Shown in pieces: positions 1 to 64,000 of a stretch of DNA of 64,000 nucleotides. A model generated the notes under the pieces. The model ran no database searches. It saw only the letters and a program-made list of their open reading frames with translations, and was not told the DNA's origin. The stretch comes from Zoogloea dura (GTDB lineage Bacteria; Pseudomonadota; Gammaproteobacteria; Burkholderiales; Rhodocyclaceae): assembly GCF_012927165.1 (NCBI RefSeq), contig NZ_JABBGA010000007.1:62001-126000 (forward strand), written 5' to 3'. Position numbers and translations under genes: made by a program. Positions within the stretch are counted from its first letter, which is position 1. The number at the start of each line of letters is the position of its first letter.

Positions 1-240
1 CAGGTGGTCGCGGTAGTCGTGGAAGTCGGCGCCCTCGCGCACGGCGGGCGGCATGTTGGCCTGGATCGCGGCCCACGGGCCGGCGGCGTGGATGCGTCCG
101 TCGATGATCCACAGGGCGCCGTCGTCGAAGAACTCCCAGGCGGTCGGGTCGTCGCCCGGGCCGGGGTCGGACAGGTAGTGCAGCACCTGGCCACGGACCA
201 GGACGTGGTGGCCGGCGGCCAGGGTTTGTTGCTGGATCAC
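1..240 (-). CDS. guaD: Guanine deaminase, N-terminal part (cut by window edge)
   Basis: Guanine deaminase of the amidohydrolase (AtzA/TrzN-like) superfamily hydrolyses guanine to xanthine in the cytoplasm. Only the first 80 codons are present; the frame runs open to base 1. I read a GTG start at 240, which overlaps the TGA of the upstream 8-oxoguanine deaminase as GTGA, so the two are translationally coupled. The visible protein has the family N-terminus: RGQVLHYLSDPG, then WEFFDDGALWIIDGRI, a beta-sandwich segment that precedes the metal-binding barrel. The metal ligands lie outside the window. It is the last visible gene of the minus-strand purine series. The family call is firm for a fragment; the rest cannot be judged. 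Confidence 0.85.
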   Translation of the reverse strand, partial: MIQQQTLAAGHHVLVRGQVLHYLSDPGPGDDPTAWEFFDDGALWIIDGRIHAAGPWAAIQANMPPAVREGADFHDYRDHL

Positions 241-1604
241 AGGGCCTCCGCGAGCTGGCGGGCGAGGTGGTTATGGTGGCTCACCACACGGGGCAGGTCC
301 ACCGTCTGGAGCGTGCCGTCCTGCACCACCCAGCGGCCGTTGATGAGGCTCAGGTCCACTTTCTCGGGGGCGCAGAATACCAGCGCCGCCACCGGGTCAT
401 GCACCGCGGCGCCGGAAAGGGCCAGGGTGTCGCTGCGGAAGGCGATCAGGTCGGCGCTCATGCCGGGGGTCAGCGCGCCGATGTCGTCACGGCCGAGCAC
501 CCGGGCGCCGCCCAGGGTGGCCAGCTCCAGGGCCTGGCGGGCGTTCATGGCTGCCGGGCCGTGGCCGACCCGGGCCAGCAGCATGGCCTGGCGGGCCTCG
601 CCGAGCAGGTCGGCGCCGTCGTTGGAGGCCGAGCCGTCCACCCCCAGGCCCACCGGCACGCCGGCCGCCCGCATTGCCGGGATGGGGGCGATGCCCGAGG
701 CCAGGCGCATGTTGGAGCAGGGGCAGTGGGCCACCCCGGTGCCGGTGCGGGCAAACAGGGCGATGCCGGCCGCGTCGAGCTTGACGCAGTGGGCATGCCA
801 TACGTCGTGGCCGACCCAGCCGAGGCTCTCGGCGTACTCGGCCGGGGTCATCCCGAAGCGCTGGCGGCTGTAGGCCACGTCGTTGTCGTTCTCGGCCAGA
901 TGGGTGTGCATCGACACCCCGTAGCTGCGCGCCAGCCGCGCCGATTCGCGCATCAGGTCGGTGCTCACCGAGAAGGGCGAGCAGGGCGCCACGGCGATGC
1001 GCAGCATGGCGTGGCGGGCCGGGTCGTGCCAGGTCTCGATGAGGCGGCGGCTGTCGGCCAGGATGGCGTCCTCGTCCTCCACCAACTCGTCGGGCGGCAG
1101 CCCCCCGGCCGAGCGGCCCACGCTCATGCTGCCGCGGCAGGCGTGGAAGCGCATGCCGATCTCGCTGGCGGCTTCGATGCTGTCGTCCAGCCGGCTGCCG
1201 TTGGGGTAGAGGTAGAGGTGGTCGGACGAGGTGGTGCAGCCCGACAGGATCAGCTCCGACATGGCGGTGAGGGTGGACACCCGGATCATCTCCGGGGTGA
1301 GCCCGCCCCACAGGGGGTAGAGTGTCTGCAGCCAGCCGAACAGCTCCGCGTCCTGGGCCCCCGGCACCACCCGGGTGAGGCTCTGGTACATGTGGTGATG
1401 GGTGTTCACCAGGCCGGGCAGCACGATGCGCCCGCGCAGGTCCTGCACCTCGTCGGCGTGGTCGGGGAGCTCGGCGGTGGGGCCCACGGCTTCGATCACC
1501 CCGCCGCGGATGAACACCGCGCCGTCGGGGATCTCGCGGCGGTGGAGGTCCATCGTGACGACCAGGTCGGCGTGGCGGAGGAGGAGGGTCTTGGTGTGCG
1601 GCAT
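237..1604 (-). CDS. 8-oxoguanine deaminase (amidohydrolase)
   Basis: Predicted cytoplasmic zinc amidohydrolase of 455 aa that deaminates 8-oxoguanine to urate. Visible metal and active-site motifs: NTHHHMYQSLTR near residue 67, HTHLAEN, HAHCVKLD, and VDGSASND in the C-terminal half, the pattern of the AtzB/8-oxoguanine deaminase clade. The open frame extends upstream to 1751, but that extension runs into the non-coding repeat; the ATG at 1604 (MPHTKTLLLRHADLVV) matches the family start. Product flow fits the neighbours: guanine deaminase and xanthine dehydrogenase also feed urate. Family membership is clear; the exact substrate (8-oxoguanine rather than guanine, isocytosine or a triazine) is inferred from similarity to characterised Pseudomonas enzymes and from context. 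Confidence 0.85.
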   Translation of the reverse strand: MPHTKTLLLRHADLVVTMDLHRREIPDGAVFIRGGVIEAVGPTAELPDHADEVQDLRGRIVLPGLVNTHHHMYQSLTRVVPGAQDAELFGWLQTLYPLWGGLTPEMIRVSTLTAMSELILSGCTTSSDHLYLYPNGSRLDDSIEAASEIGMRFHACRGSMSVGRSAGGLPPDELVEDEDAILADSRRLIETWHDPARHAMLRIAVAPCSPFSVSTDLMRESARLARSYGVSMHTHLAENDNDVAYSRQRFGMTPAEYAESLGWVGHDVWHAHCVKLDAAGIALFARTGTGVAHCPCSNMRLASGIAPIPAMRAAGVPVGLGVDGSASNDGADLLGEARQAMLLARVGHGPAAMNARQALELATLGGARVLGRDDIGALTPGMSADLIAFRSDTLALSGAAVHDPVAALVFCAPEKVDLSLINGRWVVQDGTLQTVDLPRVVSHHNHLARQLAEAL

Positions 1605-1672
1605 GGTCTCGGTGTGTCCGTTGATCCTGTGGTGGGTGGGGCCGCCTGGGGCTTTATGGGGACCCGCCTTTG

Positions 1673-2352
1673 CTGGGCGGCGTTCCTTTGTTCTACGTTG
1701 GATTGGCCGGGAATTCGCCCCGGCAGGCGACCCCTTTCTTTGCGTCGCCAAAGAAAGGGGGAAAGAAAGGCGACCCGGCTTCCCCGGTCGTCCGCGTAGC
1801 GGACGACTCCCCTGCGCTGCTCGTATGGTGCGGCCGGCGCGGAACTCGTCGGCTACGCCTCCTCAGACAGCCGCGCCGGAAAGCCCCGCCCGCTGCTGCG
1901 CTGCTCGGCGGGTCAGAACGGGCTTTCAGCAAGCACCGAGCCTCTACGGAAAGACCGGTGGATGCGAGACGTTGGGGTTTTGCTTTTTCCATGAAAGCCA
2001 ACCAAGGCTTCAGCAAACGCGCGGTGTTTGCGAAAAGCCCGTTCCGACCCGCCGAGCAGCGGAACGGCAGGCGGGGTAGTCCGGCGCGGCTGTTTGAGCC
2101 CGCAGGGCGAGTTCCGCGCCGGCCGCCTGGCGTGAGCAGCGCAGGGGAGTCATTCGCGTAGCGAATGACCGGGGAGGCGGGTCGCCTTCTTTGCCTCCTT
2201 TCTTGGCGAAGCAAGAAAGGAGGTCGCCCGCCGGGGGCGGAGGCGGGGTTTCGCGGAGCACTGCTCCGCGCCGCCGTAGCCGGCCGGGTGTGCAAACCCG
2301 GCCGTGGGAAATTCCCGGCCAATCCAACGCAAAACAACAGAAAGCCGCCCAG
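1673..2352. repeat. Long non-coding near-palindromic repeat, copy 1
   Basis: This 680-bp stretch fills the gap between two purine genes and is an imperfect inverted repeat of itself. The outer ends mirror each other (GTTGGATTGGCCGGGAATTC on the left, its complement on the right), and so do inner blocks, for example GGGGAGTCGTCCG-like segments and GGCGGGTC..AACGGGCTTT segments, around a centre near 1985. The right arm carries an extra segment of about 70 bp (2235-2308) with its own hairpins: CGCGGAGCA/TGCTCCGCG at 2252-2270 and GGCCGGGT/ACCCGGCC at 2282-2303. All six frames are open over parts of it, but no frame has domain-like content. A second copy lies at 6995-7603. Confidence 0.85.
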
Positions 2353-2391
2353 CAAAGCCACCACAAGCCAGAGCACGAAACAGCATCCCCC

Positions 2392-3312
2392 TTACGGCAA
2401 CCACGGCTTCCCCAACGAAGCCGGCAGGTTGAGCTGCAGCAGCCGCTTGTCGCGTGAGATCAGCACCAGCACCACCACGGTGGCCAGGTAGGGCAGGGCC
2501 GCCAGCAGTTGCACCGGCACCGCGATGCCCAGGCCCTGGGCGTGGAATTGCAGGATGGTGACGCCGCCGAACAGCCAGGCGCCGAGGACCAGGCGGGTGG
2601 GATTCCAGGTGGCGAAGACGACCAGGGCGATGGCGATCCAGCCGCGGCCGGCGACCATGTTCTGGACCCACAGGGGCGTGTAGACCGTGGACAGGTAGGC
2701 CCCGCCCATGCCGGCCATGGCCCCGCCGAAGAGGGTGGCGCCATAGCGGATGGCGATCACCGGGTAGCCGATGGCGTGGGCCGCGTCGGGGGCTTCGCCG
2801 ACGGCCTTGAGGATCAGGCCGAGGCGGGTCTTGCGGAGCACCCACCAGACGATGCCGAAGCTGATCAGCGCCAGGTAGGTGACGGCGTCCTGGTGGAAGA
2901 AGATCCGGCCCAGCACCGGGATGTCCACCAGCCCCGGGATGTCCAGGGGCTGCAGGCCGGGCAGGCTGAAGCTCACGTAGTGCTGGCCGATGAAGGCCGA
3001 CAGGCCGATGCCGAAGATGGTCAGGGCCAGCCCGCAGGCGGCCTGGTTGGCTGCCATCGACAGTGACAGCACGGCGAAGACCAGGGCTGCCAGGGCCCCG
3101 GCCACCGCACCGGCGGGCAGGCCGGCCAGGGCGCCCCCGCCGCTGTCGGCTGCAGCGGCAAAACCGGCGATGGCGCCGATCAGCATCATGCCTTCGACGC
3201 CCAGGTTGATGACGCCGCTGCGTTCGGCCACCAGCTCGCCCAGCCCGGCGAAGATCAGCGGTGTGGCGGCGGCCAGGGTGCCGGCGAGGACGGGGATCAG
3301 GTGTTCGAGCAT
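2392..3312 (-). CDS. ABC transporter permease, BMP-family purine/nucleoside importer
   Basis: Inner-membrane permease of 306 aa, one of two pore subunits of a purine or nucleoside importer of the BMP (basic membrane protein) family. The N-terminus MLEHLIPVLAGTLAAATPLIFAGLGE and the ERSGVINLGVEGMMLIGA segment (residues about 30-46) are typical of the smaller permease of this family; about eight hydrophobic segments follow. It starts 10 bp after the stop of the larger permease and ends with TAA. The order ATPase, large permease, small permease is the usual one. Downstream on the same strand comes repeat copy 1, then the 8-oxoguanine deaminase. The substrate is inferred from purine context only. 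Confidence 0.9.
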   Translation of the reverse strand: MLEHLIPVLAGTLAAATPLIFAGLGELVAERSGVINLGVEGMMLIGAIAGFAAAADSGGGALAGLPAGAVAGALAALVFAVLSLSMAANQAACGLALTIFGIGLSAFIGQHYVSFSLPGLQPLDIPGLVDIPVLGRIFFHQDAVTYLALISFGIVWWVLRKTRLGLILKAVGEAPDAAHAIGYPVIAIRYGATLFGGAMAGMGGAYLSTVYTPLWVQNMVAGRGWIAIALVVFATWNPTRLVLGAWLFGGVTILQFHAQGLGIAVPVQLLAALPYLATVVVLVLISRDKRLLQLNLPASLGKPWLP

Positions 3313-3322
3313 GGCGCGGTCC

Positions 3323-4393
3323 TCAGGCGATGACGGGTTTCGGGCGGGGGCGCAGGCGGTAGTCGACGAATACGTCGGCGCCCAGCAGGAAGAACAGCAG
3401 CATGCCCTGGAACAGGCCGGTGATGGCCGCGGGGAGCTGCAGGGCCACCTGGGCCGCCTCGCCGCCGAGGTAGAGCAGGGCCATCAGCAGGCCGGCCAGC
3501 ACGATGCCGATGGCGTTGAGGCGCCCCAGGTAAGCCACGATGATGGCGGCGAAGCCATAGCCCGGCGAGATGTTGAGGTTGAGCTGGCCCACCGGCCCGG
3601 CCACCTCGCCGACCCCGGCGATGCCGGCGGTGAGACCGGACAGCAGCAGGCTGATCCACACCGTGCGGTCGGCCGAGAAGCCGGCATAGCGGGCCGCCGC
3701 CGGGGCCAGGCCGCCCACCGTGAGCTGGTAGGCCAGGAAGCTGCGCGAGGTGAAGATCCAGAAGCCCACCGAGGCGACTGCGGCGATCAGGATCGAGGCG
3801 TTGACCCGCATGCCCTCGAACCAGGGGCTGAACAGGGCCGGGTCACCGAACATGATGGACTGCGGGAAGTTCATGCCCTCCGGGTCGCGCCAGGGGCCGT
3901 TCACCATGTACGACAGGGCGAAGCTGGCCACGTAGGCGAGCATCAGGGTGGTGAGGGTCTCCTGGGCGTTGAAGCGGGTGCGCAGCAGGGCCGGGATGGC
4001 ACCCCACAGGGCCCCGCCGATGGCCCCGGCCACCACCATCAGGGGCAGCACCCACCAGGCGTCGATGCCGTCGCAGGCGATGGCCACGCCGCCGCCGGCC
4101 AGCGCGCCGGCGATCAGCTGGCCCTCCGCGCCGATGTTGTAGATGCGCGCCCGGAAGCCGATGGCCAGGCCCTGGGCGATGAGGATCAGCGGCCCGGCCT
4201 TGACCATCAGCTCGCTCCAGCCGTTGCCCGAGGACAGGGGCTGGATGAAGAACACGCCGAAGGCTTCGATTGGATCCTTACCGAGGGACAGGAAGAGCAG
4301 GGAACCGACCAGCAGGGTCAGGCCGATGGCGATCAGCGGCGACCACAGGCGCATCTGCGCCGATGGGGTGGGGCGGGGTTCAAGCAGCGGCAT
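3323..4393 (-). CDS. ABC transporter permease, BMP-family, larger subunit
   Basis: Inner-membrane permease of 356 aa. It begins with a short cytoplasmic stretch, then hydrophobic segments from about residue 18. The block YNIGAEGQLIAGALAGGG (about residues 85-102) is the family signature, related to the INLGVEG block of the partner permease. The ATG at 4393 lies inside the 3' end of the ATPase gene (14-bp overlap), so translation is probably coupled. With the ATPase and the smaller permease it forms the membrane part of the importer; the matching periplasmic binding protein is not next to it and is probably the one at 24301-25389. Confidence 0.9.
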   Translation of the reverse strand: MPLLEPRPTPSAQMRLWSPLIAIGLTLLVGSLLFLSLGKDPIEAFGVFFIQPLSSGNGWSELMVKAGPLILIAQGLAIGFRARIYNIGAEGQLIAGALAGGGVAIACDGIDAWWVLPLMVVAGAIGGALWGAIPALLRTRFNAQETLTTLMLAYVASFALSYMVNGPWRDPEGMNFPQSIMFGDPALFSPWFEGMRVNASILIAAVASVGFWIFTSRSFLAYQLTVGGLAPAAARYAGFSADRTVWISLLLSGLTAGIAGVGEVAGPVGQLNLNISPGYGFAAIIVAYLGRLNAIGIVLAGLLMALLYLGGEAAQVALQLPAAITGLFQGMLLFFLLGADVFVDYRLRPRPKPVIA

Positions 4394-5951
4394 GGTCGGG
4401 CTCCCGGTCGGTGGCGCTGGTGAACAGGCCGGACATCTGCATGCCGATCTTCTCGGCGTTGGTGTGGGCCTTGGGCACGGCGGGGCCGAGGCGGCCCTCG
4501 GCGAGCACGGCGATGCGGTCGCAGATCTCGAAGAGCTCTTCCAGCTCCTCGGAGACCACCAGGATCGCCACCCCGGAGCGGGACAGGTCGATCAGGGTCT
4601 GGCGCAGGAAGGCAGCGGCGCCCACATCCACCCCCCAGGTGGGCTGGGCGACCACCATGGCGATGGGTTTCTGCATGATCTCGCGGCCGACGATGAACTT
4701 CTGCAGGTTGCCGCCGGACAGGCTGCGGGCCGCCGCGCCGGGCCCGCCGCAGCGGACGTCGAAGCGCTGGATGCAAGTCTTGGCGAACTCCCAGGCGGCC
4801 TTGGGGCGCAGGAAGCCCTTCTTCACCAGCCCCTGGGCGTGGGCCGACAGGGTGGCGTTGTCGGCCAGGGACATCGGCGGCACCGCACCCCGGCCCAGGC
4901 GCTCTTCGGGCACGAAGGCGAGGCCCCGCTTGCGCCGCTTGCCGGCGTCCAGGTGGCCCACCGGCAGGCCGACCAGCTTGACCGCTTCGGCGCGGCCGGG
5001 CGCTTCGCCCGACAGGGCCGCCAGCAGCTCCGCCTGGCCGTTGCCCGAGATGCCGGCAATGCCGAGGATCTCGCCGCGCCGCACCTCCAGGTCGATGTCC
5101 TTGAGCTGGGTGCCGAAGGGGTCGTCGGGGATCATCGACAGCTTGCTCACCGTCAGTACCGGCAGCGCCTCGCCGGTATAGGCCGGCACCTCGCACACTG
5201 GCAGCTCGCGGCCGATCATCATGCGCGCCAGGCTGGCCGGGGTCTCCTGCGACGGGGTGGCGGTGCCGGTGACCTTGCCGCCGCGCATCACCGTGGCACT
5301 GTGGCAGAGGCTCTGGATCTCGTGCAGCTTGTGGCTGATGTAGAGGATGCTGACGCCCTCCGCGGCCAGCCGGCGCAGGGTCTCGAAGAGCTTCTGCACG
5401 GCCTGGGGGGTGAGCACCGAGGTCGGTTCGTCGAGGATCAGCAGCTGGGGTTCCTGCAGCAGGCAGCGCACGATCTCGACCCGCTGGCGCTCGCCCACCG
5501 ACAGGCTGTGCACCAGGCGGTCGGGGTCGAGGGGCAGGCCGTAGCGGGTGGATACCTCGCGCACCCGCTCGGCCAGGCGCTTGAGGTCGAAGGGTTCGTC
5601 GAGGGCCAGGGCGATGTTCTCGACCACCGTGAGGGTCTCGAACAGGGAGAAGTGCTGGAACACCATGCCGATGCCCAGGCGGCGGGCCTCGGAGGGGTTG
5701 GCGATGACCACTTCCCGCCCGTTCCACTGGATCTGGCCGGCATCCGCCTGTACGGCGCCGTAGATGATCTTCATCAGGGTGCTCTTGCCGGCGCCGTTCT
5801 CGCCGAGCACGGCATGGATCTCGCCGGGGGCGACCTTGAGCTGGACGCCATCATTGGCCACCACGCTCGGGTAGCGCTTGGTGATGCCGGTCAGCTCCAG
5901 GCGCAGGGCGCCCGGGGGCGGGCTGCTGAAAGGGGGCGGGATGGTCGTCAC
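4380..5951 (-). CDS. ABC transporter ATP-binding protein, BMP-family importer
   Basis: Cytoplasmic ATPase of 523 aa with two nucleotide-binding domains in tandem. Domain 1 has Walker A GENGAGKST, signature LSVGERQRVEI and Walker B LLILDEPTSVLTPQ; domain 2 has a degenerate Walker A (GISGNGQAELLAALSG) and signature LSGGNLQKFIVGRE, the usual asymmetry of the RbsA/BMP class. No ATG fits the start: the best is a GTG at 5951 that overlaps the TGA of xdhC as GTGA. A longer frame to 6800 is only the shadow of xdhC. Coupling with xdhC places the importer and the xanthine dehydrogenase maturation factor in one transcript, which supports a purine substrate. Confidence 0.9.
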   Translation of the reverse strand: MTTIPPPFSSPPPGALRLELTGITKRYPSVVANDGVQLKVAPGEIHAVLGENGAGKSTLMKIIYGAVQADAGQIQWNGREVVIANPSEARRLGIGMVFQHFSLFETLTVVENIALALDEPFDLKRLAERVREVSTRYGLPLDPDRLVHSLSVGERQRVEIVRCLLQEPQLLILDEPTSVLTPQAVQKLFETLRRLAAEGVSILYISHKLHEIQSLCHSATVMRGGKVTGTATPSQETPASLARMMIGRELPVCEVPAYTGEALPVLTVSKLSMIPDDPFGTQLKDIDLEVRRGEILGIAGISGNGQAELLAALSGEAPGRAEAVKLVGLPVGHLDAGKRRKRGLAFVPEERLGRGAVPPMSLADNATLSAHAQGLVKKGFLRPKAAWEFAKTCIQRFDVRCGGPGAAARSLSGGNLQKFIVGREIMQKPIAMVVAQPTWGVDVGAAAFLRQTLIDLSRSGVAILVVSEELEELFEICDRIAVLAEGRLGPAVPKAHTNAEKIGMQMSGLFTSATDREPDHAAA

Positions 5952-6964
5952 GGGCGGGCTCCGGATAGCAGGAAAGGGGTGATCGCCACCGGGCGGGCAA
6001 CTTTCGCCACCGCTTCGCGGGCTTCGCGCACCTGCAGCAGCTGGGCCGCCACCGAGGCGGCGATGACGGCCGGCTGCTTGCTGCGTACGCCGGGGATGCC
6101 GATGGGGCAGGTCATGTCGATCAGCCGGGTCGGCTCGAGGCCGCGGGCGATCAGGCGGTGTTCGAAGCTGGCCCGCTTGGTGGCCGAGCCGATCAGGCCG
6201 AAGTAGGCAAAGTCCTCGCGGGCGAGGATGGCCTCGCACAGTTCGAAGTCCAGGGCGTGGCTGTGGGTCAGCACCAGGAAGTAGCTGCCCGGCGGGGCGG
6301 CGCGCACCTCCGCGGCGGGGGTGTCGGTGCACAGCGGGGTGATGCCGTCGGGGGCCACGGCCGGGAAGATGTCGTCGCGGCTGTCCACCCAGCTCACCTG
6401 GGCGCCCAGGGGTGCCAGGGCGCGGGCGATGGCCTCGCCGACGTGGCCTGCGCCGAAGAGCATCACCGGAAAGCGGCTGGCCGCCACCTGCTGCTCGAAC
6501 TGCCAGTGGCCGCCGTCGGACCAGAAGTGGGCCGGCTCGCCGCGGCCGGGGTCGCCCTCCGCCAGGGACCACAGGCTGCCCTCGTCGCCGGAGAGCAGCC
6601 GCCGCTGCAGGGTGTGGCCGGCGGCGACAGCCTCGGCGCGGGTGCGCCAGATGGCGGCATCGCGCACGTCGATGCGCTCCAGGGCCAGCCACACGGCGCC
6701 GCCGCAGCATTGCCCGAGGCTGGCGCCGAGGGCGCAGCGCATCAGGCGCGGCTTGGCGTCGCTGAGCAGCAGCTCGCGCGCGGTGCTGGTGGCCAGCCAC
6801 TCCAGGTGGCCGCCGCCGATGGTGTCGGCGGTGGCGGCGCGCCCGACCAGCATGGTGGCGCCCGCCTCCCGCGGGGTGGAGCCGTCGGCCCGCACGACGG
6901 TGACCATGACCGCCGGTTGCCCGGCTTCAAGCCAGTTGGCGAGGGTGTGCAGCCAGTCGTTCAT
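5948..6964 (-). CDS. xdhC: Xanthine dehydrogenase accessory protein XdhC
   Basis: XdhC binds molybdenum cofactor, promotes its sulfuration and delivers it to xanthine dehydrogenase. This 338-aa protein has the XdhC/CoxI domain at the N-terminus (MVTVVRADGSTPREAGATML, residues about 19-38) and a Rossmann-like XdhC C-terminal domain (MLFGAGHVGEAIARALAPLG, about 170-190). The start at 6964 is preceded by an AGGAG ribosome site; the open frame to 7084 runs into repeat copy 2 and is rejected. In most relatives xdhC directly follows xdhB; here the repeat separates them by about 690 bp, and xdhC instead heads the importer genes. Confidence 0.93.
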   Translation of the reverse strand: MNDWLHTLANWLEAGQPAVMVTVVRADGSTPREAGATMLVGRAATADTIGGGHLEWLATSTARELLLSDAKPRLMRCALGASLGQCCGGAVWLALERIDVRDAAIWRTRAEAVAAGHTLQRRLLSGDEGSLWSLAEGDPGRGEPAHFWSDGGHWQFEQQVAASRFPVMLFGAGHVGEAIARALAPLGAQVSWVDSRDDIFPAVAPDGITPLCTDTPAAEVRAAPPGSYFLVLTHSHALDFELCEAILAREDFAYFGLIGSATKRASFEHRLIARGLEPTRLIDMTCPIGIPGVRSKQPAVIAASVAAQLLQVREAREAVAKVARPVAITPFLLSGARP

Positions 6965-6994
6965 GGTGACATCTCCTGGAGGGTGGAGGCGGGT

Positions 6995-7603
6995 GGGGGG
7001 GCTTTCCGTTGTTTCACGTTGGATTGGCCGGGATTTCGCCCCGGCGGGCGACTCACTTCTTTGCTTCGCCAAAGAAGTAAGCAAGAAAGGCGACCCGCCT
7101 CCCCGGTCGTTCGCTGCGCGAACGACTGCCCTGCGCTGCTCACGGCAGGCGGCCGGCGCGGAACTCGCCCTGCGGGCTCAAACAGCCGCGCCGGACTTCC
7201 CCGCCTGCCGTTCCGCTGCTCGGCGGGTCGGAACGGGCTTTTCGCAAACACCGCGCGTTTGCTGAAACCGGGGTTGGCTTTCAGGGTAAAGAGCAAAACC
7301 CCAAGGTCTCGCATCCACCGGCGTTTCCGTAGAGGCTCGGTGTCTGTTGAAAGCCCGTTCTGACCCGCCGAGCAGCGCAGCAGCGGGCGGGGCCTTCCGG
7401 CGCGGCTGTCTGAGGAGGCGCAGCCGACGAGTTCCGCGCCGGCCGCCCGATGCGAGCAGCGCAGGGGAGTCGTCCGTGCAGCGGATGACCGGGGAAGCCG
7501 GGTCGCCTTTCTTTCCCCCTTTCTTTGGCGACGCAAAGAAAGGGGTCGCCCGCCGGGGCGAATTCCCGGCCAATCCAACGCAAAACAAAGGAAAGCCGCC
7601 CAG
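6995..7603. repeat. Long non-coding near-palindromic repeat, copy 2
   Basis: About 610 bp that match copy 1 (1673-2352), best in reverse orientation: the right end here (complement of GTTGGATTGGCCGGGAATTC, 7560-7580) equals the left end of copy 1. Like copy 1 it is an imperfect palindrome, with a centre near 7280 (the segment with CCAAGGTCTCGCATCC just right of it). It lacks the 70-bp extra segment of copy 1. It sits between xdhB and xdhC. The open frames across it encode no recognisable protein. Confidence 0.85.
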
Positions 7604-7613
7604 TCAAGGCGCT

Positions 7614-7637
7614 GCAGGCGGCTGAAGCCGCCCCTGC
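7614..7637 (-). terminator. Hairpin downstream of xdhB
   Basis: Stem GGCGGCT, loop GA, stem AGCCGCC, flanked by a further GCA/TGC pairing, about 20 nt past the xdhB stop on the minus strand. No clear T-run follows, so termination is possible but not assured. Confidence 0.3.
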
Positions 7638-7655
7638 AACCCCTGCATCCCGGGT

Positions 7656-9983
7656 TCATAGCCGCCCCCCCTTCAGCGCCTTGAGGATCGCCTCTGGTGT
7701 AGCCGGCGCGTCGAGCCTGGGCCGGGTGCCTGGGCCGAGGGCCGCGGCCACCGCGTCGCGCAGGGCGAAGAAGACCGAGAAGGCCAGCATCAGCGGCGGT
7801 TCGCCCACCGCCTTGGAGCGGTGGATGCTGTCCTCCACGTTGGCGTTGTCGAACAATTGCACATTGAACTGGCGGGGCAGGTCGGACACCGCCGGGATCT
7901 TGTAGGTGGACGGGGCGTGGGTGGCGAGGCGCCCGGCCTGGGGGCCGTCGGGCTGGTAGACCAGCTCCTCGGTGGTCAGCCAGCCCATGCCCTGGATGAA
8001 GCCGCCCTCGATCTGGCCGATGTCGATGGCCGGATTGATGGAGCGGCCTACGTCGTGGAGGATGTCCACGCGCAGCACCTTCGATTCGCCGGTCAGGGTG
8101 TCGATGGCCACCTCGCTGACCGAGGCGCCGTAGGAGAAGTAGTAGAAGGGCCGGCCCTGCATCGTGACCGGGTCGTAGTGGATCTTGGGGGTGCGGTAGA
8201 AGCCGGCGTCCCACAACTGGATGCGGGCCTTGTAGGCATCCGCCACCACGCTGGCGAAGGGGGCATCGAAGCCCGGCGCACTGACCATGCCGGCAGCGAA
8301 GATCACCAGGTCGTCGCTGACCCCCAGGCGCTCCGCCACGAAGCCGGCGATGCGCCGCCGGATGGCCTGGCAGGCTGCCTGGGCGGCCTTGCCGTTGAGG
8401 TCGGTGCCCGATGAGGCCGCGGTGGCCGAGGTGTTGGGCACCCGGCTGGTGTCGGTGGAGGACAGGCGCACATCGATGATGGGCAGGCCGAACTCCTGGG
8501 CCACGATCTGGCGGATCTTGGTGTAAAGCCCCTGGCCCATCTCGGTGCCGCCGTGGCTGACCAGCACGGTGCCGTCGTTGTAAACATGCACCAGGGCGCC
8601 GGCCTGGTTGTAGAAGGTGGCGGTGAAGGAGATGCCGAACTTCACCGGGGTCAGGGCCAGGCCCTTCTTGATGACCGGGCTGCCCGCGTTGAAGGCGTCG
8701 ATGGCGGCCCGCCGGGCGGCGTAGCCGGCGCTGGCGGCGAGCTGGTCCACCAGCGGCTCGATCACGTTGTCTTCCACCTTCATGCCGTAGTGGGTGACAT
8801 TGCGGCCGGTGGCGTCGCTGGTGCCGTAGAAGTTGAGGCGGCGCACCTCCAGTGGCTCCTTGCCGAGCTCGCGGGCGATGTCGTCCATCACCATCTCGAT
8901 GGCGAACATGCCCTGGGGACCGCCAAAGCCCCGGAAGGCGGTGTTGGAGACGGTGTGGGTAAGGCCGCGCAGGCTCAGGATGTCCACCGCGTCCAGGTAA
9001 TAGGCGTTGTCGGCGTGGAAGATCGCCCGGTCGTTCACCGGCCCCGACAGGTCGGCCGAGAAGCCGCAGCGGGAGGCCAGCAGCAGCTTGAGCCCGAGCA
9101 GGCGGCCATCCTCGTCGAAGCCGGCGTCGTACTCGATGTGGAAGTCGTGGCGCTTGCCGGTGATGCGCATGTCGTCGTCCCGGTCCAGGCGCAGCTTGAC
9201 GGCCACCCCGCAGCGCTGGGCCAGCACGGCGGCGATGCAGGCGATCTGGGCCGACTGGCTCTCCTTGCCACCGAAACCGCCGCCCATGCGCCGGCACTCG
9301 GCGGTGACCTGGTGCACCCGCCAGCCGAGGGCGTGGGCCACCATGTGCTGCATCTCGGTGGGGTGTTGGGTGGAGGTGAGCACGCGCATCGTGTCGTCCT
9401 CGCCGGGGATCGCGCAGGCGACCTGCCCTTCGAGGTAGAAGTGTTCCTGGCCGCCCAGCTGCACCTCGCCGCGCAGGCGGCGGGGCGACACGGCCAGGGC
9501 GGCGAAGGCGTTGCCGCGGCTCACCTCGACGGGCGGCAGCACCCAGGACTCGGCCTTGGCGGCGGCTTCGGCGGTGAGCAGGGCCGGCAGGGCCTCCACC
9601 TCGATCTTCGCCAGGCGGGCAGCGCGGCGGGCCAGGTCGTGGCTGTCGGCGGCCACCGCAAAGAGCGGCTGGCCGTGGAACAGGATCTCGCCCTCGCACA
9701 GGATCGGATCGTCGTGCTTGACCGGCCCGCAGTCATTGACGCCGGGGATGTCCGCCGCGGTGATCACGGCCCGCACCCCGGGCGCCGCCAGCACCGCCGA
9801 CAGGTCCAGGTGGCGGATGCGGCCGTGGGCGATGGCGGACAGGCCGAGGGCCGCATGCAGGGTGCCGGCCGGCACCGGCAGATCGTCGATATAGGTGGCG
9901 CGGCCGGTGACGTGCAGGTGGGCACTTTCGTGGGGCAGGCCGTCACCGACGCCCGGGACGGGGTTGGGGAGCGCTGCGCTCAT
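7656..9983 (-). CDS. xdhB: Xanthine dehydrogenase, molybdenum-binding subunit
   Basis: Large subunit of 775 aa of the cytoplasmic XdhAB enzyme, which oxidises hypoxanthine to xanthine and xanthine to urate. The hammerhead domain is at residues about 20-130 (HVTGRATYIDDLPVP), the molybdopterin-binding domain follows (QHPTEMQHMVAHALG; GGGFGGKESQ near 230; FRGFGGPQGMFAIE near 345), and the catalytic glutamate lies in VGEPPLML near residue 730. The ATG at 9983 overlaps the xdhA stop as ATGA. Length is normal for the proteobacterial two-subunit form. Nothing is truncated. Confidence 0.96.
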   Translation of the reverse strand: MSAALPNPVPGVGDGLPHESAHLHVTGRATYIDDLPVPAGTLHAALGLSAIAHGRIRHLDLSAVLAAPGVRAVITAADIPGVNDCGPVKHDDPILCEGEILFHGQPLFAVAADSHDLARRAARLAKIEVEALPALLTAEAAAKAESWVLPPVEVSRGNAFAALAVSPRRLRGEVQLGGQEHFYLEGQVACAIPGEDDTMRVLTSTQHPTEMQHMVAHALGWRVHQVTAECRRMGGGFGGKESQSAQIACIAAVLAQRCGVAVKLRLDRDDDMRITGKRHDFHIEYDAGFDEDGRLLGLKLLLASRCGFSADLSGPVNDRAIFHADNAYYLDAVDILSLRGLTHTVSNTAFRGFGGPQGMFAIEMVMDDIARELGKEPLEVRRLNFYGTSDATGRNVTHYGMKVEDNVIEPLVDQLAASAGYAARRAAIDAFNAGSPVIKKGLALTPVKFGISFTATFYNQAGALVHVYNDGTVLVSHGGTEMGQGLYTKIRQIVAQEFGLPIIDVRLSSTDTSRVPNTSATAASSGTDLNGKAAQAACQAIRRRIAGFVAERLGVSDDLVIFAAGMVSAPGFDAPFASVVADAYKARIQLWDAGFYRTPKIHYDPVTMQGRPFYYFSYGASVSEVAIDTLTGESKVLRVDILHDVGRSINPAIDIGQIEGGFIQGMGWLTTEELVYQPDGPQAGRLATHAPSTYKIPAVSDLPRQFNVQLFDNANVEDSIHRSKAVGEPPLMLAFSVFFALRDAVAAALGPGTRPRLDAPATPEAILKALKGGRL

Positions 9984-11449
9984 ACGAGTTCCTCCAGATC
10001 ACCGAGGCGTGCCGGGGCGGTGCCCGCTTGTTCCAGCCACAGGCGCCGCAGCAGACCGGCGGCGATGCGGCTACGGTAGGTGCCGGATGCACGCATGTCG
10101 GAAAGCGGCGTGTATTCGTTGGCGAGGATGGCGGCGGCGGCGTCCACGGTGTCGGCGCTCCACGGCTTGTCGAGCAGGAAGCTCTCGGTGGCGCGGGCCC
10201 GCAGCGGGGTCGCTGCCATACCGCCGAAGGCGATGCGGGCGCCGCGCAGCATGCCATCGGTGAGGTCGAGGGCGAAGGCGCCGCAGACGGCGGAGATGTC
10301 CTGGTCCTCCCGTTTTGAGACTTTCCAGGTGCGGAACAGGCGCTCAGCGGGTTGAGGCGGAATGTGGATGGCCTGCAGGAACTCGCCGGGCTCCAGGGCG
10401 GTTTTCTGGTAGGCCAGGTAGAAGTCCTCGAGGGGCAGGCTGCGGACGGCATCACCCTTGCGCAGCACCACGTGGGCACCCATGGCGATCAGGCCGGGCA
10501 TGGAGTCGCCGATGGGCGAGCCGTTGGCCACGTTGCCCCCCAGGGTGCCGGCATTGCGCACCGGGGTGGAGGCGAAGCGGCGGGCCAGCTCGTCCCACGC
10601 CGGTTCGATGGCGCCCAGGGCCGCGAAGGCGTCGGTGAGGCTGGCCCCGGCGCCGATGGTGAGGCCGTCGGCATCGTGCCGGATGAGCTTGAGTTCGGCC
10701 ACGGCGCCCAGGTGGATCAGGTCGCCGAGGTCGCGCAGCTGCTTGGTGACCCACAGGCCCACATCGGTGGAGCCGGCCAGCAGGCGGGCCTGCGGGGCGG
10801 CCAGACGGGCGGCGGCCAGTTCGTCCAGGCTGCGCGGCGCCAGGAAGCGCTGGCCGGCGGCCCGGTAATCGAGGGGCGGCAGGGTCGCCATCGTGGCAAG
10901 TGCGGCCAGGACCGCAGGCCGATCCACGGCCACCCGGGGCTGGGCATAGGCGACGGGCACCGCGTCCACGATGGGCCGGTAGCCGGTGCAGCGGCACAGG
11001 TTGCCCGACAGGGCATCGCAGACCGCCTCGCGGCCGGGGCAGTCGGCATTGTTCTCGTAAAGGGCGAACAGCGACATGGCGAAGCCCGGCGTGCAGAAGC
11101 CGCACTGGGAGCCATGGGTATCGATCAGGGCCTGCTGAACCGGATGGAGCAGGCCGGTGAGCCCCAGGCCGCTCTGGTTGCCCAGATCCTCCACGGTGAA
11201 CAAGGCCTTGCCGTCGAGGGTCGGCAGGAACTGGATGCAGGCATTCACTGCGCGCAGCTGCAGCTGGCCGTCCACCGCCTCGCCCAGCACCACGGTGCAG
11301 GCGCCGCAGTCGCCCTCGGCACAGCCTTCCTTGGTGCCGGTGGCGTGCACATCCTCGCGCAGGTACTGGAGCACCGTGCGGGCGGGGGAGAGACCGCCGA
11401 CCTGACGGATCTCGCCACGAAAATAGAAGTGGATGGGACGTTCGCTCAT
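9980..11449 (-). CDS. xdhA: Xanthine dehydrogenase, FeS/FAD subunit
   Basis: Small subunit of 489 aa that carries electrons from the molybdenum site to FAD and NAD. Domains: plant-type ferredoxin with CAEGDCGAC (about residues 44-52), helical [2Fe-2S] domain with CGFCTPGF and CRCTGYRPI, FAD-binding domain from about 190, and the CO-dehydrogenase flavoprotein C-terminal domain. The start at 11449 (MSERPIHFYFRGEIRQV) fits the family; a 47-codon upstream extension does not. It is the first gene of the minus-strand xdh series and is divergent from a response-regulator gene 188 bp away. Confidence 0.96.
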   Translation of the reverse strand: MSERPIHFYFRGEIRQVGGLSPARTVLQYLREDVHATGTKEGCAEGDCGACTVVLGEAVDGQLQLRAVNACIQFLPTLDGKALFTVEDLGNQSGLGLTGLLHPVQQALIDTHGSQCGFCTPGFAMSLFALYENNADCPGREAVCDALSGNLCRCTGYRPIVDAVPVAYAQPRVAVDRPAVLAALATMATLPPLDYRAAGQRFLAPRSLDELAAARLAAPQARLLAGSTDVGLWVTKQLRDLGDLIHLGAVAELKLIRHDADGLTIGAGASLTDAFAALGAIEPAWDELARRFASTPVRNAGTLGGNVANGSPIGDSMPGLIAMGAHVVLRKGDAVRSLPLEDFYLAYQKTALEPGEFLQAIHIPPQPAERLFRTWKVSKREDQDISAVCGAFALDLTDGMLRGARIAFGGMAATPLRARATESFLLDKPWSADTVDAAAAILANEYTPLSDMRASGTYRSRIAAGLLRRLWLEQAGTAPARLGDLEELV

Positions 11450-11637
11450 GGTGGGGGCTCGCTCATGCCGGACTGTCCGGGACAATTTCAAGTTAACACA
11501 TGGCGCGCCGCGGCGCTGCCGGCGGCGGCGTATACGGGGTATGGGGATTGCTGTATGAAGTCGGCGCCGGCAATTGCAGCTAGACTCCATGACTACATGA
11601 ATTGCTCACCCTTTTTTACGATTTGAGGATGTCGCTG
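11450..11637. promoter_or_regulatory. Divergent promoter region, xdhA / response regulator
   Basis: This 188-bp gap separates two divergent starts and must carry promoters for both. It contains an AT-richer patch near 11570-11625. I see no clear operator or sigma-factor consensus. Confidence 0.5.
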
Positions 11638-12834
11638 ATGCTGAGTCACACACCGGAAGGCACGGACGGGGAGATGGCGATCGAGGATGACGTCGTGATC
11701 ACCGGTCGGGTGCTGGTCGTCGACGACGACCGGATGACCCGCACGGCCCACCGGAGCGTGCTGGCCCGCAAGTTCGACGTGCTGACCGCCGCGTCTGGCG
11801 AGGAGGCCCTCGAGCTGTGCCGGGCCCAGCTGCCCGACGTGGTGCTGCTCGATGTGGGGATGCCGGGGCTGGATGGCTATGAGACCTGTCGCCAGTTGCG
11901 CGAATGGGCGGGCATCCCGATCATCTTCGTGACCGCCCACCAGTGCCTGGAGGAGCACCTCAAGGCCTACGAGGCGGGAGGCAATGATTTGATCACCAAG
12001 CCGGTGAATGGCGACATCCTGATCCGCAAGGTCGGGGTGGCGATCCGCCAGCATCAGGTGGCGCTGACCCTGGCGCAGGAGAAGGCGGTGCTCGAACGGA
12101 TGGCCATGGGCTTTCTGTCGGGGGCCACCCAGAACGGCATCCTGCTCAATTTCATGCGCTCCAGCATGGTCTGTCAGGACTACCGCGAGCTGGCGGTACA
12201 GCTGATGGGGGCGACCCGCGATCTGGGGCTCAGCTGCTGTGCCGTGATCCACCATGCCACCGGCCGGGCGGCGGTGACCGGCCATGGCGAGCCGACGCCG
12301 CTGGAGTTGTCGATCCTCGATTACGCCCAGGAGATGGGTCGGGTCTTCCAGTTCAAGCGCCGCCTGGTGGTGAACTATGAGCGCGCCTCGATCATCGTGT
12401 CCGACATGCCGGACGAGGCGGCCGAGCCGGAGCGGGCCGGCGCCCTGCGCGACAGCCTGGTGATCCTGGCCGAGACGGCGGAGGCGCTGGCGGTCAATGT
12501 GGACATGCGCCTGGAGGCGCGCCAGCGCGCCGAGCAACTGCAGGTGGCCATGACCACCGCTGAGCAGGCCTTGCTGGTGCTGGGCGAGAAGAACCGTGTG
12601 ATGCAGATGGATTGCCGGCTGCTGCTACAGGAGCTGGCCGACGGCATCGAGCGTTCGTATTCCTGGCTCAACACCTCGCAGACCCAGGAGTCCTCCATCA
12701 GCCACGCCATGGACAACGCCATCCAGCGGGTGCTCGAGCGCATGTCGCGCAGCGCGGACTTCGAGGCGCAGTTCGAGCAGGTCCTGACGGCCTTGAACAT
12801 GGGCAGGGGCGAGACGGGCGTGGAACTGTTCTAG
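11638..12834 (+). CDS. Response regulator with unrecognised C-terminal region
   Basis: A 398-aa protein with an N-terminal receiver domain: RVLVVDDDRMTR (acidic pocket), VVLLDVGMPGLDG (phospho-acceptor Asp), FVTAHQ, and ITKPVNGD (conserved Lys). The remaining 270 residues hold no helix-turn-helix, GGDEF, EAL or HD-GYP motif. They include a moderately conserved-looking alpha/beta stretch (SCCAVIHHATGRAAVTG) followed by a long helical, probably coiled-coil tail rich in Glu, Gln and Ala. I chose ATG 11638 because GAGG lies 9 nt upstream; ATG 11629 and TTG 11602 are in frame. No histidine kinase is adjacent. Its role, and any link to the divergent xdh genes, is unknown. Confidence 0.8.
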   Translation: MLSHTPEGTDGEMAIEDDVVITGRVLVVDDDRMTRTAHRSVLARKFDVLTAASGEEALELCRAQLPDVVLLDVGMPGLDGYETCRQLREWAGIPIIFVTAHQCLEEHLKAYEAGGNDLITKPVNGDILIRKVGVAIRQHQVALTLAQEKAVLERMAMGFLSGATQNGILLNFMRSSMVCQDYRELAVQLMGATRDLGLSCCAVIHHATGRAAVTGHGEPTPLELSILDYAQEMGRVFQFKRRLVVNYERASIIVSDMPDEAAEPERAGALRDSLVILAETAEALAVNVDMRLEARQRAEQLQVAMTTAEQALLVLGEKNRVMQMDCRLLLQELADGIERSYSWLNTSQTQESSISHAMDNAIQRVLERMSRSADFEAQFEQVLTALNMGRGETGVELF

Positions 12835-12871
12835 AGGCGCGTCCGGCGCCCCGTCGTCGTCGTCCCCCGTC

Positions 12872-14491
12872 CTATCCACCACCTGCCGACCACACGCTGT
12901 CCGCGGCGCCCTCACGCACGCGGCGGCTTGTGGCCCGCGCCATCCACGCCAGGGCCAGGGCTCCGGCCAGGGCTGTCGCGTCGACGCTCAGGGTGGCGAC
13001 GGAGGTATGCGCCCACAGGCCGAGGGAAGGCAGGCTCCAGCCGAGCAGCGTGGTGACCGGAATCGCCGCGGTCAGGGCGGCCGCGGCCCACAGCAGTTCA
13101 ACCGCCGCCTTGCCTGCCCCCCGCCGGAAGGCCCAGGCGATGCTGGCGAAGAAGGCCGCGTAATACAGCCCCCAGTGCCATGCGTTCAGGTCCTCGACAT
13201 GGTCATGCAGCCATTTTCCGCCCACCAGGGTGAGCGAGATGCCGCCCACGCAGCCCAGGCACACCCCCACCGTGCCGGCCGCCAGCAGTCGGGCGTCGCG
13301 GCGCTGGGCCGGCAGCTCGCCACCTTGCCGGGGGGCCTTGCGGCGACGGGTCTCGATCCACAGCAGGTTGCCGCTGTAGAACAGCCAAGCCCCGGCCAGC
13401 CCGAGCAGGAAGTACATCCACTGCACCAGGGTGCCGCCGAAGGCCGCCATGTGCAGCGCGAAGAAGCTGCTGATGACGAGATTGGGGGTGCTCTGCAGGC
13501 CGGGCAGGAAGTCGCTGCCGAGCAGCTTGCCGGAGTAGGGGTCGATGGCTGCGAAACCGCCCCGTGCGCGTGGCGACACTGCGGCCGCGTCCTTGCCCCA
13601 CACGCGCACCATGGGGCGGGGGCCGGTCACCTGCTGGTACTGCAGCAGGACGGGCTCGAAGCCCGGCGAGAGCGCCTGGACCCGGGCGACGAGCTCCAGC
13701 GGCGGCAGCATGGCGGCCGGATCGCGTGCCGGTGCCGCGCCCGGCGTCGGCCGCTGGCGCTCGAAGGCGGATGACCACTTGCCGCCATGGATGAGCGCGT
13801 CCTGCACGCTGTAGAAGCCGTCGTGATAGGCGAACGCCACGGCGGTCAGGGCCATCACCAGGTGGAAGGGCAGGCTGATGATGCCGACCGCGTTGTGGGC
13901 GTCCAGCCACATGCGCTTGAGGTTCCTGCCGATCCGCAGGGCAAAGAAGTCCTTGACCAGAGAGGGCAGCAGCACGATGACGCCGGAGACCAGCGCAAGG
14001 GTGTAGAGCGCGGCGACGAGGCCCATCACCCAGCGGTTCGGGTCGTTGTCCACCGGCAGCCCGACGACGCGGTGGAGCGTGTCGATGAAGGCGGCGACCC
14101 GTGACGGATGGGTCTCGGTCACCTGGGCCGCGCCCTGAGCGTCCAGGCTTGCCGCGTAGTGGCGGACGCCGGATTCGTCGTGGTCGTCGCCACCGGGCGG
14201 GCGGATCTGCCATTCCATGCGGGCAGGCAGGTGCTCCGCGTCCCGCAGGTGGAGCGTGAAGTCCCTGGCGGCGGCGGGATGCGTGCGCAGGGTCTCGACG
14301 ATGAGGGGCTGGGCTGCGCTCAAGGGGACGGCAGGCCGGTCGAGCGCCGGTGGTGCCACCCAGCGTGCCAGCGGCTCCTTGAAGACGGTCAGGGCGCCGG
14401 CGTAGAAGGCGATGAACAAGGCCATGCCGGTGAGGATGCCGGTCCAGGTGTGCACGGCCTTGTAGATGCGGATGAAGTCGGCTCGCAGCAT
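12872..14491 (-). CDS. PepSY-associated transmembrane protein, iron uptake
   Basis: Inner-membrane protein of 539 aa of the PepSY-TM (PiuB-like) family often encoded with siderophore receptors and proposed to act in siderophore iron release or reduction. Visible: N-terminal YKAVHTWTGILTGMALFIAFYAG (first membrane helix), a central PepSY-type region, several later hydrophobic helices and a C-terminal run of five or so membrane spans. Start 14491 (MLRADFIRIYKAVHTW) is typical; the frame upstream to 14641 overlaps the neighbouring gene. It is the last gene of the iron operon, 5 nt after DUF3649, and ends convergent with the response-regulator gene. Confidence 0.88.
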   Translation of the reverse strand: MLRADFIRIYKAVHTWTGILTGMALFIAFYAGALTVFKEPLARWVAPPALDRPAVPLSAAQPLIVETLRTHPAAARDFTLHLRDAEHLPARMEWQIRPPGGDDHDESGVRHYAASLDAQGAAQVTETHPSRVAAFIDTLHRVVGLPVDNDPNRWVMGLVAALYTLALVSGVIVLLPSLVKDFFALRIGRNLKRMWLDAHNAVGIISLPFHLVMALTAVAFAYHDGFYSVQDALIHGGKWSSAFERQRPTPGAAPARDPAAMLPPLELVARVQALSPGFEPVLLQYQQVTGPRPMVRVWGKDAAAVSPRARGGFAAIDPYSGKLLGSDFLPGLQSTPNLVISSFFALHMAAFGGTLVQWMYFLLGLAGAWLFYSGNLLWIETRRRKAPRQGGELPAQRRDARLLAAGTVGVCLGCVGGISLTLVGGKWLHDHVEDLNAWHWGLYYAAFFASIAWAFRRGAGKAAVELLWAAAALTAAIPVTTLLGWSLPSLGLWAHTSVATLSVDATALAGALALAWMARATSRRVREGAADSVWSAGGG

Positions 14492-14496
14492 CGTGC

Positions 14497-14796
14497 TCAG
14501 GCTCCTGATGACGCGGAAATGGCAGCCAGGACTGCGGCGAGCAGCAGGTTGGCGCCACCCAGCCACAGCCAGGCGCGCAGGCCGCTGGAAAAGAAATAGC
14601 TGCCGGCCAGGGTGCCGAGCCAGATCGGTGGGAGCATCCACATGGCGAGCTGGCCTTTGACCGGGAGCGCCATGCCGGGATTGAGGCGGACGAACAGGCC
14701 GCTGATGCAGAGGGCCAGGCCGAAGCCGAGCAAGGTGCCGGCCAGGCTCTTGGCGACCCAGTCGCGCTGGATGGGGAGGGGTTTGCGCGTGTCCAT
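14497..14796 (-). CDS. Small membrane protein, DUF3649-like
   Basis: A 99-aa protein with three predicted membrane helices (about residues 18-36, 48-68, 75-95). Position, size and the PVKGQLAMWMLPPIWLGT segment agree with the DUF3649 family found next to PepSY and DUF3325 genes in siderophore operons of pseudomonads and betaproteobacteria. Its ATG shares one base with the DUF3325 stop. The biochemical role is not known; assignment rests on context and general sequence character. Confidence 0.75.
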   Translation of the reverse strand: MDTRKPLPIQRDWVAKSLAGTLLGFGLALCISGLFVRLNPGMALPVKGQLAMWMLPPIWLGTLAGSYFFSSGLRAWLWLGGANLLLAAVLAAISASSGA

Positions 14797-15068
14797 CAGC
14801 GCGCCCGCCTCATGGCGATGAGGGCGCCGACATAGGGCAGGAGCACGAACAGCAGCATCAGCACGGTGGCGAAGGTGAAGGTGGCGGGGGTGGCCTGCAT
14901 GAGCTCTGCGAAGCCCCGCCAGCTGGCCGCCAGCAGCAGGGCACCCAGCCCGCGTGCGGGTCCGGCGGGCAGGGGGGTGTGGCGCCAGCGCTGGTTCGGC
15001 GAGGCGAGATGGATGCAGGTGCAGCCGGCCAGGGCGGTGGCGAGGGCGAGGAGCGTCAGTGTGTTCAT
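14796..15068 (-). CDS. Small membrane protein, DUF3325-like
   Basis: A 90-aa protein with an N-terminal hydrophobic segment, the family-typical HLASPNQRW motif (residues about 20-28), and two further helices. DUF3325 genes occur with TonB siderophore receptors and PepSY proteins; function is unknown. The ATG at 15068 overlaps the esterase stop (ATGA) and the stop overlaps the next ATG, so the operon is tightly coupled. Confidence 0.8.
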   Translation of the reverse strand: MNTLTLLALATALAGCTCIHLASPNQRWRHTPLPAGPARGLGALLLAASWRGFAELMQATPATFTFATVLMLLFVLLPYVGALIAMRRAR

Positions 15069-15985
15069 GGCGGAAGGGGCGCTCGGGGTGTGTCCAGAAA
15101 GAACTGCATGCCGCGGCTCATGGCGGGGAGCCAGACCGGGCCGTGGTCTTCGCCGGCAAGCTCGTGGTAGGCCACCCGCTCACGCCAGCCCGGCAGGGCG
15201 CCCAGGCGTGCGGCGAGTTCCCGGGCGGGGGGGATCATCTTGCGCGAGTCGAGCAGCGCCCGCATTTCCGGCGGGTAGTTGCCTTTGGGCGGATCGTCTT
15301 CCAGGGCGCCGACGCTGATGTGGACCCGCGGCCGGGGTGCATCGCCCTGCGCCTGCAGGGCGGGCAGACCTTGCAGCACGCGCTGGCCATCCCACCAGAT
15401 GGAGGGGCTGGAGGCGATGTAGGTGGAGAAGGCGGCCGGCCGGGTGAACAGCGCATTGAGCACGAACAGGCCGCCGAAGGAGTGGCCGAACAGTGCCTGC
15501 CGCTGCCCGTCCACGGGGTGGCGGGCGGCGACCAGGGGTTTCACCGTGTGCTCGATGAAGTCCAGGAACTGCGTGGCGCGGCCTGCATCCGGACCCGGCT
15601 GGCTGCCGCCCGGGGTGTAGTCGCGCCGGCGCGCCGGGACGTCGAAGTCGGTGGCACCGGGGTAGCCGATGCCGACCACCAGGGCCGGCGGATGCCCAGT
15701 GACGTCCCGTCGCCCCGCCGAGATCCGGGCGAGGAAGGCGGCCACCGGAAAGGCGGCATTGCCATCGAGCACGTAGAACACCGGGTAGCCCCCCGGCGGT
15801 GGCGGGGCTGCCGGGACCGACAGGTAGATCCGGTAGGCGTGGCCCTCGGCCGAGCGCAGATCGAGCTGCTGTGCGGCTGGGAGCGTCACTTCGCTCCAGG
15901 TGTGCGGGTCGCTGGCGGTGGCCGGCAGCACCCACGCCGCCAGGACCAGTCCGCATGCCTTCAGGCGCCGGGCGCTGTGTCCCAT
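15065..15985 (-). CDS. Periplasmic esterase, siderophore-hydrolase type
   Basis: A 306-aa alpha/beta hydrolase of the esterase D/IroE-Fes group, expected to cleave ester-linked siderophores or acyl esters. An N-terminal signal peptide (residues 1-22, ending PATAS) points to the periplasm. The nucleophile elbow is GHSFGG (about residue 160), preceded by FYVLDGN, and the catalytic His is probably in GEDHGPVW near the C-terminus. The start (MGHSARRLKACGLVLA) lies 4 nt after the TonB receptor stop; the longer open frame is a shadow of the receptor gene. Its operon with receptor, DUF3325, DUF3649 and PepSY genes supports an iron role; the substrate is inferred. Confidence 0.83.
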   Translation of the reverse strand: MGHSARRLKACGLVLAAWVLPATASDPHTWSEVTLPAAQQLDLRSAEGHAYRIYLSVPAAPPPPGGYPVFYVLDGNAAFPVAAFLARISAGRRDVTGHPPALVVGIGYPGATDFDVPARRRDYTPGGSQPGPDAGRATQFLDFIEHTVKPLVAARHPVDGQRQALFGHSFGGLFVLNALFTRPAAFSTYIASSPSIWWDGQRVLQGLPALQAQGDAPRPRVHISVGALEDDPPKGNYPPEMRALLDSRKMIPPARELAARLGALPGWRERVAYHELAGEDHGPVWLPAMSRGMQFFLDTPRAPLPP

Positions 15986-15989
15986 GGCC

Positions 15990-18158
15990 TCAGAAGTCCA
16001 TCGTGGCGGATGCCGACACGCTGCGGGCGAGGCCCAGGGTGGCGATCGGCGTGGTGTCGCTGAAGCTGCCCGCGTAGTAATGGCGGTCGAACAGGTTGAT
16101 GACGTTGAGGCGCAGCACCAGCCTGCGGCCATCCATCATGGTTGCGTAGCGGGCCCCCGCGTCCACCTGGCCCCAGCCCGGAATGCGGATGGTATTGGCG
16201 GCATCCAGGTACTGGTTGGTGGTGGCGATCAGGCGCCCGCTCAAGGTGAGGCCGGGCAGCCCCGGAACATCCCATTCGCTGCCCAGGTTGCCCTGCCAGC
16301 GGGGTGCGCCGACAGCCACCTTGCCATCGTTCAGGCCGTAGGCGGTCTTGGTCTGGACCCCCTGGGTATAGGTGGCGCCACCGAGCAGGCGCAGGCCGCG
16401 CGCCAGCTCGCCGAAGGTGTTCCATTCCAGGCCGCGGATGCGCTTCTCGCCGTCGTCCGACAGGGTGGGCGCGGCGCTGCTGCCGGTGGCGACCATCATG
16501 GGCCGGGTGATCTCGAACAGGCTCGCCGTATGGGCGAAGCTGCCGGCATTCCATTTGACGCCCGCTTCCTTCTGCTCGGTCTTGTACGGCGCAAAGACGT
16601 GCAGGTAGTTGGTGGCGGTGGTGGGGGTGGTGACGGTGTCGCCCTTGCTCAGGCCTTCCACGTAGTTCGCGTAGAGAGAGACGGCGGGGCCCCACGGCTT
16701 GGCGACGATCGTCACGGCGGGCGTCACGGCGCTCTTGTCGTAGCGCGCCGTGACCGCGCCGGCGGCGTTGTAGTTGGTGGTCTTGATCTGCTGGTTGCGC
16801 AGGCCGATGGTCAGGCGCAGGCGGTCTTCCAGGAAGGACAAGGTGTCCATCAGGGCCAGGCTGGACAGATCGGTCTCGCTGGTCTTCGGTGTGGTCGCCG
16901 GCAGCGAGGGCATGGCCTGGAAGGTCGGGCTGTAGATGCTGGTGGTGAAGGCGGGCGAGGAGATCGAGCTGCCGGCGCCGGATTCCTGGCTCAGGCCGGA
17001 GGCGTGCAGCACCAGCTCATGCCCCACCCCGGCAGTGTCGAAGCTGGCGCGCAGGCCGGCTTCCGATGCCAGGTTCTCGTTGTAGCCGCGCTGGCCGGAG
17101 GTGAAGGAGGTCTTGCTGATACCTGCCGCATTGATGCTGCGGATGTGGGTGCCGTTGATGAAGCCGGCAAAGTCGTGGTGCATCAGGCCGACCCCGGCAA
17201 AGGCCGCCAGGCCGCGGCGGAATTCATAATCGGCGCGGGCGATCAGCGCCTTGCTCTCGAGCTCGCCATAGGCGGCCGGGAACGGGTTGATGCTGGGATC
17301 CGGTGCCTTCGGGATGGCCGTGGTGGCAAACCAGAACATGGCTGGCGTGCCGCCCTTGAACGACTCCTTGCTGTAGTAGGTGTCGAGGGATGCCTTGAGG
17401 GCGTTGCCCCGGTAGTCCAGCGCTGCCGACACGAACTCGCGCTTCTTCGACTGGCCATCCAGCGTGGTGTCGCCGTCGCTGTAGGCGGCATTGACCCGCA
17501 GGCCCCAGGCCTTGCGTTCGCCGAAGCGGCGGCCGACATCGACGCTGGTGCTGAGCTGCGATCCCGACTGGACGCCCACTGACACCCGGGTCAAGGGGGC
17601 ATCACCAGCCCGTTTGGGCGACAGGTTGATCGTGCCGCCGACTGCGCCGCTGGGCGCCATGCCGCCAAACAGGGCGCTCGGCCCCTTGAAGACTTCGACA
17701 CGTTCGACGAATTCCAGCGGAACGTGGCCTGACGGAACCAACCCGAACATCCCGTCGATGGACACATCGTTCTGGTTCACGTCGAAACCGCGAATGCGGA
17801 AGTTCTCGTACATGTGCCCGCCAGAGGTCGTGAAGCGCACCGAAGGGTCGTTGGCCACCACGTCGGCGATGCTCCGGGCATGCTGGTTCTCGATCAGCTC
17901 GGCGGTGTAGCTGGTGATGTTGAACGGCGTGTCCATCACATTCTGGTTGCCGAGCGCACCCAGGCGCGCGCCCTTGGCGACCTGGCCGCCGGCGTAGGGC
18001 GATGGCAGCTCCGTCGGCGAGTCCGTGCCGGCGCTCACCTTTACGGCCGTCAGCGTCGCCTCGCCGGCGCTTCCTTCGGCAGCAGCCACCTGGGCGTTGG
18101 CCGACTGGGGCAACAAAGCCACACTTAGCGCCAGCGCGACCGGGGTCATTCGCAGCAT
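15990..18158 (-). CDS. TonB-dependent siderophore receptor
   Basis: Outer-membrane receptor of 722 aa. Signal peptide at residues 1-22 (MLRMTPVALALSVALLPQSANA). The plug domain spans about 50-170: VMDTPFNITSYTAELIENQ, SIADVVANDPSVR, NFRIRGFDVNQNDVSIDG, GPSALFGG and GGTINLSPKRA, all typical of ferric-siderophore receptors. The 22-strand barrel ends RHYYAGSFSDTTPIATLG..ATMDF with the terminal aromatic. AGGAG precedes ATG 18158. A Fur box lies about 80 bp upstream, so iron repression is expected. First gene of a five-gene operon. The siderophore is not identifiable from sequence alone. Confidence 0.95.
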   Translation of the reverse strand: MLRMTPVALALSVALLPQSANAQVAAAEGSAGEATLTAVKVSAGTDSPTELPSPYAGGQVAKGARLGALGNQNVMDTPFNITSYTAELIENQHARSIADVVANDPSVRFTTSGGHMYENFRIRGFDVNQNDVSIDGMFGLVPSGHVPLEFVERVEVFKGPSALFGGMAPSGAVGGTINLSPKRAGDAPLTRVSVGVQSGSQLSTSVDVGRRFGERKAWGLRVNAAYSDGDTTLDGQSKKREFVSAALDYRGNALKASLDTYYSKESFKGGTPAMFWFATTAIPKAPDPSINPFPAAYGELESKALIARADYEFRRGLAAFAGVGLMHHDFAGFINGTHIRSINAAGISKTSFTSGQRGYNENLASEAGLRASFDTAGVGHELVLHASGLSQESGAGSSISSPAFTTSIYSPTFQAMPSLPATTPKTSETDLSSLALMDTLSFLEDRLRLTIGLRNQQIKTTNYNAAGAVTARYDKSAVTPAVTIVAKPWGPAVSLYANYVEGLSKGDTVTTPTTATNYLHVFAPYKTEQKEAGVKWNAGSFAHTASLFEITRPMMVATGSSAAPTLSDDGEKRIRGLEWNTFGELARGLRLLGGATYTQGVQTKTAYGLNDGKVAVGAPRWQGNLGSEWDVPGLPGLTLSGRLIATTNQYLDAANTIRIPGWGQVDAGARYATMMDGRRLVLRLNVINLFDRHYYAGSFSDTTPIATLGLARSVSASATMDF

Positions 18159-18235
18159 CACATTGTTCTCCTGAGTCAGTGGGCACTGGCTGGCGGAGGC
18201 TGGCTTGTGCTGGAAAGAAAAGTTCGGCGGGGGAT

Positions 18236-18256
18236 TATAATTGATAATGATTCTTG
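18236..18256. promoter_or_regulatory. Fur box
   Basis: The run TATAATTGATAATGATTC closely resembles the Fur consensus of repeated GATAAT hexamers (TGATAATGATT core). It lies 80-100 bp upstream of the TonB siderophore receptor on the minus strand and stands out as AT-rich in a GC-rich window. Confidence 0.8.
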
Positions 18257-18393
18257 TTTTCAAGAAAGGCCGCCTGCGGCTTCATCCGCCGCCCCGGGCC
18301 TTCGCTCAAGCCTGCAATGAAACCTGCCCCTGCACGCAAACACGTCGTTTTGGGCTATACATGGCGGCTCATCCAGAACCCTGAAAGAAATTC

Positions 18394-18681
18394 ATGTCCA
18401 TTCACATCGTTGCCCGCCTTGTCGCCCGTCCCGATTCGATCGAAGCGCTCCGTCCCCTGCTGTTGGGCATGCTCGAGCCCACGCGCCAGGAGGCCGGTTG
18501 CATCCGCTACGAGCTCATCAACAACAAGGCCGATGCGGCCGAGTTCCTGTTCGTCGAGGAGTGGGCCAGCCAGGAGGCCATCAACGCCCACATGGAGACG
18601 CCGCATCTCAAGGGGCTGGTGGTGAATAGCGCGCCGCTGCTGGCGGAACCGCTGGACGTGCGCTTCTACACGCCCTGCTGA
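18394..18681 (+). CDS. Antibiotic-biosynthesis-monooxygenase-fold protein, YgiN-like
   Basis: A 95-aa protein of the ABM (dimeric alpha-beta barrel) family, which includes quinol monooxygenase YgiN. Visible family features: VARLVARPDSIEALRPLL at the start, QEAGCIRYEL, EFLFVEEWASQEAINAHMETPHL, and a C-terminal strand. These small cytoplasmic proteins are cofactor-free oxygenases or stress proteins of uncertain substrate. Its 3' end overlaps the convergent LysR gene by 16 bp. It stands alone after the iron operon's divergent promoter region. Confidence 0.85.
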   Translation: MSIHIVARLVARPDSIEALRPLLLGMLEPTRQEAGCIRYELINNKADAAEFLFVEEWASQEAINAHMETPHLKGLVVNSAPLLAEPLDVRFYTPC

Positions 18682-19619
18682 GTGCGGATGGCGGAGGCAG
18701 CGCCGCCGGCGCCTTCCTCCACCAGTCCGAGCACCAGGTTCCGCAGCCAGCTCACCGCCGGATCGGCGTGGTTGCGGGGGTGCCAGCCCAGCTGCAGGCC
18801 GAAGCCCCGGTCGTCGAAGGGCAGGTCGAACATGTCGAGCGCGTGGGAGAAGCGGCCCATCAGCATCGACGGCAGGGTGCACACGTAGTCCGAGTGGCGC
18901 AGGATCTCGGGGACCAGTGAGAACTTCTCGACCGAGACCACCACCTGGCGGTGGTATCCCCTTTCGGCGAGGGCTTCATCGATGTAGCCGGTGAAGCGCC
19001 CCGCAAATTCGGTCACCAGCACGTGCCGGAGGGCGCTGTAGGCCTCCACGTCGAGGGGGCCGGTGCCCCGGGGATGACGCTTGCGCTGAGCCATCACGAA
19101 GCGGCCGTGGACCAGCGGGCGCATCTTCATCGAGGCGGGCAGCAGGCGTTCCGAGGCGATCAGCAGGTCCACCTCGCCGCCCTCCATCTGCGCGGCAATC
19201 GTCTCCGCGGCCGGATTGCGGAAGGCCACGCGCACGCCGGGGCCGGCCTCCGTGGCGAGCCTTTCGATCAGTGGCAGGCCGAGCACCACCATGGCCGTGT
19301 CGTTGACGGCGATCTGGAAGCTGCGTTCATCGGTCAGGGGGTCGAAGCTCGGGCGGTACTGCACCACGGCTTCCAGATCCTTCAGCACCGAATGGAGCGC
19401 CGGGCCGAGGGCCAGCGCACGGGCCGTGGGGGTCATGCCGCGCCCGGTCTCGGCGGGCAGCAGCAGCGGGTCGTTGAAGATCTGGCGCAGGCGCGCCAGC
19501 TGCCCCGACAGGGCCGGCTGGCTCAGGTGCAGCCGGCGCGCCGCCCGCGTGACATTGCATTCGGCCAACAGGGCGTCGAGGGACAGCAGGAGGTTGAGGT
19601 CGATCTGTCGCAGGTCCAT
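18666..19619 (-). CDS. LysR-family transcriptional regulator
   Basis: A 317-aa regulator: winged HTH at residues 1-62 (DLRQIDLNLLLSLDALLAE, RAARRLHLSQPALSGQLARL) and a co-inducer-binding domain from about 90. The sequence resembles the NahR/LinR subgroup (LNLLLSLDALL; GRGMTPTARALAL). It is convergent with the YgiN-like gene and divergent from the small coiled-coil gene, with a perfect inverted repeat in the divergent gap. Target genes are unknown; the inverted repeat and the YgiN-like monooxygenase are candidates. Confidence 0.92.
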   Translation of the reverse strand: MDLRQIDLNLLLSLDALLAECNVTRAARRLHLSQPALSGQLARLRQIFNDPLLLPAETGRGMTPTARALALGPALHSVLKDLEAVVQYRPSFDPLTDERSFQIAVNDTAMVVLGLPLIERLATEAGPGVRVAFRNPAAETIAAQMEGGEVDLLIASERLLPASMKMRPLVHGRFVMAQRKRHPRGTGPLDVEAYSALRHVLVTEFAGRFTGYIDEALAERGYHRQVVVSVEKFSLVPEILRHSDYVCTLPSMLMGRFSHALDMFDLPFDDRGFGLQLGWHPRNHADPAVSWLRNLVLGLVEEGAGGAASAIRTQQGV

Positions 19620-19705
19620 GCTGACGTATCGGAACGGATGATGAGTCCAATATTATTAATCTATTTCTAATATAGGTGTGCCGTCTTCATACTTCAGGCT
19701 GTCGG

Positions 19706-19750
19706 CAAGGCCTGCACCGGTCCGGAGTTTCCGGACCGGTGCAGGCCTTG
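19706..19750. repeat. Perfect 21-bp inverted repeat with 3-bp loop
   Basis: Left arm CAAGGCCTGCACCGGTCCGG plus A (19706-19726), loop GTT (19727-19729), right arm its exact complement (19730-19750). It lies in the 148-bp gap between the LysR start and the small gene at 19768, 17 bp before that ATG. As RNA it would form a very stable hairpin just 5' of the ribosome site AAAAGGAG. No T-run follows, so it is not a standard terminator. Confidence 0.9.
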
Positions 19751-19767
19751 CGAGAAAAGGAGTTGTG

Positions 19768-20025
19768 ATGGACATCGTCGAAAACCTGCGCGCCCATGCG
19801 CCGGATTGCGAACTCAATGGCGCGGCGGCACTCGAGATCGAGCACCTGCGTGCGGCGAACGAAATCCTGCGTGCCGAAAACGAGATTCTGCGGACCGCCC
19901 TTGAGTGCGCCGATATCGCCATGGCCGGCGCGCCGATCTGGCATGGCCAGCATCTGGTGTTGAGCGAGATCCTGGCCGATCTCAAGAAGACGCTCGCCGC
20001 GATGGAGCCGGCCGCGGAGGCCTGA
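19768..20025 (+). CDS. Small coiled-coil protein, unknown function
   Basis: An 85-aa acidic protein. Residues 18-45 (AALEIEHLRAANEILRAENE) form a leucine-zipper-like heptad series; the tail is AILADLKKTL-like and also helical. No domain is recognised. ATG 19768 is chosen because AAAAGGAG lies 7 nt upstream; an in-frame start at 19678 would have to read through the inverted repeat. Its codon use matches neighbours. It ends 28 bp from the convergent hybrid-kinase gene. It may be a regulator partner or scaffold, but nothing in the sequence proves this. Confidence 0.65.
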   Translation: MDIVENLRAHAPDCELNGAAALEIEHLRAANEILRAENEILRTALECADIAMAGAPIWHGQHLVLSEILADLKKTLAAMEPAAEA

Positions 20026-20035
20026 TCCCTGCTTG

Positions 20036-20052
20036 GCCCGGCGGGGCCGGGC
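20036..20052. terminator. Hairpin between convergent genes
   Basis: Stem GCCCGGC, loop GGG, stem GCCGGGC in the 27-bp gap between the small coiled-coil gene and the hybrid kinase. No T-run on either side; a possible bidirectional terminator. Confidence 0.4.
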
Positions 20053-23000
20053 TCAGACCTTGCAGTCCATGCGCCAGGGGGCGCTGGCTGCAATCAGGGC
20101 ATCGATCTCCGCCTGAAGGGCGGCGAGGCGGGCATCCAGGTCCGGCTCGTCCTGCTCAATGGCTTTCTCGAGCTGGCCGGCGCTCTCCATCAGGTCCAGC
20201 GCGCAGAGGAAGCCGGCATTGCTGCGCAGGGTGTGCATGCGCCTGGCGGCGCTGTCCCGGTCGCCTTGCGCCAGAGCCTGGCGGGCCAGGGCCGGGGCCT
20301 GGGCGTTGTCTTCGACGAACAGCTCGAGCAGGCTCAGGAACATGTCGCGGTCACGGCTCAGGCGCTGGGCGGCGCGCTGGCGGTCGATCCCGGGGATGTC
20401 CGGAAAACCGGCGTCGTCGCCGGCCGTGACGGACGGGCGCGCAGCGCTTGTTGCGGCGGGCTGCGCCGGTGCCGCGCGGCTTGCGGCGGGGCCGGAAATC
20501 CAGTGGGCCAGCAGCACAGTCATCTGTTCCAGGTCCATTGGTTTGGGCAGGACGTCGTTGGCCCCGGCCTCGCGGGCGGCGGCCTGCTGTTCGTCCCTGA
20601 CCCCGGCCGTGAAGGCGATGATGGGCAGCGCGGACAGGCCGAGCTCCTCGCGGATCCTGCGGGTTGCGGTGAGCCCGTCGAGGACCGGCATCTGGACGTC
20701 CATCAGCACGGCATCGAAGCCGCCGGGCCGGGCCTGCAGGATCTGCAGGGCCTGCAGGCCGTCGGCGGCCAGGGTGGTGGTGGCGCCCTCGAGGGCCAGG
20801 GCCCGTTCGACCAGGTCGCGGTTCATTGCGCTGTCGTCCACCACCAGCAGGTGCGCGCCGTTGAGGCGCGGGCCGCTGGGGCGGGGGGCGGGGGCCACGG
20901 CGAGGGTGTCCGGCGCATCCGCGGCGGCCAGGCCGAAGGGGAGTTCGAACCAGAACAGGCTGCCGGCCCCCTGGCGGCTCTCGGCGCCGATCTCGCCGCC
21001 CATCAGCTCCACCAGGCGCTTGCAGATCGACAGCCCCAGGCCGGTGCCGCCGAAGCGCCGCCCGATGCCTGCGTCGGCCTGAGTGAAGGGGGCGAACAGG
21101 CGGTCGAGCGCCTCCGGGCTGATGCCGATGCCGGTGTCGCGGAGTTCGAAGCGTATCCTCAGGCTGCCGGCCTCGGCCGGCAGGTTGTGGATTTCGAGGG
21201 AAATGTCGCCCCGTTCGGTGAACTTGATAGCGTTTCCTGTCAGGTTGAACAGGATCTGTTCGAGGCGCAGGCCGTCGCCCAGGAGCGGGCCGGGCGGCAG
21301 CGGCTGCGCCGGAAGGTGCAGCGCCAGGCCCTTGGCACGGGCGGCCTGACCCATCAGGCTGTCCAGGTTGGCGAGCAGCACCTCGAGCCGGAAGGGGCGG
21401 GGCTCGATGCGTAACTGGCCGGCTTCGATCTTGGAGAGATCGAGCACGTCATTGAGGATGGCCAGCAGGGACTGGCCAGCGCTGCGGATGCGCTGGACCA
21501 TGTCCCGCTGGTGACCGGCCAGGGCTTCCCGCTCGAGCACCTGGGCGAGCCCCAGCACGGCGTTCATCGGGGTGCGGATCTCGTGGCTCATGTGGGCCAG
21601 GAACTCGCTCTTGGCGGCATTGGCGGCCTCGGCGGCGTCGTAGGCCTGCTGCAGCTCCTGCTCGTGGTGCCGGCGCTCGCTGATGTCGCGGGTGACACCG
21701 AGGATCTCGATGAAACGGCCGTCGCTGCCGAACAGGGGGTTGGCGGTGACGTCGGTCCACACCGTGCTGCCGTCCCGGCAGCGCTGTTCCAGCTCGGCCC
21801 GGAAGTGGCCGATGGGCTCGCCGGATTTGATGCTGGTGCGCAGCTCGCGCAGGTAGGCCTGGGCGATCCGCAGGGAGTCGGGCGTCAGCATCTGGTCGAG
21901 GCGCTGGCTCCGCACCTCGTCCGGGGTGAAGCCGCGGAGCTGTTCGACGGAGGGGCTGACGTAGGACACATGCCCTTCCAGGTCCATGGTCAGGATCACA
22001 TCGATGGCGTTGTCGGCGAGCAGGCGGTGGCGTTCCTCGCTGATGCTCAGGCGCTCCTCCATGTGCTTGCGTTCGGTGATGTCCTCGACGATGGCCAGGT
22101 AGCGCGGTGTGTCCTCGGTCTCGACCTTGACCGGGGCGCAGGTCAGGCTGATCCACACCACCGTGCCGTCGGGGCGCAGGTAGCGCTTGTTGATCCGGTA
22201 GCCGCCGGCATCGTCGGCCTTGAGCCCGGCCAGCTTGCGCCGGCTCAGGATGACGTCGTCCGGGTGGGTGATCTGCATCGGGTCCAGCCCGGCCAGCTCG
22301 GCCTGGCCCAGGCCGACGATGTCGGCGAAGCGGCGGTTGGCCTCGAGGATCCGGTTGGAGCCGGAGTCAAGCAGGGCCACGCCCAGGGGCGCCTGTTCGA
22401 AGACGACCCGGAAGCGGGCTTCCGCAGCCTGGCGGGCCTGGAGGGTGGCGAGTTCCTGGCGCTGGCCATCCCGCCGCCACATCAGGTAGCCGGCGGAATA
22501 CACCAGCAGCAGGCCCAGCGCCATGACCAGGCCGGTGGCCCAGGCCGTGGTGCGGATGCCGGAATAGGCCTCCTGCTCATCGATCTCGGCGATCATCAGC
22601 CAGGGGGTGCCGGCCACCGGGGCGGTGTAGGCGAGCACCGGAACCCCCCGGTAATCGCGGCCGCCCTCCAGGATGCCCTGTTCGCCGGAAGCGGCGCGGG
22701 CGGCGGGCAGGTCGGGCGTGCCAAGGGCGCGGGTGATCGACAGGGCGGCATCGTGCTGATGGCGCAGGGGCGTGATGAAGCGTACCGCCTGGCCGTCCCG
22801 GCGGACGAGGTAGGTCTCGGCAGTGCGGGTCGGGACGGGCCACGATTCGACCAGAGGATAGAGGGTCCGGTCAGCCTTCCAGGTGAGGTAGGCGATGCCC
22901 AGGGGGCGGGCGCCGGAGGGGCCGATGGGGGCGAGCACGCCATACAGGGCCTCGCCCTGGGCGTTGCGGTGCAGATCGACGAGCTGGATGCGCGGCCGCT

Positions 23001-23457
23001 CCAGCACGTCGCGGATCAGAGCGCCGTGCTCCTGCGGCTGCGCCTTGCCGACGCCGAAGACGCTTGCGCCCTCGCCGTCCAGCACTGTCACGCTTTCCCA
23101 GCCACGCACCTGGGCGATCTCCTCCATCAGCATCTGCATGTGTCTGAGGACCCGGGCGTCCCGGCGCTGGCCGGCCAGCCATTCACCGAAGAGGGTCTCG
23201 AACTGGGAATGCCCGGAGAAGGACGACTCCGCGTCGATGCGGGTGCTGCTCAGCCAGTCTTCGATCTGCTGGCGTTTCTGTTCAGCGATGACAGCCAGGG
23301 TGCGCTGGTTGTCCTGGCGGATTTCATCACTCAGGTAGCCGTAGGCCACGCTGCCGATCACGCCGATCAGGGCGGAAATGGCCAGCAGGGGTAGAACGAA
23401 GCGCGCCCACGGGTGGCGGGTGCCACCCGTGGGCTTCACGGGGAATTCTGGAGACAT
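20053..23457 (-). CDS. Hybrid sensor histidine kinase with receiver and HPt domains
   Basis: A 1134-aa membrane kinase. Order: membrane helix (about 20-42), periplasmic sensor region (about 45-295), second helix (about 300-322), PAS domain (about 345-460, FEQAPLGVALLDSGSNRIL), second PAS with PAC (about 470-590), HisKA with phospho-His in HMSHEIRTPMNAV (about 623), HATPase (N box NAIKFTERGDI, G boxes DTGIGIS and GGTGLGLSI), receiver (DAVLMDVQMPVLDG, Asp near 920) and HPt (MHTLRSNAG, His near 1075). The periplasmic region suggests a small-molecule sensor (double-Cache-like) but no ligand can be named. No response regulator with DNA-binding output is adjacent; phosphate may pass to a distant regulator. 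Confidence 0.95.
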   Translation of the reverse strand: MSPEFPVKPTGGTRHPWARFVLPLLAISALIGVIGSVAYGYLSDEIRQDNQRTLAVIAEQKRQQIEDWLSSTRIDAESSFSGHSQFETLFGEWLAGQRRDARVLRHMQMLMEEIAQVRGWESVTVLDGEGASVFGVGKAQPQEHGALIRDVLERPRIQLVDLHRNAQGEALYGVLAPIGPSGARPLGIAYLTWKADRTLYPLVESWPVPTRTAETYLVRRDGQAVRFITPLRHQHDAALSITRALGTPDLPAARAASGEQGILEGGRDYRGVPVLAYTAPVAGTPWLMIAEIDEQEAYSGIRTTAWATGLVMALGLLLVYSAGYLMWRRDGQRQELATLQARQAAEARFRVVFEQAPLGVALLDSGSNRILEANRRFADIVGLGQAELAGLDPMQITHPDDVILSRRKLAGLKADDAGGYRINKRYLRPDGTVVWISLTCAPVKVETEDTPRYLAIVEDITERKHMEERLSISEERHRLLADNAIDVILTMDLEGHVSYVSPSVEQLRGFTPDEVRSQRLDQMLTPDSLRIAQAYLRELRTSIKSGEPIGHFRAELEQRCRDGSTVWTDVTANPLFGSDGRFIEILGVTRDISERRHHEQELQQAYDAAEAANAAKSEFLAHMSHEIRTPMNAVLGLAQVLEREALAGHQRDMVQRIRSAGQSLLAILNDVLDLSKIEAGQLRIEPRPFRLEVLLANLDSLMGQAARAKGLALHLPAQPLPPGPLLGDGLRLEQILFNLTGNAIKFTERGDISLEIHNLPAEAGSLRIRFELRDTGIGISPEALDRLFAPFTQADAGIGRRFGGTGLGLSICKRLVELMGGEIGAESRQGAGSLFWFELPFGLAAADAPDTLAVAPAPRPSGPRLNGAHLLVVDDSAMNRDLVERALALEGATTTLAADGLQALQILQARPGGFDAVLMDVQMPVLDGLTATRRIREELGLSALPIIAFTAGVRDEQQAAAREAGANDVLPKPMDLEQMTVLLAHWISGPAASRAAPAQPAATSAARPSVTAGDDAGFPDIPGIDRQRAAQRLSRDRDMFLSLLELFVEDNAQAPALARQALAQGDRDSAARRMHTLRSNAGFLCALDLMESAGQLEKAIEQDEPDLDARLAALQAEIDALIAASAPWRMDCKV

Positions 23458-23648
23458 GGCGGTGGTGACGGAGGCTGTAGCGGCGTGATACGGGCCTGCT
23501 GAATGCCTGCTTATGGTGCATGCATAGGCTTTCCATCAGGTTTTACCGCAATTTGCACCATATTAGAGCATAACGCTGTCCTTTGCCCTTTGATATTCCC
23601 CAAACTGATGCGACTTCATGTGTTCGGGCCCCGTTGCGGGGCGGTGTG

Positions 23649-24140
23649 TCAGGGGCGGCTCCAGAAGCCCGCATGGGCGAGGGCGGCCTCGTCTTCCAGC
23701 AGCGGGCCGATCACCTCGATGGGGCGCTGGCCACGCACGAAGACCTCCCGGCAGGGCAGGGCGAAGGTGGGGTTTTCGGGATGGTCGCCGGTCAGTCCGA
23801 GCAGGCTGTGTTCGGACAGCGCATAGACGACCCGGCCGATGCCGCACCAGTAGATCGCCCCGGCGCACATGGCGCAGGGCTCGGCGCTGGAATACAGGGT
23901 GGCGGCGGCCAGCTCCTCCGGTGGCAGCAGGCGCGCGGCCAGCGACGCCGCGACCAGCTCGGCATGGCGGGTCGGGTCGCCCTCCGGCGGCAGCGAGTCG
24001 TTGCCGGCCTCGGCGACGATGTGGCCGTGCCGATCGACGACCAGGGCGGCAAATGGGTGCTTTCCGCGCGTGCGTATCTCGCCCGACAGCGCGATGGCCT
24101 GGCGCAGGAAGTGCTCGTCCTGGGGGGAGAAGGGGGGCAT
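23649..24140 (-). CDS. CDA-type nucleobase deaminase, probable guanine deaminase
   Basis: A 163-aa zinc hydrolase of the cytidine-deaminase-like fold. The metal and catalytic motifs are TRHAELVAA (His ligand, catalytic Glu) and EPCAMCAGA (two Cys ligands). The HAE...PCxxC spacing and length fit the small bacterial guanine deaminase/TadA relatives; KHPFAALVVD at residues about 25-34 is typical. The start at 24140 fits the family; the frame above it is non-coding. It is divergent from the purine binding-protein gene, which argues for guanine deaminase over tRNA-adenosine deaminase, but the substrate remains inference. The 191-bp gap to the kinase gene downstream shows no gene. Confidence 0.8.
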   Translation of the reverse strand: MPPFSPQDEHFLRQAIALSGEIRTRGKHPFAALVVDRHGHIVAEAGNDSLPPEGDPTRHAELVAASLAARLLPPEELAAATLYSSAEPCAMCAGAIYWCGIGRVVYALSEHSLLGLTGDHPENPTFALPCREVFVRGQRPIEVIGPLLEDEAALAHAGFWSRP

Positions 24141-24300
24141 GGCAAGGCTCCGTGTGGGGATGGGTGGATTATCCCGTTCCAGCGGAGGAGGCTTGGTGGC
24201 CCGATCCATATACCCTTCATAACGGAACCGGGATGGGTTGCGGGCGGTCCGGTTGTTACAGTGAAGCCACCAACCTAAACCTGTGTCCATGGAGAACCCC

Positions 24301-25389
24301 ATGTCCCTGTCCCGATTCAAGACCGCAGCGTGCCGCGTCGCCACCCTCGTCGTGACGCTGGGGCTCGCCTCCCAGGCGCTGGCCGCCGACCCCGCCAAGA
24401 TCGGCTTCGTATATATCGGCCCCACCGGCGACCACGGCTGGACCTATGCCCACGACCAGGGCCGCAAGGCCGTGGAGGCGAAGTTCGGCGACAAGGTGAA
24501 GACCACCTTCGTCGAGAACGTGCCCGAAACGGCTGACGCCGAGCGGGTCTTCCGCGACCTGGCCCAGCAGGGCTACAAGATGATCTTCGCCACCTCCTTC
24601 GGCTACATGAACCAGCAGCTCAAGGTGGCCAAGGCCTTCCCCAAGACCGCCTTCATGCACGCCACCGGCTACAAGACCGCCCCCAACCTGGGCGTCTATG
24701 ACGTGCGTACTTATGAGGGGGCCTACATGCTGGGCGTGGTGGCCGGCAAGATGAGCAAGAGCGGCAAGCTCGGCGTGGTGGCGTCGATCCCCATCCCCGA
24801 GGTGATCCGCAACATCAACGCCTTCACCATCGGCGCCCGCAGCGTCAATCCCAAGGCCACCACCCGGGCCATCTGGGTGAACAGCTGGTTCGACCCGGGC
24901 AAGGAGCGCGAGGCCGCCCTGACCCTGATCGCCCAGGGCGCCGACGTGCTGATGCAGAACACCGACTCGCCCGCCGTGGTGCAGGCGGCCCAGGAGAAGG
25001 GCGTGCTGGCCTTCGGTTGGGATTCGGACATGAGCAAGTTCGGCGGCAAGGCCCACCTGGCGGCCTCGGTACTGCACTGGGGCGTGATCTACAACAAGGT
25101 GGTCGGCGAGAGCCTGGAAGGCACCTGGAAGCCGGGCGACATCTGGTGGGGCGTCAAGGAAGGCGCGGTGAACATCGAGTCCTTCGGTCCGGCCGTGCCC
25201 GCCGACGTGAAGAAGCTGGCCGAAGAGCGCCGCGACGCCATCAAGGCCGGCACCCTGCACCCCTTCACCGGCCCGCTCAAGGCCCAGGACGGCAAGGAGA
25301 TCCTCGCCGCCGGCAAGAGCATGGGCGACACGGACCTGCGCAAGATCAACTACTACGTGGAAGGCGTGGAAGGCGCCATCCCGAAGTAA
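24301..25389 (+). CDS. BMP-family ABC transporter substrate-binding protein
   Basis: Periplasmic binding protein of 362 aa. Signal peptide at residues 1-26 (LVVTLGLASQALA, then ADPAK), without a lipobox. Mature protein has the BMP/PnrA fold signatures: KIGFVYIGPTGDHGWTYAHD, FATSFGYMNQ, GAYMLGVVAGKMSKSGKLG, and VLMQNTDSPAVVQAAQEKG. GGAG precedes ATG 24301; an upstream in-frame ATG at 24286 would have no site. It is the most likely partner of the permeases and ATPase at 2392-5951, although it lies 18 kb away. It is divergent from the deaminase gene and followed by a strong terminator, so it is expressed on its own, fitting the high dose usual for binding proteins. Confidence 0.93.
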   Translation: MSLSRFKTAACRVATLVVTLGLASQALAADPAKIGFVYIGPTGDHGWTYAHDQGRKAVEAKFGDKVKTTFVENVPETADAERVFRDLAQQGYKMIFATSFGYMNQQLKVAKAFPKTAFMHATGYKTAPNLGVYDVRTYEGAYMLGVVAGKMSKSGKLGVVASIPIPEVIRNINAFTIGARSVNPKATTRAIWVNSWFDPGKEREAALTLIAQGADVLMQNTDSPAVVQAAQEKGVLAFGWDSDMSKFGGKAHLAASVLHWGVIYNKVVGESLEGTWKPGDIWWGVKEGAVNIESFGPAVPADVKKLAEERRDAIKAGTLHPFTGPLKAQDGKEILAAGKSMGDTDLRKINYYVEGVEGAIPK

Positions 25390-25421
25390 GCCACTTTCTC
25401 TCCTCGCAAAGTGGCAACCTG

Positions 25422-25448
25422 GGCGCAGCTTCGGCTGCGCCTTTTTTT
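25422..25448 (+). terminator. Rho-independent terminator after the binding-protein gene
   Basis: Perfect stem GGCGCAGC / GCTGCGCC with a TTCG tetraloop followed by seven T (25442-25448). A second stem (GCCACTTT / AAAGTGGC) lies just before it at about 25390-25415. Confidence 0.93.
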
Positions 25449-25496
25449 GTGGAGTTCTAAGATGCGCCTACGTGCACCTCTCCGGGAGATCCGACC

Positions 25497-26546
25497 ATGA
25501 CCGCACCTCTTTCCGCCGATCCGCTGGCCTTGGCCCTCGGCATGCCGAAGGCCGAGCTCCATGTGCATATCGAAGGCACCCTGGAGCCCGGGCTGGCCTT
25601 CGCCCTGGCCCGCCGCAACGGGATCTCCCTGCCGTATGCCGACGAGGCGGCCCTCAAGGCGGCCTACGCCTTCGACAGCCTGCAGAGCTTTCTCGACCTG
25701 TATTACGCCTGCGCCGACGTGCTGCGGACCCGCGAGGACTTCCGTGACCTGATGCTGGCCTACCTGGAGCGGGCCGCTGCCGACGGGGTGATCCACGCCG
25801 AGATCTTCTTCGACCCGCAGACCCACACGGCCCGCGGCATCCCTTTCCGGACCGTGCTCGAAGGCCTGGAGGACGGCCTCGCCGAAGGCGCCCGTCGTTG
25901 GGGAATCGGCGGCCGGCTGATCCTGTGCTTCCTGCGCCATCTCAGCGAGGACGAATGCCTGGCGGCGCTGGACGAAGCGGAGCCCTTCATCGGGCGCATC
26001 CACGGCTTCGGGCTGGATTCGTCGGAGCGAGGACATCCGCCCTCCAAGTTCGCCCGCCTGTTCGCCCGTTGCCGCGCGCTGGGCAAGCCGGTGGTGGCCC
26101 ATGCTGGCGAGGAGGGGCCGCCGGCGTACATCACCGAGGCGCTGGACATCCTCGGCGCCCGGCGCATCGACCACGGCGTACGGGCGGTGGACGATCCGGC
26201 GGTGCTGGCCCGCCTGGCCCGCGAGGGGGTGGCCCTGACGGTGTGTCCCCTCTCCAACACCCGCCTCTGCGTGTTTGCGGAGATGAGCGAGCACAGCCTG
26301 CCGCAACTTCTCGCGGCGGGCGCCCGGGTGACCCTCAACAGCGATGACCCGGCGTATTTCGGCGGCTATCTCAACGACAACATCCGGGCCGTGCAGGCCG
26401 CGTTCGCGTTTGATGCCGCCACCTGGTACCGGCTGGCCCGCAACAGTTTCGAGGCGAGTTTTGTGACGGATGCAGAGAAGGCCGGCCTGATCGGGCGGTT
26501 GGACAGTTTCTTTGCCGCTGCTGGGGTGTATCCGCCGGTAGTCTGA
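25497..26546 (+). CDS. Adenine deaminase (adenosine deaminase family)
   Basis: A 349-aa zinc hydrolase of the adenosine deaminase family. Metal and catalytic motifs: KAELHVHIEGT (residues about 17-27), VVAHAGEEGPP, RRIDHGVRA, and TLNSDDPAYFGG. The segments DPQTHTARGIPF and GLDSSERGHPPSKF match the bacterial adenine deaminase subgroup (Pseudomonas Pa0148 type) better than true adenosine deaminase, so adenine to hypoxanthine is the likely reaction. GGGAG precedes the ATG. It lies 48 bp after a terminator, so it has its own promoter or depends on read-through. Hypoxanthine would feed XdhAB encoded at 7.7-11.4 kb. Confidence 0.9.
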   Translation: MTAPLSADPLALALGMPKAELHVHIEGTLEPGLAFALARRNGISLPYADEAALKAAYAFDSLQSFLDLYYACADVLRTREDFRDLMLAYLERAAADGVIHAEIFFDPQTHTARGIPFRTVLEGLEDGLAEGARRWGIGGRLILCFLRHLSEDECLAALDEAEPFIGRIHGFGLDSSERGHPPSKFARLFARCRALGKPVVAHAGEEGPPAYITEALDILGARRIDHGVRAVDDPAVLARLAREGVALTVCPLSNTRLCVFAEMSEHSLPQLLAAGARVTLNSDDPAYFGGYLNDNIRAVQAAFAFDAATWYRLARNSFEASFVTDAEKAGLIGRLDSFFAAAGVYPPVV

Positions 26547-26562
26547 GCTGCGCTGGCGCGAA

Positions 26563-26584
26563 GCGCGGATCAGTCGATCCGCGC
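26563..26584. terminator. Hairpin between convergent genes
   Basis: Perfect 9-bp stem GCGCGGATC / GATCCGCGC with loop AGTC, between the adenine deaminase stop and the convergent gene, overlapping the latter's last codons. A plausible bidirectional terminator without a T-run. Confidence 0.5.
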
Positions 26585-27130
26585 CACCCCGAAATGGCGG
26601 CGCCAGGAGAAGTGGCGTTGTACATCGGCGGGTTCGGAGAGCCTCGGCAGGCGTAGCCGGAAGGCGGGGAAGAGGCTGATGCGCCAGACCGTTCCACCGG
26701 CCGGGAAACAGAACACGATGTGGTTGGGGTGGGACAGCACCAGCGGGCCGGGCGGCTGGCAGGCCCCGGGCGTTGTCAGGCTTGCCGAATCGAGGAAGCG
26801 GAGTTCGCTATCGACAAGCTGCAGGTGCATCCGGCCCTGCGCCTCGTCTGCATCGCCCATCAGCAGCAGGAAATGCCCGCGCCAGGCGAGCGCCGCGTAC
26901 AGGGCTGTTCCAGGTACGCGGGTGCGCACCCCGGTGGTGGCGTGCCACACGTCTGTCATCGTCCGGGCCCCTGGAGTGGGCGGCGGACAGGGGGCGCTGC
27001 GGATCTCGGGTGCCAGCCGCAGGACGGGATCTTCCAGGTGAGCCTCCTGCAAGGGGATGGGGGGCGGTGCCCGACCGGTCAGGGCCACTCCGGGCGGGGC
27101 AGTGAGGCTCGTGCTTGATGAACGGTTCAT
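26570..27130 (-). CDS. Hypothetical protein, unrecognised
   Basis: A 186-aa open frame that I do not recognise. The N-terminal 60 residues are Ser/Pro-rich and probably disordered (TAPPGVALTGRAPPPIPL). The rest looks like a beta-rich fold with alternating hydrophobics (ALYAALAWRGHFLLLMGD, HIVFCFPAGGTVWRISLFP) and ends with basic and aromatic residues. ATG 27130 is used; a shorter start at about 26960 (MTDVWHATTG) is equally possible. No signal peptide or membrane helix is evident. It lies between the adenine deaminase and the PEP-CTERM fusion, on the opposite strand to both. Function unknown. Confidence 0.55.
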   Translation of the reverse strand: MNRSSSTSLTAPPGVALTGRAPPPIPLQEAHLEDPVLRLAPEIRSAPCPPPTPGARTMTDVWHATTGVRTRVPGTALYAALAWRGHFLLLMGDADEAQGRMHLQLVDSELRFLDSASLTTPGACQPPGPLVLSHPNHIVFCFPAGGTVWRISLFPAFRLRLPRLSEPADVQRHFSWRRHFGVARID

Positions 27131-27435
27131 CGGGGACGGCAGGGCGCTCGGAGTCTTCAGGTTAGTCGAGGCCTCGAAAATACCAAGACCAGGGCAGGCA
27201 TCGGAGCGATCGACAAGGAAAAGCTGTCGGGTAATTTTACAGGCGAAGCGCAAGCGCTGGAGACTGGAGTATGCCAGCCGGATTCATGCCGCGGTAAGCC
27301 CTGCAGCAGGAAACAGTCTTGGAGATTTGTAACTTTTATTCTCCCGTCGGGCATTTTTTATGCTCGCGTGCCTCTGTCGGTCCGGTCAGTCGGGCATCCC
27401 GGCTCCTGCAGTGATGTTCCCGCGTGGAGAGACTC
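27131..27435. other. Gene-free 305-bp region before the PEP-CTERM fusion
   Basis: This divergent gap is less GC-rich than its surroundings, especially 27180-27365. It should hold promoters for both neighbours. I looked for the -24/-12 sigma-54 motif and see no convincing match; no hairpin with a T-run stands out. Confidence 0.4.
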
Positions 27436-29673
27436 ATGAAACGTCAGATCCTGCGTAGCGCAACGACGATGGCGGGCATGCTCGTCGCCCTTTCCCTGGC
27501 GGGCCCGGCCCTGGCCTTGCCAAGCCTCGTCAATGGGGGCTTCGAGTCCGGCCTGAGTGGCTGGAGCACGGCTGATCAGACCGGTAGCGAGGGCACCTTC
27601 TATGTGCAGGGCGGGACCACCAGCCCGACCCTGGGCGAGGCGGTGCCGGCGCCTCCCGAGGGGACCTCCGCGGCCATGAGCGATGGCGGCCTCGGCGGCC
27701 CCGGGAGCCATGTGCTGTACCAGGATTTCGTGGCCAGCGCAGGCAGTGCGAATCTGAGCTTCCAGCTCTTCATCGGCAACCGGGCGGACGCCTTCTACAC
27801 GCCGGCGAGCCTCGACTTTGCCACGCCGACGCTCAACCAGCAGGCCCGGGTGGATATTCTGAAGGCTTCTGCGGACCCGTTCAGCCTGGCTGCCGGCGAT
27901 GTCCTGATGACCCTCTACCAAAGCGTCGCCGGCGATCCGCTGGTGGACGGCTATTCCACCATCGTGGCGGACATCAGCGCGATCCTTGCCGCTCATGATG
28001 GCGAGACCCTGCGCCTGCGCTTTGCCGAGACCGACAACGTGTTCTCCTTCCAGATGGGCGTCGACGACGTGCGCATTGAGGCGAAGGGCGGCGTCCTTCC
28101 CGAGCCGGCGAGCGGGCTCCTGCTGGGTCTGGCATTTTGCGCCATGGCAGTCTGCCGGCGCGGCCGCAGCGGCCTGAAAGCTACCCTGGCTGTAGCGGGG
28201 CTGTTGGCCGGCATGGGCGCGGGGCTGACGGGGCCGGCCCGGGCTGACAGCATTCCGGCCCAACTGCTCGACCCCGCCCTGACGGTGCAGACCGTGGTGA
28301 ACAGCGGGCTCAACCAGCCGATCGGGATCGTGTTCCTTGGCCCCAACGATTTCCTGGTGCCGGAGAAAGCCTCCGGGCAGATCAAGCGGGTCATCAACGG
28401 CGTGGTGCAGCCCGTCCCGGCGCTGGATCTGGCTGTGAACTCCGCTTCCGAGCGGGGTCTCCTCAGTGTGGTCCTGGATCCGGCCTTCCCGACCGTGCCC
28501 TTCGTGTATGTGTTCTGGACCGAAAGCCTGTCCGGGGTCGATTCGACTGCGCTGTCCGACACGCCCTTGCTCGGCAACCGGGTCGACCGCTTTGTGTGGG
28601 GCGGTGCCAGCCTGGTCCTCGACCGGAACCTGCTCAGGCTGAGGGCGCGCCAGACGGACAACGTGGCGACGCCCGGCCATCCGGGCACGGCCAATCCCGC
28701 CGAGCGCGGCAACCACAACGGCGGCGTGATGCGCTTCGGGCCTGACGGCAAGCTGTACGTATTCATGGGCGACCAGGGGCGGCGGGGCTGGATGCAGAAC
28801 CTGGCCAACGGGCCCTTCCTGACGGCCCCCCTCGTCGATGACACTTTTGGTGGGCCCTCACCCGACAACGCGCACCTGGCGGGGGTGATCCTGCGCATGA
28901 ACGGCGACGGCACCACGCCAGCCGACAATCCCTTCTTCGCGACAGGGGCGGCAATGGGCGGTGAGGTGGGGGCCAATCTGCAGAGGATCTTCTCCTATGG
29001 CCACCGCAACGGCTTCGGCATGGCCTTCGATCCCTTGTCCGGCAGTCTGTGGGCCACGGAGAATGCCGATGATGCGTATTCGGAACTCAACCGGGTCGTG
29101 CCCGGCATGAACGGCGGCTGGATCCAGCTGGCCGGGCCGCTGGCGCGGGTGCCGACCTGGAAGAGCATCGAGACCACCCAATTCGGCGGCAGCCTGCAGC
29201 AGGTCCGTTATCCGCCCACCCGGGCGGCCTATTCCGCTGCCCTGGCCCAGGCCCGCATGGTCATGTTGCCGGGGGCTGTCTACAAGGATCCCGAGCTGAG
29301 CTGGCGTTACGAGATCGGTCCGTCCGGGGCGGCCTTTGTGCAGGGCAATGCCCTGGGCACCGCCTATGAGGGGACCTTGTGGATCGGCTCGTCCAGAGCC
29401 TTTGCCCAGGTGGGCGGAACCGGTGGCAGCCTGTACCGGATCCGCCTGACCGCCGACCGCCTGCAAGCCGATCTGAGCGCCGATCCCCGCCTGGCCGACA
29501 AGGTGGCCGACAACCTGTTCAGCGCGAACAAGTTCGACGGCACCGAGAGCGAAACCCTGCTGATCGGCAGGGGCTTCGGCATCACGCCCAGTATCGAGCG
29601 GGGGCCCGATGGGGCGCTGTACGTGGTGTCCCTGTCGGACAACGTCATTTACAGGATCGGTCGGGCGCCCTGA
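27436..29673 (+). CDS. PEP-CTERM domain protein fused to PQQ-dependent sugar dehydrogenase
   Basis: A 745-aa reading frame with two modules. Module 1 (1-246): signal peptide (1-26), a beta-rich region opening with NGGFESGLSGW, and a full PEP-CTERM sorting signal, PEP at 222-224, a hydrophobic helix (227-240) and RRGR (241-244). Module 2 starts at once with another hydrophobic stretch (249-266) ending PARADS, like a second signal peptide, then a soluble-type PQQ sugar/aldose dehydrogenase: ERGLLSVVLDP, RGNHNGGVMRFGPDG (candidate catalytic His), YGHRNGFGMAFDP, ENADDAYSELNRV, NGGWIQL. PEP-CTERM signals are normally at the extreme C-terminus and are cut by exosortase. GGAGAG precedes ATG 27436. 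No stop codon or frameshift separates the modules. Confidence 0.88.
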   Translation: MKRQILRSATTMAGMLVALSLAGPALALPSLVNGGFESGLSGWSTADQTGSEGTFYVQGGTTSPTLGEAVPAPPEGTSAAMSDGGLGGPGSHVLYQDFVASAGSANLSFQLFIGNRADAFYTPASLDFATPTLNQQARVDILKASADPFSLAAGDVLMTLYQSVAGDPLVDGYSTIVADISAILAAHDGETLRLRFAETDNVFSFQMGVDDVRIEAKGGVLPEPASGLLLGLAFCAMAVCRRGRSGLKATLAVAGLLAGMGAGLTGPARADSIPAQLLDPALTVQTVVNSGLNQPIGIVFLGPNDFLVPEKASGQIKRVINGVVQPVPALDLAVNSASERGLLSVVLDPAFPTVPFVYVFWTESLSGVDSTALSDTPLLGNRVDRFVWGGASLVLDRNLLRLRARQTDNVATPGHPGTANPAERGNHNGGVMRFGPDGKLYVFMGDQGRRGWMQNLANGPFLTAPLVDDTFGGPSPDNAHLAGVILRMNGDGTTPADNPFFATGAAMGGEVGANLQRIFSYGHRNGFGMAFDPLSGSLWATENADDAYSELNRVVPGMNGGWIQLAGPLARVPTWKSIETTQFGGSLQQVRYPPTRAAYSAALAQARMVMLPGAVYKDPELSWRYEIGPSGAAFVQGNALGTAYEGTLWIGSSRAFAQVGGTGGSLYRIRLTADRLQADLSADPRLADKVADNLFSANKFDGTESETLLIGRGFGITPSIERGPDGALYVVSLSDNVIYRIGRAP

Positions 29674-29698
29674 CCGGGAGGAGGGCGCAGCCCTGGTT

Positions 29699-30247
29699 TC
29701 AGCCGGCCGACAGGGCGGCCTCGATAGCCGTGGTCAGCGCTTCTGCGTCGGGCGCGGTGTCGGGCGCAAAGCGGCGCAGCACGCTGCCGTCGCGGCCGAT
29801 CAGGAATTTCTCGAAATTCCACACCACCTCGGGGCGGGCTGTCGGTTCGATGCCGTAGCCCTTCAGCATCTGCTCCATGCGGGCGCGGTCTTCGGTGTCC
29901 GGGCGGGTGGCCGTGAGGTGAGCGTAGAGGGGATGCTTGTCGGGGCCGGTGGCGACGAGCTTGCTGTACATCGGGAACTGCACGCCGAAGCTGGCGGTAC
30001 AGAACTGGGCGATCTCGCTGTCGCTGCCGGGTTCCTGGCCGGCGAAGTCGTTGGCCGGGAAGCCGAGCACCACCAGGCCCTGGTCGCGGTAGCGCTCGTA
30101 CAGCGCCTCGAGGCCGGTGTACTGGGCGGTCAGGCCGCACTTGGACGCCACGTTGACGATCAGCAGGACCTTGCCAGCGTGTTCGGCCAGGGTGGCGGGG
30201 CTGCCGTCGATCTTCTTGAGGGGGATGGCGTCGAGGGTCTGGCTCAT
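29699..30247 (-). CDS. Glutathione peroxidase family protein
   Basis: A 182-aa thiol peroxidase of the GPx family that reduces hydroperoxides using thioredoxin or glutathione. Visible motifs: VNVASKCGLTAQYTGLEAL (peroxidatic Cys near residue 38), GFPANDFAGQEPGSD (Gln), and WNFEKFLIGRDG (Trp, Asn). A Cys in IAQFCTASFG is a candidate resolving Cys. The start at 30247 follows a purine-rich site. No signal peptide, so cytoplasmic. Convergent with the PQQ fusion gene and divergent from the methyltransferase gene. Confidence 0.94.
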   Translation of the reverse strand: MSQTLDAIPLKKIDGSPATLAEHAGKVLLIVNVASKCGLTAQYTGLEALYERYRDQGLVVLGFPANDFAGQEPGSDSEIAQFCTASFGVQFPMYSKLVATGPDKHPLYAHLTATRPDTEDRARMEQMLKGYGIEPTARPEVVWNFEKFLIGRDGSVLRRFAPDTAPDAEALTTAIEAALSAG

Positions 30248-30402
30248 TGGGGGTCTCCTTGGGGTGAATGACTTTCGGTCCGGAAGGCCGGGCCGCAGGA
30301 CAGGGACCCGGCGATGCGGGGGGAGTTCCGGCGCAGCGGCGCGATTGTGGGCTAACATCGGGCCCGCCGGCCCGCCACCGGGGCCTCCAGGACCGTTTCC
30401 CC

Positions 30403-31245
30403 ATGATCACTCCCTTCCAGGCGCTGGCCTGCCCCCTGGACGGCGCGCCGCTCATCCCGGCGGGCGCCGCCTGGCGTTGCGCCGCCGGCCACAGTTTCGA
30501 CATCGCCGCCCAGGGGCATACCCATCTGCTGCCGGTGCAGCAGAAGCGCTCCCGCGACCCCGGTGACAGCAAGGAGATGGTGGCGGCCCGCCGGCGCTTC
30601 CTGGAAACCGGCGTGTATGCCCCGATCGCCGCGGCGGTGAGCCGCGCGGTGCTGGATGCCGGCGCGGCTGACAGGCCCCTGGCCTGTCTCGACGCCGGCT
30701 GCGGTGAGGGCTACTACCTGCGCCGCCTGGCCGAGGCCGCCGAGGCGGCGGGGCAGGGCCTGGCGGTGCTGGGCCTCGACATCTCCAAGTGGGCCGTGCT
30801 GGCTGCGGCGAAGCAGGAGCGGCGGATGGGCTGGGTGGTGGGCAGCAATGCCAACCTGCCGGTATTGCCGGCCACCCTGGACCGGGTCCTGTGCCTCTTC
30901 GGCTTTCCGGTGTACCCGGAATTCGCCCGCGTGCTCAGGCCGGGCGGCCTGCTGATCCAGGTGGATGCCGGCCCCGATCACCTGCGCGAACTGCGCGAGG
31001 TGATCTATCCGGTGCTCAAGCCGGAGAGGCCGGCCAGCCTGGTGCCTCCGCCGGGGTTTGAGATGGATGGCGTCGATGGCGTGCATTACGCCGCTGCTCT
31101 GCCCTCGGCAGCGATCATTGCCGACCTGCTGCTGATGACCCCCCACCTGTTCCGCGCCACTGCCGAAGGGCGGGCGCGGGCTGCGGCCCTGACCGCGTTG
31201 CGGGTCAGTGTGGATGTCCGGCTGACCCGCTTCCGTCGCGCCTGA
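30403..31245 (+). CDS. RlmA-like rRNA guanine methyltransferase
   Basis: A 280-aa SAM-dependent methyltransferase of the RlmA family, whose E. coli member methylates N1 of G745 in 23S rRNA. The N-terminal zinc-finger region reads ACPLDGAPL..WRCAAGHSFD: three of the four usual ligands (Cys, Cys, His) are visible, but the second Cys of CxxC is Asp. HLLPVQQKRSRDPGDS follows, the family hallmark, then the SAM motif LDAGCGEGYY (about residue 100) and VLRPGGLLIQVD. ATG 30403 agrees with the family start. It stands alone between glutathione peroxidase and the GGDEF gene. Confidence 0.85.
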   Translation: MITPFQALACPLDGAPLIPAGAAWRCAAGHSFDIAAQGHTHLLPVQQKRSRDPGDSKEMVAARRRFLETGVYAPIAAAVSRAVLDAGAADRPLACLDAGCGEGYYLRRLAEAAEAAGQGLAVLGLDISKWAVLAAAKQERRMGWVVGSNANLPVLPATLDRVLCLFGFPVYPEFARVLRPGGLLIQVDAGPDHLRELREVIYPVLKPERPASLVPPPGFEMDGVDGVHYAAALPSAAIIADLLLMTPHLFRATAEGRARAAALTALRVSVDVRLTRFRRA

Positions 31246-31347
31246 AAGTCCGGCGGCCTGCAATCCCGCCTTGCCTCTGCGGAGGCCGTCTCCGACAATC
31301 AGGAGAAGGCTCTTCCCTGACTGCAGTGCAGCGGCAAGGAGTGTGCG

Positions 31348-32496
31348 ATGTATGCCATCGATATCAAGACCACCATTCTCCTGCTGGCTCTCGGGAATGC
31401 GTTGATTGCCTCCTTCTTCGTGGTGTGCCGGAGCTGGCAGGAGTTTCCCGCCCGTTACGTGTGGGGTCGGGTGGCTCAGGCGGCGGGCTGGATCCTGTTC
31501 TTCCACCGCCCGGTCCTGCCGCTATTCCTGTGGTATGTGGCCGGCAACGGGCTGCTGATCGTGGGCTGGATCCTCGAGGTGCTGGCGATCCTCGCCATCG
31601 AGCGGCGCAATCCGCGTCTTGAGCGCGTCTATGTATTGATCGCAGTGCTGGGGCTGGGCAGCCTGCTGCTCAATTTCAGCCTGGATGCATCCTATAACGT
31701 GATGAATCTGAGCATCAGCGTCCTGCTGGTGGCGATCTTCTGCATTCCAGCCTACATGCTCACTTTTGGCCGGGAGAGTTCCAGTTTCACCCGGGCAGTG
31801 GGTTTCTTCTATCTCCTGTACTGTTTGATCAACGTGGTGAGGGCGATTTACGTGGTGCATACCGACAATGTCTCGGTGATGGTCGGCAACCTGATGCACA
31901 GCGTGGTTTTCCTCGGGCTCTTCGCCTTGCTGATCTTCGGCAGCGTGGGCTACATGCTGCTGTTGCGCGAGAAGACCGAGCTGGAGCTGCTGCACGCGGC
32001 CAGGACGGACGACCTGACCGGGCTGTTCAACCGTCGTGCCTTCTTTTCCCATGCGCAATTGGCGATGGGCTTTGCGTCCCGCTCCTGGTCGCCGGTGAGC
32101 TTCCTGATGCTCGATGTGGACCACTTCAAGCAGCTCAACGACCAGTTCGGGCATCCGGCGGGGGATGCCGCCCTGCGTGCCCTGGCCCGTACGGTGGAGG
32201 TGTGCATCCGGCCCCAGGATGTATTCGGGCGGCTCGGCGGGGAGGAGTTCGGGCTGCTGCTGGTGTGTCCGACCGACAACGCGCTGATGGTGGCCGAGCG
32301 GATCCGCGAGCAGGTGGAAAGGCTCAAGGTGGTGGAGCTGCCCGGTGCCGCGATGACGGTCAGCATCGGCGTGGCCTCCCTGCAGGCGGTGGAGGGCTGG
32401 GACGTGGAACAGCTGATGCAGGAGGCTGACCGCCAGCTCTACCAGGCCAAGCTGCGCGGGCGCAACCAGGTGGTGGCGACCCGCCTGCTGCATTGA
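31348..32496 (+). CDS. Membrane-bound diguanylate cyclase (GGDEF)
   Basis: A 382-aa inner-membrane protein. Residues 1-210 hold about six or seven hydrophobic helices without a recognised sensor family; a short linker (LREKTELELLHAARTDDLTGL) leads to the GGDEF domain (about 220-380): LFNRRAF, LDVDHFKQLND, and the active-site loop GRLGGEEFGLLL. The GGEEF form is catalytically competent, so c-di-GMP synthesis is expected. No RxxD inhibitory site is seen five residues before GGEEF. AAGGAG precedes ATG 31348. Confidence 0.93.
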   Translation: MYAIDIKTTILLLALGNALIASFFVVCRSWQEFPARYVWGRVAQAAGWILFFHRPVLPLFLWYVAGNGLLIVGWILEVLAILAIERRNPRLERVYVLIAVLGLGSLLLNFSLDASYNVMNLSISVLLVAIFCIPAYMLTFGRESSSFTRAVGFFYLLYCLINVVRAIYVVHTDNVSVMVGNLMHSVVFLGLFALLIFGSVGYMLLLREKTELELLHAARTDDLTGLFNRRAFFSHAQLAMGFASRSWSPVSFLMLDVDHFKQLNDQFGHPAGDAALRALARTVEVCIRPQDVFGRLGGEEFGLLLVCPTDNALMVAERIREQVERLKVVELPGAAMTVSIGVASLQAVEGWDVEQLMQEADRQLYQAKLRGRNQVVATRLLH

Positions 32497-32502
32497 GGAG
32501 TT

Positions 32503-32518
32503 GCGCTGAATTCAGCGC
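32503..32518. terminator. Perfect 16-bp palindrome between convergent genes
   Basis: GCGCTGAATTCAGCGC is exactly self-complementary and covers the stop of the thioesterase gene and the gap after the GGDEF gene. It may serve as a weak bidirectional terminator; no T-run. Confidence 0.3.
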
Positions 32519-32943
32519 GGCCACAACACCATCTGGGTACAGCGGAAGAGGGCGATCTTGCGGCCGCTGGCCTCGTCGCTGACCACCGCATCCCACACCT
32601 GGGTGTTGCGGCCCAGATGCTGGGCGGTGGCCGTGCATACGATGCGGCCCTCGCGCACGGTGCCCAGGTGGTTGCTCTTCAGCTCGATGGTGGTGAAGGA
32701 CTCCGCGCCGGGCGGCAGGTGGGCCAGGCAGGCGTAGCCGCAGGTGGTGTCGGCCAGGGCCACGACGCTGGCGGCGTGCAGGAAGTCGTTGGGAGCGAAG
32801 TGCAGCTTGTGTACCGCCATGCGGCTGGACAGGCTGCCAGGGACCAGCTCGGTCATCTCCATGCCGAGGAAGCCGGGCAGGTATTCGCTGCCCTTCTCGT
32901 TGAGCACGGCCAGGGTGACTTCGGGGCGCAGGGTGGGCGTCAT
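32512..32943 (-). CDS. Hotdog-fold thioesterase, PaaI-like
   Basis: A 143-aa acyl-CoA thioesterase of the PaaI/4HBT hotdog family. The motif NDFLHAASVVALADTTCGYAC (about residues 52-72) has the His and the Asp/Thr region of this family (HGG is replaced by HAA), followed by FTTIELKSNHLGTVREG. It hydrolyses CoA thioesters in the cytoplasm; the acyl group cannot be predicted. It is convergent with the GGDEF gene; upstream, 28 bp away on the same strand, the MFS gene ends, so the two may be co-transcribed. Confidence 0.88.
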   Translation of the reverse strand: MTPTLRPEVTLAVLNEKGSEYLPGFLGMEMTELVPGSLSSRMAVHKLHFAPNDFLHAASVVALADTTCGYACLAHLPPGAESFTTIELKSNHLGTVREGRIVCTATAQHLGRNTQVWDAVVSDEASGRKIALFRCTQMVLWPR

Positions 32944-32971
32944 GGGGTGGGGATCTCCGTGGTGGTGAGGG

Positions 32972-34189
32972 TCAGGCGGTGGCCGTGCGGGGCGCGGCCT
33001 CGCGGATCGGCAGGTTGAGCAGGGCGGCAGCGGCGGCCAGGGCCATGTCGGCGTACCACATCCAGCTGAAGTCGCCGAAACGGGTCAGGGCCAGCCCGCC
33101 CAGCCAGGCACCCAGGAAGCCGCCCAGCTGGTGGGATAGCAGGGTCAGGCCGAACAGGGTACCCAGGTGGCGCACGCCGAAGAGCCTGCCCACCAGGTTG
33201 GCGGTGGGCGGTACCGTGGCCAGCCAGGTCAGCCCCAGGCCGGCGGCGAACACGTAATACACCGCGGCACTGCGCGGCATCAGCAGATACCAGGCGATCA
33301 GCAGGGTCCGCGAGGCGTACATCAGGGCCAGCACATGCTTGCTGCGGTAGCGTGCGATGCTGGCGCCTGCCAGCAGGCTGCCGGCCACGTTGGCCAGGCC
33401 GATGATCGCCAGCGAGGTACTGGCCACCGAAGGCGGCAGCCCGCACAGGTCCACCTCGCCGGGCAGGTGCGTGACCAGAAAGGCGATATGGAAACCGCAG
33501 GTGAAGAAGCCCGCATGCAGCAGCAGGTAGCTGCGGTCGCGCAGGGCCTCCCTCACCGCCTGGCGCAGGCCGCGGGTATCGGTGGGCTCGCTGCTGTCGT
33601 GGGGCCGGGTGGTGGCCGCCCCGGTGAGGCGATTGACCAGGGGTAGCGCACCCAGGCTCATCACCGCCAGGGCCCCCATCGCGCCCATCCAGCCGATGGC
33701 CTGGATCAGGCCCTGCAGGATGGGGGCGAACAGGAACTGGCCGAAGGAGCCTCCCGCGTTGATGACGCCCGATGCCGTGCCGCGCGCAGAGGCCGGCATG
33801 CGCTGGGCCGCGGCGCCGATCAGCACCGAGAAGCTGCCGGCGCCGGAGCCCATGGCCGACATCAGGCCGAGGGAGACGATCAGGCCGAAGCCGGTGTCCA
33901 TGAAGGGAGTGAGGGCGCTGCCGGCGGCCAGCAGAAGGATGCCGCCGATCAACACCGGGCGCGGGCCGTGGCGGTCGGCGAGGGCGCCGGCCAGCGGCTG
34001 GATGGCGCCCCAGGCGAACTGACCGATGGCCAGGGCCAGGCTGAGGGTGGCAATGCCCAGGCCGGTGCTGCTGTTGATCGGGCCGATGAACAGGCCGACG
34101 GACTGGCGGGCGCCCATGGTCACCAGCAGGATGCCGGCGGCGGCGAGGGTGACTGCGAGGGTTCCGGGGCTGCGCAGGGCGTGGAACAT
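32972..34189 (-). CDS. MFS transporter
   Basis: A 405-aa inner-membrane transporter with about 12 hydrophobic segments. The loop between helices 2 and 3 reads GALADRHGPRPVL, the major-facilitator signature, and the protein resembles the oxalate/formate-antiporter-like (OFA or monocarboxylate) group. It is divergent from a LysR gene 96 bp away, a classical regulator/target arrangement. The substrate is unknown. Confidence 0.9.
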   Translation of the reverse strand: MFHALRSPGTLAVTLAAAGILLVTMGARQSVGLFIGPINSSTGLGIATLSLALAIGQFAWGAIQPLAGALADRHGPRPVLIGGILLLAAGSALTPFMDTGFGLIVSLGLMSAMGSGAGSFSVLIGAAAQRMPASARGTASGVINAGGSFGQFLFAPILQGLIQAIGWMGAMGALAVMSLGALPLVNRLTGAATTRPHDSSEPTDTRGLRQAVREALRDRSYLLLHAGFFTCGFHIAFLVTHLPGEVDLCGLPPSVASTSLAIIGLANVAGSLLAGASIARYRSKHVLALMYASRTLLIAWYLLMPRSAAVYYVFAAGLGLTWLATVPPTANLVGRLFGVRHLGTLFGLTLLSHQLGGFLGAWLGGLALTRFGDFSWMWYADMALAAAAALLNLPIREAAPRTATA

Positions 34190-34285
34190 GAGGGTGACTC
34201 CAGGATGATTGCGGACACTATAGGCAGGCGATTGATTCCGAAATAGCCCATAATCGTGCTCGTTGTGTCAACGGATCATTGACGT

Positions 34286-35203
34286 ATGGGCTGGCTTGGC
34301 GACTGGGATTGTTTCGTGAAGGTGGTGGCGGAAGGCAGCATGGCTGCCGCCGCCCGGCGCCTGGACTGCAGCCGGGCCCAGGTGAGCAAGCAGATCGGCG
34401 AGCTGGAGCGGCGCTTCGGGGTGCGCCTGTTCGAGCGCAGCACCCGCCGCCTGGTGCTGACGCCTGCCGGCGAAGTCTTCCACGGCCATGCCCTGCAGGC
34501 CCTGGAGGTGGTCGAGGGGGCCGAGGTGGCAGTACGCAACGTCGGGGCGGAGGCCCGCGGCCTGCTGCGCATCAGCACCACGGTGATCTTCGGCCGGGAG
34601 TGCATCGCCCCGCTGATCCCCCGGGTGCTGGCACGCCACCCCGGGCTGGAGGTCGAGCTGCTGCTGTCCGACGCCCGGGTGGACCTGGGCGATGGAGGCA
34701 TCGATCTGGCCCTGCGCCTGCTGCAGACCCCGCCGGAAGACCTGGTGGCGCGGCCGCTCCTCGAACTGCGCCGCTTCATCTGCGCGGCGCCGTCCTACCT
34801 GGCGGCCCATGGCCGGCCGCGGGTGCCTGCCGATCTGCTGGAACATGCCTGCTTCAGTTACATGCTGCACGACGGGCGGGTCTGGCACCTGCTCGACCGG
34901 GACGGGCGGGAGCACAACGTCCCGGTGCGGGGGCGTTTCCAGTCGGACAGCATGGGCTGCATCCTCGACGCGGTGCGGGAAGGCCACGGCATCGCCATCC
35001 TGCCCCACTACCTGTGCGCCGCCGACCTCGCGGCGGGGCGCCTGCTGGTGGTGCTGGAGGACTATGCGCCCCAGGTGTACGTGGCGAGCACCCTGTATGC
35101 CTGTTACCTGCCGAGCCGCGCCCAGGCGCCCAAGCTGAAAGTCTTCCTGGACGCGCTGGAGGCGGAGTTCAAGCCGCTGCCGCCCTGGGAGCGGCTGGGC
35201 TGA
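34286..35203 (+). CDS. LysR-family transcriptional regulator
   Basis: A 305-aa LysR regulator: HTH at residues 1-62 (DWDCFVKVVAEGSMAAAARRL, RAQVSKQIGELERRFGVRLF), then the LysR substrate domain (RGLLRISTTVIFGRECIAP) of the CrgA/DsdC-like aromatic group. It is divergent from the MFS gene, which it probably controls through the shared 96-bp gap, and convergent with the puuD gene 12 bp away. Confidence 0.93.
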   Translation: MGWLGDWDCFVKVVAEGSMAAAARRLDCSRAQVSKQIGELERRFGVRLFERSTRRLVLTPAGEVFHGHALQALEVVEGAEVAVRNVGAEARGLLRISTTVIFGRECIAPLIPRVLARHPGLEVELLLSDARVDLGDGGIDLALRLLQTPPEDLVARPLLELRRFICAAPSYLAAHGRPRVPADLLEHACFSYMLHDGRVWHLLDRDGREHNVPVRGRFQSDSMGCILDAVREGHGIAILPHYLCAADLAAGRLLVVLEDYAPQVYVASTLYACYLPSRAQAPKLKVFLDALEAEFKPLPPWERLG

Positions 35204-35215
35204 ACGCCGCGGGTT

Positions 35216-36391
35216 TCAGCGCCCCTCGAACCAGGCCGCCAGGGTGGCCCGCTCTGCATCGGTGATGCCAGTCACGTTGCCCAGGGGCATGGCCTTCAGC
35301 TTGACGCTCTGCTCGTAGATACGCTGGGCCTGGGCTTCGATGCGGGCGGGGGTGTCGAGGAGCACCCCGGCCGGCGCCGAGGCCATCAGGGTCGGCTTCT
35401 CGGCATGGCAGGCGGCGCAGCGGGCCTGGATGATGGGCTGAACGGCGGCCAGGGTGGGGGCGACCGAGGCGTTTGCCACCCGTGGCGCCGGGGCCAGCCA
35501 CACCGCCACGCCGGCCAGGATGGCGACGGCAATGGCGGGGAATTCCCAGCGCACCGCGCCCTTGTGCTTCAGGTTGAAGAAGTGGCGGATCAGCACCGCC
35601 GCCAGGATGATCAGCGCCAGCACCGCCCAGGCATGGGCGTGGGTGTAGGTGAAGGCGTAGTGGTTGCTGATCATGCAGAACAGCACCGGCAGGGTCAGGT
35701 AGTTGTTGTGGTAGCTGCGCTGCTTGGCGCGGATGCCGTCCAGCGGGTCCGGCGTGGCGCCCTTCTGCATGGCGGTGACCACCCGCTTCTGGCCGGGGAT
35801 GATCCAGAAGAAGACATTGCCGCTCATCGTGGTGGCGATCATCGCCCCGACGTGGATGAAGGCCGCGCGGCCCGACAGCAGGTGGGTCAGGGCCCAGGCC
35901 ACGGCCACCACGAAGGCGTAGTAAATGAGCCCGAAGAGCAGCTGGCTGCGGTTGATGAGCAGCCGGCACAGGCCGTCATAGACCAGCCAGCCGCCGGCCA
36001 GGGTGGCCAGGCCGATGCCCACCGCCTGGGCCGGGGTGAGGGCCGCCACGGACGGATCGACCATGTAGCTGGCGGCCTGGAAGTAATACAGGGTGGAGAT
36101 CAGGGCGAAGCCCGACAGCCAGGTGGAGTAGCTCTCCCACTTGAACCAGTGCAGCTCGTCCGGCAGGTGGGCGGGGGCCACCAGGTATTTCTGCGGGTTG
36201 TAGAAGCCGCCGCCGTGTACCGCCCACAGCTCGCCGCCCACCCCCTTGGCCTTGAGGGCCGGATCCACGGGTGGCTTGAGGCTGTTGTCCAGCCACACGA
36301 AATAGAAGGACGAGCCGATCCAGGCAATGCCGACGATCAGGTGCAGCCAGCGCAGCAGCAGGCTGCCCCATTCGATGAGATAGGCGTCCAT
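35216..36391 (-). CDS. puuD: Urate hydroxylase PuuD (membrane, cytochrome c fused)
   Basis: A 391-aa inner-membrane urate oxidase that converts urate to 5-hydroxyisourate and hands electrons to its own cytochrome c domain. Residues 1-275 contain about eight membrane helices with the family N-terminus [35 protein letters not shown]; residues about 305-391 are a cytochrome c domain with CAACH (near residue 324) and Met in KLKAMPLGN as axial ligand. The ATG shares one base with the uraH stop. This replaces a soluble UaZ/HpxO urate oxidase, none of which is visible here. Confidence 0.95.
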   Translation of the reverse strand: MDAYLIEWGSLLLRWLHLIVGIAWIGSSFYFVWLDNSLKPPVDPALKAKGVGGELWAVHGGGFYNPQKYLVAPAHLPDELHWFKWESYSTWLSGFALISTLYYFQAASYMVDPSVAALTPAQAVGIGLATLAGGWLVYDGLCRLLINRSQLLFGLIYYAFVVAVAWALTHLLSGRAAFIHVGAMIATTMSGNVFFWIIPGQKRVVTAMQKGATPDPLDGIRAKQRSYHNNYLTLPVLFCMISNHYAFTYTHAHAWAVLALIILAAVLIRHFFNLKHKGAVRWEFPAIAVAILAGVAVWLAPAPRVANASVAPTLAAVQPIIQARCAACHAEKPTLMASAPAGVLLDTPARIEAQAQRIYEQSVKLKAMPLGNVTGITDAERATLAAWFEGR

Positions 36392-36747
36392 CAGCTTCCC
36401 CGGTAGGTCGAATAGCTCCACGGCGACACCAGCAGGGGCACGTGGTAATGGGCGGCGGGATCGGCGATGCCGAAGGCGAGGGGCACGCTGTCGAGGAAGG
36501 GCGGCTCCGCCTGGGGCACGCCGGCGGCGGCGAAGTAGGCCGCCACCTCGAAGACCAGCTCGTAGTTGCCGGCGACCAGCGCATCGCCCTCCAGCAGCGG
36601 CGCAGCGGCGCGGCCGTCGTGATTGGTGAGGCCGCGGCACAGGGTCCGGCGGCTGCCGTCGGCGGCGACGGCATGCAGGGCATAGGCCATGCCGGCGGCG
36701 GGGCAGCCGCGGGCAGTGTCGAGTACGTGGGTGGTCAGGCGTCCCAT
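36391..36747 (-). CDS. uraH: 5-hydroxyisourate hydrolase
   Basis: A 118-aa transthyretin-related hydrolase that opens 5-hydroxyisourate to OHCU. Family residues are all visible: [14 protein letters not shown] (His near 7), the NHDGR segment, and the C-terminal YSTYRGS tetrapeptide that defines the family. It is the first gene of the uraH-puuD pair, divergent from the NCS2 permease. The 234-bp gap upstream (36748-36981) should hold both promoters; I see no assignable operator. Confidence 0.96.
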
Positions 36748-36981
36748 GGCGGGTCCTCGGGCGGGGGTGGGGAATGGGCTGATTATAGGAAGGGCGTGGA
36801 TCCGCCCGGCGAATATCCCCTATCGCAGTTCGCGCATGAGGGCGTGCCGGGGGGCTCTGCGCTGGCTCATATGAAAGTCCGCAAGATCGTTATGCGCGCC
36901 AGCGTCTTGTCGCTCCCGGAGGGCCTCCGTACTCTCGATTCATGCGGCATGGACTGCCGACCGATCTTTCAGGAGAAGCCC

Positions 36982-38373
36982 GTGACGACCCCCGCCGACG
37001 TCCACCCCGTGGACCAGAAACTGCCCCTGCCCCGCCTGTTCGCGCTGGGCCTGCAACATGTGCTGGTGATGTATGCCGGCGCCGTCGCGGTGCCGCTGAT
37101 CCTCGGCGGTGCGCTCAAGCTGCCCAAGGACCAGATCGCCCTGCTGATCAACGCCGACCTGCTGTGCTGCGGCATCGTGACCCTGATCCAGGCCTTCGGC
37201 GTGGGGCCCTTCGGCATCCGCCTGCCGGTGATGATGGGGGTGACCTTTGCCGCGGTGAGCCCGATGCTGGCGATGGCGGGCAATCCCGACCTGGGGATCA
37301 CCGCGATCTTCGGGGCGGTGATCGCGGCGGGGATCTTCGGCATCCTGGTGGCGCCCTTGATCAGCCGCATGCTGCCCCTCTTTCCGCCGGTGGTCACCGG
37401 CACCATCATCGCCGTGATCGGCGTGACCCTGATGCGGGTGGGCATCAACTGGGCAGCCGGCGGCCAGCCCATGATCAAGGATCTGACCAGCGGCCAGATG
37501 GTCCCCAATCCCGCCTACGGTGCGCCGGAGCACCTGGGGGTGGCCTTCGGAGTCTTGCTGGTGATCCTGATCCTGTCCAAGTACGGCAAGGGTTTCATCG
37601 CCAACGTGTCGGTGCTGCTGGGCCTGGTGTTCGGCTTCCTGGTGGCGCTGGCGATGGGCAAGGTGCATTTCGACGGGCTGGAGCAGGCCGAGTGGTTCGC
37701 CCTGGTCTACCCCTTCCAGTTCGGCCTGCCGACCTTCGACCTGGTGTCGGTGATGACCATGTGCCTGGTGATGATCGTGGTGATGGTGGAGTCCCTCGGC
37801 ATGTTCCTGGCCCTGGGCGAACTCACCGGCAAGCCGCTGAGCCCGCAGGACCTCGAGCGGGGGCTCCGCACGGATGGCCTGGGTACGCTGATCGGCGGCA
37901 TCTTCAATGCCTTTCCCTACACCTCCTTCTCCCAGAACATCGGCCTGGTGGGCGTCACCGGGGTCAAGAGCCGCTGGGTCTGCGTGGCCGGCGGGGTGAT
38001 CCTGGTGGCCTTCGGCCTGTTTCCCAAGATGGCCCACGTGGTGGCCTCGGTACCCCAGTTCGTGCTGGGCGGGGCCGGCATCGTGATGTTCGGCATGGTG
38101 GCCGCCACCGGCATCCGCATCCTGCTGGCGGCGGACCTCAAGACCAACCGCTTCAATCCCTACATCATCGCCATCAGCATCGGCTTCGGCATGATCCCGC
38201 TGGTGGCCGACAAGTTCTTCCACCAGATGCCCAAGGTGCTGGGCCCGCTGCTGCACAGTGGCATCCTGCTCACTGCCATCAGTGCCGTGCTGCTCAACCT
38301 GTTCTTCAACGGCTATCGTCGCGATGCCGCCGAGCAGGCCAAGAGCATGGCGATGGAAGCCGAACTGCATTGA
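36982..38373 (+). CDS. NCS2 xanthine/urate permease
   Basis: A 463-aa inner-membrane nucleobase:cation symporter of the NCS2 family (XanQ/UacT/PucJ group), with about 14 hydrophobic segments. Motifs: LFALGLQHVLVMYAGAVAVPL at the start, FGIRLPVMMGVTFAAVSPM, and the substrate-site FNAFPYTSFSQNIGLVGVTGVKSR (QNIG followed by the family glycine-rich motif). I use the GTG at 36982 because AGGAG lies 7 nt upstream; an in-frame ATG at 36949 has no ribosome site. It sits next to uraH, puuD and uraD, so urate or xanthine is the most likely substrate. Confidence 0.93.
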   Translation: MTTPADVHPVDQKLPLPRLFALGLQHVLVMYAGAVAVPLILGGALKLPKDQIALLINADLLCCGIVTLIQAFGVGPFGIRLPVMMGVTFAAVSPMLAMAGNPDLGITAIFGAVIAAGIFGILVAPLISRMLPLFPPVVTGTIIAVIGVTLMRVGINWAAGGQPMIKDLTSGQMVPNPAYGAPEHLGVAFGVLLVILILSKYGKGFIANVSVLLGLVFGFLVALAMGKVHFDGLEQAEWFALVYPFQFGLPTFDLVSVMTMCLVMIVVMVESLGMFLALGELTGKPLSPQDLERGLRTDGLGTLIGGIFNAFPYTSFSQNIGLVGVTGVKSRWVCVAGGVILVAFGLFPKMAHVVASVPQFVLGGAGIVMFGMVAATGIRILLAADLKTNRFNPYIIAISIGFGMIPLVADKFFHQMPKVLGPLLHSGILLTAISAVLLNLFFNGYRRDAAEQAKSMAMEAELH

Positions 38374-38411
38374 TCCGATCTTCCCGATTCCCAGGCCCGG
38401 AGAGCCCCTTC

Positions 38412-38933
38412 ATGACGACCCCGACCCTCACCGCCGCCCGCCTGTCGCAGCTGGACCAGGCCGACTTCGTGGCGGCCCTCGACGGCATCTTCGAGCATTC
38501 CCCCTGGGTGGCCGAGCGCGCCTGGCCGCGCCGCCCCTTTGCCGACCGGGAGGCCCTGCTGGGGACCCTGGTCGGCACCATGCAGGCGGCGCCCCGCGCC
38601 GACCAGCTGGCCCTGATCCGGGCCCACCCGGAGCTGGCCGGCAAGGCCGCGGTGCGTGGCGAGCTGACCCGCGAGTCGACCCGGGAGCAGGCGGGGGCGG
38701 GCCTGGCGGCGTGCACGCAGGAGGAGTTCGAGTTGATCCAGGCCCTCAACGCGGCCTACAACGCCCGTTTCGGCTTCCCCTTCATCATTGCGGTGCGCGG
38801 TCTGGCACGGGCCGACATCATCGCGGCGATGCAGCGGCGGCTGGATAACCCGGACGAGGTGGAGTTTGCCGAGGCGTTGGCGCAGATCGCCCGCATCGCG
38901 GCGTTGCGCCTGGAGGAGCGGGTGGCGCCGTAG
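38412..38933 (+). CDS. uraD: OHCU decarboxylase
   Basis: A 173-aa enzyme that decarboxylates OHCU to S-allantoin, the last urate-breakdown step. Visible: LDGIFEHSPWVAERAW, the catalytic-site HPELAGKAA, and NARFGFPFIIAVRG, all conserved in the family. The ATG at 38412 lies 38 bp after the permease stop, so the two form an operon. No allantoinase gene is in the window. Confidence 0.96.
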   Translation: MTTPTLTAARLSQLDQADFVAALDGIFEHSPWVAERAWPRRPFADREALLGTLVGTMQAAPRADQLALIRAHPELAGKAAVRGELTRESTREQAGAGLAACTQEEFELIQALNAAYNARFGFPFIIAVRGLARADIIAAMQRRLDNPDEVEFAEALAQIARIAALRLEERVAP

Positions 38934-39054
38934 GGCTGGCGGAAAAAATCGGGGTGACCGGGCGCGAGGGAGGAAGGCTCGGCCACCCCGCGGCCACGCC
39001 CGGAGCAAGGCGGCCGCAAAACGACACGGAGAAGACAATCAAGTTTCGAGCGCT

Positions 39055-39078
39055 GGCGCGGGCTGTCACCCCCGCGCC
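39055..39078 (-). terminator. Hairpin downstream of aldA
   Basis: Stem GGCGCGGG / CCCGCGCC with an 8-nt loop, less than 10 nt past the aldehyde dehydrogenase stop on the minus strand. No strong T-run, so a moderate terminator candidate for the alcohol operon and possibly the convergent uraD transcript. Confidence 0.5.
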
Positions 39079-39086
39079 CGGCGCGC

Positions 39087-40526
39087 TCAGCCGTGCTGCA
39101 TATACACCACGTGGGTCTCGGTGTATTCGTAGAGGCCGTGCTTGCCGTCGGCACCGCCGATGCCGGACTTGCGGCGGCCGGCATGGAAGCCCTGCATGGC
39201 CTCGAAATGTTCCCGGTTCACATAGGTCTCGCCGAAGCGCAGGTCGCGGCAGGCGCGCATGGCGGCGTTGAGATCCTGGGTGAAGATGGACGAGGTGAGC
39301 CCGTACTCGGAGTCGTTGGCGAGGGCCACGGCTTCGTCCAGGCTGTCCACCACCTGGATCGGCAGCACCGGGCCGAAGATCTCCTTGCGCATGATCTCCA
39401 TGTCGGCCCGGCAGTGGGTGATCACCGTCGGCTCGTAGTGGAAGCCGGTCGGCCGGTCGGCCTTGCGGCCGCCGAGGACGACTTCACCGCCCTCTTCACG
39501 GGCCCGGTCGACCATCGCCGCCACCTTGTCGAGGCCGATCTGGTTCACCAGCGGGCCCATGTTCAGGTCGGCTTCGGCCATCGGGTCGCCGTAGCGGGTG
39601 GCGGCCATCAGGGCCACCACCTTGGCGGTGAACTCGTCGGCCACGGCGCGTTCCACATAGACCCGCTCGGCGCAGTTGCAGACCTGCCCGGTGTTGATCA
39701 CCCGGGAATCCACCACCGCCCTGGCGGCCAGGTCCAGGTTGGCGCTGGCGAGCACGATGGCCGGGGCCTTGCCGCCCAGTTCCAGGTTCACCCGGGTCAG
39801 GTTGCGGCCGGCGGCCTGCATGATGGTGGAGCCGGTTCCGACGCTGCCGGTGAAGCTGATCAGGCCGACCTCCGGATGGTTGCACAGGGCCGCACCCACA
39901 TCCGCGCCGCGCCCGCCGACCAGGTTGAAGACACCGGCGGGTAGATCGGTTTCGGCCACCAGGCGGGCAAACTCGAAGGCGTTGATGGGGGTCTCCTCGC
40001 TCGGCTTGACGACGATGGTGTTGCCGGTGATGAGGGCCGGGGCCATCTTGCGAGCGATCAGGAAGAAGGGGAAGTTCCAGGGCAGGATGCCGACGGTGAC
40101 GCCGATCGGGCGACGGGTCAGGAAGATGCTCTCGCCGGCCCGGTCGCTGGTCAGCACCTCGCCTTCGATGCGGCGCGCCCACTCGGCCATGTAGTCGATG
40201 TAGTCGGCGGTGAAGTCCACCTCGACCCGGGCCAGGCCGAGGATCTTGCCCTGTTCGCGGGTGATGATCTCGGCCAGGCGCTCCTTGTGCTGGCGGACCT
40301 TGGCGGCGATGGCGCGCAGGTGGCCGGCGCGCTGGATCGCCGGGGTGCGTTCCCAGGCCGGCTGGGCGCGGCGGGCGGCCTCCACGGCGGCATTCACTTC
40401 CTCCTCCGGGGCGGTGGGGATGCGCGCCAGCAGTTCGTGGGTGGCGGGGTTGTGCACATCGATGGCGGTGTCGGGGTCGGCGGGCGGGAAGCGGCCGTCG
40501 ATGAAGTTCTGGTACAGGGTGGTCAT
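39087..40526 (-). CDS. aldA: Aldehyde dehydrogenase, AldA-like (lactaldehyde/glycolaldehyde)
   Basis: A 479-aa NAD-dependent aldehyde dehydrogenase. Motifs: PWNFPFFLIARKMAPAL (cofactor site), FTGSVGTGS, LELGGKAP (catalytic Glu), NTGQVCNCAERVYV (catalytic Cys in GQVCN), EIFGPVLP, and the C-terminal GKHGLYEYTETHVVYMQ, very like E. coli AldA. It is the last gene of the sigma-54 alcohol operon, so it likely oxidises the aldehyde made by the quinoprotein dehydrogenase, although it is cytoplasmic and the dehydrogenase is periplasmic. The gap to the DUF1097 gene is 55 bp. Confidence 0.93.
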   Translation of the reverse strand: MTTLYQNFIDGRFPPADPDTAIDVHNPATHELLARIPTAPEEEVNAAVEAARRAQPAWERTPAIQRAGHLRAIAAKVRQHKERLAEIITREQGKILGLARVEVDFTADYIDYMAEWARRIEGEVLTSDRAGESIFLTRRPIGVTVGILPWNFPFFLIARKMAPALITGNTIVVKPSEETPINAFEFARLVAETDLPAGVFNLVGGRGADVGAALCNHPEVGLISFTGSVGTGSTIMQAAGRNLTRVNLELGGKAPAIVLASANLDLAARAVVDSRVINTGQVCNCAERVYVERAVADEFTAKVVALMAATRYGDPMAEADLNMGPLVNQIGLDKVAAMVDRAREEGGEVVLGGRKADRPTGFHYEPTVITHCRADMEIMRKEIFGPVLPIQVVDSLDEAVALANDSEYGLTSSIFTQDLNAAMRACRDLRFGETYVNREHFEAMQGFHAGRRKSGIGGADGKHGLYEYTETHVVYMQHG

Positions 40527-40581
40527 GGCAGGTCTCCGTTCGGGGTGGGGGTGTTGGGAGGTCGGGGGCGTGGGGGGACGT

Positions 40582-41049
40582 TCAGGCGGGGCGGGCGAGT
40601 TTCTTGCCGACGCTCTCGGAGACGAAGCCGAAAGCCAGGCCGGCCACCCAGGTCAGGGCGACCAGGGCGATGCTGATGTCGATCTTGCCGCCCGAGCCGA
40701 AGAAGGACGCGGCGCCCAGGAAGGCCGCCGGGGTGTAGGACAGGGCGCCGATGTCGGCCATCGCCACCAGCACGAAGGCCAGTACGGCGACCAGGCCGAT
40801 CAGCGGCACCAGTCCGCCGCCCAGGGCCTGCACGGCGGCCAGGGTGAGGGCGGTGAGGAGGATGCCGGCGATGCCGGCGGGCAGGGCCTTGCCCAAGCCT
40901 TCACTGCCGCCACCGGCGGCGAAGAAGGCGGCCCAGGCGACAAAGCCGATCCACGGGTTGAAGCCGAGGTCGGGGTTGCCGACGCTGAGATAGACCCAGG
41001 CGGCGACGAGCAGGGCGATGCTGAGGGCGAGGGCATGCAGGATCTTCAT
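40582..41049 (-). CDS. DUF1097 family membrane protein
   Basis: A 155-aa inner-membrane protein with about five hydrophobic helices and short loops, of the DUF1097 (YcdZ-like) family. Start MKILHALALSIALLVAAW. Function is not established; relatives occur beside quinoprotein alcohol dehydrogenases and aldehyde dehydrogenases. Same strand as the operon; it may be a transport or channel component. Confidence 0.8.
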   Translation of the reverse strand: MKILHALALSIALLVAAWVYLSVGNPDLGFNPWIGFVAWAAFFAAGGGSEGLGKALPAGIAGILLTALTLAAVQALGGGLVPLIGLVAVLAFVLVAMADIGALSYTPAAFLGAASFFGSGGKIDISIALVALTWVAGLAFGFVSESVGKKLARPA

Positions 41050-41111
41050 GGGAACACTCCTTTTCGCGGTATCGGGAAAGGCCGGCCGCCCGCGGGCAGC
41101 CGGCTGGGGGC

Positions 41112-42002
41112 TTACCAGACGTAGGCGTACTTGATGTTCAGGCTGTTGTTGGCGGCGTGGTTCTTGCCGTCGATGCTGGTGGAATAGCGCAGGCTGACTG
41201 ACTGGTTGTCGAAGGTGTGGAACATCATCCCGACACCACCGTCGAGGGCCCGGGCGCTGGGCGTGGCGCCGCGGCTGGAGGTGCTCTCGTAGTCGAGGGC
41301 GATGAAGGGCTCGAGCAGGCCGCTGACCCGGTAGCCCAGGCGGTGGTTGGTGTGGAAGGTGTTGCCGGGGCGGCTGCCGTCGCTCTTCTCGCTCTGGAAG
41401 ACCATGCCGGCATCGGCGGTCCAGCCCAGCTTGTCGGTGAGGCGCACGTCCCACAGGAAGCTGGAGAGGTTCTTCCAGTTGGTGTCGCTGACCCGGTTGT
41501 CGCCCACCGGCACCTGCAGGAAGGACTGGAAGCCGAAGGTCGAGGTGGGGGTCGGCTTCATCCAGATGGCGAAGCCGGTGAGCGGGTCGCCGACACCGCT
41601 GACGTGGCGGTCGGCGGCATTGGCGGCGTGCTGGTTGCGCACGCCGATCTCCGGCACGATGACCTCGTAGGCGAGGCCGATCTTCGGGTTGGACTCCGGC
41701 GTCCAGAAGCGCACGTACTTGGACATGCCGACGATGGTCTGGCTGCCGTTGCCCTTCACCTTGTCGCCGCTGGCGTTGAAGGTGTCCTTGTTGTTCTGCA
41801 CGTAGGCGTACTGGACGAAGACGTTGAAGGGCTTGAAGTCCACCGGCAGCTCGTATTCGTGGGGGCCGATGACGTCGAAGGTAGTCTGGGCGAAGGCGGC
41901 AGGGGCAAGGCCGCCGGCCAGGCCGGCCACCAGCAGGACGGGGATCAGCCGCGAGGTGGGGCGCGGGGTGGAGCGAACCGCTGCGGCGCGATGGGTTTGC
42001 AT
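41112..42002 (-). CDS. Outer-membrane transporter-like protein, phenol MetA-degradation family
   Basis: A 296-aa protein with a signal peptide (residues 1-39, LVAGLAGGLAPAAFA) and an all-beta, alternating pattern with terminal aromatic (SLNIKYAYVW) consistent with an outer-membrane barrel of the MetA-pathway/transporter family. It probably lets an alcohol or hydrophobic substrate through the outer membrane for the periplasmic dehydrogenase. The start at 42002 (MQTHRAAAVRST) is chosen because the signal peptide follows directly; the longer open frame is the shadow of the dehydrogenase end. Confidence 0.8.
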   Translation of the reverse strand: MQTHRAAAVRSTPRPTSRLIPVLLVAGLAGGLAPAAFAQTTFDVIGPHEYELPVDFKPFNVFVQYAYVQNNKDTFNASGDKVKGNGSQTIVGMSKYVRFWTPESNPKIGLAYEVIVPEIGVRNQHAANAADRHVSGVGDPLTGFAIWMKPTPTSTFGFQSFLQVPVGDNRVSDTNWKNLSSFLWDVRLTDKLGWTADAGMVFQSEKSDGSRPGNTFHTNHRLGYRVSGLLEPFIALDYESTSSRGATPSARALDGGVGMMFHTFDNQSVSLRYSTSIDGKNHAANNSLNIKYAYVW

Positions 42003-42105
42003 GGAGTGTCTCCTTTTTCGTTTTTTGGGCGTGGCCTGCCCCGCCGCGCCGTCGGGATGACGGTGCGGGGCCTGCCGCGCGGGTGGGCTGAACCGGCTTT
42101 GGGGG

Positions 42106-43824
42106 CTACTTCTGGAGCTTGAACACGTGGATCGTGCCGCCCTGGGGGACGACGGTCTTGTGTTCGAGGACGGCGTCGAAGGCGCCCTGCATGCGTTGGG
42201 CATCCACGCCCCAGCCGGATTGAACGGCCACGTACTGCTCGCCATTCACCTCGAAGGACGAGGGCACGCCGGTGACGCCGGACGGGGTGGGGGTCTCCCA
42301 CAGGACCTTGCCGCTTTTCGCGTCGAGGGCGCGGAACATGCGGTCGTTGGTACCGCCGCCGAAGACCAGGTTGCCGGCGGTGGTCATCAGCGGGCCCCAG
42401 TTCATCTCGGGGTAGGTGTGGGTCCACACCTTCTTGCCGGTCTTCAGGTCCCAGGCCTGTACTTCACCGATGTGCTTGCGGGACTTCTCGGTCATCCGCA
42501 CGTTGGTCAGGATGTTGTCGAGGGACACGCCGATGAACAGGTTGCCGGCGTTGTACTTGACGGGTTCGCCGGTCAGCTCGGAGCACAGGTTGTTGTTGGC
42601 GGGGATGTAGAGCAGGCCGGTGCCGGGGTTGTAGGCTTCCGGCGGCCAGTCCTTGCCGCCCCACAGGGACGGACAGAAGTTGGTGGTCTTGCCGGTGCCG
42701 GGGACGCGCTTCGGGTCGTAGGTGGGGCGGCCGGTCTTCGGGTCGAGGCTGGTGAACACGTTCTGGGTCACGTAGGGCCAGGCATCCACGTAATTGACCT
42801 TGTCGCGGGTGCGCTCGAGCAACCACAGGTAGCCGTTGCGGCCGGCATGGACCAGGGATTTGACCTTCTTGCCCTTGTGCTCCACGTCGATCAGCAGCGG
42901 CGCGGAGACTTCGTCCCAGTCCCAGGCGTCGTTCCAGTGGTACTGGTGGTGGCCCTTGATCTTGCCGGTGTCCACATCGAGGGCGATCGTGGAGTTGGCG
43001 TAGAGGTTGTCGCCCGGGCGGGTGTCGGGCATCCACGGGCCGGCATTGCCGACGCCCCAGAAGGCCAGGCTGGTTTCCGAGTCGTAGGTGCCGGTGATCC
43101 ACACCGAGCCGCCGCCCGTCTTGTAGGTCTCGCCGGGCCAGGTCTCGGCGCCTGCTTCGCCAGGGCCGGCGATGGTGTAGGTGCGCCAGGCCTCCTTGCC
43201 GGTCTGGGCGTCGAAGGCGGCGACAAAGCCGCGGATGCCCAGCTCGCCGCCCGACGAGCCCACCATGATCTTGCCCCGCGCGGCGAGGGGGGCGAGGGTC
43301 ATGTAGTAGCCCTTCTTCCAGTCGGCCACGGCGACCTTCCACAGCTCTTTGCCGGTGGCGGCGTCGAGGGCCACCAGGAAGGCGTCGGTGGTGGCCAGGT
43401 AGAGCTTGTCGCCGTACAGGGCCACGCCACGGTTGGTGGGGTGCAGCTGCATCAGCTCGTCGGGGATGGTCTTCTTGTAGCGCCACAGCTCCTTGCCGGT
43501 GGAGGCTTCCAGGGCGATGACCTGGTTGTTGGGGGTGGTCACGTACATGTAGCCGTTGTTCACCATGGGCGGCGCCTGGTGCCCCTCGGTCATGCCGGTG
43601 GCGTAGGACCAGGCCGGCACCAGCTTGCCGACGTTCTGGCTGTTGATCTGCTTCAGCGGGCTGTAGCCCCAGCCTTCGTAGTTGCCCCGGTACATGAGCC
43701 AGTTGGCGGCTTCGGGTTTGGTCAGGCGGGCGTCGGTGACCGGGCTGTAGGCGGGCAGGGCGGCGCTGGCCAGCAGGGGCAGTGCAGCCAGGCTGGCGCA
43801 CAGGGCCTTGAGTCGGGTTTGCAT
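42106..43824 (-). CDS. PQQ-dependent alcohol dehydrogenase (periplasmic quinoprotein)
   Basis: A 572-aa eight-bladed propeller quinoprotein that oxidises primary alcohols in the periplasm. Signal peptide at residues 1-25 (ASLAALPLLASA). PQQ and metal-site motifs: GGELGIRG (Glu ligand), FWGVGNAGPW (Asn ligand), catalytic Asp302 in AWDWDEVSA, plus tryptophan docking repeats such as GKELWRYKK. Asp304, two after the catalytic Asp, is the extra ligand of lanthanide-dependent enzymes (XoxF/PedH). The vicinal Cys-Cys disulfide seen in MxaF, XoxF and ExaA is absent: the matching stretch reads LMQLHPTNRGVAL. No cytochrome c domain is fused. GGAGA precedes ATG 43824; ATG 43839 is less likely. Confidence 0.93.
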   Translation of the reverse strand: MQTRLKALCASLAALPLLASAALPAYSPVTDARLTKPEAANWLMYRGNYEGWGYSPLKQINSQNVGKLVPAWSYATGMTEGHQAPPMVNNGYMYVTTPNNQVIALEASTGKELWRYKKTIPDELMQLHPTNRGVALYGDKLYLATTDAFLVALDAATGKELWKVAVADWKKGYYMTLAPLAARGKIMVGSSGGELGIRGFVAAFDAQTGKEAWRTYTIAGPGEAGAETWPGETYKTGGGSVWITGTYDSETSLAFWGVGNAGPWMPDTRPGDNLYANSTIALDVDTGKIKGHHQYHWNDAWDWDEVSAPLLIDVEHKGKKVKSLVHAGRNGYLWLLERTRDKVNYVDAWPYVTQNVFTSLDPKTGRPTYDPKRVPGTGKTTNFCPSLWGGKDWPPEAYNPGTGLLYIPANNNLCSELTGEPVKYNAGNLFIGVSLDNILTNVRMTEKSRKHIGEVQAWDLKTGKKVWTHTYPEMNWGPLMTTAGNLVFGGGTNDRMFRALDAKSGKVLWETPTPSGVTGVPSSFEVNGEQYVAVQSGWGVDAQRMQGAFDAVLEHKTVVPQGGTIHVFKLQK

Positions 43825-43916
43825 GTCTGGTGTCTCCATTATTGGTGTGGGTGAGCGGGTGCTGCAGACTTCAGGCGTGACGGGTGCTGCGGGAAATCGG
43901 GCGGACTCAGGCTGAA

Positions 43917-44534
43917 TCAGGTGGACTTGGCGACCCCCGGGTTCGAAGTGAAGGGGCCGGCCACCACCAGCACGCCGTTCTCTTCCCGCAGGGGCAGGAG
44001 CGGCAGGGTGCGGGGGGCGGGGCCGGCCACCACTTCGCCGGCCCGGCCCGGGGAGAACTTGGAGAAGTGGCAGTAGCACATCAGGGTCTTGTCCTTGGCG
44101 ACCCATTCGGAGACTTCGCAGCCCTGGTGGGTGCACACCGCGGAATAGGCGAGGACACCGCCGGCGGCGTAGGGCCGGGTCTCCTCGGTCAGGTCGCCGG
44201 GCGCGACGCGGATCAGGATCACCTTGTTGAGCCGCGAGCCGCTGCGCACTTCGCCACTGGCGGGCTCCAGCGGAAAGGCGGGCAGGGGCTTGGTGTCGGG
44301 GAGGATCTCGGTGCTGCGCAGTGGAACCGGATTGCCCTCGCTGTCGCTACGGACCAATTGGTCGCCTGCTTTTGGCCGGGAATTGGACGGGCCTTCGGCC
44401 AAGGCGGCTTTTCCTATTCCGAGCCCCGCACAGAGAAGGAGCGCAGAGCTGGCTCGGAGTGCATCTCTCCTCTCGGGCGAGGAGGGGCTTTCGACGGGGT
44501 GGCTGTGATCAGGGTGGTGTGGAGTCTTATTCAT
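43917..44534 (-). CDS. Rieske [2Fe-2S] protein with Tat-like leader
   Basis: A 205-aa Rieske iron-sulfur protein. N-terminal ERRDALRASSALLLCAG is a twin-arginine type leader/anchor (residues about 21-45). The cluster motifs are SAVCTHQGCEV (CxH and disulfide Cys) and MCYCHFSKF (CxxH), about 16 residues apart. Standard bc1 Rieske proteins sit in petABC; here there are no cytochrome b or c1 genes. It is the first gene of the alcohol operon, directly behind the sigma-54 promoter, so it may carry electrons from the quinoprotein or its acceptor. AGGA precedes ATG 44534. Confidence 0.9.
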   Translation of the reverse strand: MNKTPHHPDHSHPVESPSSPERRDALRASSALLLCAGLGIGKAALAEGPSNSRPKAGDQLVRSDSEGNPVPLRSTEILPDTKPLPAFPLEPASGEVRSGSRLNKVILIRVAPGDLTEETRPYAAGGVLAYSAVCTHQGCEVSEWVAKDKTLMCYCHFSKFSPGRAGEVVAGPAPRTLPLLPLREENGVLVVAGPFTSNPGVAKST

Positions 44535-44572
44535 TTCCTGTCCTGCTTTCTGGTTTGTGGCCAGGCTGATTA

Positions 44573-44588
44573 GGCAAGGCCTGTGCCA
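44573..44588 (-). promoter_or_regulatory. Sigma-54 promoter of the alcohol operon
   Basis: On the minus strand TGGCAC (44588-44583), five bases AGGCC, then TTGCC (44577-44573): the classical -24 GG/-12 GC layout with exact N5 spacing. It lies about 40 bp upstream of the Rieske ATG, pointing into the operon, and the adjacent gene encodes a sigma-54 activator. Confidence 0.88.
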
Positions 44589-44589
44589 T

Positions 44590-44900
44590 TGGCAGGGCGG
44601 AAAGGAAATTATGGATTTGAGTTTTTATTTATGTGTTTTTATTCATTGGCTTGGGTTTGTTTTTTATTTATTTGAATTCTGCCTTGATGGAATATGGGTT
44701 TTTATCATGGCGCCGTTTTCGGGGGGTGTGCACTACAGGTGTAGCGCTGCATGGATCAGTTGTCGTGTAACGCCTGTGCAATTTGATTTCTATTTTCATG
44801 ATGTTGCATCGCAGTATTTTCCATAATTGAAGGCAGGTGGTTTTTTATTCGCCGATCTATTTACCGTGCGCTATGATTCACCCACAAAGAAGCGTGCTCC
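44590..44900. promoter_or_regulatory. AT-rich divergent regulatory region
   Basis: About 300 bp strikingly richer in A/T than the rest of the window, between the sigma-54 promoter and the activator gene. It contains poly-T and TTTATTT runs suited to bending (IHF-type) and a small dyad CTACA/TGTAG at 44733-44744, a candidate activator site. No convincing gene; an 89-codon frame is rejected. Confidence 0.6.
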
Positions 44901-44963
44901 CGGGTGACCAAAGCGCCTGCAGGAAGGCCGCAGCATGAGTGTGGAGACGAAGAGGAGCTGGAT

Positions 44964-46919
44964 ATGCGGGACAGACGTGGAGACGTCCTGGCCGGGGGCG
45001 TGGTGCCCGGTGGGGCCTTGAGCCTGCTCGGGAACGAGGAGCGCCTGCGGGAGTCGTGGCGGAGATCGGAGGAGACCTATCGCATCGATCCCTCCACCCG
45101 GGCCGGTGCGCGGGTGCTGACGGCATCCGAGTTCCGCGAGCTGCGTGACCGCCTGTCGTCCTTCCTGCGCATCGCCCAGCTCGGTGTGTCGCGCCTGCAT
45201 GAGCAGGTGCGCGACTCGGGTTATTGCGTGCTGCTGACCAACGGCCACGGGGCGACCATCGACTTCCGGGGCAGCCCGAGCCTGGACGAGGACTTCCGCC
45301 GCCGTGGCTTCCTGGTCGGGGCGTGCTGGTCGGAGGTCGAGGAAGGTACCTGCGGGGTCGGTACGGCCATCGTGGACCGGGCGCCCATCCTGGTGCACCG
45401 GGCCGAGCATTTCCGCAGCCACAATAGTGGCATCACCTGCAGCGCCGCACCGGTTTTCGGGCCTGGCGACGAGCTGGTCGGGGTGCTCAATGCATCGGCC
45501 TTCGCCGCGCCGGAGAACCGCAACAGCCAGGCGGTGGTGTACCGGCTGGTTCAGCAGAATGCGCTGGCCATCGAGAACGCCCTGTTCGTCGAGGGCTACA
45601 AGTCGGCGTGGACCCTCTCGATCAGCGCACCCGGCGACAGCTGGAGCCTGGGCGAGGTGCACTACCTGGCCTTCGATGACGGGGGCCGCATCGTGGCCGC
45701 CAGCCGCCGCCTGCGGGTCGGCCTGTTTGCCGGCGCCAGCCTGCCGTCCCGGCGCCTCGAGGATTTCTTCGACCTGTCGGCCAGTGAGCTGGTGCGGCGT
45801 GCCCATGAGCGGCCGGGGGCGCCGATTGCCCTGCGCTGCCTGGCCAACGGACTGCTCTTCGAAGCCCAGCTGCGGGCGCCGGTGCGGGAGGCCGCGCCGT
45901 GCTCGACCCTGTCGGTGAAGCGTGGTTTCGATGCGCTGGCCGCCCGAGATCCCCGGGTGCTGGAGAGCATCGAGCGGGTCAAGCGGGTGGTGGATCGCAA
46001 GCTCACCATCCTGCTGCTGGGGGAGACCGGGTCCGGCAAGGAGGCGTTCGCCAAGGCCATCCACGGCCACAGCCAGCGCCGTGACAAGCCCTTCGTGGCG
46101 CTCAACTGCGCGGCCATTCCGGAGACCCTGATCGAGAGCGAGCTGTTCGGTTACAAGGAGGGCGCGTTCACCGGGGCCAAGGCCAGGGGGGCCAAGGGCA
46201 AGGTGCAGCAGTCGAACGGCGGCACCCTGTTCCTCGACGAGATTGGCGACATGCCCCTGGCCCTGCAGACCCGCCTGTTGCGGGTGCTGGCGGAGGGCGA
46301 GGTGGTGGCCCTGGGGGCGTCCGAGCCCGAGAAGGTCGATCTCAACGTGATCTGTGCCACCCACCGCGATCTGGCCTCGATGGTGCGCAGCGGGCAGTTC
46401 CGCGAGGATCTGTTCTACCGCCTCAATGCGGCGGTGTTCCGCCTGCCGCCCCTGCGGGAGCGCAGTGACCGCTGCGAGGTGATCCGCCAGGTGCTGGAGG
46501 AGGAGATGGTCACCGCCGGGCGGCGCCTGGTGCTGCCCGACGCGGTGCTGGAGCGTCTGGCCGGCTATCCCTGGCCGGGCAATATCCGTGAGCTGCGCAA
46601 CGCGCTGCGCTTCGCCGTGGCGGTGTGCGACGACGAAACGCTGGCGCTGGAACACTTTCCCGAGTCGGTCACCGATCCGCTGGCCATGCCGGTGGCGCTT
46701 TCACCCACGGTGTTCGCGCTGCCCCCGCCTGTGCTGCCGGCCGGGGACGAGCGGGAGCACATGCTGCACGTGCTGCGCCAGTGCCACTGGAACATCTCGG
46801 CGGCGGCGGCCCATATCGGTGTCTCCCGCTCGACCCTCTACCGGCGCATGCAGCGCCAGGGCATCGTGGCGCCGAATGCGGCCGATGTACTGAGCGCACA
46901 GGGGCAAGTGCACCACTGA
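44964..46919 (+). CDS. Sigma-54-dependent activator, AcoR-like
   Basis: A 651-aa transcription activator. A GAF-type sensor region lies at residues about 60-210 (SRLHEQVRDSGYCVLLTNGHG, GTAIVDRAPILVHRAEHF), the AAA+ domain at about 330-560 with Walker A GETGSGKEAF, GAFTGA loop (EGAFTGAKA), Walker B GGTLFLDEIGDM and arginine finger region, and a Fis-type HTH at about 605-640 (WNISAAAAHIGVSRSTLYRRM). ATG 44964 follows AGAGGAG; a GTG at 44904 is possible. It is divergent from the sigma-54 operon and most likely its activator. The AcoR family usually responds to alcohols or acetoin. Confidence 0.93.
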   Translation: MRDRRGDVLAGGVVPGGALSLLGNEERLRESWRRSEETYRIDPSTRAGARVLTASEFRELRDRLSSFLRIAQLGVSRLHEQVRDSGYCVLLTNGHGATIDFRGSPSLDEDFRRRGFLVGACWSEVEEGTCGVGTAIVDRAPILVHRAEHFRSHNSGITCSAAPVFGPGDELVGVLNASAFAAPENRNSQAVVYRLVQQNALAIENALFVEGYKSAWTLSISAPGDSWSLGEVHYLAFDDGGRIVAASRRLRVGLFAGASLPSRRLEDFFDLSASELVRRAHERPGAPIALRCLANGLLFEAQLRAPVREAAPCSTLSVKRGFDALAARDPRVLESIERVKRVVDRKLTILLLGETGSGKEAFAKAIHGHSQRRDKPFVALNCAAIPETLIESELFGYKEGAFTGAKARGAKGKVQQSNGGTLFLDEIGDMPLALQTRLLRVLAEGEVVALGASEPEKVDLNVICATHRDLASMVRSGQFREDLFYRLNAAVFRLPPLRERSDRCEVIRQVLEEEMVTAGRRLVLPDAVLERLAGYPWPGNIRELRNALRFAVAVCDDETLALEHFPESVTDPLAMPVALSPTVFALPPPVLPAGDEREHMLHVLRQCHWNISAAAAHIGVSRSTLYRRMQRQGIVAPNAADVLSAQGQVHH

Positions 46920-46946
46920 TGCCGGGGTGTCGCGGCGGGAGTCTCT

Positions 46947-47954
46947 TCAGGCGGCAAATGCCGGGGCCGGCGCGAGGCCGGCCGGGCTGCGGGCGCTGTC
47001 CTGGGAGGCTTCCCGGGTGCGCTGCAGGGCGGGCGAGTTGCGCGCCACCGTGGTGATCTGCTCGCGGAACCAGCGGCATTCCTCTTCGTAATGGCTGCGG
47101 TCGTGCCACAGCAGGTAGAAGCTCATCTTCGGGAAGTCGATGGGGGCCTCGGCCACCGACAGGGGCATCATCCGCGCACAGTGCTCGGCAAAGATGCGCG
47201 GGCTGGAGAAGAGCATGTCGGTTTCCAGCAGCAGGTAGGGCACCAGGCCGAAGTAGGGCACATAGGCCACCACGTTGCGCTTCATGCGTTCCCGCGCCAG
47301 GTGCAGGTCGATCACGCCGCGCTGGCCGACTGCATAGGGGGTGGGGACGAGGTGCTCGGCGGACAGGTATTCGTCAGTGGTCAGGGTGCGGCCGGCCAGG
47401 GGGTGGCTGTTGCGCATCAGGCACACCACCTCGTCGTCGAACAGCGGGGCCATGCGCAGGTTTTCCGGCGGCTGCGGCCAGTTGCCGATGACCACGTCGA
47501 GCTCGCCGTTCTCGAGGGCGCGGGCGTAGTCGTAGTCGGGCCCGAGGGAGTGGAAGGCGACCTGGGAGTGAGGCGCCAGCCTGCGCAGGCGGGCCACGAT
47601 CTCGCCCAGCAGCACGGCATTGAGGTAGTCGGGGGTGGCGATGTTGAAGACCCGGCGGGAGCTGGCCGCATCAAACTTCACCTGGCGTACGGCAATGGCT
47701 TCGATCTGTTGCAGGGCGATCTTGACCGGCTCGAGCAGGCCGGCCCCCCTTTCGGTGGGGGTCATGCCGTTGCGGCTGCGTACCAGCAGCTGGTCACCGG
47801 TGATGTCGCGCAGGCGGCGCAGGGCGGTGCTGACGGCCGGCTGCGACTGGTTGAGGCGGCGCGCCGCCTTGCTCACGCTGCATTCGGTGAGCAGGGCGTG
47901 GAGTACGCGCAGCAGGTGGACATCCATGGAATCCCAGGTGCAATTCGCGGCCAT
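46947..47954 (-). CDS. LysR-family transcriptional regulator
   Basis: A 335-aa LysR regulator: HTH in residues 10-70 (HLLRVLHALLTECSVSKAARRL, SQPAVSTALRRLRDITGDQLL), then the substrate domain of the NahR/NodD-like subgroup. AAGGAG precedes ATG 47954. It ends convergent with the sigma-54 activator gene (27 bp). A 7-bp inverted repeat, GAACGAT/ATCGTTC with a 20-bp spacer, lies just upstream and may be its own operator. Target unknown. Confidence 0.92.
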   Translation of the reverse strand: MAANCTWDSMDVHLLRVLHALLTECSVSKAARRLNQSQPAVSTALRRLRDITGDQLLVRSRNGMTPTERGAGLLEPVKIALQQIEAIAVRQVKFDAASSRRVFNIATPDYLNAVLLGEIVARLRRLAPHSQVAFHSLGPDYDYARALENGELDVVIGNWPQPPENLRMAPLFDDEVVCLMRNSHPLAGRTLTTDEYLSAEHLVPTPYAVGQRGVIDLHLARERMKRNVVAYVPYFGLVPYLLLETDMLFSSPRIFAEHCARMMPLSVAEAPIDFPKMSFYLLWHDRSHYEEECRWFREQITTVARNSPALQRTREASQDSARSPAGLAPAPAFAA

Positions 47955-47967
47955 GTTGGTGCTCCTT

Positions 47968-48001
47968 GAACGATATCCCTGTTGCGCTGCAAAAATCGTT
48001 C
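47968..48001. promoter_or_regulatory. Inverted repeat upstream of LysR gene
   Basis: GAACGAT (47968-47974) and ATCGTTC (47995-48001) are perfectly inverted with 20 bp between, 14 bp from the LysR start. A candidate regulator site; position fits autoregulation. Confidence 0.4.
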
Positions 48002-48081
48002 CAAGTACCCGGAATGGCCGGAAAAGCGGGTTTGCCCTGCCAAACCGGCAGATGGGAGAGCCGATCTGGTGCGCGCCTGGC

Positions 48082-48116
48082 ACGCGGGCACCGGCGGAGT
48101 GCGCCGGCGCCCGCGT
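48082..48116 (-). terminator. Terminator-like hairpin after the copper receptor gene
   Basis: A 14-bp stem with one A-C mismatch (ACGCGGGCACCGGC / GCCGGCGCCCGCGT) and a 7-nt loop starts at the receptor stop codon. No T-run, so efficiency is uncertain. Confidence 0.55.
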
Positions 48117-50347
48117 CAGAAGCGGACGGTGAGCCCCGCGTAGAGCGAACGCCCCATGCCGGGTACGGCGATGCCGTAGGGCGCGCCGGTGCCGTTGAGC
48201 GACATGGTGCTGCCCTGCCCGATGTAGGCGCCGCCCAGGGGCAGGGCGTAGTGCTTGTTGAAGAGGTTCTCGATGCCCACGTCGATCCGGAAGCGCTGTT
48301 GGTCATAGCTGCTGCGCAGGTTGAGGAGGCCGTAGCCGGCGGTGCGGATCTCGTTGCGCACGTCGGATACGGCGTGCTTGGCCGCCACGAAGAAGCCCTC
48401 GATGCCATGAGTCCAGGCGCCGGCCTGCTGCTCCAGCATGAGGCGGGCGTTGAGCGGCATGATGTTGTAGAGCCCGTCGTCGCTGCGGGTGTCCTTGCCC
48501 TTCACGTAGCCGACGACGGCCTTGCCGAGCAGGCGGCCGAGGCCTTCGGAGGCATGCAGCAGGGCGTGGCCGGATACGTCGACGCCGTAGAGCCGCGCGT
48601 CGGTATTGGCCACCTTCAGGGCGTTGAAGCGGCCGGGCGTGCAGCTGCCGAGGCAGCGGGCATTGATGTAGTCGTCCACCAAGGAATAGTAGGGGGCGAT
48701 CCGCATTGCCCAGGCCTGCTCGGCCGCATCGTGGAAATCTGCGGCGAGGCTGAGTGTGTGGGCCACCTCGGGCTTGAGGCCGACGTCGCCCACGTAGCCG
48801 TTGCCGTCGTTCACCCAGTTGTTCATGGCCACGGCCATGCCGTTGGTGGACCAGGTGTAGCGCTCGTACAGGCTGGGGGAGCGGGTCTTGCGGGAATAGC
48901 CGGCCTCGAAGGTTTGCCCGGCGTCGGGCGTGAAGCGCGCCAGAAGGGTGGCGTCCAGGTTGTGGTCGGTCACGCGGCGCCCGGCGGCGTTGAAGCGGGC
49001 GGCATCGTTGCCGTACATCATCGCCATGCTGTTGTAGCCCTGTACGCTGCCGGCATCCGTACGGACGGTGCCGCCGCGCAGGCCGGCCAGGGTGAGCCAG
49101 CGGGGCGACCAGGCGGCTTCCCATTCGGCGAACAGTTCGTTGCGGTCGCGCCGCCCGTTGCGGATGTTCCAGAAGGTGTCGGGCGACATCATCATCGAGT
49201 TGGCCACTGGCGCCCACTGGTCGTCGAGACGGTAGCGCTGCAGGTCGGCGCCAAGGCGCAGGGTGTCCCGCTCGTTGGGCATCAGCTCCACCTTCAGGCG
49301 GGCGCCGGTGTTGCGGCCGTGGGTGTCCATGGGCATGCCCGCCACGTTGCGGGCGGCGCCATACCAGTAGAGCTTGTCATCGCCGAAGTCCATCTTGTGG
49401 CGGGTGCTCTCGTGGTAGAGCCGGCCTTCTATGCCGCCCCAGCCGAAGCGCCCCTGGTAGCCCAGGTTCACCCGGCTGCTGCGGTTGTCGGTCATGTCCA
49501 TGTGCTGGTTGGGGAAACCCTGGTAGGGGATGTGCTGGGTGGCGATCTCCAGGCCGAGCTGGTGTTGCTCATGGCGGAAGGCGAGGTCCAGGGCGTGGTT
49601 GTCGGTGCGATAGGCGGTGGAGGCGACCTCGTCGCCGGCGATCCAGTGGGGGCCGGACACGCTGTTGGTGGCCGTGGTGCCGGCCTTGAAGGCCTTCGCC
49701 GAGCGGTAGTTGCGGGCCTGGGCGGTGGAGCCGGTATAGCGGGCAGCGAGGCTTTCGCCGGCCCAGTCGGCGCTGATGCGGGCGCCGTGGGCGTCGCCGT
49801 TGGAGCGGTAGAACACGCCGGCCTCGCCGCTGCTGAGGGGGCCTTCGCCCGGAGCGGCGAAACGTGGCGACCGCGAGCGGGCCACGACGGTGCCGCCGAT
49901 GCTGTCGCCGCCCAGGCTGACCGGTGTGGCGCCGCTGTATACCTGGATGTTTTCCAGGCGGCTGGGGTCGAGGTAGGACAGGGGCGGGTTCATGTGATTG
50001 CCGCAGGCCGAGATGAGGTCCATGCCGTCGACCTGGATGCGGTTGCGGTCGTCGGCGAAGCCGCGGATCACCGGCAGGCTTGAGACACCGCCGGCGCTGG
50101 AGAGGGCCACGCCGGGGAGTTCGCCCAGCAGGGCCGCCGTGTCGGCGGTGGTGGCGCGCAGGCCGGCCAGGCGGCTACGGTCGGGGCTTGAAGCGGTGGG
50201 GAGGGGCTTGATCCGCGGGGCTGTGACGGCCACGTCCGGCAATTCGGGGGCTTGCTCTTCAGCCCGGGCCGCGGGCGCGGCAAGGAGGGGGAAGGCGGCT
50301 GCGAGCATCACGGCGAGCGTGGCCGGCCTGGGACGGATTGAATGCAT
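48116..50347 (-). CDS. TonB-dependent copper receptor, OprC/NosA-like
   Basis: A 743-aa outer-membrane receptor. Signal peptide (residues 1-30, LLAAPAARA). Plug: LGELPGVALSSAGGVSSLPV, IRGFADDRNRIQVDGMDL, then SACGNHMNPPLSYLDP, whose CxxxM matches the copper-binding motif of OprC; IQVYSGATPVSLGGDSIGGTV closes the plug. A second candidate ligand patch is GFPNQHMDMTDN in the barrel. C-terminus SLYAGLTVRF ends in Phe, as barrels do. NosA of denitrifiers supplies copper for nitrous oxide reductase; no nos genes are in the window. Start at 50347 fits the signal peptide. Upstream LysR and downstream lip genes are unrelated. Confidence 0.9.
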   Translation of the reverse strand: MHSIRPRPATLAVMLAAAFPLLAAPAARAEEQAPELPDVAVTAPRIKPLPTASSPDRSRLAGLRATTADTAALLGELPGVALSSAGGVSSLPVIRGFADDRNRIQVDGMDLISACGNHMNPPLSYLDPSRLENIQVYSGATPVSLGGDSIGGTVVARSRSPRFAAPGEGPLSSGEAGVFYRSNGDAHGARISADWAGESLAARYTGSTAQARNYRSAKAFKAGTTATNSVSGPHWIAGDEVASTAYRTDNHALDLAFRHEQHQLGLEIATQHIPYQGFPNQHMDMTDNRSSRVNLGYQGRFGWGGIEGRLYHESTRHKMDFGDDKLYWYGAARNVAGMPMDTHGRNTGARLKVELMPNERDTLRLGADLQRYRLDDQWAPVANSMMMSPDTFWNIRNGRRDRNELFAEWEAAWSPRWLTLAGLRGGTVRTDAGSVQGYNSMAMMYGNDAARFNAAGRRVTDHNLDATLLARFTPDAGQTFEAGYSRKTRSPSLYERYTWSTNGMAVAMNNWVNDGNGYVGDVGLKPEVAHTLSLAADFHDAAEQAWAMRIAPYYSLVDDYINARCLGSCTPGRFNALKVANTDARLYGVDVSGHALLHASEGLGRLLGKAVVGYVKGKDTRSDDGLYNIMPLNARLMLEQQAGAWTHGIEGFFVAAKHAVSDVRNEIRTAGYGLLNLRSSYDQQRFRIDVGIENLFNKHYALPLGGAYIGQGSTMSLNGTGAPYGIAVPGMGRSLYAGLTVRF

Positions 50348-50462
50348 CGGGACTTCCTGCGCGGGGTGGCAAAGCGCGGATTGTCCGTGGGTCGGGCAAT
50401 GGCCCGCGCGTGGCAAAACGTCGCGGGGTGGGGCTTAGGGGGAGGCCGGCCCGTGAACGTGC

Positions 50463-50500
50463 GAAGGCCGGATGCCGCGGGCTGCGGACATCCGGCCTTC
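50463..50500 (-). terminator. Terminator-like hairpin after lipA
   Basis: Perfect 12-bp stem GAAGGCCGGATG / CATCCGGCCTTC, with an inner CCGC/GCGG pairing in the loop, 21 nt past the lipA stop on the minus strand. No T-run. Confidence 0.6.
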
Positions 50501-50521
50501 GGTGATGCAGGGGCGGCCGGC

Positions 50522-51469
50522 TTACACGACCCCGGCGCCGTGGGCCTGCTGGTCAGCCCAGTAGCTGGAGCGCACCATGGGTCCGCAGGCGGCGTTCTTG
50601 AAGCCCATCTTCAGCGCTTCGGTCTCGAACATCTTGAAGGTGTCGGGATGGACGTAGCGCAGCACCGGCAGGTGGCCGCCGGAGGGTTGCAGGTACTGGC
50701 CGATGGTGAGCATGTCCACGTTGTGGGCACGCATGTCGCGCATCACCTCGAGGATCTCGTCATCGGTCTCGCCGAGGCCGACCATCAGGCCGGACTTGGT
50801 GTTGACCTCCGGGTGGCGGGCCTTGAACTGCTTCAGCAGCTCGAGGGAGTAAGCGTAGTCGGAACCCGGACGGGCCTGCTTGTAGAGGCGCGGCACGGTT
50901 TCCAGGTTGTGGTTCATGACGTCCGGCGGAGCCTGGTCGAAGATGTCCAGGGCGATCTCCATGCGGCCGCGGAAGTCGGGCACCAGCACCTCGATGGTGG
51001 TCTTGGGGCTGGCCTCGCGGGTGGCGCTGATGCACTGCACGAAGTGGTCGGCGCCGCCGTCGCGCAGGTCGTCCCGGTCCACGCTGGTGATCACCACGTA
51101 GTTGAGGCGCATCGCGGCAATGGTCTTGGCCAGGTTGGCCGGTTCGTCGGCGTCCAGCGCCTCGGGGCGGCCGTGGCCCACGTCGCAGAACGGGCAGCGG
51201 CGGGTGCAGATGTCACCCATGATCATGAAGGTGGCCGTGCCCTTGCCGAAGCACTCGTGGATGTTCGGGCAGGAGGCTTCCTCGCAGACCGTGTGCAGCT
51301 TGTGCTCGCGCAGCGTGTCCTTGATCTCGTTGAAGCGTTCGACCTCGGCGCCGGCGCCCAGCTTGATGCGGATCCAGTCGGGCTTCTTGAGGCGTTCGGC
51401 GGGAACGATCTTGATGGGGATGCGGGCGGTCTTGGCGGCGCCGCGCTGCTTGCGGCTCTCGGAATCCAT
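50522..51469 (-). CDS. lipA: Lipoyl synthase
   Basis: A 315-aa radical-SAM enzyme that inserts two sulfurs into octanoyl groups on lipoyl domains. Both clusters are visible: the auxiliary one, [12 protein letters not shown] (CxxxxCxxxxxC), and the radical-SAM one, [10 protein letters not shown] (CxxxCxxC). The C-terminal RSSYWADQQ carries the arginine-serine motif of the family. It lies 18 bp after lipB in the operon dacA-ybeD-lipB-lipA, followed by a hairpin. Confidence 0.97.
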
Positions 51470-51487
51470 GGGGCGGTTGTCCTTTGG

Positions 51488-52105
51488 TCAGGCAGTGGGG
51501 GGGACGTCGGGAAAATGTCGCCGGAGGTGACCGAGAAGCCGCTCGGCGACTTCGTCGGGTGCCTCGGTCACACCGAAGTCCTTGAGTTGTATGGTCTTGA
51601 GCCCACTATAGCCGCAAGGATTGATCCACGTAAATGGTGTGAGATCCATATCGACATTGAGGGACAGGCCGTGGTAGGTGCAGCCGTTCCTGACCCGCAG
51701 GCCGAGGGCTGCCACCTTCTCGCCGGCAATATAAACCCCCGGGGCACCGTCCTTGCGCTCGGCCGTCAGGCCGTAGTCGGCGATGCAGTCGATCAGGGAC
51801 TGTTCCAGCAGATTGACCATTTCGCGCACCTTGAGGTGGCGCCGGTGCAGGTCGAGGAGCAGGTAGGCCACCACTTGGCCGGGACCGTGGTAGGTGATCT
51901 GGCCGCCCCGGTCGATCTTGACCATGGGGATCTCGGTGGCCTGCAGCAGGTGTTCCGGCTTGCCCGCCTGGCCGAGGGTGTAGACCGGCGGGTGCTGGAC
52001 CAGCCACAGTTCGTCCTCGGTGCTGGCGTCGCGGCTGGAGGTGAATTCCTGCATGGCCCGCCAGGTGGGCTCGTAGGGCACCAGGCCCGGGCGTCGGACG
52101 ATCAC
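51488..52105 (-). CDS. lipB: Octanoyl-ACP:protein octanoyltransferase
   Basis: A 205-aa enzyme that moves octanoate from ACP to lipoyl domains before LipA acts. Motifs: LVQHPPVYTLGQAG, DRGGQITYHGPGQVV, catalytic Lys in GEKVAALG, and catalytic Cys in NPCGYSGL. The start is a GTG at 52105 that overlaps the ybeD stop as GTGA; no ATG fits the N-terminus. Confidence 0.96.
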   Translation of the reverse strand: MIVRRPGLVPYEPTWRAMQEFTSSRDASTEDELWLVQHPPVYTLGQAGKPEHLLQATEIPMVKIDRGGQITYHGPGQVVAYLLLDLHRRHLKVREMVNLLEQSLIDCIADYGLTAERKDGAPGVYIAGEKVAALGLRVRNGCTYHGLSLNVDMDLTPFTWINPCGYSGLKTIQLKDFGVTEAPDEVAERLLGHLRRHFPDVPPTA

Positions 52106-52371
52106 AGGACGACCTTGACCATCGGGTGGGAAGACAGCTCCCGGTACAGGGCGTCGAGCTGGGCCTGGGAGGTGGCGTTGAGGGTGCAGGTGATGGCCAG
52201 GTAGTTGCCCTTGGTGGAGGGCCGCATCTGCATGGCCCCGGCGTCGAAGTCCGGGGCGTGGCGCAGCACCACCTCGAGCACCGTCTGGGCAAAGCCATCC
52301 ACCCGCGCGCCCATGATCTTGATGGGGAATTCGCAGGGGAATTCGAGCAGGGTGGTGCGTTCTTCAGTCAT
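52102..52371 (-). CDS. ybeD: DUF493 family protein YbeD
   Basis: An 89-aa cytoplasmic protein of the DUF493/YbeD family with an ACT-like ferredoxin fold: LLEFPCEFPIKIMG, FAQTVLEVVLRHAPDFD, and SHPMVKVVL at the C-terminus. Function is unknown but the gene almost always lies between dacA and lipB, as here. ATG 52371 is used; a longer frame runs into dacA. Confidence 0.93.
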   Translation of the reverse strand: MTEERTTLLEFPCEFPIKIMGARVDGFAQTVLEVVLRHAPDFDAGAMQMRPSTKGNYLAITCTLNATSQAQLDALYRELSSHPMVKVVL

Positions 52372-52382
52372 CGGCGTCTCGC

Positions 52383-53507
52383 TCAAAGGTTCTTGAACCA
52401 CAGACGGATGGCGTCCCACAGGCGGCCGAACCAGCCGGCCTCGGGGACTTCCTCGAGGGCGACCAGGGGGTATTCGCCGACCGGCTTGCCGTCCAGGCTG
52501 AGCTGCAGGGTGCCGATGGCCTGGCCCTTGGCCACCGGCGCCATCAGGGGTTGCTGGCTGACCACGTTGGCCTTCAGCTTGTCCCCGTCACCCTTCGGCA
52601 GGGACAGCACGAAATCGTTCAGGAAGCCGGCTTTGACCATGTTCTCCTGGCCCTTCCAGATGCGGAACTCCTGCACGGCCTGGTTGGCGGTGTATACCTT
52701 GACGGTGTCGAAGGCCAGGTAGCCCCAGTTGAGCAGCTTCTGGGATTCCTGGGCGCGCACGCCGTCGCTGGTGGTGCCGACCACCACCGAGATCAGGCGG
52801 CGCTCGTTGCGCTTGGCGGAGGCGATCAGGCAGTAGCCGGCGCTATCGGTGTGGCCGGTCTTGACGCCGTCGACGGTGGGGTCGATGTAGAGCAGGCGGT
52901 TGCGGTTGGGCTGCTTGATCTTGTTGTAGGTGTATTCCTTGATGGAATAGATCGGATAGAACTCGGGAAAGTCGCGGATGATGGCGGTGGCCAGCGTGGC
53001 CAGGTCACGCACCGAGGCCAGGTGCGAGGGGTGGGGAAGGCCGGTGGAGTTCTCGAAGTGGGTGTTCTTGAGGCCGAGGCGGGCGGCCTCCTTGTTCATC
53101 AGCTGCACGAAGTTCTCTTCGGAGCCGGCGATCACTTCCGCCAGGGCGACGCAGGCGTCGTTGCCGGACTGGATGATCATGCCGTGGATCAGCTCCTTCA
53201 CGGTGACTGGCATGTTCGGCTCGATGAACATCTTGGAGCCGGGGACTTTCCAGGCCCGTTCGGACACCGGGACGACCTGGTCGAGGGCAATGGTCTTGTT
53301 CTTGACGGCGGCAAAGCTGAGGTAGGCCGTCATGAGCTTGGTCAGTGAGGCCGGCTCGATCCGCTCGTCGGGCTTCTCTGCGGTGAGGGTCTGGCCGGAG
53401 CCCACGTCGAGGAGCAACCAAGCCTTGGCCGCGACCGTCGGCGGGGTCATCTGGGCGAAGGCGAGGGCCGGAAGGACCAGCAGGAGCAGGATGATGCGAC
53501 GCAACAT
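52383..53507 (-). CDS. dacA: D-alanyl-D-alanine carboxypeptidase (PBP5/6 type)
   Basis: A 374-aa periplasmic carboxypeptidase that trims peptidoglycan pentapeptides. Signal peptide residues 1-18 (LLLLVLPALAFA). Active-site boxes: SLTKLM (Ser and Lys, near residue 55), SGN in QSGNDACVAL, and KTG in DGVKTGHTDSAG. The C-terminal beta domain and the amphipathic anchor helix (WFGRLWDAIRLWFKNL) are present. The start at 53507 is chosen for the signal peptide. First gene of the operon with ybeD, lipB, lipA. Confidence 0.96.
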   Translation of the reverse strand: MLRRIILLLLVLPALAFAQMTPPTVAAKAWLLLDVGSGQTLTAEKPDERIEPASLTKLMTAYLSFAAVKNKTIALDQVVPVSERAWKVPGSKMFIEPNMPVTVKELIHGMIIQSGNDACVALAEVIAGSEENFVQLMNKEAARLGLKNTHFENSTGLPHPSHLASVRDLATLATAIIRDFPEFYPIYSIKEYTYNKIKQPNRNRLLYIDPTVDGVKTGHTDSAGYCLIASAKRNERRLISVVVGTTSDGVRAQESQKLLNWGYLAFDTVKVYTANQAVQEFRIWKGQENMVKAGFLNDFVLSLPKGDGDKLKANVVSQQPLMAPVAKGQAIGTLQLSLDGKPVGEYPLVALEEVPEAGWFGRLWDAIRLWFKNL

Positions 53508-53622
53508 GATGAGAAGGGAAAACGAAAAAAGTGCGATTATAGTCACGCCCACGTCTCGTCGCTCCCACGTAATCGTAAGCGGATGCGGAACTTTGATGGC
53601 CCCACTCCGGTCTTTTGTTGCA

Positions 53623-53937
53623 ATGCAATCCCTGCGTCGACTCCTCTCCCTGTTGATGGCCTGCCTTGTCCTGTTCTGGGCAGGCACCTCCATGGCTGAC
53701 GACAACGTGGAGGCCGCCGCCGAGTTGGCTGACATGGCCGAACAGGTCCAGCAGCTGTCCCCCGTCCTTGATGCAAGCATGGATCTGGATTGTCCGGATC
53801 CGCTGGATTGCCCTGCCCTGGCCTGCGAGATACGTGGGCAGGTCCGCTTTCTGCTTGAAGATCCTCCAGGCCATGTGCTTTGCCACTGGTTTTCGGTGAC
53901 ACCCCGGCAAATATCGCCACCTCCACGTCTGGGTTGA
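53623..53937 (+). CDS. Small secreted Cys-containing protein before the RND operon
   Basis: A 104-aa protein with a signal peptide (residues 1-24, LLMACLVLFWAGTSMA) and a mature part with Cys in DLDCPDPLDCPALACEIRG and HVLCHW. Metal binding or disulfides are possible; the start of the mature part is acidic and helical. It is not clearly CzcI, although a small periplasmic protein often precedes czcCBA. It starts 115 bp after dacA's divergent ATG; an ATG at 53596 is in frame. Unrecognised. Confidence 0.55.
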   Translation: MQSLRRLLSLLMACLVLFWAGTSMADDNVEAAAELADMAEQVQQLSPVLDASMDLDCPDPLDCPALACEIRGQVRFLLEDPPGHVLCHWFSVTPRQISPPPRLG

Positions 53938-54035
53938 CCTTGCCCCCGGACAAGGGGCTGTTCGCCGACGGGTTGTTCGCGCCTGTTGCTTTTTGTTGTC
54001 ATCGGCAGTGCCCTCCCGGGTACTGAAGGATCTTT

Positions 54036-55268
54036 ATGTCAATCAGATTTTGTGCGGCCCTCGCCTTTGTGGCGATGGCGCAATCAGCCCTGGCCGCTGC
54101 GCCGGCGGCCGAGCCCTACAAGCTTCAGGCCCTGCGTGATGCGGCCCGGGCCACTCATCCCTCGCTGCAGGCTGCCCGCGCCATGGTGGACGCGGGCCGG
54201 GCCCAGATCGTCACCGCGGGCGCCTATCCCAATCCGGAAGTCGAGTTCCTGGCCGGCCGGACCCAGGCGCGCGTGCCGGGTGCCGCAACGGGCGCTTCGC
54301 AGACCCTCGAGATCACGCAGCGCATCGATAACCCGTGGCAGCGCGAGGCACGCGTCGGTGCGGCGGGCTACGGGCTGGAAGCCCGTCAGGCCGAGGGCCG
54401 TGTTTTCGAGGTGGATCTGCTGGCGCGTCTCGACCAGCGTTTCTTCGAATTGCTGCGTCGCCAGGCCGAGCAGCGGGCTGCCCGCGAAGACCTGAGCCTG
54501 GCCGAGCAGATCCGCGCGCGGGTCGCCGTCCGCGTGCAGACTGGTGAAGCACCCCGTTATGAGCTGATCAAGGCCGACACAGAGCTGCTCAACGCCCAGA
54601 AGACGGCCGAGAGCGCCGGCTTGCGGGTGGCCCAGGCCAAGGCGCTGCTGCGCAGCATGGTGGGCCCGGGCTTGCCGGTGGACTTCGAGGTGGATGGATC
54701 ACTGGCCGCCGGCCCGGCGGTTCCGGGCCTCGAGGCCCTGCGTGAGGAGGTGCTGGCGCGCAACCCGGAGCTGGCCCGGGCCCGTGCGGAAGTGCGCCGG
54801 GCTGAGACCCAGCTGGAGCTGGAGCGGCTGCGCCGCCATCCGGAGGTAGCCCTGAAGGTGGCCGAGGATCGTGACGTGGAGACCCGCAACAGCCGCATCG
54901 GTGTGTTTGCGGTGGTGCCGCTGTGGGATCGGCGGACCGGGCCGGTGGCCGAGGCGGGGGCCCTGCTGGGCAAGTCGCGCAGCGACCGCGACAACCAGGA
55001 GCTGCTGCTGCTGCAGGCCCTGGAAACGGCCTATCGCCATTACGAGATTGCCCGCAACCAGGTGAACGCGCTGGAGAACGGCATCCTGCGCGAGGCCGAG
55101 GCAGCCCTCAAGGTGGCAGAGGCGGCTTACCGTTTCGGTGAGCGCGGCATCCTCGACTACCTCGACGCCCAGCGCGTGTTCCGCTTTGCCCGCAATGAAC
55201 TCATCTCCGCCCGCTACGAACTGCAGCTGGCCGTCATCGAAATCGAGCGCCTGCGCGCTGCCCAATGA
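54036..55268 (+). CDS. TolC-family outer-membrane efflux protein, CzcC-like
   Basis: A 410-aa outer-membrane channel of a heavy-metal RND pump. Signal peptide at 1-20 (FVAMAQSALAA). Long heptad-rich helices carry the OEP repeats: DAARATHPSLQAARAMVDAG, QTLEITQRIDNPWQRE, GEAPRYELIKADTE, and RFGERGILDYLDAQRV near the end, typical of the CzcC class. GAAGGA precedes ATG 54036. Its stop overlaps the next ATG, so the three pump genes are coupled. Confidence 0.92.
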   Translation: MSIRFCAALAFVAMAQSALAAAPAAEPYKLQALRDAARATHPSLQAARAMVDAGRAQIVTAGAYPNPEVEFLAGRTQARVPGAATGASQTLEITQRIDNPWQREARVGAAGYGLEARQAEGRVFEVDLLARLDQRFFELLRRQAEQRAAREDLSLAEQIRARVAVRVQTGEAPRYELIKADTELLNAQKTAESAGLRVAQAKALLRSMVGPGLPVDFEVDGSLAAGPAVPGLEALREEVLARNPELARARAEVRRAETQLELERLRRHPEVALKVAEDRDVETRNSRIGVFAVVPLWDRRTGPVAEAGALLGKSRSDRDNQELLLLQALETAYRHYEIARNQVNALENGILREAEAALKVAEAAYRFGERGILDYLDAQRVFRFARNELISARYELQLAVIEIERLRAAQ

Positions 55269-56479
55269 TCCGGATCCCAACCATGAAGCTCAGACCGATT
55301 AACCTGGCCATCCTGCTGGCCGCCCTCGTCCTCGGTGGCTGCAAGGAAGCGTCCAGCCCCGCAACAAAGGCAGGCGACAACGCCACTGCGACGACCCTCA
55401 GCGAGGGGACGGGGGCCGAAATCAAGGTCTCCCCGCCCGATCCCGCACTGGTCACCGTTCCGCCCGCTTTTGGTGCGGAAATCAAGGTGATGCCCGCTGG
55501 ACAGACCCAGATATCCGACACCCTGCGGGTGGCCGGCAAGGTGGACTTCGACCAGACCCGGGTGACCCGTATCGGTGCCACGGTGACCGGCCGGGTCATC
55601 GAGATCCAGGCACACTTGGGCCAGCAGGTGAAGGTGGGTGATTCCCTGGCGGTGATCAACAGCACCGAGCTGGGCGAGGCCCAGCTCACTTACCTGAAAG
55701 CCCGGGCCCACGCCGATCTGCAGGCCCGCAGCGTCGAGCGGGCGCGCCAGCTCTTCGCCGCCGACGTGATCGGCAAGGCCGAGTTGCAGCGGCGCGAGAG
55801 CGAGCTTTCCATCGCTTCCGCCGAGCAGCGTGGGGCTGCCGATCAGTTGCGTGTGCTGGGCATGTCTTCCGCCGCGATTAACAAGCTGGGGGTGACAGGG
55901 GCCATCAACTCGGTGACCTCGGTGGCTTCGACCATGGCTGGAACCGTGGTGGAGCGCCAGGTGGCCCAGGGCCAGGTCGTGCAGCCCGCTGACGCCCTCT
56001 ACGTGGTGGCCGACCTGTCCCGGGTATGGGTCACTGCCGAGGTGCCGGAGCAGCAGGCCGCTCTGGTCAAGGCAGGGCAGACAGTAGACATCGAGGTGCC
56101 GGCGCTGGGTTCGAGCCTGTCTGGCAAGCTGATCTTCGTGGCCGATACGGTGAATCCCGAAACCCGCACGATCGCAGTACGAAGTGTGGTGGATAACGCC
56201 AACCGCCAGCTCAAGCCAGCCATGCTGGCCACCATGCTGATCCAGGCCGCGCCGGTGCAACGGGTGGTCATTCCCGCCGAGGCGGTGGTGCGCGATTCCG
56301 ATGCCGACAATGTCTTCGTTGAAGTAGCGGCCCAGCAGTTCCGCCTGACGCCGGTGCGTCTGGGGCCGGACATGGACGGCAAGCGGGCGGTTTTGTCCGG
56401 GCTCAAGCCGGAGCAGCGCATTCTCGTGTCGGGGGCTTTCCACCTGAACAACGAGCGCAAGCGCAAGGAACTGGAATAA
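55265..56479 (+). CDS. RND efflux periplasmic adaptor (lipoprotein), CzcB-like
   Basis: A 404-aa membrane fusion protein. The leader ends LVLGGCKEA, a lipobox, so it is probably a lipoprotein. The lipoyl/biotinyl-like and hairpin domains are visible (GATVTGRVIEIQAHLGQQVKVGD; LKARAHADLQARSVERARQ), followed by a beta-barrel domain (VAEVPEQQAALVKAGQTVDI-type) and the C-terminal domain ending LNNERKRKELE. No His-rich metal-binding N-terminus is present. The ATG at 55265 overlaps the previous stop; an ATG at 55283 is possible. Couples the inner pump to the outer channel. Confidence 0.92.
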   Translation: MIRIPTMKLRPINLAILLAALVLGGCKEASSPATKAGDNATATTLSEGTGAEIKVSPPDPALVTVPPAFGAEIKVMPAGQTQISDTLRVAGKVDFDQTRVTRIGATVTGRVIEIQAHLGQQVKVGDSLAVINSTELGEAQLTYLKARAHADLQARSVERARQLFAADVIGKAELQRRESELSIASAEQRGAADQLRVLGMSSAAINKLGVTGAINSVTSVASTMAGTVVERQVAQGQVVQPADALYVVADLSRVWVTAEVPEQQAALVKAGQTVDIEVPALGSSLSGKLIFVADTVNPETRTIAVRSVVDNANRQLKPAMLATMLIQAAPVQRVVIPAEAVVRDSDADNVFVEVAAQQFRLTPVRLGPDMDGKRAVLSGLKPEQRILVSGAFHLNNERKRKELE

Positions 56480-56488
56480 GGACCGGCC

Positions 56489-59400
56489 ATGATCGAATCC
56501 CTCGTCAGAACCGCCCTCCAGCAACGTCTGGTAGTGGTGGTGGTGGCGGTCGTGTTGATGGTCTTCGGCCTCAATGCGGCGCGCAAATTGTCGGTGGATG
56601 CCTTCCCCGACGTCACCAACGTACAAGTCCAGATCGCCACCGAGGCCAAGGGCCGTTCCCCTGAAGAGGTGGAGCGCTTTGTCACGGTGCCGCTGGAGAT
56701 CGCCATGACCGGCCTGCCCGGGCTTGAGGAGATGCGTTCCCTCAACAAGCCCGGCCTGTCTCTGATCACCCTGGTGTTCACCGATGCGACGGACGTGTAT
56801 TTCGCCCGCCAGCTGGTGATGGAGCGCCTGCTGGAAGTGGGCAGCCGCATGCCCACGGGCATCGTGCCGGTGCTCGGCCCCGTATCCACCGGCCTGGGTG
56901 AGGTGTACCAGTACACCCTCGATCATCCCGATGACGGCGACCGTCAGCTTAGCGAGAAGGAGCTGACCGAGAGGCGCATCGTCCAGGATTGGGTGGTGCG
57001 CCCGCTGCTGCGCTCGATTCCGGGGGTGGCGGAGATCAACTCCCAGGGTGGCTATGCCCGCCAGTACCAGGTGCTGGTGAACCCGGACCGGCTGCGCCAC
57101 CACCACCTCACCATCCGTGATGTATATGAGGCGGTGGCCCGCAACAATGCCAACTCCGGCGGAGGCGTCCTGCCCCAGTACGCCGAGCAGTACCTGATCC
57201 GCGGGGTGGGCCTGGTGAAGAGCCTGTCCGACATCGGCGCGATCGTGCTCAAGGAGGTGGGTGGTACGCCCGTCTACGTGCGTGATGTGGCGGAAGTCGC
57301 CTTCGGCCACGACGTGCGTCAGGGGGCTGTGGTGAAGAACGGTGTTACCGAGTCGGTCGGCGGCGTGGTGATGATGCTGCGTGGTGGCAACGCCAAGGAG
57401 GTGGTCAGCCGCATCAAGACCCGGGTGGCCGAGATCAACGACAAGGGCATGCTGCCCGACGGCTTGAAGATCGTGCCCTACTACGACCGTTCGGAGCTGG
57501 TGGATGCGGCCTTGTGGACCGTGACCAAGGTGCTGATGGAGGGCATCCTGCTGGTGGTCGTGGTGCTGTTCCTGTTCCTCGGCGATGTGCGTTCCAGCCT
57601 GATCGTGGTGGCGACCCTGGTGCTGACACCGCTGCTCACCTTCATGGCCATGAACCACTATGGCATCTCGGCCAACCTGATGTCCCTCGGCGGCCTGGCC
57701 ATTGCCATCGGCCTGATGGTGGACGGTTCGGTGGTGGTGGTGGAGAACGCCTTCGGGCGGCTTGGGCACGCGGGCGAATCCGGCGAGAGCAAGGTCCGCA
57801 TCATCTTCGATGCGGTGCGTGAGGTGGCTACGCCGGTCATCTTCGGGGTCAGCATCATCATCCTGGTGTTCCTGCCGCTGATGACCCTGCAGGGCATGGA
57901 GGGCAAGATGTTCGCGCCCCTGGCTTACACCATCGCGATCGCCCTGGCGGTGTCGCTGTTCCTGTCCCTGACCCTCACCCCGGTGCTGTCTTCCTACCTG
58001 CTCAAGGGCGGTGCGGAGCACGACACCTGGCTGATCGCCAAGCTCAAGGCGCCCTACCTGAAGATGCTCCACTGGTCGGTGGCCAACAGCCGCAAGACGG
58101 TGGTGGGCGGCATCGTGCTGCTGGTGTCGACCCTGGGGGTGTTTCCGCTGCTGGGCACCGCCTTCATCCCCGAGATGAAGGAGGGTTCGGTGGTGCCCGG
58201 CATCAACCGGGTGCCCAACATCTCCCTGGATGAGTCCATCAAGATGGAAATGCAGGCGATGAAGCTGGTGATGGAAGTGCCGGGCGTCAAGTCGGCTATC
58301 TCCGGGGTGGGCCGCGGCGAGTCGCCGGCCGATCCCCAGGGGCAGAACGAATCGACCCCCATCGTCAGCCTCAAGCCGCGCGACGAGTGGCCCGACGGGT
58401 GGACCCAGGACGACATCGCCGACGCCATGCGCGAGAAGCTCAAGGTGCTGCCTGGCGCCCAGGTGGTGATGGCCCAGCCGATCTCCGACCGGGTGGACGA
58501 GATGGTGACCGGGGTGCGTTCGGACGTGGCCGTCAAGGTCTTCGGCGACGACCTGGACCTGCTCAAGAAGAAGGCCGACGAGATCGCCCGGGTGGCGTCC
58601 TCGGTGCAGGGCGCGACCGACATCCGGGTCGAGCGGGTGACCGGCCAGCAATACCTGTCGATCGAGATCGACCGGGCCGCGATCGCCCGTCACGGCCTCA
58701 ATGTGTCGGATGTGAACGACGTGATCGAGGCCGCCATCGGTGGCAAGCAGGCCACCGAGATCTACGAGGGCGAGCGGCGTTTTGCCTCGGTGGTGCGTCT
58801 GCCGGAGAGCTACCGCGACAACGTGGAGAAGATCGGCAATATCCTGGTCAGCGCGCCCAGCGGTGCCCAGGTGGCGCTGGAGAATCTGGCCGCCATCAAG
58901 GTGGTGGATGGCCCGGCCCAGGTGTCCCGGGAGCTGGCCAAGCGCCGCGTGGTGGTGGCCATCAACGTGAAGGACCGCGATCTGGGCGGCTTCGTCGCCG
59001 AGCTGCAGAAGGTGGTGGACGCCAAGGTGGAGCTGAAGGAGGGCTATTACCTGGAGTGGGGCGGCCAGTTCCAGAACCTGGAGCGGGCGATGGGCCACCT
59101 GACCATCATCATCCCGGTGACGGTGGCGGCGATCTTCTTCCTGCTCTTCCTGCTGTTCGGCTCGCTCAAGCTGGCCAGCCTGATCATCCTGGTGCTGCCT
59201 TTTGCCAGCGTGGGCGGAGTGCTGGGCTTGCTGGTGACGGGCGAATACCTGTCGGTGCCGGCCTCGGTGGGCTTCATCGCCCTGTGGGGGATCGCGGTGC
59301 TCAACGGGGTGGTGCTGGTGAGCTATATCCGCAGCCTGCGCACGGAAGGCATGCCGGTGGCCCAGGCGGTGGTGCAGGGCGCGGTGCTGCGTTTCCGGCC

Positions 59401-59590
59401 GGTCATGATGACCGCGACGGTGGCCCTGCTGGCGCTGATTCCCTTCCTGTTCGCCACTGGGCCGGGCTCGGAGGTGCAGCGTCCGCTGGCCATCGTGGTG
59501 ATCGGCGGCCTTATCACCTCGACCCTGCTGACCCTGGTGGTGCTACCCACCCTTTACAAGTGGTTTGACGACACGCCGTACGAAGCGTGA
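56489..59590 (+). CDS. Heavy-metal efflux RND pump, CzcA/CusA-related
   Basis: A 1033-aa inner-membrane proton/metal antiporter with twelve helices and two large periplasmic loops. Family motifs: DAFPDVTNVQVQI, EEVERFVTVPLE, and in the fourth helix GLAIAIGLMVDGSVVVVENAF (about residues 402-422). The helix keeps Asp in VDGS and Glu in VEN but lacks the first Asp of the DFGxxxDG motif of CzcA/CnrA, so it falls outside the classical Zn/Co/Cd class. Metal specificity is therefore open. The gene starts 9 bp after the adaptor, and a PII-like gene follows 51 bp later. Confidence 0.93.
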   Translation: MIESLVRTALQQRLVVVVVAVVLMVFGLNAARKLSVDAFPDVTNVQVQIATEAKGRSPEEVERFVTVPLEIAMTGLPGLEEMRSLNKPGLSLITLVFTDATDVYFARQLVMERLLEVGSRMPTGIVPVLGPVSTGLGEVYQYTLDHPDDGDRQLSEKELTERRIVQDWVVRPLLRSIPGVAEINSQGGYARQYQVLVNPDRLRHHHLTIRDVYEAVARNNANSGGGVLPQYAEQYLIRGVGLVKSLSDIGAIVLKEVGGTPVYVRDVAEVAFGHDVRQGAVVKNGVTESVGGVVMMLRGGNAKEVVSRIKTRVAEINDKGMLPDGLKIVPYYDRSELVDAALWTVTKVLMEGILLVVVVLFLFLGDVRSSLIVVATLVLTPLLTFMAMNHYGISANLMSLGGLAIAIGLMVDGSVVVVENAFGRLGHAGESGESKVRIIFDAVREVATPVIFGVSIIILVFLPLMTLQGMEGKMFAPLAYTIAIALAVSLFLSLTLTPVLSSYLLKGGAEHDTWLIAKLKAPYLKMLHWSVANSRKTVVGGIVLLVSTLGVFPLLGTAFIPEMKEGSVVPGINRVPNISLDESIKMEMQAMKLVMEVPGVKSAISGVGRGESPADPQGQNESTPIVSLKPRDEWPDGWTQDDIADAMREKLKVLPGAQVVMAQPISDRVDEMVTGVRSDVAVKVFGDDLDLLKKKADEIARVASSVQGATDIRVERVTGQQYLSIEIDRAAIARHGLNVSDVNDVIEAAIGGKQATEIYEGERRFASVVRLPESYRDNVEKIGNILVSAPSGAQVALENLAAIKVVDGPAQVSRELAKRRVVVAINVKDRDLGGFVAELQKVVDAKVELKEGYYLEWGGQFQNLERAMGHLTIIIPVTVAAIFFLLFLLFGSLKLASLIILVLPFASVGGVLGLLVTGEYLSVPASVGFIALWGIAVLNGVVLVSYIRSLRTEGMPVAQAVVQGAVLRFRPVMMTATVALLALIPFLFATGPGSEVQRPLAIVVIGGLITSTLLTLVVLPTLYKWFDDTPYEA

Positions 59591-59641
59591 CATCCAGGGC
59601 GGGCCCTCGCGGGTCCGTCCCCGCACCTGAAGGAACGCAAC

Positions 59642-59986
59642 ATGAGAGAGATACTTGCAATCATCCGTCCCCAGAAGCTGCCGCGCCTGCGCGAGGTGTT
59701 GCGGGCCCTGCCGGGCTTTCCCGGCATGACCGTCACCAAGGCGGCGGGCTGTGGTGCGACGGTGCGCCATACCCCGCACTCCATCAAGGAGGTGCTGACC
59801 GACTTCACGGAGAAGGTGCGCATCGAGATCATTGCGCCGGACGATATCGCCGACCTGCTGGTGGATCACATCGTCCAGGTGGCCAGTACCGGGCAGACCG
59901 GCGACGGGCTGGTGTGGGTCAAGGATGTGCAGCGTGCGGTGTTCATCCGCAAGACTGTGGGTCCGGAGACGCCCGGAGTGGGCTGA
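59642..59986 (+). CDS. PII-like protein of the RND-associated (PII-NG) group
   Basis: A 114-aa protein with PII fold: start MREILAIIRPQKLPRLREVL, a T-loop region without the uridylylated Tyr (AAGCGATVRHTPHS), IEIIAPDDIADLLVDHIVQ and the nucleotide-loop GQTGDGLVWVKDV. It belongs to the PII-NG group, whose genes sit beside heavy-metal RND operons and are thought to bind nucleotides or regulate the pump; this is known from family surveys rather than from this sequence. GAAGGAA precedes the ATG. It is the last gene of the operon, and a convergent terminator follows. Confidence 0.85.
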   Translation: MREILAIIRPQKLPRLREVLRALPGFPGMTVTKAAGCGATVRHTPHSIKEVLTDFTEKVRIEIIAPDDIADLLVDHIVQVASTGQTGDGLVWVKDVQRAVFIRKTVGPETPGVG

Positions 59987-59988
59987 AA

Positions 59989-60022
59989 GCAACGGGGGGC
60001 GGGTCTTTCCGCCTCCCGTTGC
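59989..60022. terminator. Bidirectional terminator between PII-like gene and TonB receptor
   Basis: A 14-bp stem (GCAACGGGGGGCGG / CCGCCTCCCGTTGC, one G-T wobble) with loop GTCTTT in the 39-bp gap of two convergent genes. A TTTC tail follows on the minus strand. Confidence 0.75.
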
Positions 60023-60025
60023 CGG

Positions 60026-62062
60026 CTAGAGCTCCACAGCCAGGGATAGCCAGACCATCGGTGAGGCCGGATTGACCGGCTTGTTCACGTACTGGGGCAA
60101 GCATTGCTCCGAGCGGTCGGCGATCTCCTGGTGGCGGCCACCCAAGTTGATGCCATTGAGCGCCAGTTCCATTTTCCGGCCGTCAAGCCGGAAAGCCCGG
60201 GCCAGGCGCAGGTCGAGGCTGGTGTAATCGGCGGAGGCGTAGGCACAGCCTGGCACATAGCCATAGCCGCCGGCCAGCGAGCCCATGCGCAGGAGGCTGG
60301 CCGTGCTCTTCCAGCCCCCGCCGTAGTCCTGCAGCCAAGTGAGGGACGCCGAGTAGGGCGCCGTACGGGCTGCCACTTCCGGTTCGCTGGTGTGGCGATC
60401 GATCAGGGTGTGGCTCAGCAGGATCTCGGTGCCAGGCCGTGGCCGTGAGCGGAACTGGTATTCGAGGCCACGCAGGACGACCGGCGAGCTCAGGTTGTCG
60501 AACTGGGACGAGGGGAGTCCCGCCAGCGCCAGCGGCCCTACCGGCGAGGGGATGCTGCGGCGGATCACGAAGTGGCTGATCCGCTCATGGAACAGGCGTA
60601 CGTCCAGGGTTGCATCGATCGACGGGAAACGTCCCAGATAGCCGATCTCGAGGGTGTCGACGGAGGGTGTGCGCAGATTGGGATTCGGTACGTAGGGCCA
60701 GGCGATCGGCTTGCTGGTGGCTGGGTCGCTGCCCGGCGCGTAGGCGCGCACATCCCCGTAGATGTCGAACAGGTTGCGCTGCTGCCAGGCGCGGGCGTAG
60801 CCAGCGCGCAGGGTCGAGGTGGGTGTGCTCTGCCAGTTGATGAAGGCACGGGGAACGAACTGCGCCGCCTTGTCTCCGCTCTTTTCGAGAAGGCCGCCGA
60901 GATTGAGCTGCCAGCCGGGCGTGATGTGCCAGTCCAGGTTGGAGAAGGCCCGGTACAGGTTGATGGATGGGGGGGAGCCGCCGGCAAACAGGAAGGGCGC
61001 AGAGGTCTCGTCACGTCGTCCTTCCAGGCCCCAGACCATGCGGGTCTGGGCATTCAGGGCGAAGCGGTGCTGGATTTCGGCGTTGCTGCGATCGCTCTGG
61101 CGATTGCGGTTGAGGGGGACGGCGGGGAAGTCCGGTGAGCTGGCCAGCCACTGGTCTATCGATGATTCGTGGTTGCGGTAAAAGCTGACCAGCCATTCCT
61201 CGTCCTGGCTGAGGGTGCGCCGCCAGGTCAGGTGCAGGGTGCTGTTCTCCGATGCGGCCATGCGCTCGCCGTTGTTGTTGTAGATTGAATCGGCGTAGCC
61301 TGCCTCGCGGTTGATGTGGTTGTAGCCGGCGCGCAGGGTCAGTTCGTCGCGGGCATCGATCCGGTAGTCGCTGCGCAGGCTGAGGGTCTGGCTCAGGCGT
61401 GAGTCATGCACATTGCGGAAGCCGCTGTCCCGGGTGCGGGCCGCCGATAGCCGCACCCCGGCGCCGTTGCCGCCACCGGTCCAGCTTACCTGGGCATCGG
61501 CGATGCCGCGGTTACCGACGTTCAGCAGCCCGGAGGCTCCGTGCTCCTGGTGGCTGTGGCGGGTGATGATGTTGATCACGCCGAGAAAGGCATTGGCGCC
61601 GTAGGCGTTGGAGTTGGTACCCCGCACGATCTCGATGCGTTCGATCTCCTGGATCGTCAGGGGCAGAGCCGACCAGTCCACGCCGCCCGATGAATTGGGG
61701 GCATAAACCGAGCGGCCGTCGATCAGGACCTGGATTTCGGTGGGAAAGTCGCTGCCGAGTCCGTGATAGGTCACCCACTGGGAATGGCCGCGTTCCTGGC
61801 CGATCTGCATGCCGGGAACCAGGCGTAGCAGGCGTGCCACATCGCGGTAGCCGGTGGCCTGGATGAAATCCCGGTCAAGGATGGTGACCGCCCCGGGAGC
61901 CTCGTTCAGGGGCTGGGGCAGGCGGGAGGCCGACAGAACGGTGGGCAGGTCTTCAAAAAACGGGGCTTCCGCACCCGGCACCGAAACGGCGTCGGCTGCC
62001 AGGGCGACCGCGGGTCCGGTCAGTAAAGCGCACAGGAACCGCCTGTCGGGAAGCAAGGGCAT
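60026..62062 (-). CDS. TonB-dependent outer-membrane receptor
   Basis: A 678-aa receptor. Signal peptide at about 1-23 (LTGPAVALAADA). Plug: VLSASRLPQPLNEAPGAVTIL, YRDVARLLRLVPGMQIGQERG, IQVLIDGRSVY, IERIEIVRGTNSNAYGANAFLGVINIIT. The barrel ends with PASPMVWLSLAVEL rather than a terminal Phe. The plug resembles BtuB/FepA-type receptors without a siderophore-specific signature, so the ligand (vitamin B12, heme, metal chelate or other) is open. It stands alone; no cobalamin riboswitch is recognisable in the 175 bp upstream. Confidence 0.9.
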   Translation of the reverse strand: MPLLPDRRFLCALLTGPAVALAADAVSVPGAEAPFFEDLPTVLSASRLPQPLNEAPGAVTILDRDFIQATGYRDVARLLRLVPGMQIGQERGHSQWVTYHGLGSDFPTEIQVLIDGRSVYAPNSSGGVDWSALPLTIQEIERIEIVRGTNSNAYGANAFLGVINIITRHSHQEHGASGLLNVGNRGIADAQVSWTGGGNGAGVRLSAARTRDSGFRNVHDSRLSQTLSLRSDYRIDARDELTLRAGYNHINREAGYADSIYNNNGERMAASENSTLHLTWRRTLSQDEEWLVSFYRNHESSIDQWLASSPDFPAVPLNRNRQSDRSNAEIQHRFALNAQTRMVWGLEGRRDETSAPFLFAGGSPPSINLYRAFSNLDWHITPGWQLNLGGLLEKSGDKAAQFVPRAFINWQSTPTSTLRAGYARAWQQRNLFDIYGDVRAYAPGSDPATSKPIAWPYVPNPNLRTPSVDTLEIGYLGRFPSIDATLDVRLFHERISHFVIRRSIPSPVGPLALAGLPSSQFDNLSSPVVLRGLEYQFRSRPRPGTEILLSHTLIDRHTSEPEVAARTAPYSASLTWLQDYGGGWKSTASLLRMGSLAGGYGYVPGCAYASADYTSLDLRLARAFRLDGRKMELALNGINLGGRHQEIADRSEQCLPQYVNKPVNPASPMVWLSLAVEL

Positions 62063-62196
62063 CTCGGGATGTGTGATTTCGTGTGGGATCGGGGGGCCGA
62101 CAGTTCAGCACATTACCCCGGCCCGAGATTATAGGGGGCCCTCAACCTCCTTCTTGTGGATTAGTGCTCAATATGAGCGTGATGCGATGCACGGCC

Positions 62197-62225
62197 GCCG
62201 CGGGCTCCAAAGGGGCGCCCGCGGC
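62197..62225 (-). terminator. Hairpin downstream of the Do-like protease gene
   Basis: Perfect 9-bp stem GCCGCGGGC / GCCCGCGGC with an 11-nt loop, 12 nt past the protease stop on the minus strand. No T-run. Confidence 0.5.
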
Positions 62226-62237
62226 TCCGGCCGGGGC

Positions 62238-63743
62238 TCAGCCCAGCCGCACGGCCATGAAGATCCGGCCGCTGCCACGCTGGACCAGCAGCGCAAAGCG
62301 GTTGCCGGCGGCGTCCAGAAGCTTGCGGAACTGCTCCACGCTGGTGATCGCCTGATTGTTGATGCCGAGGATCACGTCGCCGCCCTGCAGTCCGGCCTTG
62401 GCTGCAGGGCCGCTGGCGCCTTCTACGACGATGCCGCCCGGCACGCCGAGGCGCGAGGCCTCCTGGGCGCTCAGGGCCCGTCCGGTCAGACCCAGCTTGG
62501 CGCTGGGGCTTTCACCCTTGCGGTCGGGGCTGGCTGCGAGGGTCTTCTCGGCCGTCTGCTCGCCCAGGACGACGTTGACCTCGCGGTTCTTGCGGTCACG
62601 CCATACCGACAGGCGGACGGTGGTTCCGGGCTTCTGTTCGCCGATGATGCGCGGCAGATCCGCGGAACTGTCCACCTTCTGACCATTGACGGCAATCACG
62701 ACGTCGCCCGTTTGCAGGCCACCCTTTTCGGCCGGCGAGCCTGCCTCCACGTTGGCGACCAGCGCACCGGAAGGCTTGTCGAGGCCGAAGTTCTGGGCGA
62801 GTTCGGGGTCCAGCCCCTGGATGGTCACGCCGAGGCGGCCGCGGGATACCTTGCCGTACTTCTGCAGCTGGTCCTTGACCTTCAAGGCCACATCGATGGG
62901 GATGGCGAAGGAGATGCCCATGAAACCGCCGGAGCGGGAGTAGATCTGGGAGTTGATGCCGATCACTTCACCGGCCAGGTTGAACAGCGGGCCACCGGAG
63001 TTGCCCGGGTTGATGGCCACGTCGGTCTGGATGAAGGGAACGTAGTTTTCGTCGGGGAGGCGCCGGGCCTTGGCGCTGATGATGCCTGCGGTCACGGTGT
63101 TCTCGAAGCCGAAGGGCGAGCCCATCGCCACCACCCATTCGCCGACCTTGCTGCGCTCGGCGTCGCCGGTCTTCACGAAGGGCAGCCCCGTGGCATCGAT
63201 CTTCAGCAGGGCCACGTCGGTGCGCTTGTCGCTGCCGACGACCTTGGCCTTGAAGTCCCGCTTGTCGGTGAGCTTGACGGTGACTTCGGTGGCGCCGTCC
63301 ACCACGTGAGCGTTGGTCAGCACGTAGCCGTCCGCGCTGACGATGAAGCCGGAGCCCACGCCTTGCTGGATCTGCTCGGGGGCCCGGCCGCCCCGGCCGC
63401 CGCCATTGCCCGGGGTGCCGGGGGCAGGGATGCCGAAGCGGCGCAGGAAATCGTAGAAAGGATCGTCGGCGAAGGGGTCTTCACCTGAGGTGGCACCGCC
63501 GCGGGCCACCTTCTGGGTGACGCTGATGTTCACCACCGCGGGGCCGACCTGTTCGACCAGCGCGGAGAAGTCGGGCAGGCCGTAGCGCCCCTGGGAAACC
63601 GGGCCGCTCGCCTGGACGGGGGCCGCCGGTGTGGCGGTGTTGGCCGCATGGGACGGCGAAATGGCGCCTTCCTGCAGGCAGCCGCTCAGGGCCAGGACGA
63701 CGGCAGAGAAAGCAAGGGTGGATTTGACCAAAACGGGTTTCAT
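62238..63743 (-). CDS. Do-type periplasmic serine protease (DegP/DegQ/MucD family), possible lipoprotein
   Basis: A 501-aa HtrA-family protease and chaperone of the cell envelope. Triad: His in TNAHVVDGA, Asp in TDVALLKID, Ser in NPGNSGGPLFN. Two PDZ domains follow (GRLGVTIQGLDPELAQNFGL with AEKGGLQTGDVVIAVNG; LGLTGRALSAQEASRLGV with AAKAGLQGGDVILGIN). The leader ends LALSGCLQEG, a lipobox-like site, so it may be anchored rather than free. The Ser-protease insert has a Gly-rich loop (GNGGGRGGRAPEQ). ATG 63743 fits the leader; the longer frame runs into a repeat. Confidence 0.93.
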   Translation of the reverse strand: MKPVLVKSTLAFSAVVLALSGCLQEGAISPSHAANTATPAAPVQASGPVSQGRYGLPDFSALVEQVGPAVVNISVTQKVARGGATSGEDPFADDPFYDFLRRFGIPAPGTPGNGGGRGGRAPEQIQQGVGSGFIVSADGYVLTNAHVVDGATEVTVKLTDKRDFKAKVVGSDKRTDVALLKIDATGLPFVKTGDAERSKVGEWVVAMGSPFGFENTVTAGIISAKARRLPDENYVPFIQTDVAINPGNSGGPLFNLAGEVIGINSQIYSRSGGFMGISFAIPIDVALKVKDQLQKYGKVSRGRLGVTIQGLDPELAQNFGLDKPSGALVANVEAGSPAEKGGLQTGDVVIAVNGQKVDSSADLPRIIGEQKPGTTVRLSVWRDRKNREVNVVLGEQTAEKTLAASPDRKGESPSAKLGLTGRALSAQEASRLGVPGGIVVEGASGPAAKAGLQGGDVILGINNQAITSVEQFRKLLDAAGNRFALLVQRGSGRIFMAVRLG

Positions 63744-63799
63744 CGGATGCTCCAGTATGTGGCCTGGGAATGGACGGCCGGCGGGGCGTCCTGTTCCTT

Positions 63800-64000
63800 G
63801 TTTGAACAAGCGCTTACAAAAAGACCCCCACGCTCGCCGCTGCGCGGTTCGCTGCCCCCCAAGGGGGCGCTTTCATCTTGGGGCGGCCCGGCGATGAAAG
63901 GTCCCCCCGCGCTGCCTGCTGCGTGGCTTGCGGGTTCAGGGGCTCTTGTCTTGGGGCGGTCTGGCGATGAAATGGGGGCGGTGGCCGGGAGTACAAGGGG
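63800..64000. repeat. Intergenic repeat at the window edge
   Basis: The stretch contains two diverged copies of a unit, CTTGGGGCGGCCCGGCGATG (63878-63897) and CTTGGGGCGGTCTGGCGATG (63951-63970), plus the palindromic run CCCCCCAAGGGGGCG near 63856-63870. Such CTTGGGGCGG units are frequent between genes of betaproteobacteria. I see no gene in 63744-64000; the short open frames there are repeat-derived. Confidence 0.7.

Follow-up and report, generated by a model that had tools for sequence, protein, structure and literature searches.

An internal PEP-CTERM sorting signal joined to a PQQ sugar dehydrogenase in Zoogloea dura and its relatives

PEP-CTERM sorting signals normally stand at the extreme C-terminus of the proteins that carry them; a passage of Haft et al. 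2006 (PMC1569441) gives fewer than 10 residues after the motif in 87% of PEP-CTERM proteins, with a median of three. A locus of Zoogloea dura departs from this arrangement. In the 64,000-nucleotide stretch of DNA analysed here, called the window, positions 27436-29673 of the forward strand read as one open frame of 745 amino acids, in which the signal is not terminal: 501 residues follow Arg244. An initial annotation of the locus had placed the PEP-CTERM signal at residues 222-244 and a PQQ dehydrogenase at residues 273-745, and these coordinates proved right. The question is how such a signal came to lie inside a longer chain, and whether the chain would still be cut there. The reading that we favour, with a probability of about one half given the sequences at hand, is that the frame encodes a polyprotein derived from a fused, exosortase-linked gene pair, which exosortase and signal peptidase would cut into the products that relatives make separately.

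Parts of the fused protein

The features of the frame are collected in Table 1. The first signal peptide, whose cleavage site was placed by eye, also resembles the N-termini of separate PEP-CTERM proteins.

Table 1. Features of the fused frame, in window coordinates
Feature	Residues	Position	Strand	Evidence
Signal peptide 1, AxA before L28	1-27	27436..27516	+	Sequence; aligned with N-termini of other fused proteins
N domain, carbohydrate-binding-module-like beta-sandwich (jelly roll)	28-219	27517..28092	+	AlphaFold model and fold matches
Internal PEP-CTERM, VLPEP and hydrophobic core; PEP at 28099-28107	220-240	28093..28155	+	PF07589, hydropathy, alignment
Shared Arg turn RRGRSGLK, closing the PEP-CTERM and serving signal peptide 2 as n-region; fusion point	241-248	28156..28179	+	Junction DNA compared with two split congeners
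Internal signal peptide 2, with signal-peptidase-like site ARA before D271	core 249-266	28180..28245	+	Site comparison across 11 fusions
Soluble-type PQQ sugar dehydrogenase, with stop codon	271-745	28246..29673	+	PF07995, s-GDH 1c9u alignment, fold
Candidate internal start ATG	Met237	28144..28146	+	Same ATG in SB3; absent at the equivalent place in the other fusions

The AlphaFold model of residues 28-220 has a mean pLDDT of 93.5, and VIA-align matches it to CBM4, CBM16, CBM61 and a porphyran CBM at Z 12-14.4. MAM domains and cyclases are matched at like Z, and comparing the N domain by sequence profile with solved structures returned no CBM and nothing useful. Because the MAM domains and cyclases score like the CBMs, we only infer sugar binding by this domain from its modelled fold, and regard it as probable.

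The dehydrogenase part is matched by PF07995 (GSDH) over residues 292-562 (E 2.8e-36, 125.9 bits, cut-off 25); its score against TIGR03606, 90.6 bits, is far below the cut-off of 434.55. The soluble glucose dehydrogenase s-GDH (1c9u) aligns with E 9.6e-19, and fold matches to solved PQQ sugar dehydrogenases reach Z 28-34 (33.6 for 3a9g, 28.4 for 1c9u), with the fungal AA12 PQQ pyranose dehydrogenases 6i1q and 6jt5 among them. The catalytic-site residues of s-GDH, which we take to be His144, Asp163 and Arg228-Asn229, align in the window protein at NHNGG, GDQGRR and GHRNG; this check covered the His, Asp and Arg-Asn positions, and the C-terminal Lys/Arg falls outside the alignment. The His and Arg-Asn are invariant in eight fusions, and the Asp is replaced by Glu in the fused protein of Zoogloea sp. 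SB3. A pqqC gene for PQQ synthesis was found in the window genome, and PQQ-dependent sugar oxidation is the predicted activity. The fold and the PQQ-site residues are common to the window protein and to soluble PQQ sugar dehydrogenases such as s-GDH of A. calcoaceticus and the aldose sugar dehydrogenases; the window enzyme differs in that it would reach the envelope by way of an internal, not an N-terminal, signal peptide.

The PEP-CTERM signal itself is weak by score. PF07589 matches residues 222-242 with E 0.0094 and 16.5 bits, below its curated cut-off of 20.7, and the NCBIfam model TIGR02595 gives 12.0 bits, below its cut-off of 16. Its anatomy is nevertheless in order, with PEP, a 16-residue hydrophobic core (225-240, hydropathy 2.17 over the 16 residues) and an RRGR Arg cluster following one another. 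Furthermore, the motif aligns with the C-terminal PEP-CTERM tails of relatives' separate proteins, and both Pro residues of the PxP are invariant across 27 aligned N proteins. It qualifies as a predicted PEP-CTERM signal by anatomy and homology rather than by score. The window genome encodes 13 other PF07589 proteins, and in the eight that were read the motif is followed by 0-5 residues.

Of the genes around the frame, the nearest with a Pfam match encode adenosine deaminase on the upstream side and, on the downstream side and the other strand, a glutathione peroxidase; an open frame just upstream on the other strand (26573-27253) has no Pfam match. A candidate sigma-54-like promoter upstream of the frame scores equally in three Zoogloea lineages, but with p 0.07-0.16 in each, and was given no weight.

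Distribution of the fusion and of the two separate genes

The joined frame could be an artefact of sequencing or assembly that hides a stop codon or a frameshift between the modules. The window lies in a draft genome of 5.83 Mb in 83 contigs, and interrupted versions of the gene do occur: a related MAG (L051) has an in-frame stop inside the PEP-CTERM helix where three relatives are uninterrupted, and on a short Thiodictyon-like contig of G1072 (L106), which was left uncounted, the N part comes first and the dehydrogenase part follows, spread over several frames. Against this explanation, the in-frame fusion was read without a stop in 11 genomes, namely the window genome and those of Zoogloea sp. 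SB3 (L069), Z. oleivorans AF21 and Buc (L040, L041), Rubrivivax pictus (L044), G839 (L096), Thiodictyon (L042), G1076 (L104) and the Methylococcales-like G1677, G1673 and G1674 (L113-L115). The coordinates of the G1076 locus agree with those of the match on plasmid pTs485 of Ca. Thiodictyon syntrophicum, in a record titled complete sequence, where the fusion is annotated as a single CDS (WP_236849083.1). In two Zoogloea pairs, moreover, dS in the hairpin region is close to that of the flanking domains. The search for the same fusion elsewhere that the initial annotation had proposed was therefore productive, and the 10 other genomes exclude the sequencing error that it had named as a refutation; an artefact of any kind is hardly credible.

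The fusion is one form of a more widespread gene pair. A scan of a genome collection found 42 loci, in 30 of which the N protein adjoins the dehydrogenase. Eleven of these are N-first (five fused, one with a stop, five split), and in the other 19 the N protein comes after the dehydrogenase, always in a separate frame; in the remaining 12 loci, of which L063 sits on a 4.5-kb contig, no N protein was matched at E 1e-3. Two reversed pairs, in G1824 (L121) and G1842 (L119), were seen beyond the 19. Distinct split N-first pairs number six, including that of G397 (L086), with L087 and L088 counted once with L054 and L055, whose N ends are the same; in G006, for which the genome search gave an open frame of 786 aa, a stop codon was read in the DNA, and the locus was taken as split on that reading. 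By eye, a Shine-Dalgarno sequence precedes the dehydrogenase ATG in all six split genes. A search at the family level matched nine of 395 genomes at E 1e-30 (three fused, five with two genes, one with a dehydrogenase fragment only). Sampling at the order level gave two matches at 1e-60 in 399 genomes, one of them the window genome, and at the class level one in 369, the window genome itself; neither held a further fusion. Also seen, and left out of the counts, were G838 (L100, L103), with the dehydrogenase in two frames and no N match in 3.7-kb loci, a dehydrogenase fragment in G341 (L089), and a more distant dehydrogenase without an N match in G051/G986 (L095).

The pair, in which a carbohydrate-binding-like protein with a PEP-CTERM tail partners a PQQ sugar dehydrogenase, is distributed over several phyla and may serve to oxidise sugars at the exopolysaccharide layer. 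It is accompanied by exosortase. Among 30 pair-bearing genomes searched, that of SB3 not being one of them, all but G788 gave a match to PF09721 (29 of 30); of 12 genomes that lack the N protein only three did so, two of them weakly. In the window genome, where the initial annotation had suggested looking for an exosortase gene, one is present; the single PF09721 match is identified as XrtA by TIGR03109 (275.5 bits, cut-off 208), and its gene lies beside that of an exosortase-A-associated ligase. The window protein thus has, in common with the exosortase substrates described in passages of earlier work (PMC1569441; PepA of Aquincola, PMC9850573), an N-terminal signal peptide, an exported domain, PEP, helix and Arg cluster, and an XrtA in the genome; it differs from them in the internal position of its signal.

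The junction and the history of the fusion

Comparison with split congeners allows the joining event to be reconstructed. The PEP-CTERM protein of the split Zoogloea has ...TRRS or ...TRRR as its last residues before the stop codon. A spacer of 77 or 72 bases, which contains a Shine-Dalgarno sequence, leads to the dehydrogenase, whose start is MKHTRSVSRYRRGRSGLL or ...RNGLL. In the window and in SB3 the junction reads ...CRRGRSGLK..., with the first Arg pair joined directly to the GRSGL of the second gene. About 115-120 bases of the split congeners, made up of the first gene's final codons and its stop codon, the 72/77-base spacer and the first 10 codons of the second gene, have no counterpart in the window. 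The initial annotation had raised the possibility of two former genes joined by loss of a stop codon; the joining stands, but the missing gene end, spacer and gene start rule out simple stop-codon loss in the window lineage. The comparison indicates a deletion in that lineage, with the join at similar Arg codons, by which the PEP-CTERM signal's Arg tail and the Arg-rich n-region of the following signal peptide became one. The second signal-peptide-like segment that had been recognised in the window protein (residues 241-270) is borne out by the same comparison; its counterpart in two congeners begins a separate dehydrogenase gene that has an ATG and a Shine-Dalgarno sequence of its own.

A similarly tight join is found in R. 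pictus, G839 and Z. oleivorans. In the Thiodictyon and Methylococcales-like fusions a loop of some 25-40 residues separates the two signals, and both the length and the composition of the junction vary between lineages.

In phylogenetic trees the fused rows are scattered, whether the tree is built from the dehydrogenase (41 rows), from the N domain plus dehydrogenase (34 rows) or from the latter with three more fusions (37 rows). The fused state takes five changes in each tree, the interrupted row being omitted from the 37-row tree (six if that row is scored as unfused). A single fused clade was rejected by AU tests for the four Zoogloea rows (p 0.019), for the six betaproteobacterial rows (p 0.0008) and for the 11 fused rows together with the interrupted row (p 9e-5); on the 34 rows, the four Zoogloea as one clade gave p 0.028. 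Since the AU tests reject one fused clade, fusion, or fusion together with fission, has recurred.

These trees bear on an alternative history, in which the ancestor of the N-first clade already had the fused gene, from one early fusion, and fission then split it repeatedly. In an equal-weight count on the 37-row tree, five fusions cost the same as one fusion with about four fissions, and the gammaproteobacterial fusions do look like one old event. However, G397 and two split Zoogloea have a similar start (MKH, then an R-rich GRS) with a Shine-Dalgarno sequence, and the window/SB3 pair sits among them, so that the split state looks older in that clade; the lineage-specific length and composition of the junctions argue in the same direction. 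We therefore consider a single old fusion unlikely. The sequences favour an origin of the fusion from the split state in the window lineage; branch support inside the window clade is moderate (89/90 and 90/83), and G397 is placed differently in the dehydrogenase-only tree.

Proposed processing of the fused protein

The two signals retain their recognisable parts. Hydropathy gives two hydrophobic cores in all eight fusions computed (15-16 residues in the first, 13-18 in the second), and those of L113-L115 are similar by eye; the PxP and the Arg residues are kept in all 11. At positions -3 to -1 of the second signal the residues are ARA, ALA or AQA in seven of 11, VQA in two (Thiodictyon) and GRA in two (Z. 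oleivorans), and signal peptidase tolerates a small residue or Val at -3. An Arg-containing n-region, a hydrophobic core and small residues at -3 and -1, read by eye and from hydropathy, mark the segment as a putative internal signal peptide. Under the positive-inside rule the Arg-rich turn would stay in the cytosol, giving a hairpin with both domains outside the inner membrane. The predicted arrangement is an out-to-in helix, a cytosolic Arg turn and an in-to-out helix; the AlphaFold model of the whole protein (mean pLDDT 69.9) does not fix the hairpin.

For the polyprotein that we propose, processing could run as follows. Sec would export the N domain by means of the first signal peptide. 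The PEP-CTERM helix would then cross the membrane from outside to inside, the Arg turn would remain cytosolic, and the second helix would cross from inside to outside, so that the dehydrogenase is exported in turn. Signal peptidase I would cut after A270 and free the dehydrogenase, XrtA would cut at the PEP and pass the N domain to the surface or to the exopolysaccharide, and a hairpin of about 45 residues would be left in the membrane. One translation start would in this way give two products in a 1:1 ratio, for which relatives use two genes. The initial annotation had likewise suggested a cleavable polyprotein with two differently sorted products; the anatomy that it described is there, and cleavage into two such products is plausible.

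Among the related known systems are bacterial polyproteins such as FbcH, the cytochrome b/c1 polyprotein of Bradyrhizobium, from which two exported products are released when signal peptidase cuts at an internal signal. FbcH is not known to have a C-terminal type of sorting signal next to its internal signal peptide, and the window protein would differ from it in requiring two membrane proteases.

Among the open-access papers searched, none dealt with PEP-CTERM together with polyproteins, with an internal PEP-CTERM, or with PEP-CTERM and sorbosone, and titles and abstract openings revealed neither the pair nor the fusion of a PEP-CTERM protein with a PQQ sugar dehydrogenase. Passages of prior work on exosortase describe no substrate with a long stretch beyond the Arg cluster, and in those passages exosortase cleavage is itself inferred rather than directly demonstrated; for the Aquincola PEP-CTERM protein, which is processed, the relevant passage states that the C-terminus might be cleaved and that further work is needed (PMC9850573). 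The fusions are of interest in this respect. A PEP-CTERM signal with a long tail is kept in 11 genomes that fall into more than one clade, with both presumed cut sites recognisable, and two opposite sorting signals can apparently merge with the predicted membrane topology intact. They also offer a natural test of the exosortase reaction, with an assayable enzyme directly downstream of the presumed cut site. A broader proposal, for which we would put the chances a little short of even, is that evolution has repeatedly united a C-terminal exosortase signal with the following gene's signal peptide, by way of the Arg-rich stretch that both have, to form a reusable hairpin processing element. Exosortase and signal peptidase would then resolve the polyprotein into a surface-sorted and a soluble product, and exosortase would not need its signal to be C-terminal.

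Rates of substitution are consistent with a hairpin that is still under constraint in Zoogloea. Between the window and SB3, omega is 0.12 for the N domain, 0.36 from the PEP to the cleavage site and 0.15 for the dehydrogenase, with 0.56 for the PEP helix and 0.22 for the second signal within the hairpin. The Z. oleivorans pair gives 0.13, 0.47 and 0.08 for N domain, hairpin and dehydrogenase. A split Zoogloea pair used as control has 0.14 for the N domain, 0.35 for the PEP-CTERM, 0.21 for the signal peptide and 0.11 for the dehydrogenase. The hairpin values of the two fused pairs are thus near those of the stand-alone signals, which supports the polyprotein; decay of the hairpin as the cause of the higher omega in Zoogloea is unsupported, the stand-alone tail (one pair) being alike. 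In the Thiodictyon pair the PEP helix has 0.14, the loop 1.08 (near neutral), the second signal 0.77 and the dehydrogenase 0.41; the value of 0.77 argues that the second signal is loosely held there, which counts against the polyprotein. In the Methylococcales-like pair several short segments have no synonymous changes, and the loop gives 0.12. Substitution counts in the short segments are small, and the values show no clear sign of hairpin decay and nothing beyond that.

Because the window PEP-CTERM scores below the curated cut-offs, two other outcomes of the fusion must be weighed against the polyprotein. In the first, the fusion is real and exported but the exosortase cut has been lost, so that the hairpin acts as a membrane anchor and tethers the N domain outside the inner membrane; signal peptidase may release the dehydrogenase, or this too stays tethered. 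A parallel that favours this outcome comes from the fungal AA12 PQQ dehydrogenases noted above with the fold matches, some of which have a CBM within one polypeptide; they are not known to have a sorting hairpin between the two domains, and their origin is different. Scores of the signals also lean towards a lost cut. With TIGR02595 the fused tails gave 12.0 bits in the window, 21.7 in SB3, 15.5 in L040, 23.9 in L096 (G839), 13.8 in L042, 14.4 in L044 and 12.7 in L104, in a scan for which the fused rows were trimmed shortly after the Arg cluster and L041 and L113-L115 were left out. Five of these seven, including the window, are below the cut-off, and the two that pass compare with nine of 12 unfused tails (for the unfused tail of L086 no match is listed), a difference that hints at signals weakened after fusion and is the chief argument against an exosortase cut. 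Furthermore, a passage of Haft et al. 2006 allows that rare long-tailed PEP-CTERM copies may be non-functional (PMC1569441). Retention of the PxP, core and Arg throughout the fusions, the passing scores of SB3 and G839, and constraint on the hairpin close to that on a stand-alone tail in two Zoogloea pairs all speak for a signal that is still read, and we consider loss of the exosortase cut rather unlikely.

In the second outcome, the dehydrogenase is made mainly by in-frame internal initiation, at Met237 in the window, so that the two modules remain separate proteins and little of the long fusion is produced. The ATG at codon 237 is rightly placed for a signal peptide and is present in SB3 too, and Z. 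oleivorans has in-frame ATGs inside both helices; these internal ATGs are also a point against the polyprotein. In L113-L115 an in-frame ATG is preceded at 6-7 bases by a retained GAGGG(G). No Shine-Dalgarno sequence is seen by eye before ATG237, in contrast to the split genes, all of which have one. R. pictus and G839 lack any ATG, GTG or TTG that would leave a normal signal peptide, and predominant internal initiation appears quite improbable. The ATG of Thiodictyon (L042) is not conserved either: its sister G1076 has a codon for Ile at that place, and only a GTG far upstream.

A gene pair in several phyla

The PEP-CTERM protein and the PQQ dehydrogenase form a gene pair that spans several phyla. 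The pair occurs in reversed order, with the dehydrogenase first, at 19 loci (L045-L049, L052, L053, L056-L062, L064, L065, L071, L075 and L081), and occupies two separate frames in 19/19; the records that carry it are titled Planctomycetota, Acidobacteria, Rokuibacteriota, Verrucomicrobiales, Methylomonas, Massilia and Aquincola, among others. The Bryobacteraceae MAG that contributes L045 (G788) contains the gene pair, and a search of this genome returned no exosortase match; the MAG may be incomplete, or a different sorting enzyme may be used.

A promoter-like box in Zoogloea

A box resembling a sigma-54 promoter lies upstream of both the fused and the split Zoogloea genes with equal scores, and is not significant by itself (p 0.07-0.16).

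Sequence features
Feature	Record	Positions
GG-N10-GC box	window	27349-27364
Region with the in-frame TGA in the PEP-CTERM helix	L051 (Methylococcaceae MAG)	2105-2170
Locus with the Thiodictyon fusion	L127 (NZ_CP020372.1, 485-kb plasmid record)	10292-13981

Interrupted and divided frames

The reading frame of L051 is fused apart from the TGA, which is immediately followed by TTG, and three relatives have the fused frame without interruption. The TGA may be an error; alternatively the gene may be broken, or the TGA may belong to a stop-start junction. The modules of a Thiodictyon-like copy (L106, genome G1072) are spread over several frames, and a relative of the dehydrogenase (L100/L103, genome G838) is divided between two; these are either decayed copies or assembly errors.

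Near the Thiodictyon plasmid fusion the annotation gives genes for subunits of formylmethanofuran dehydrogenase and for formylmethanofuran-tetrahydromethanopterin formyltransferase, which seemed odd for a purple sulfur bacterium.
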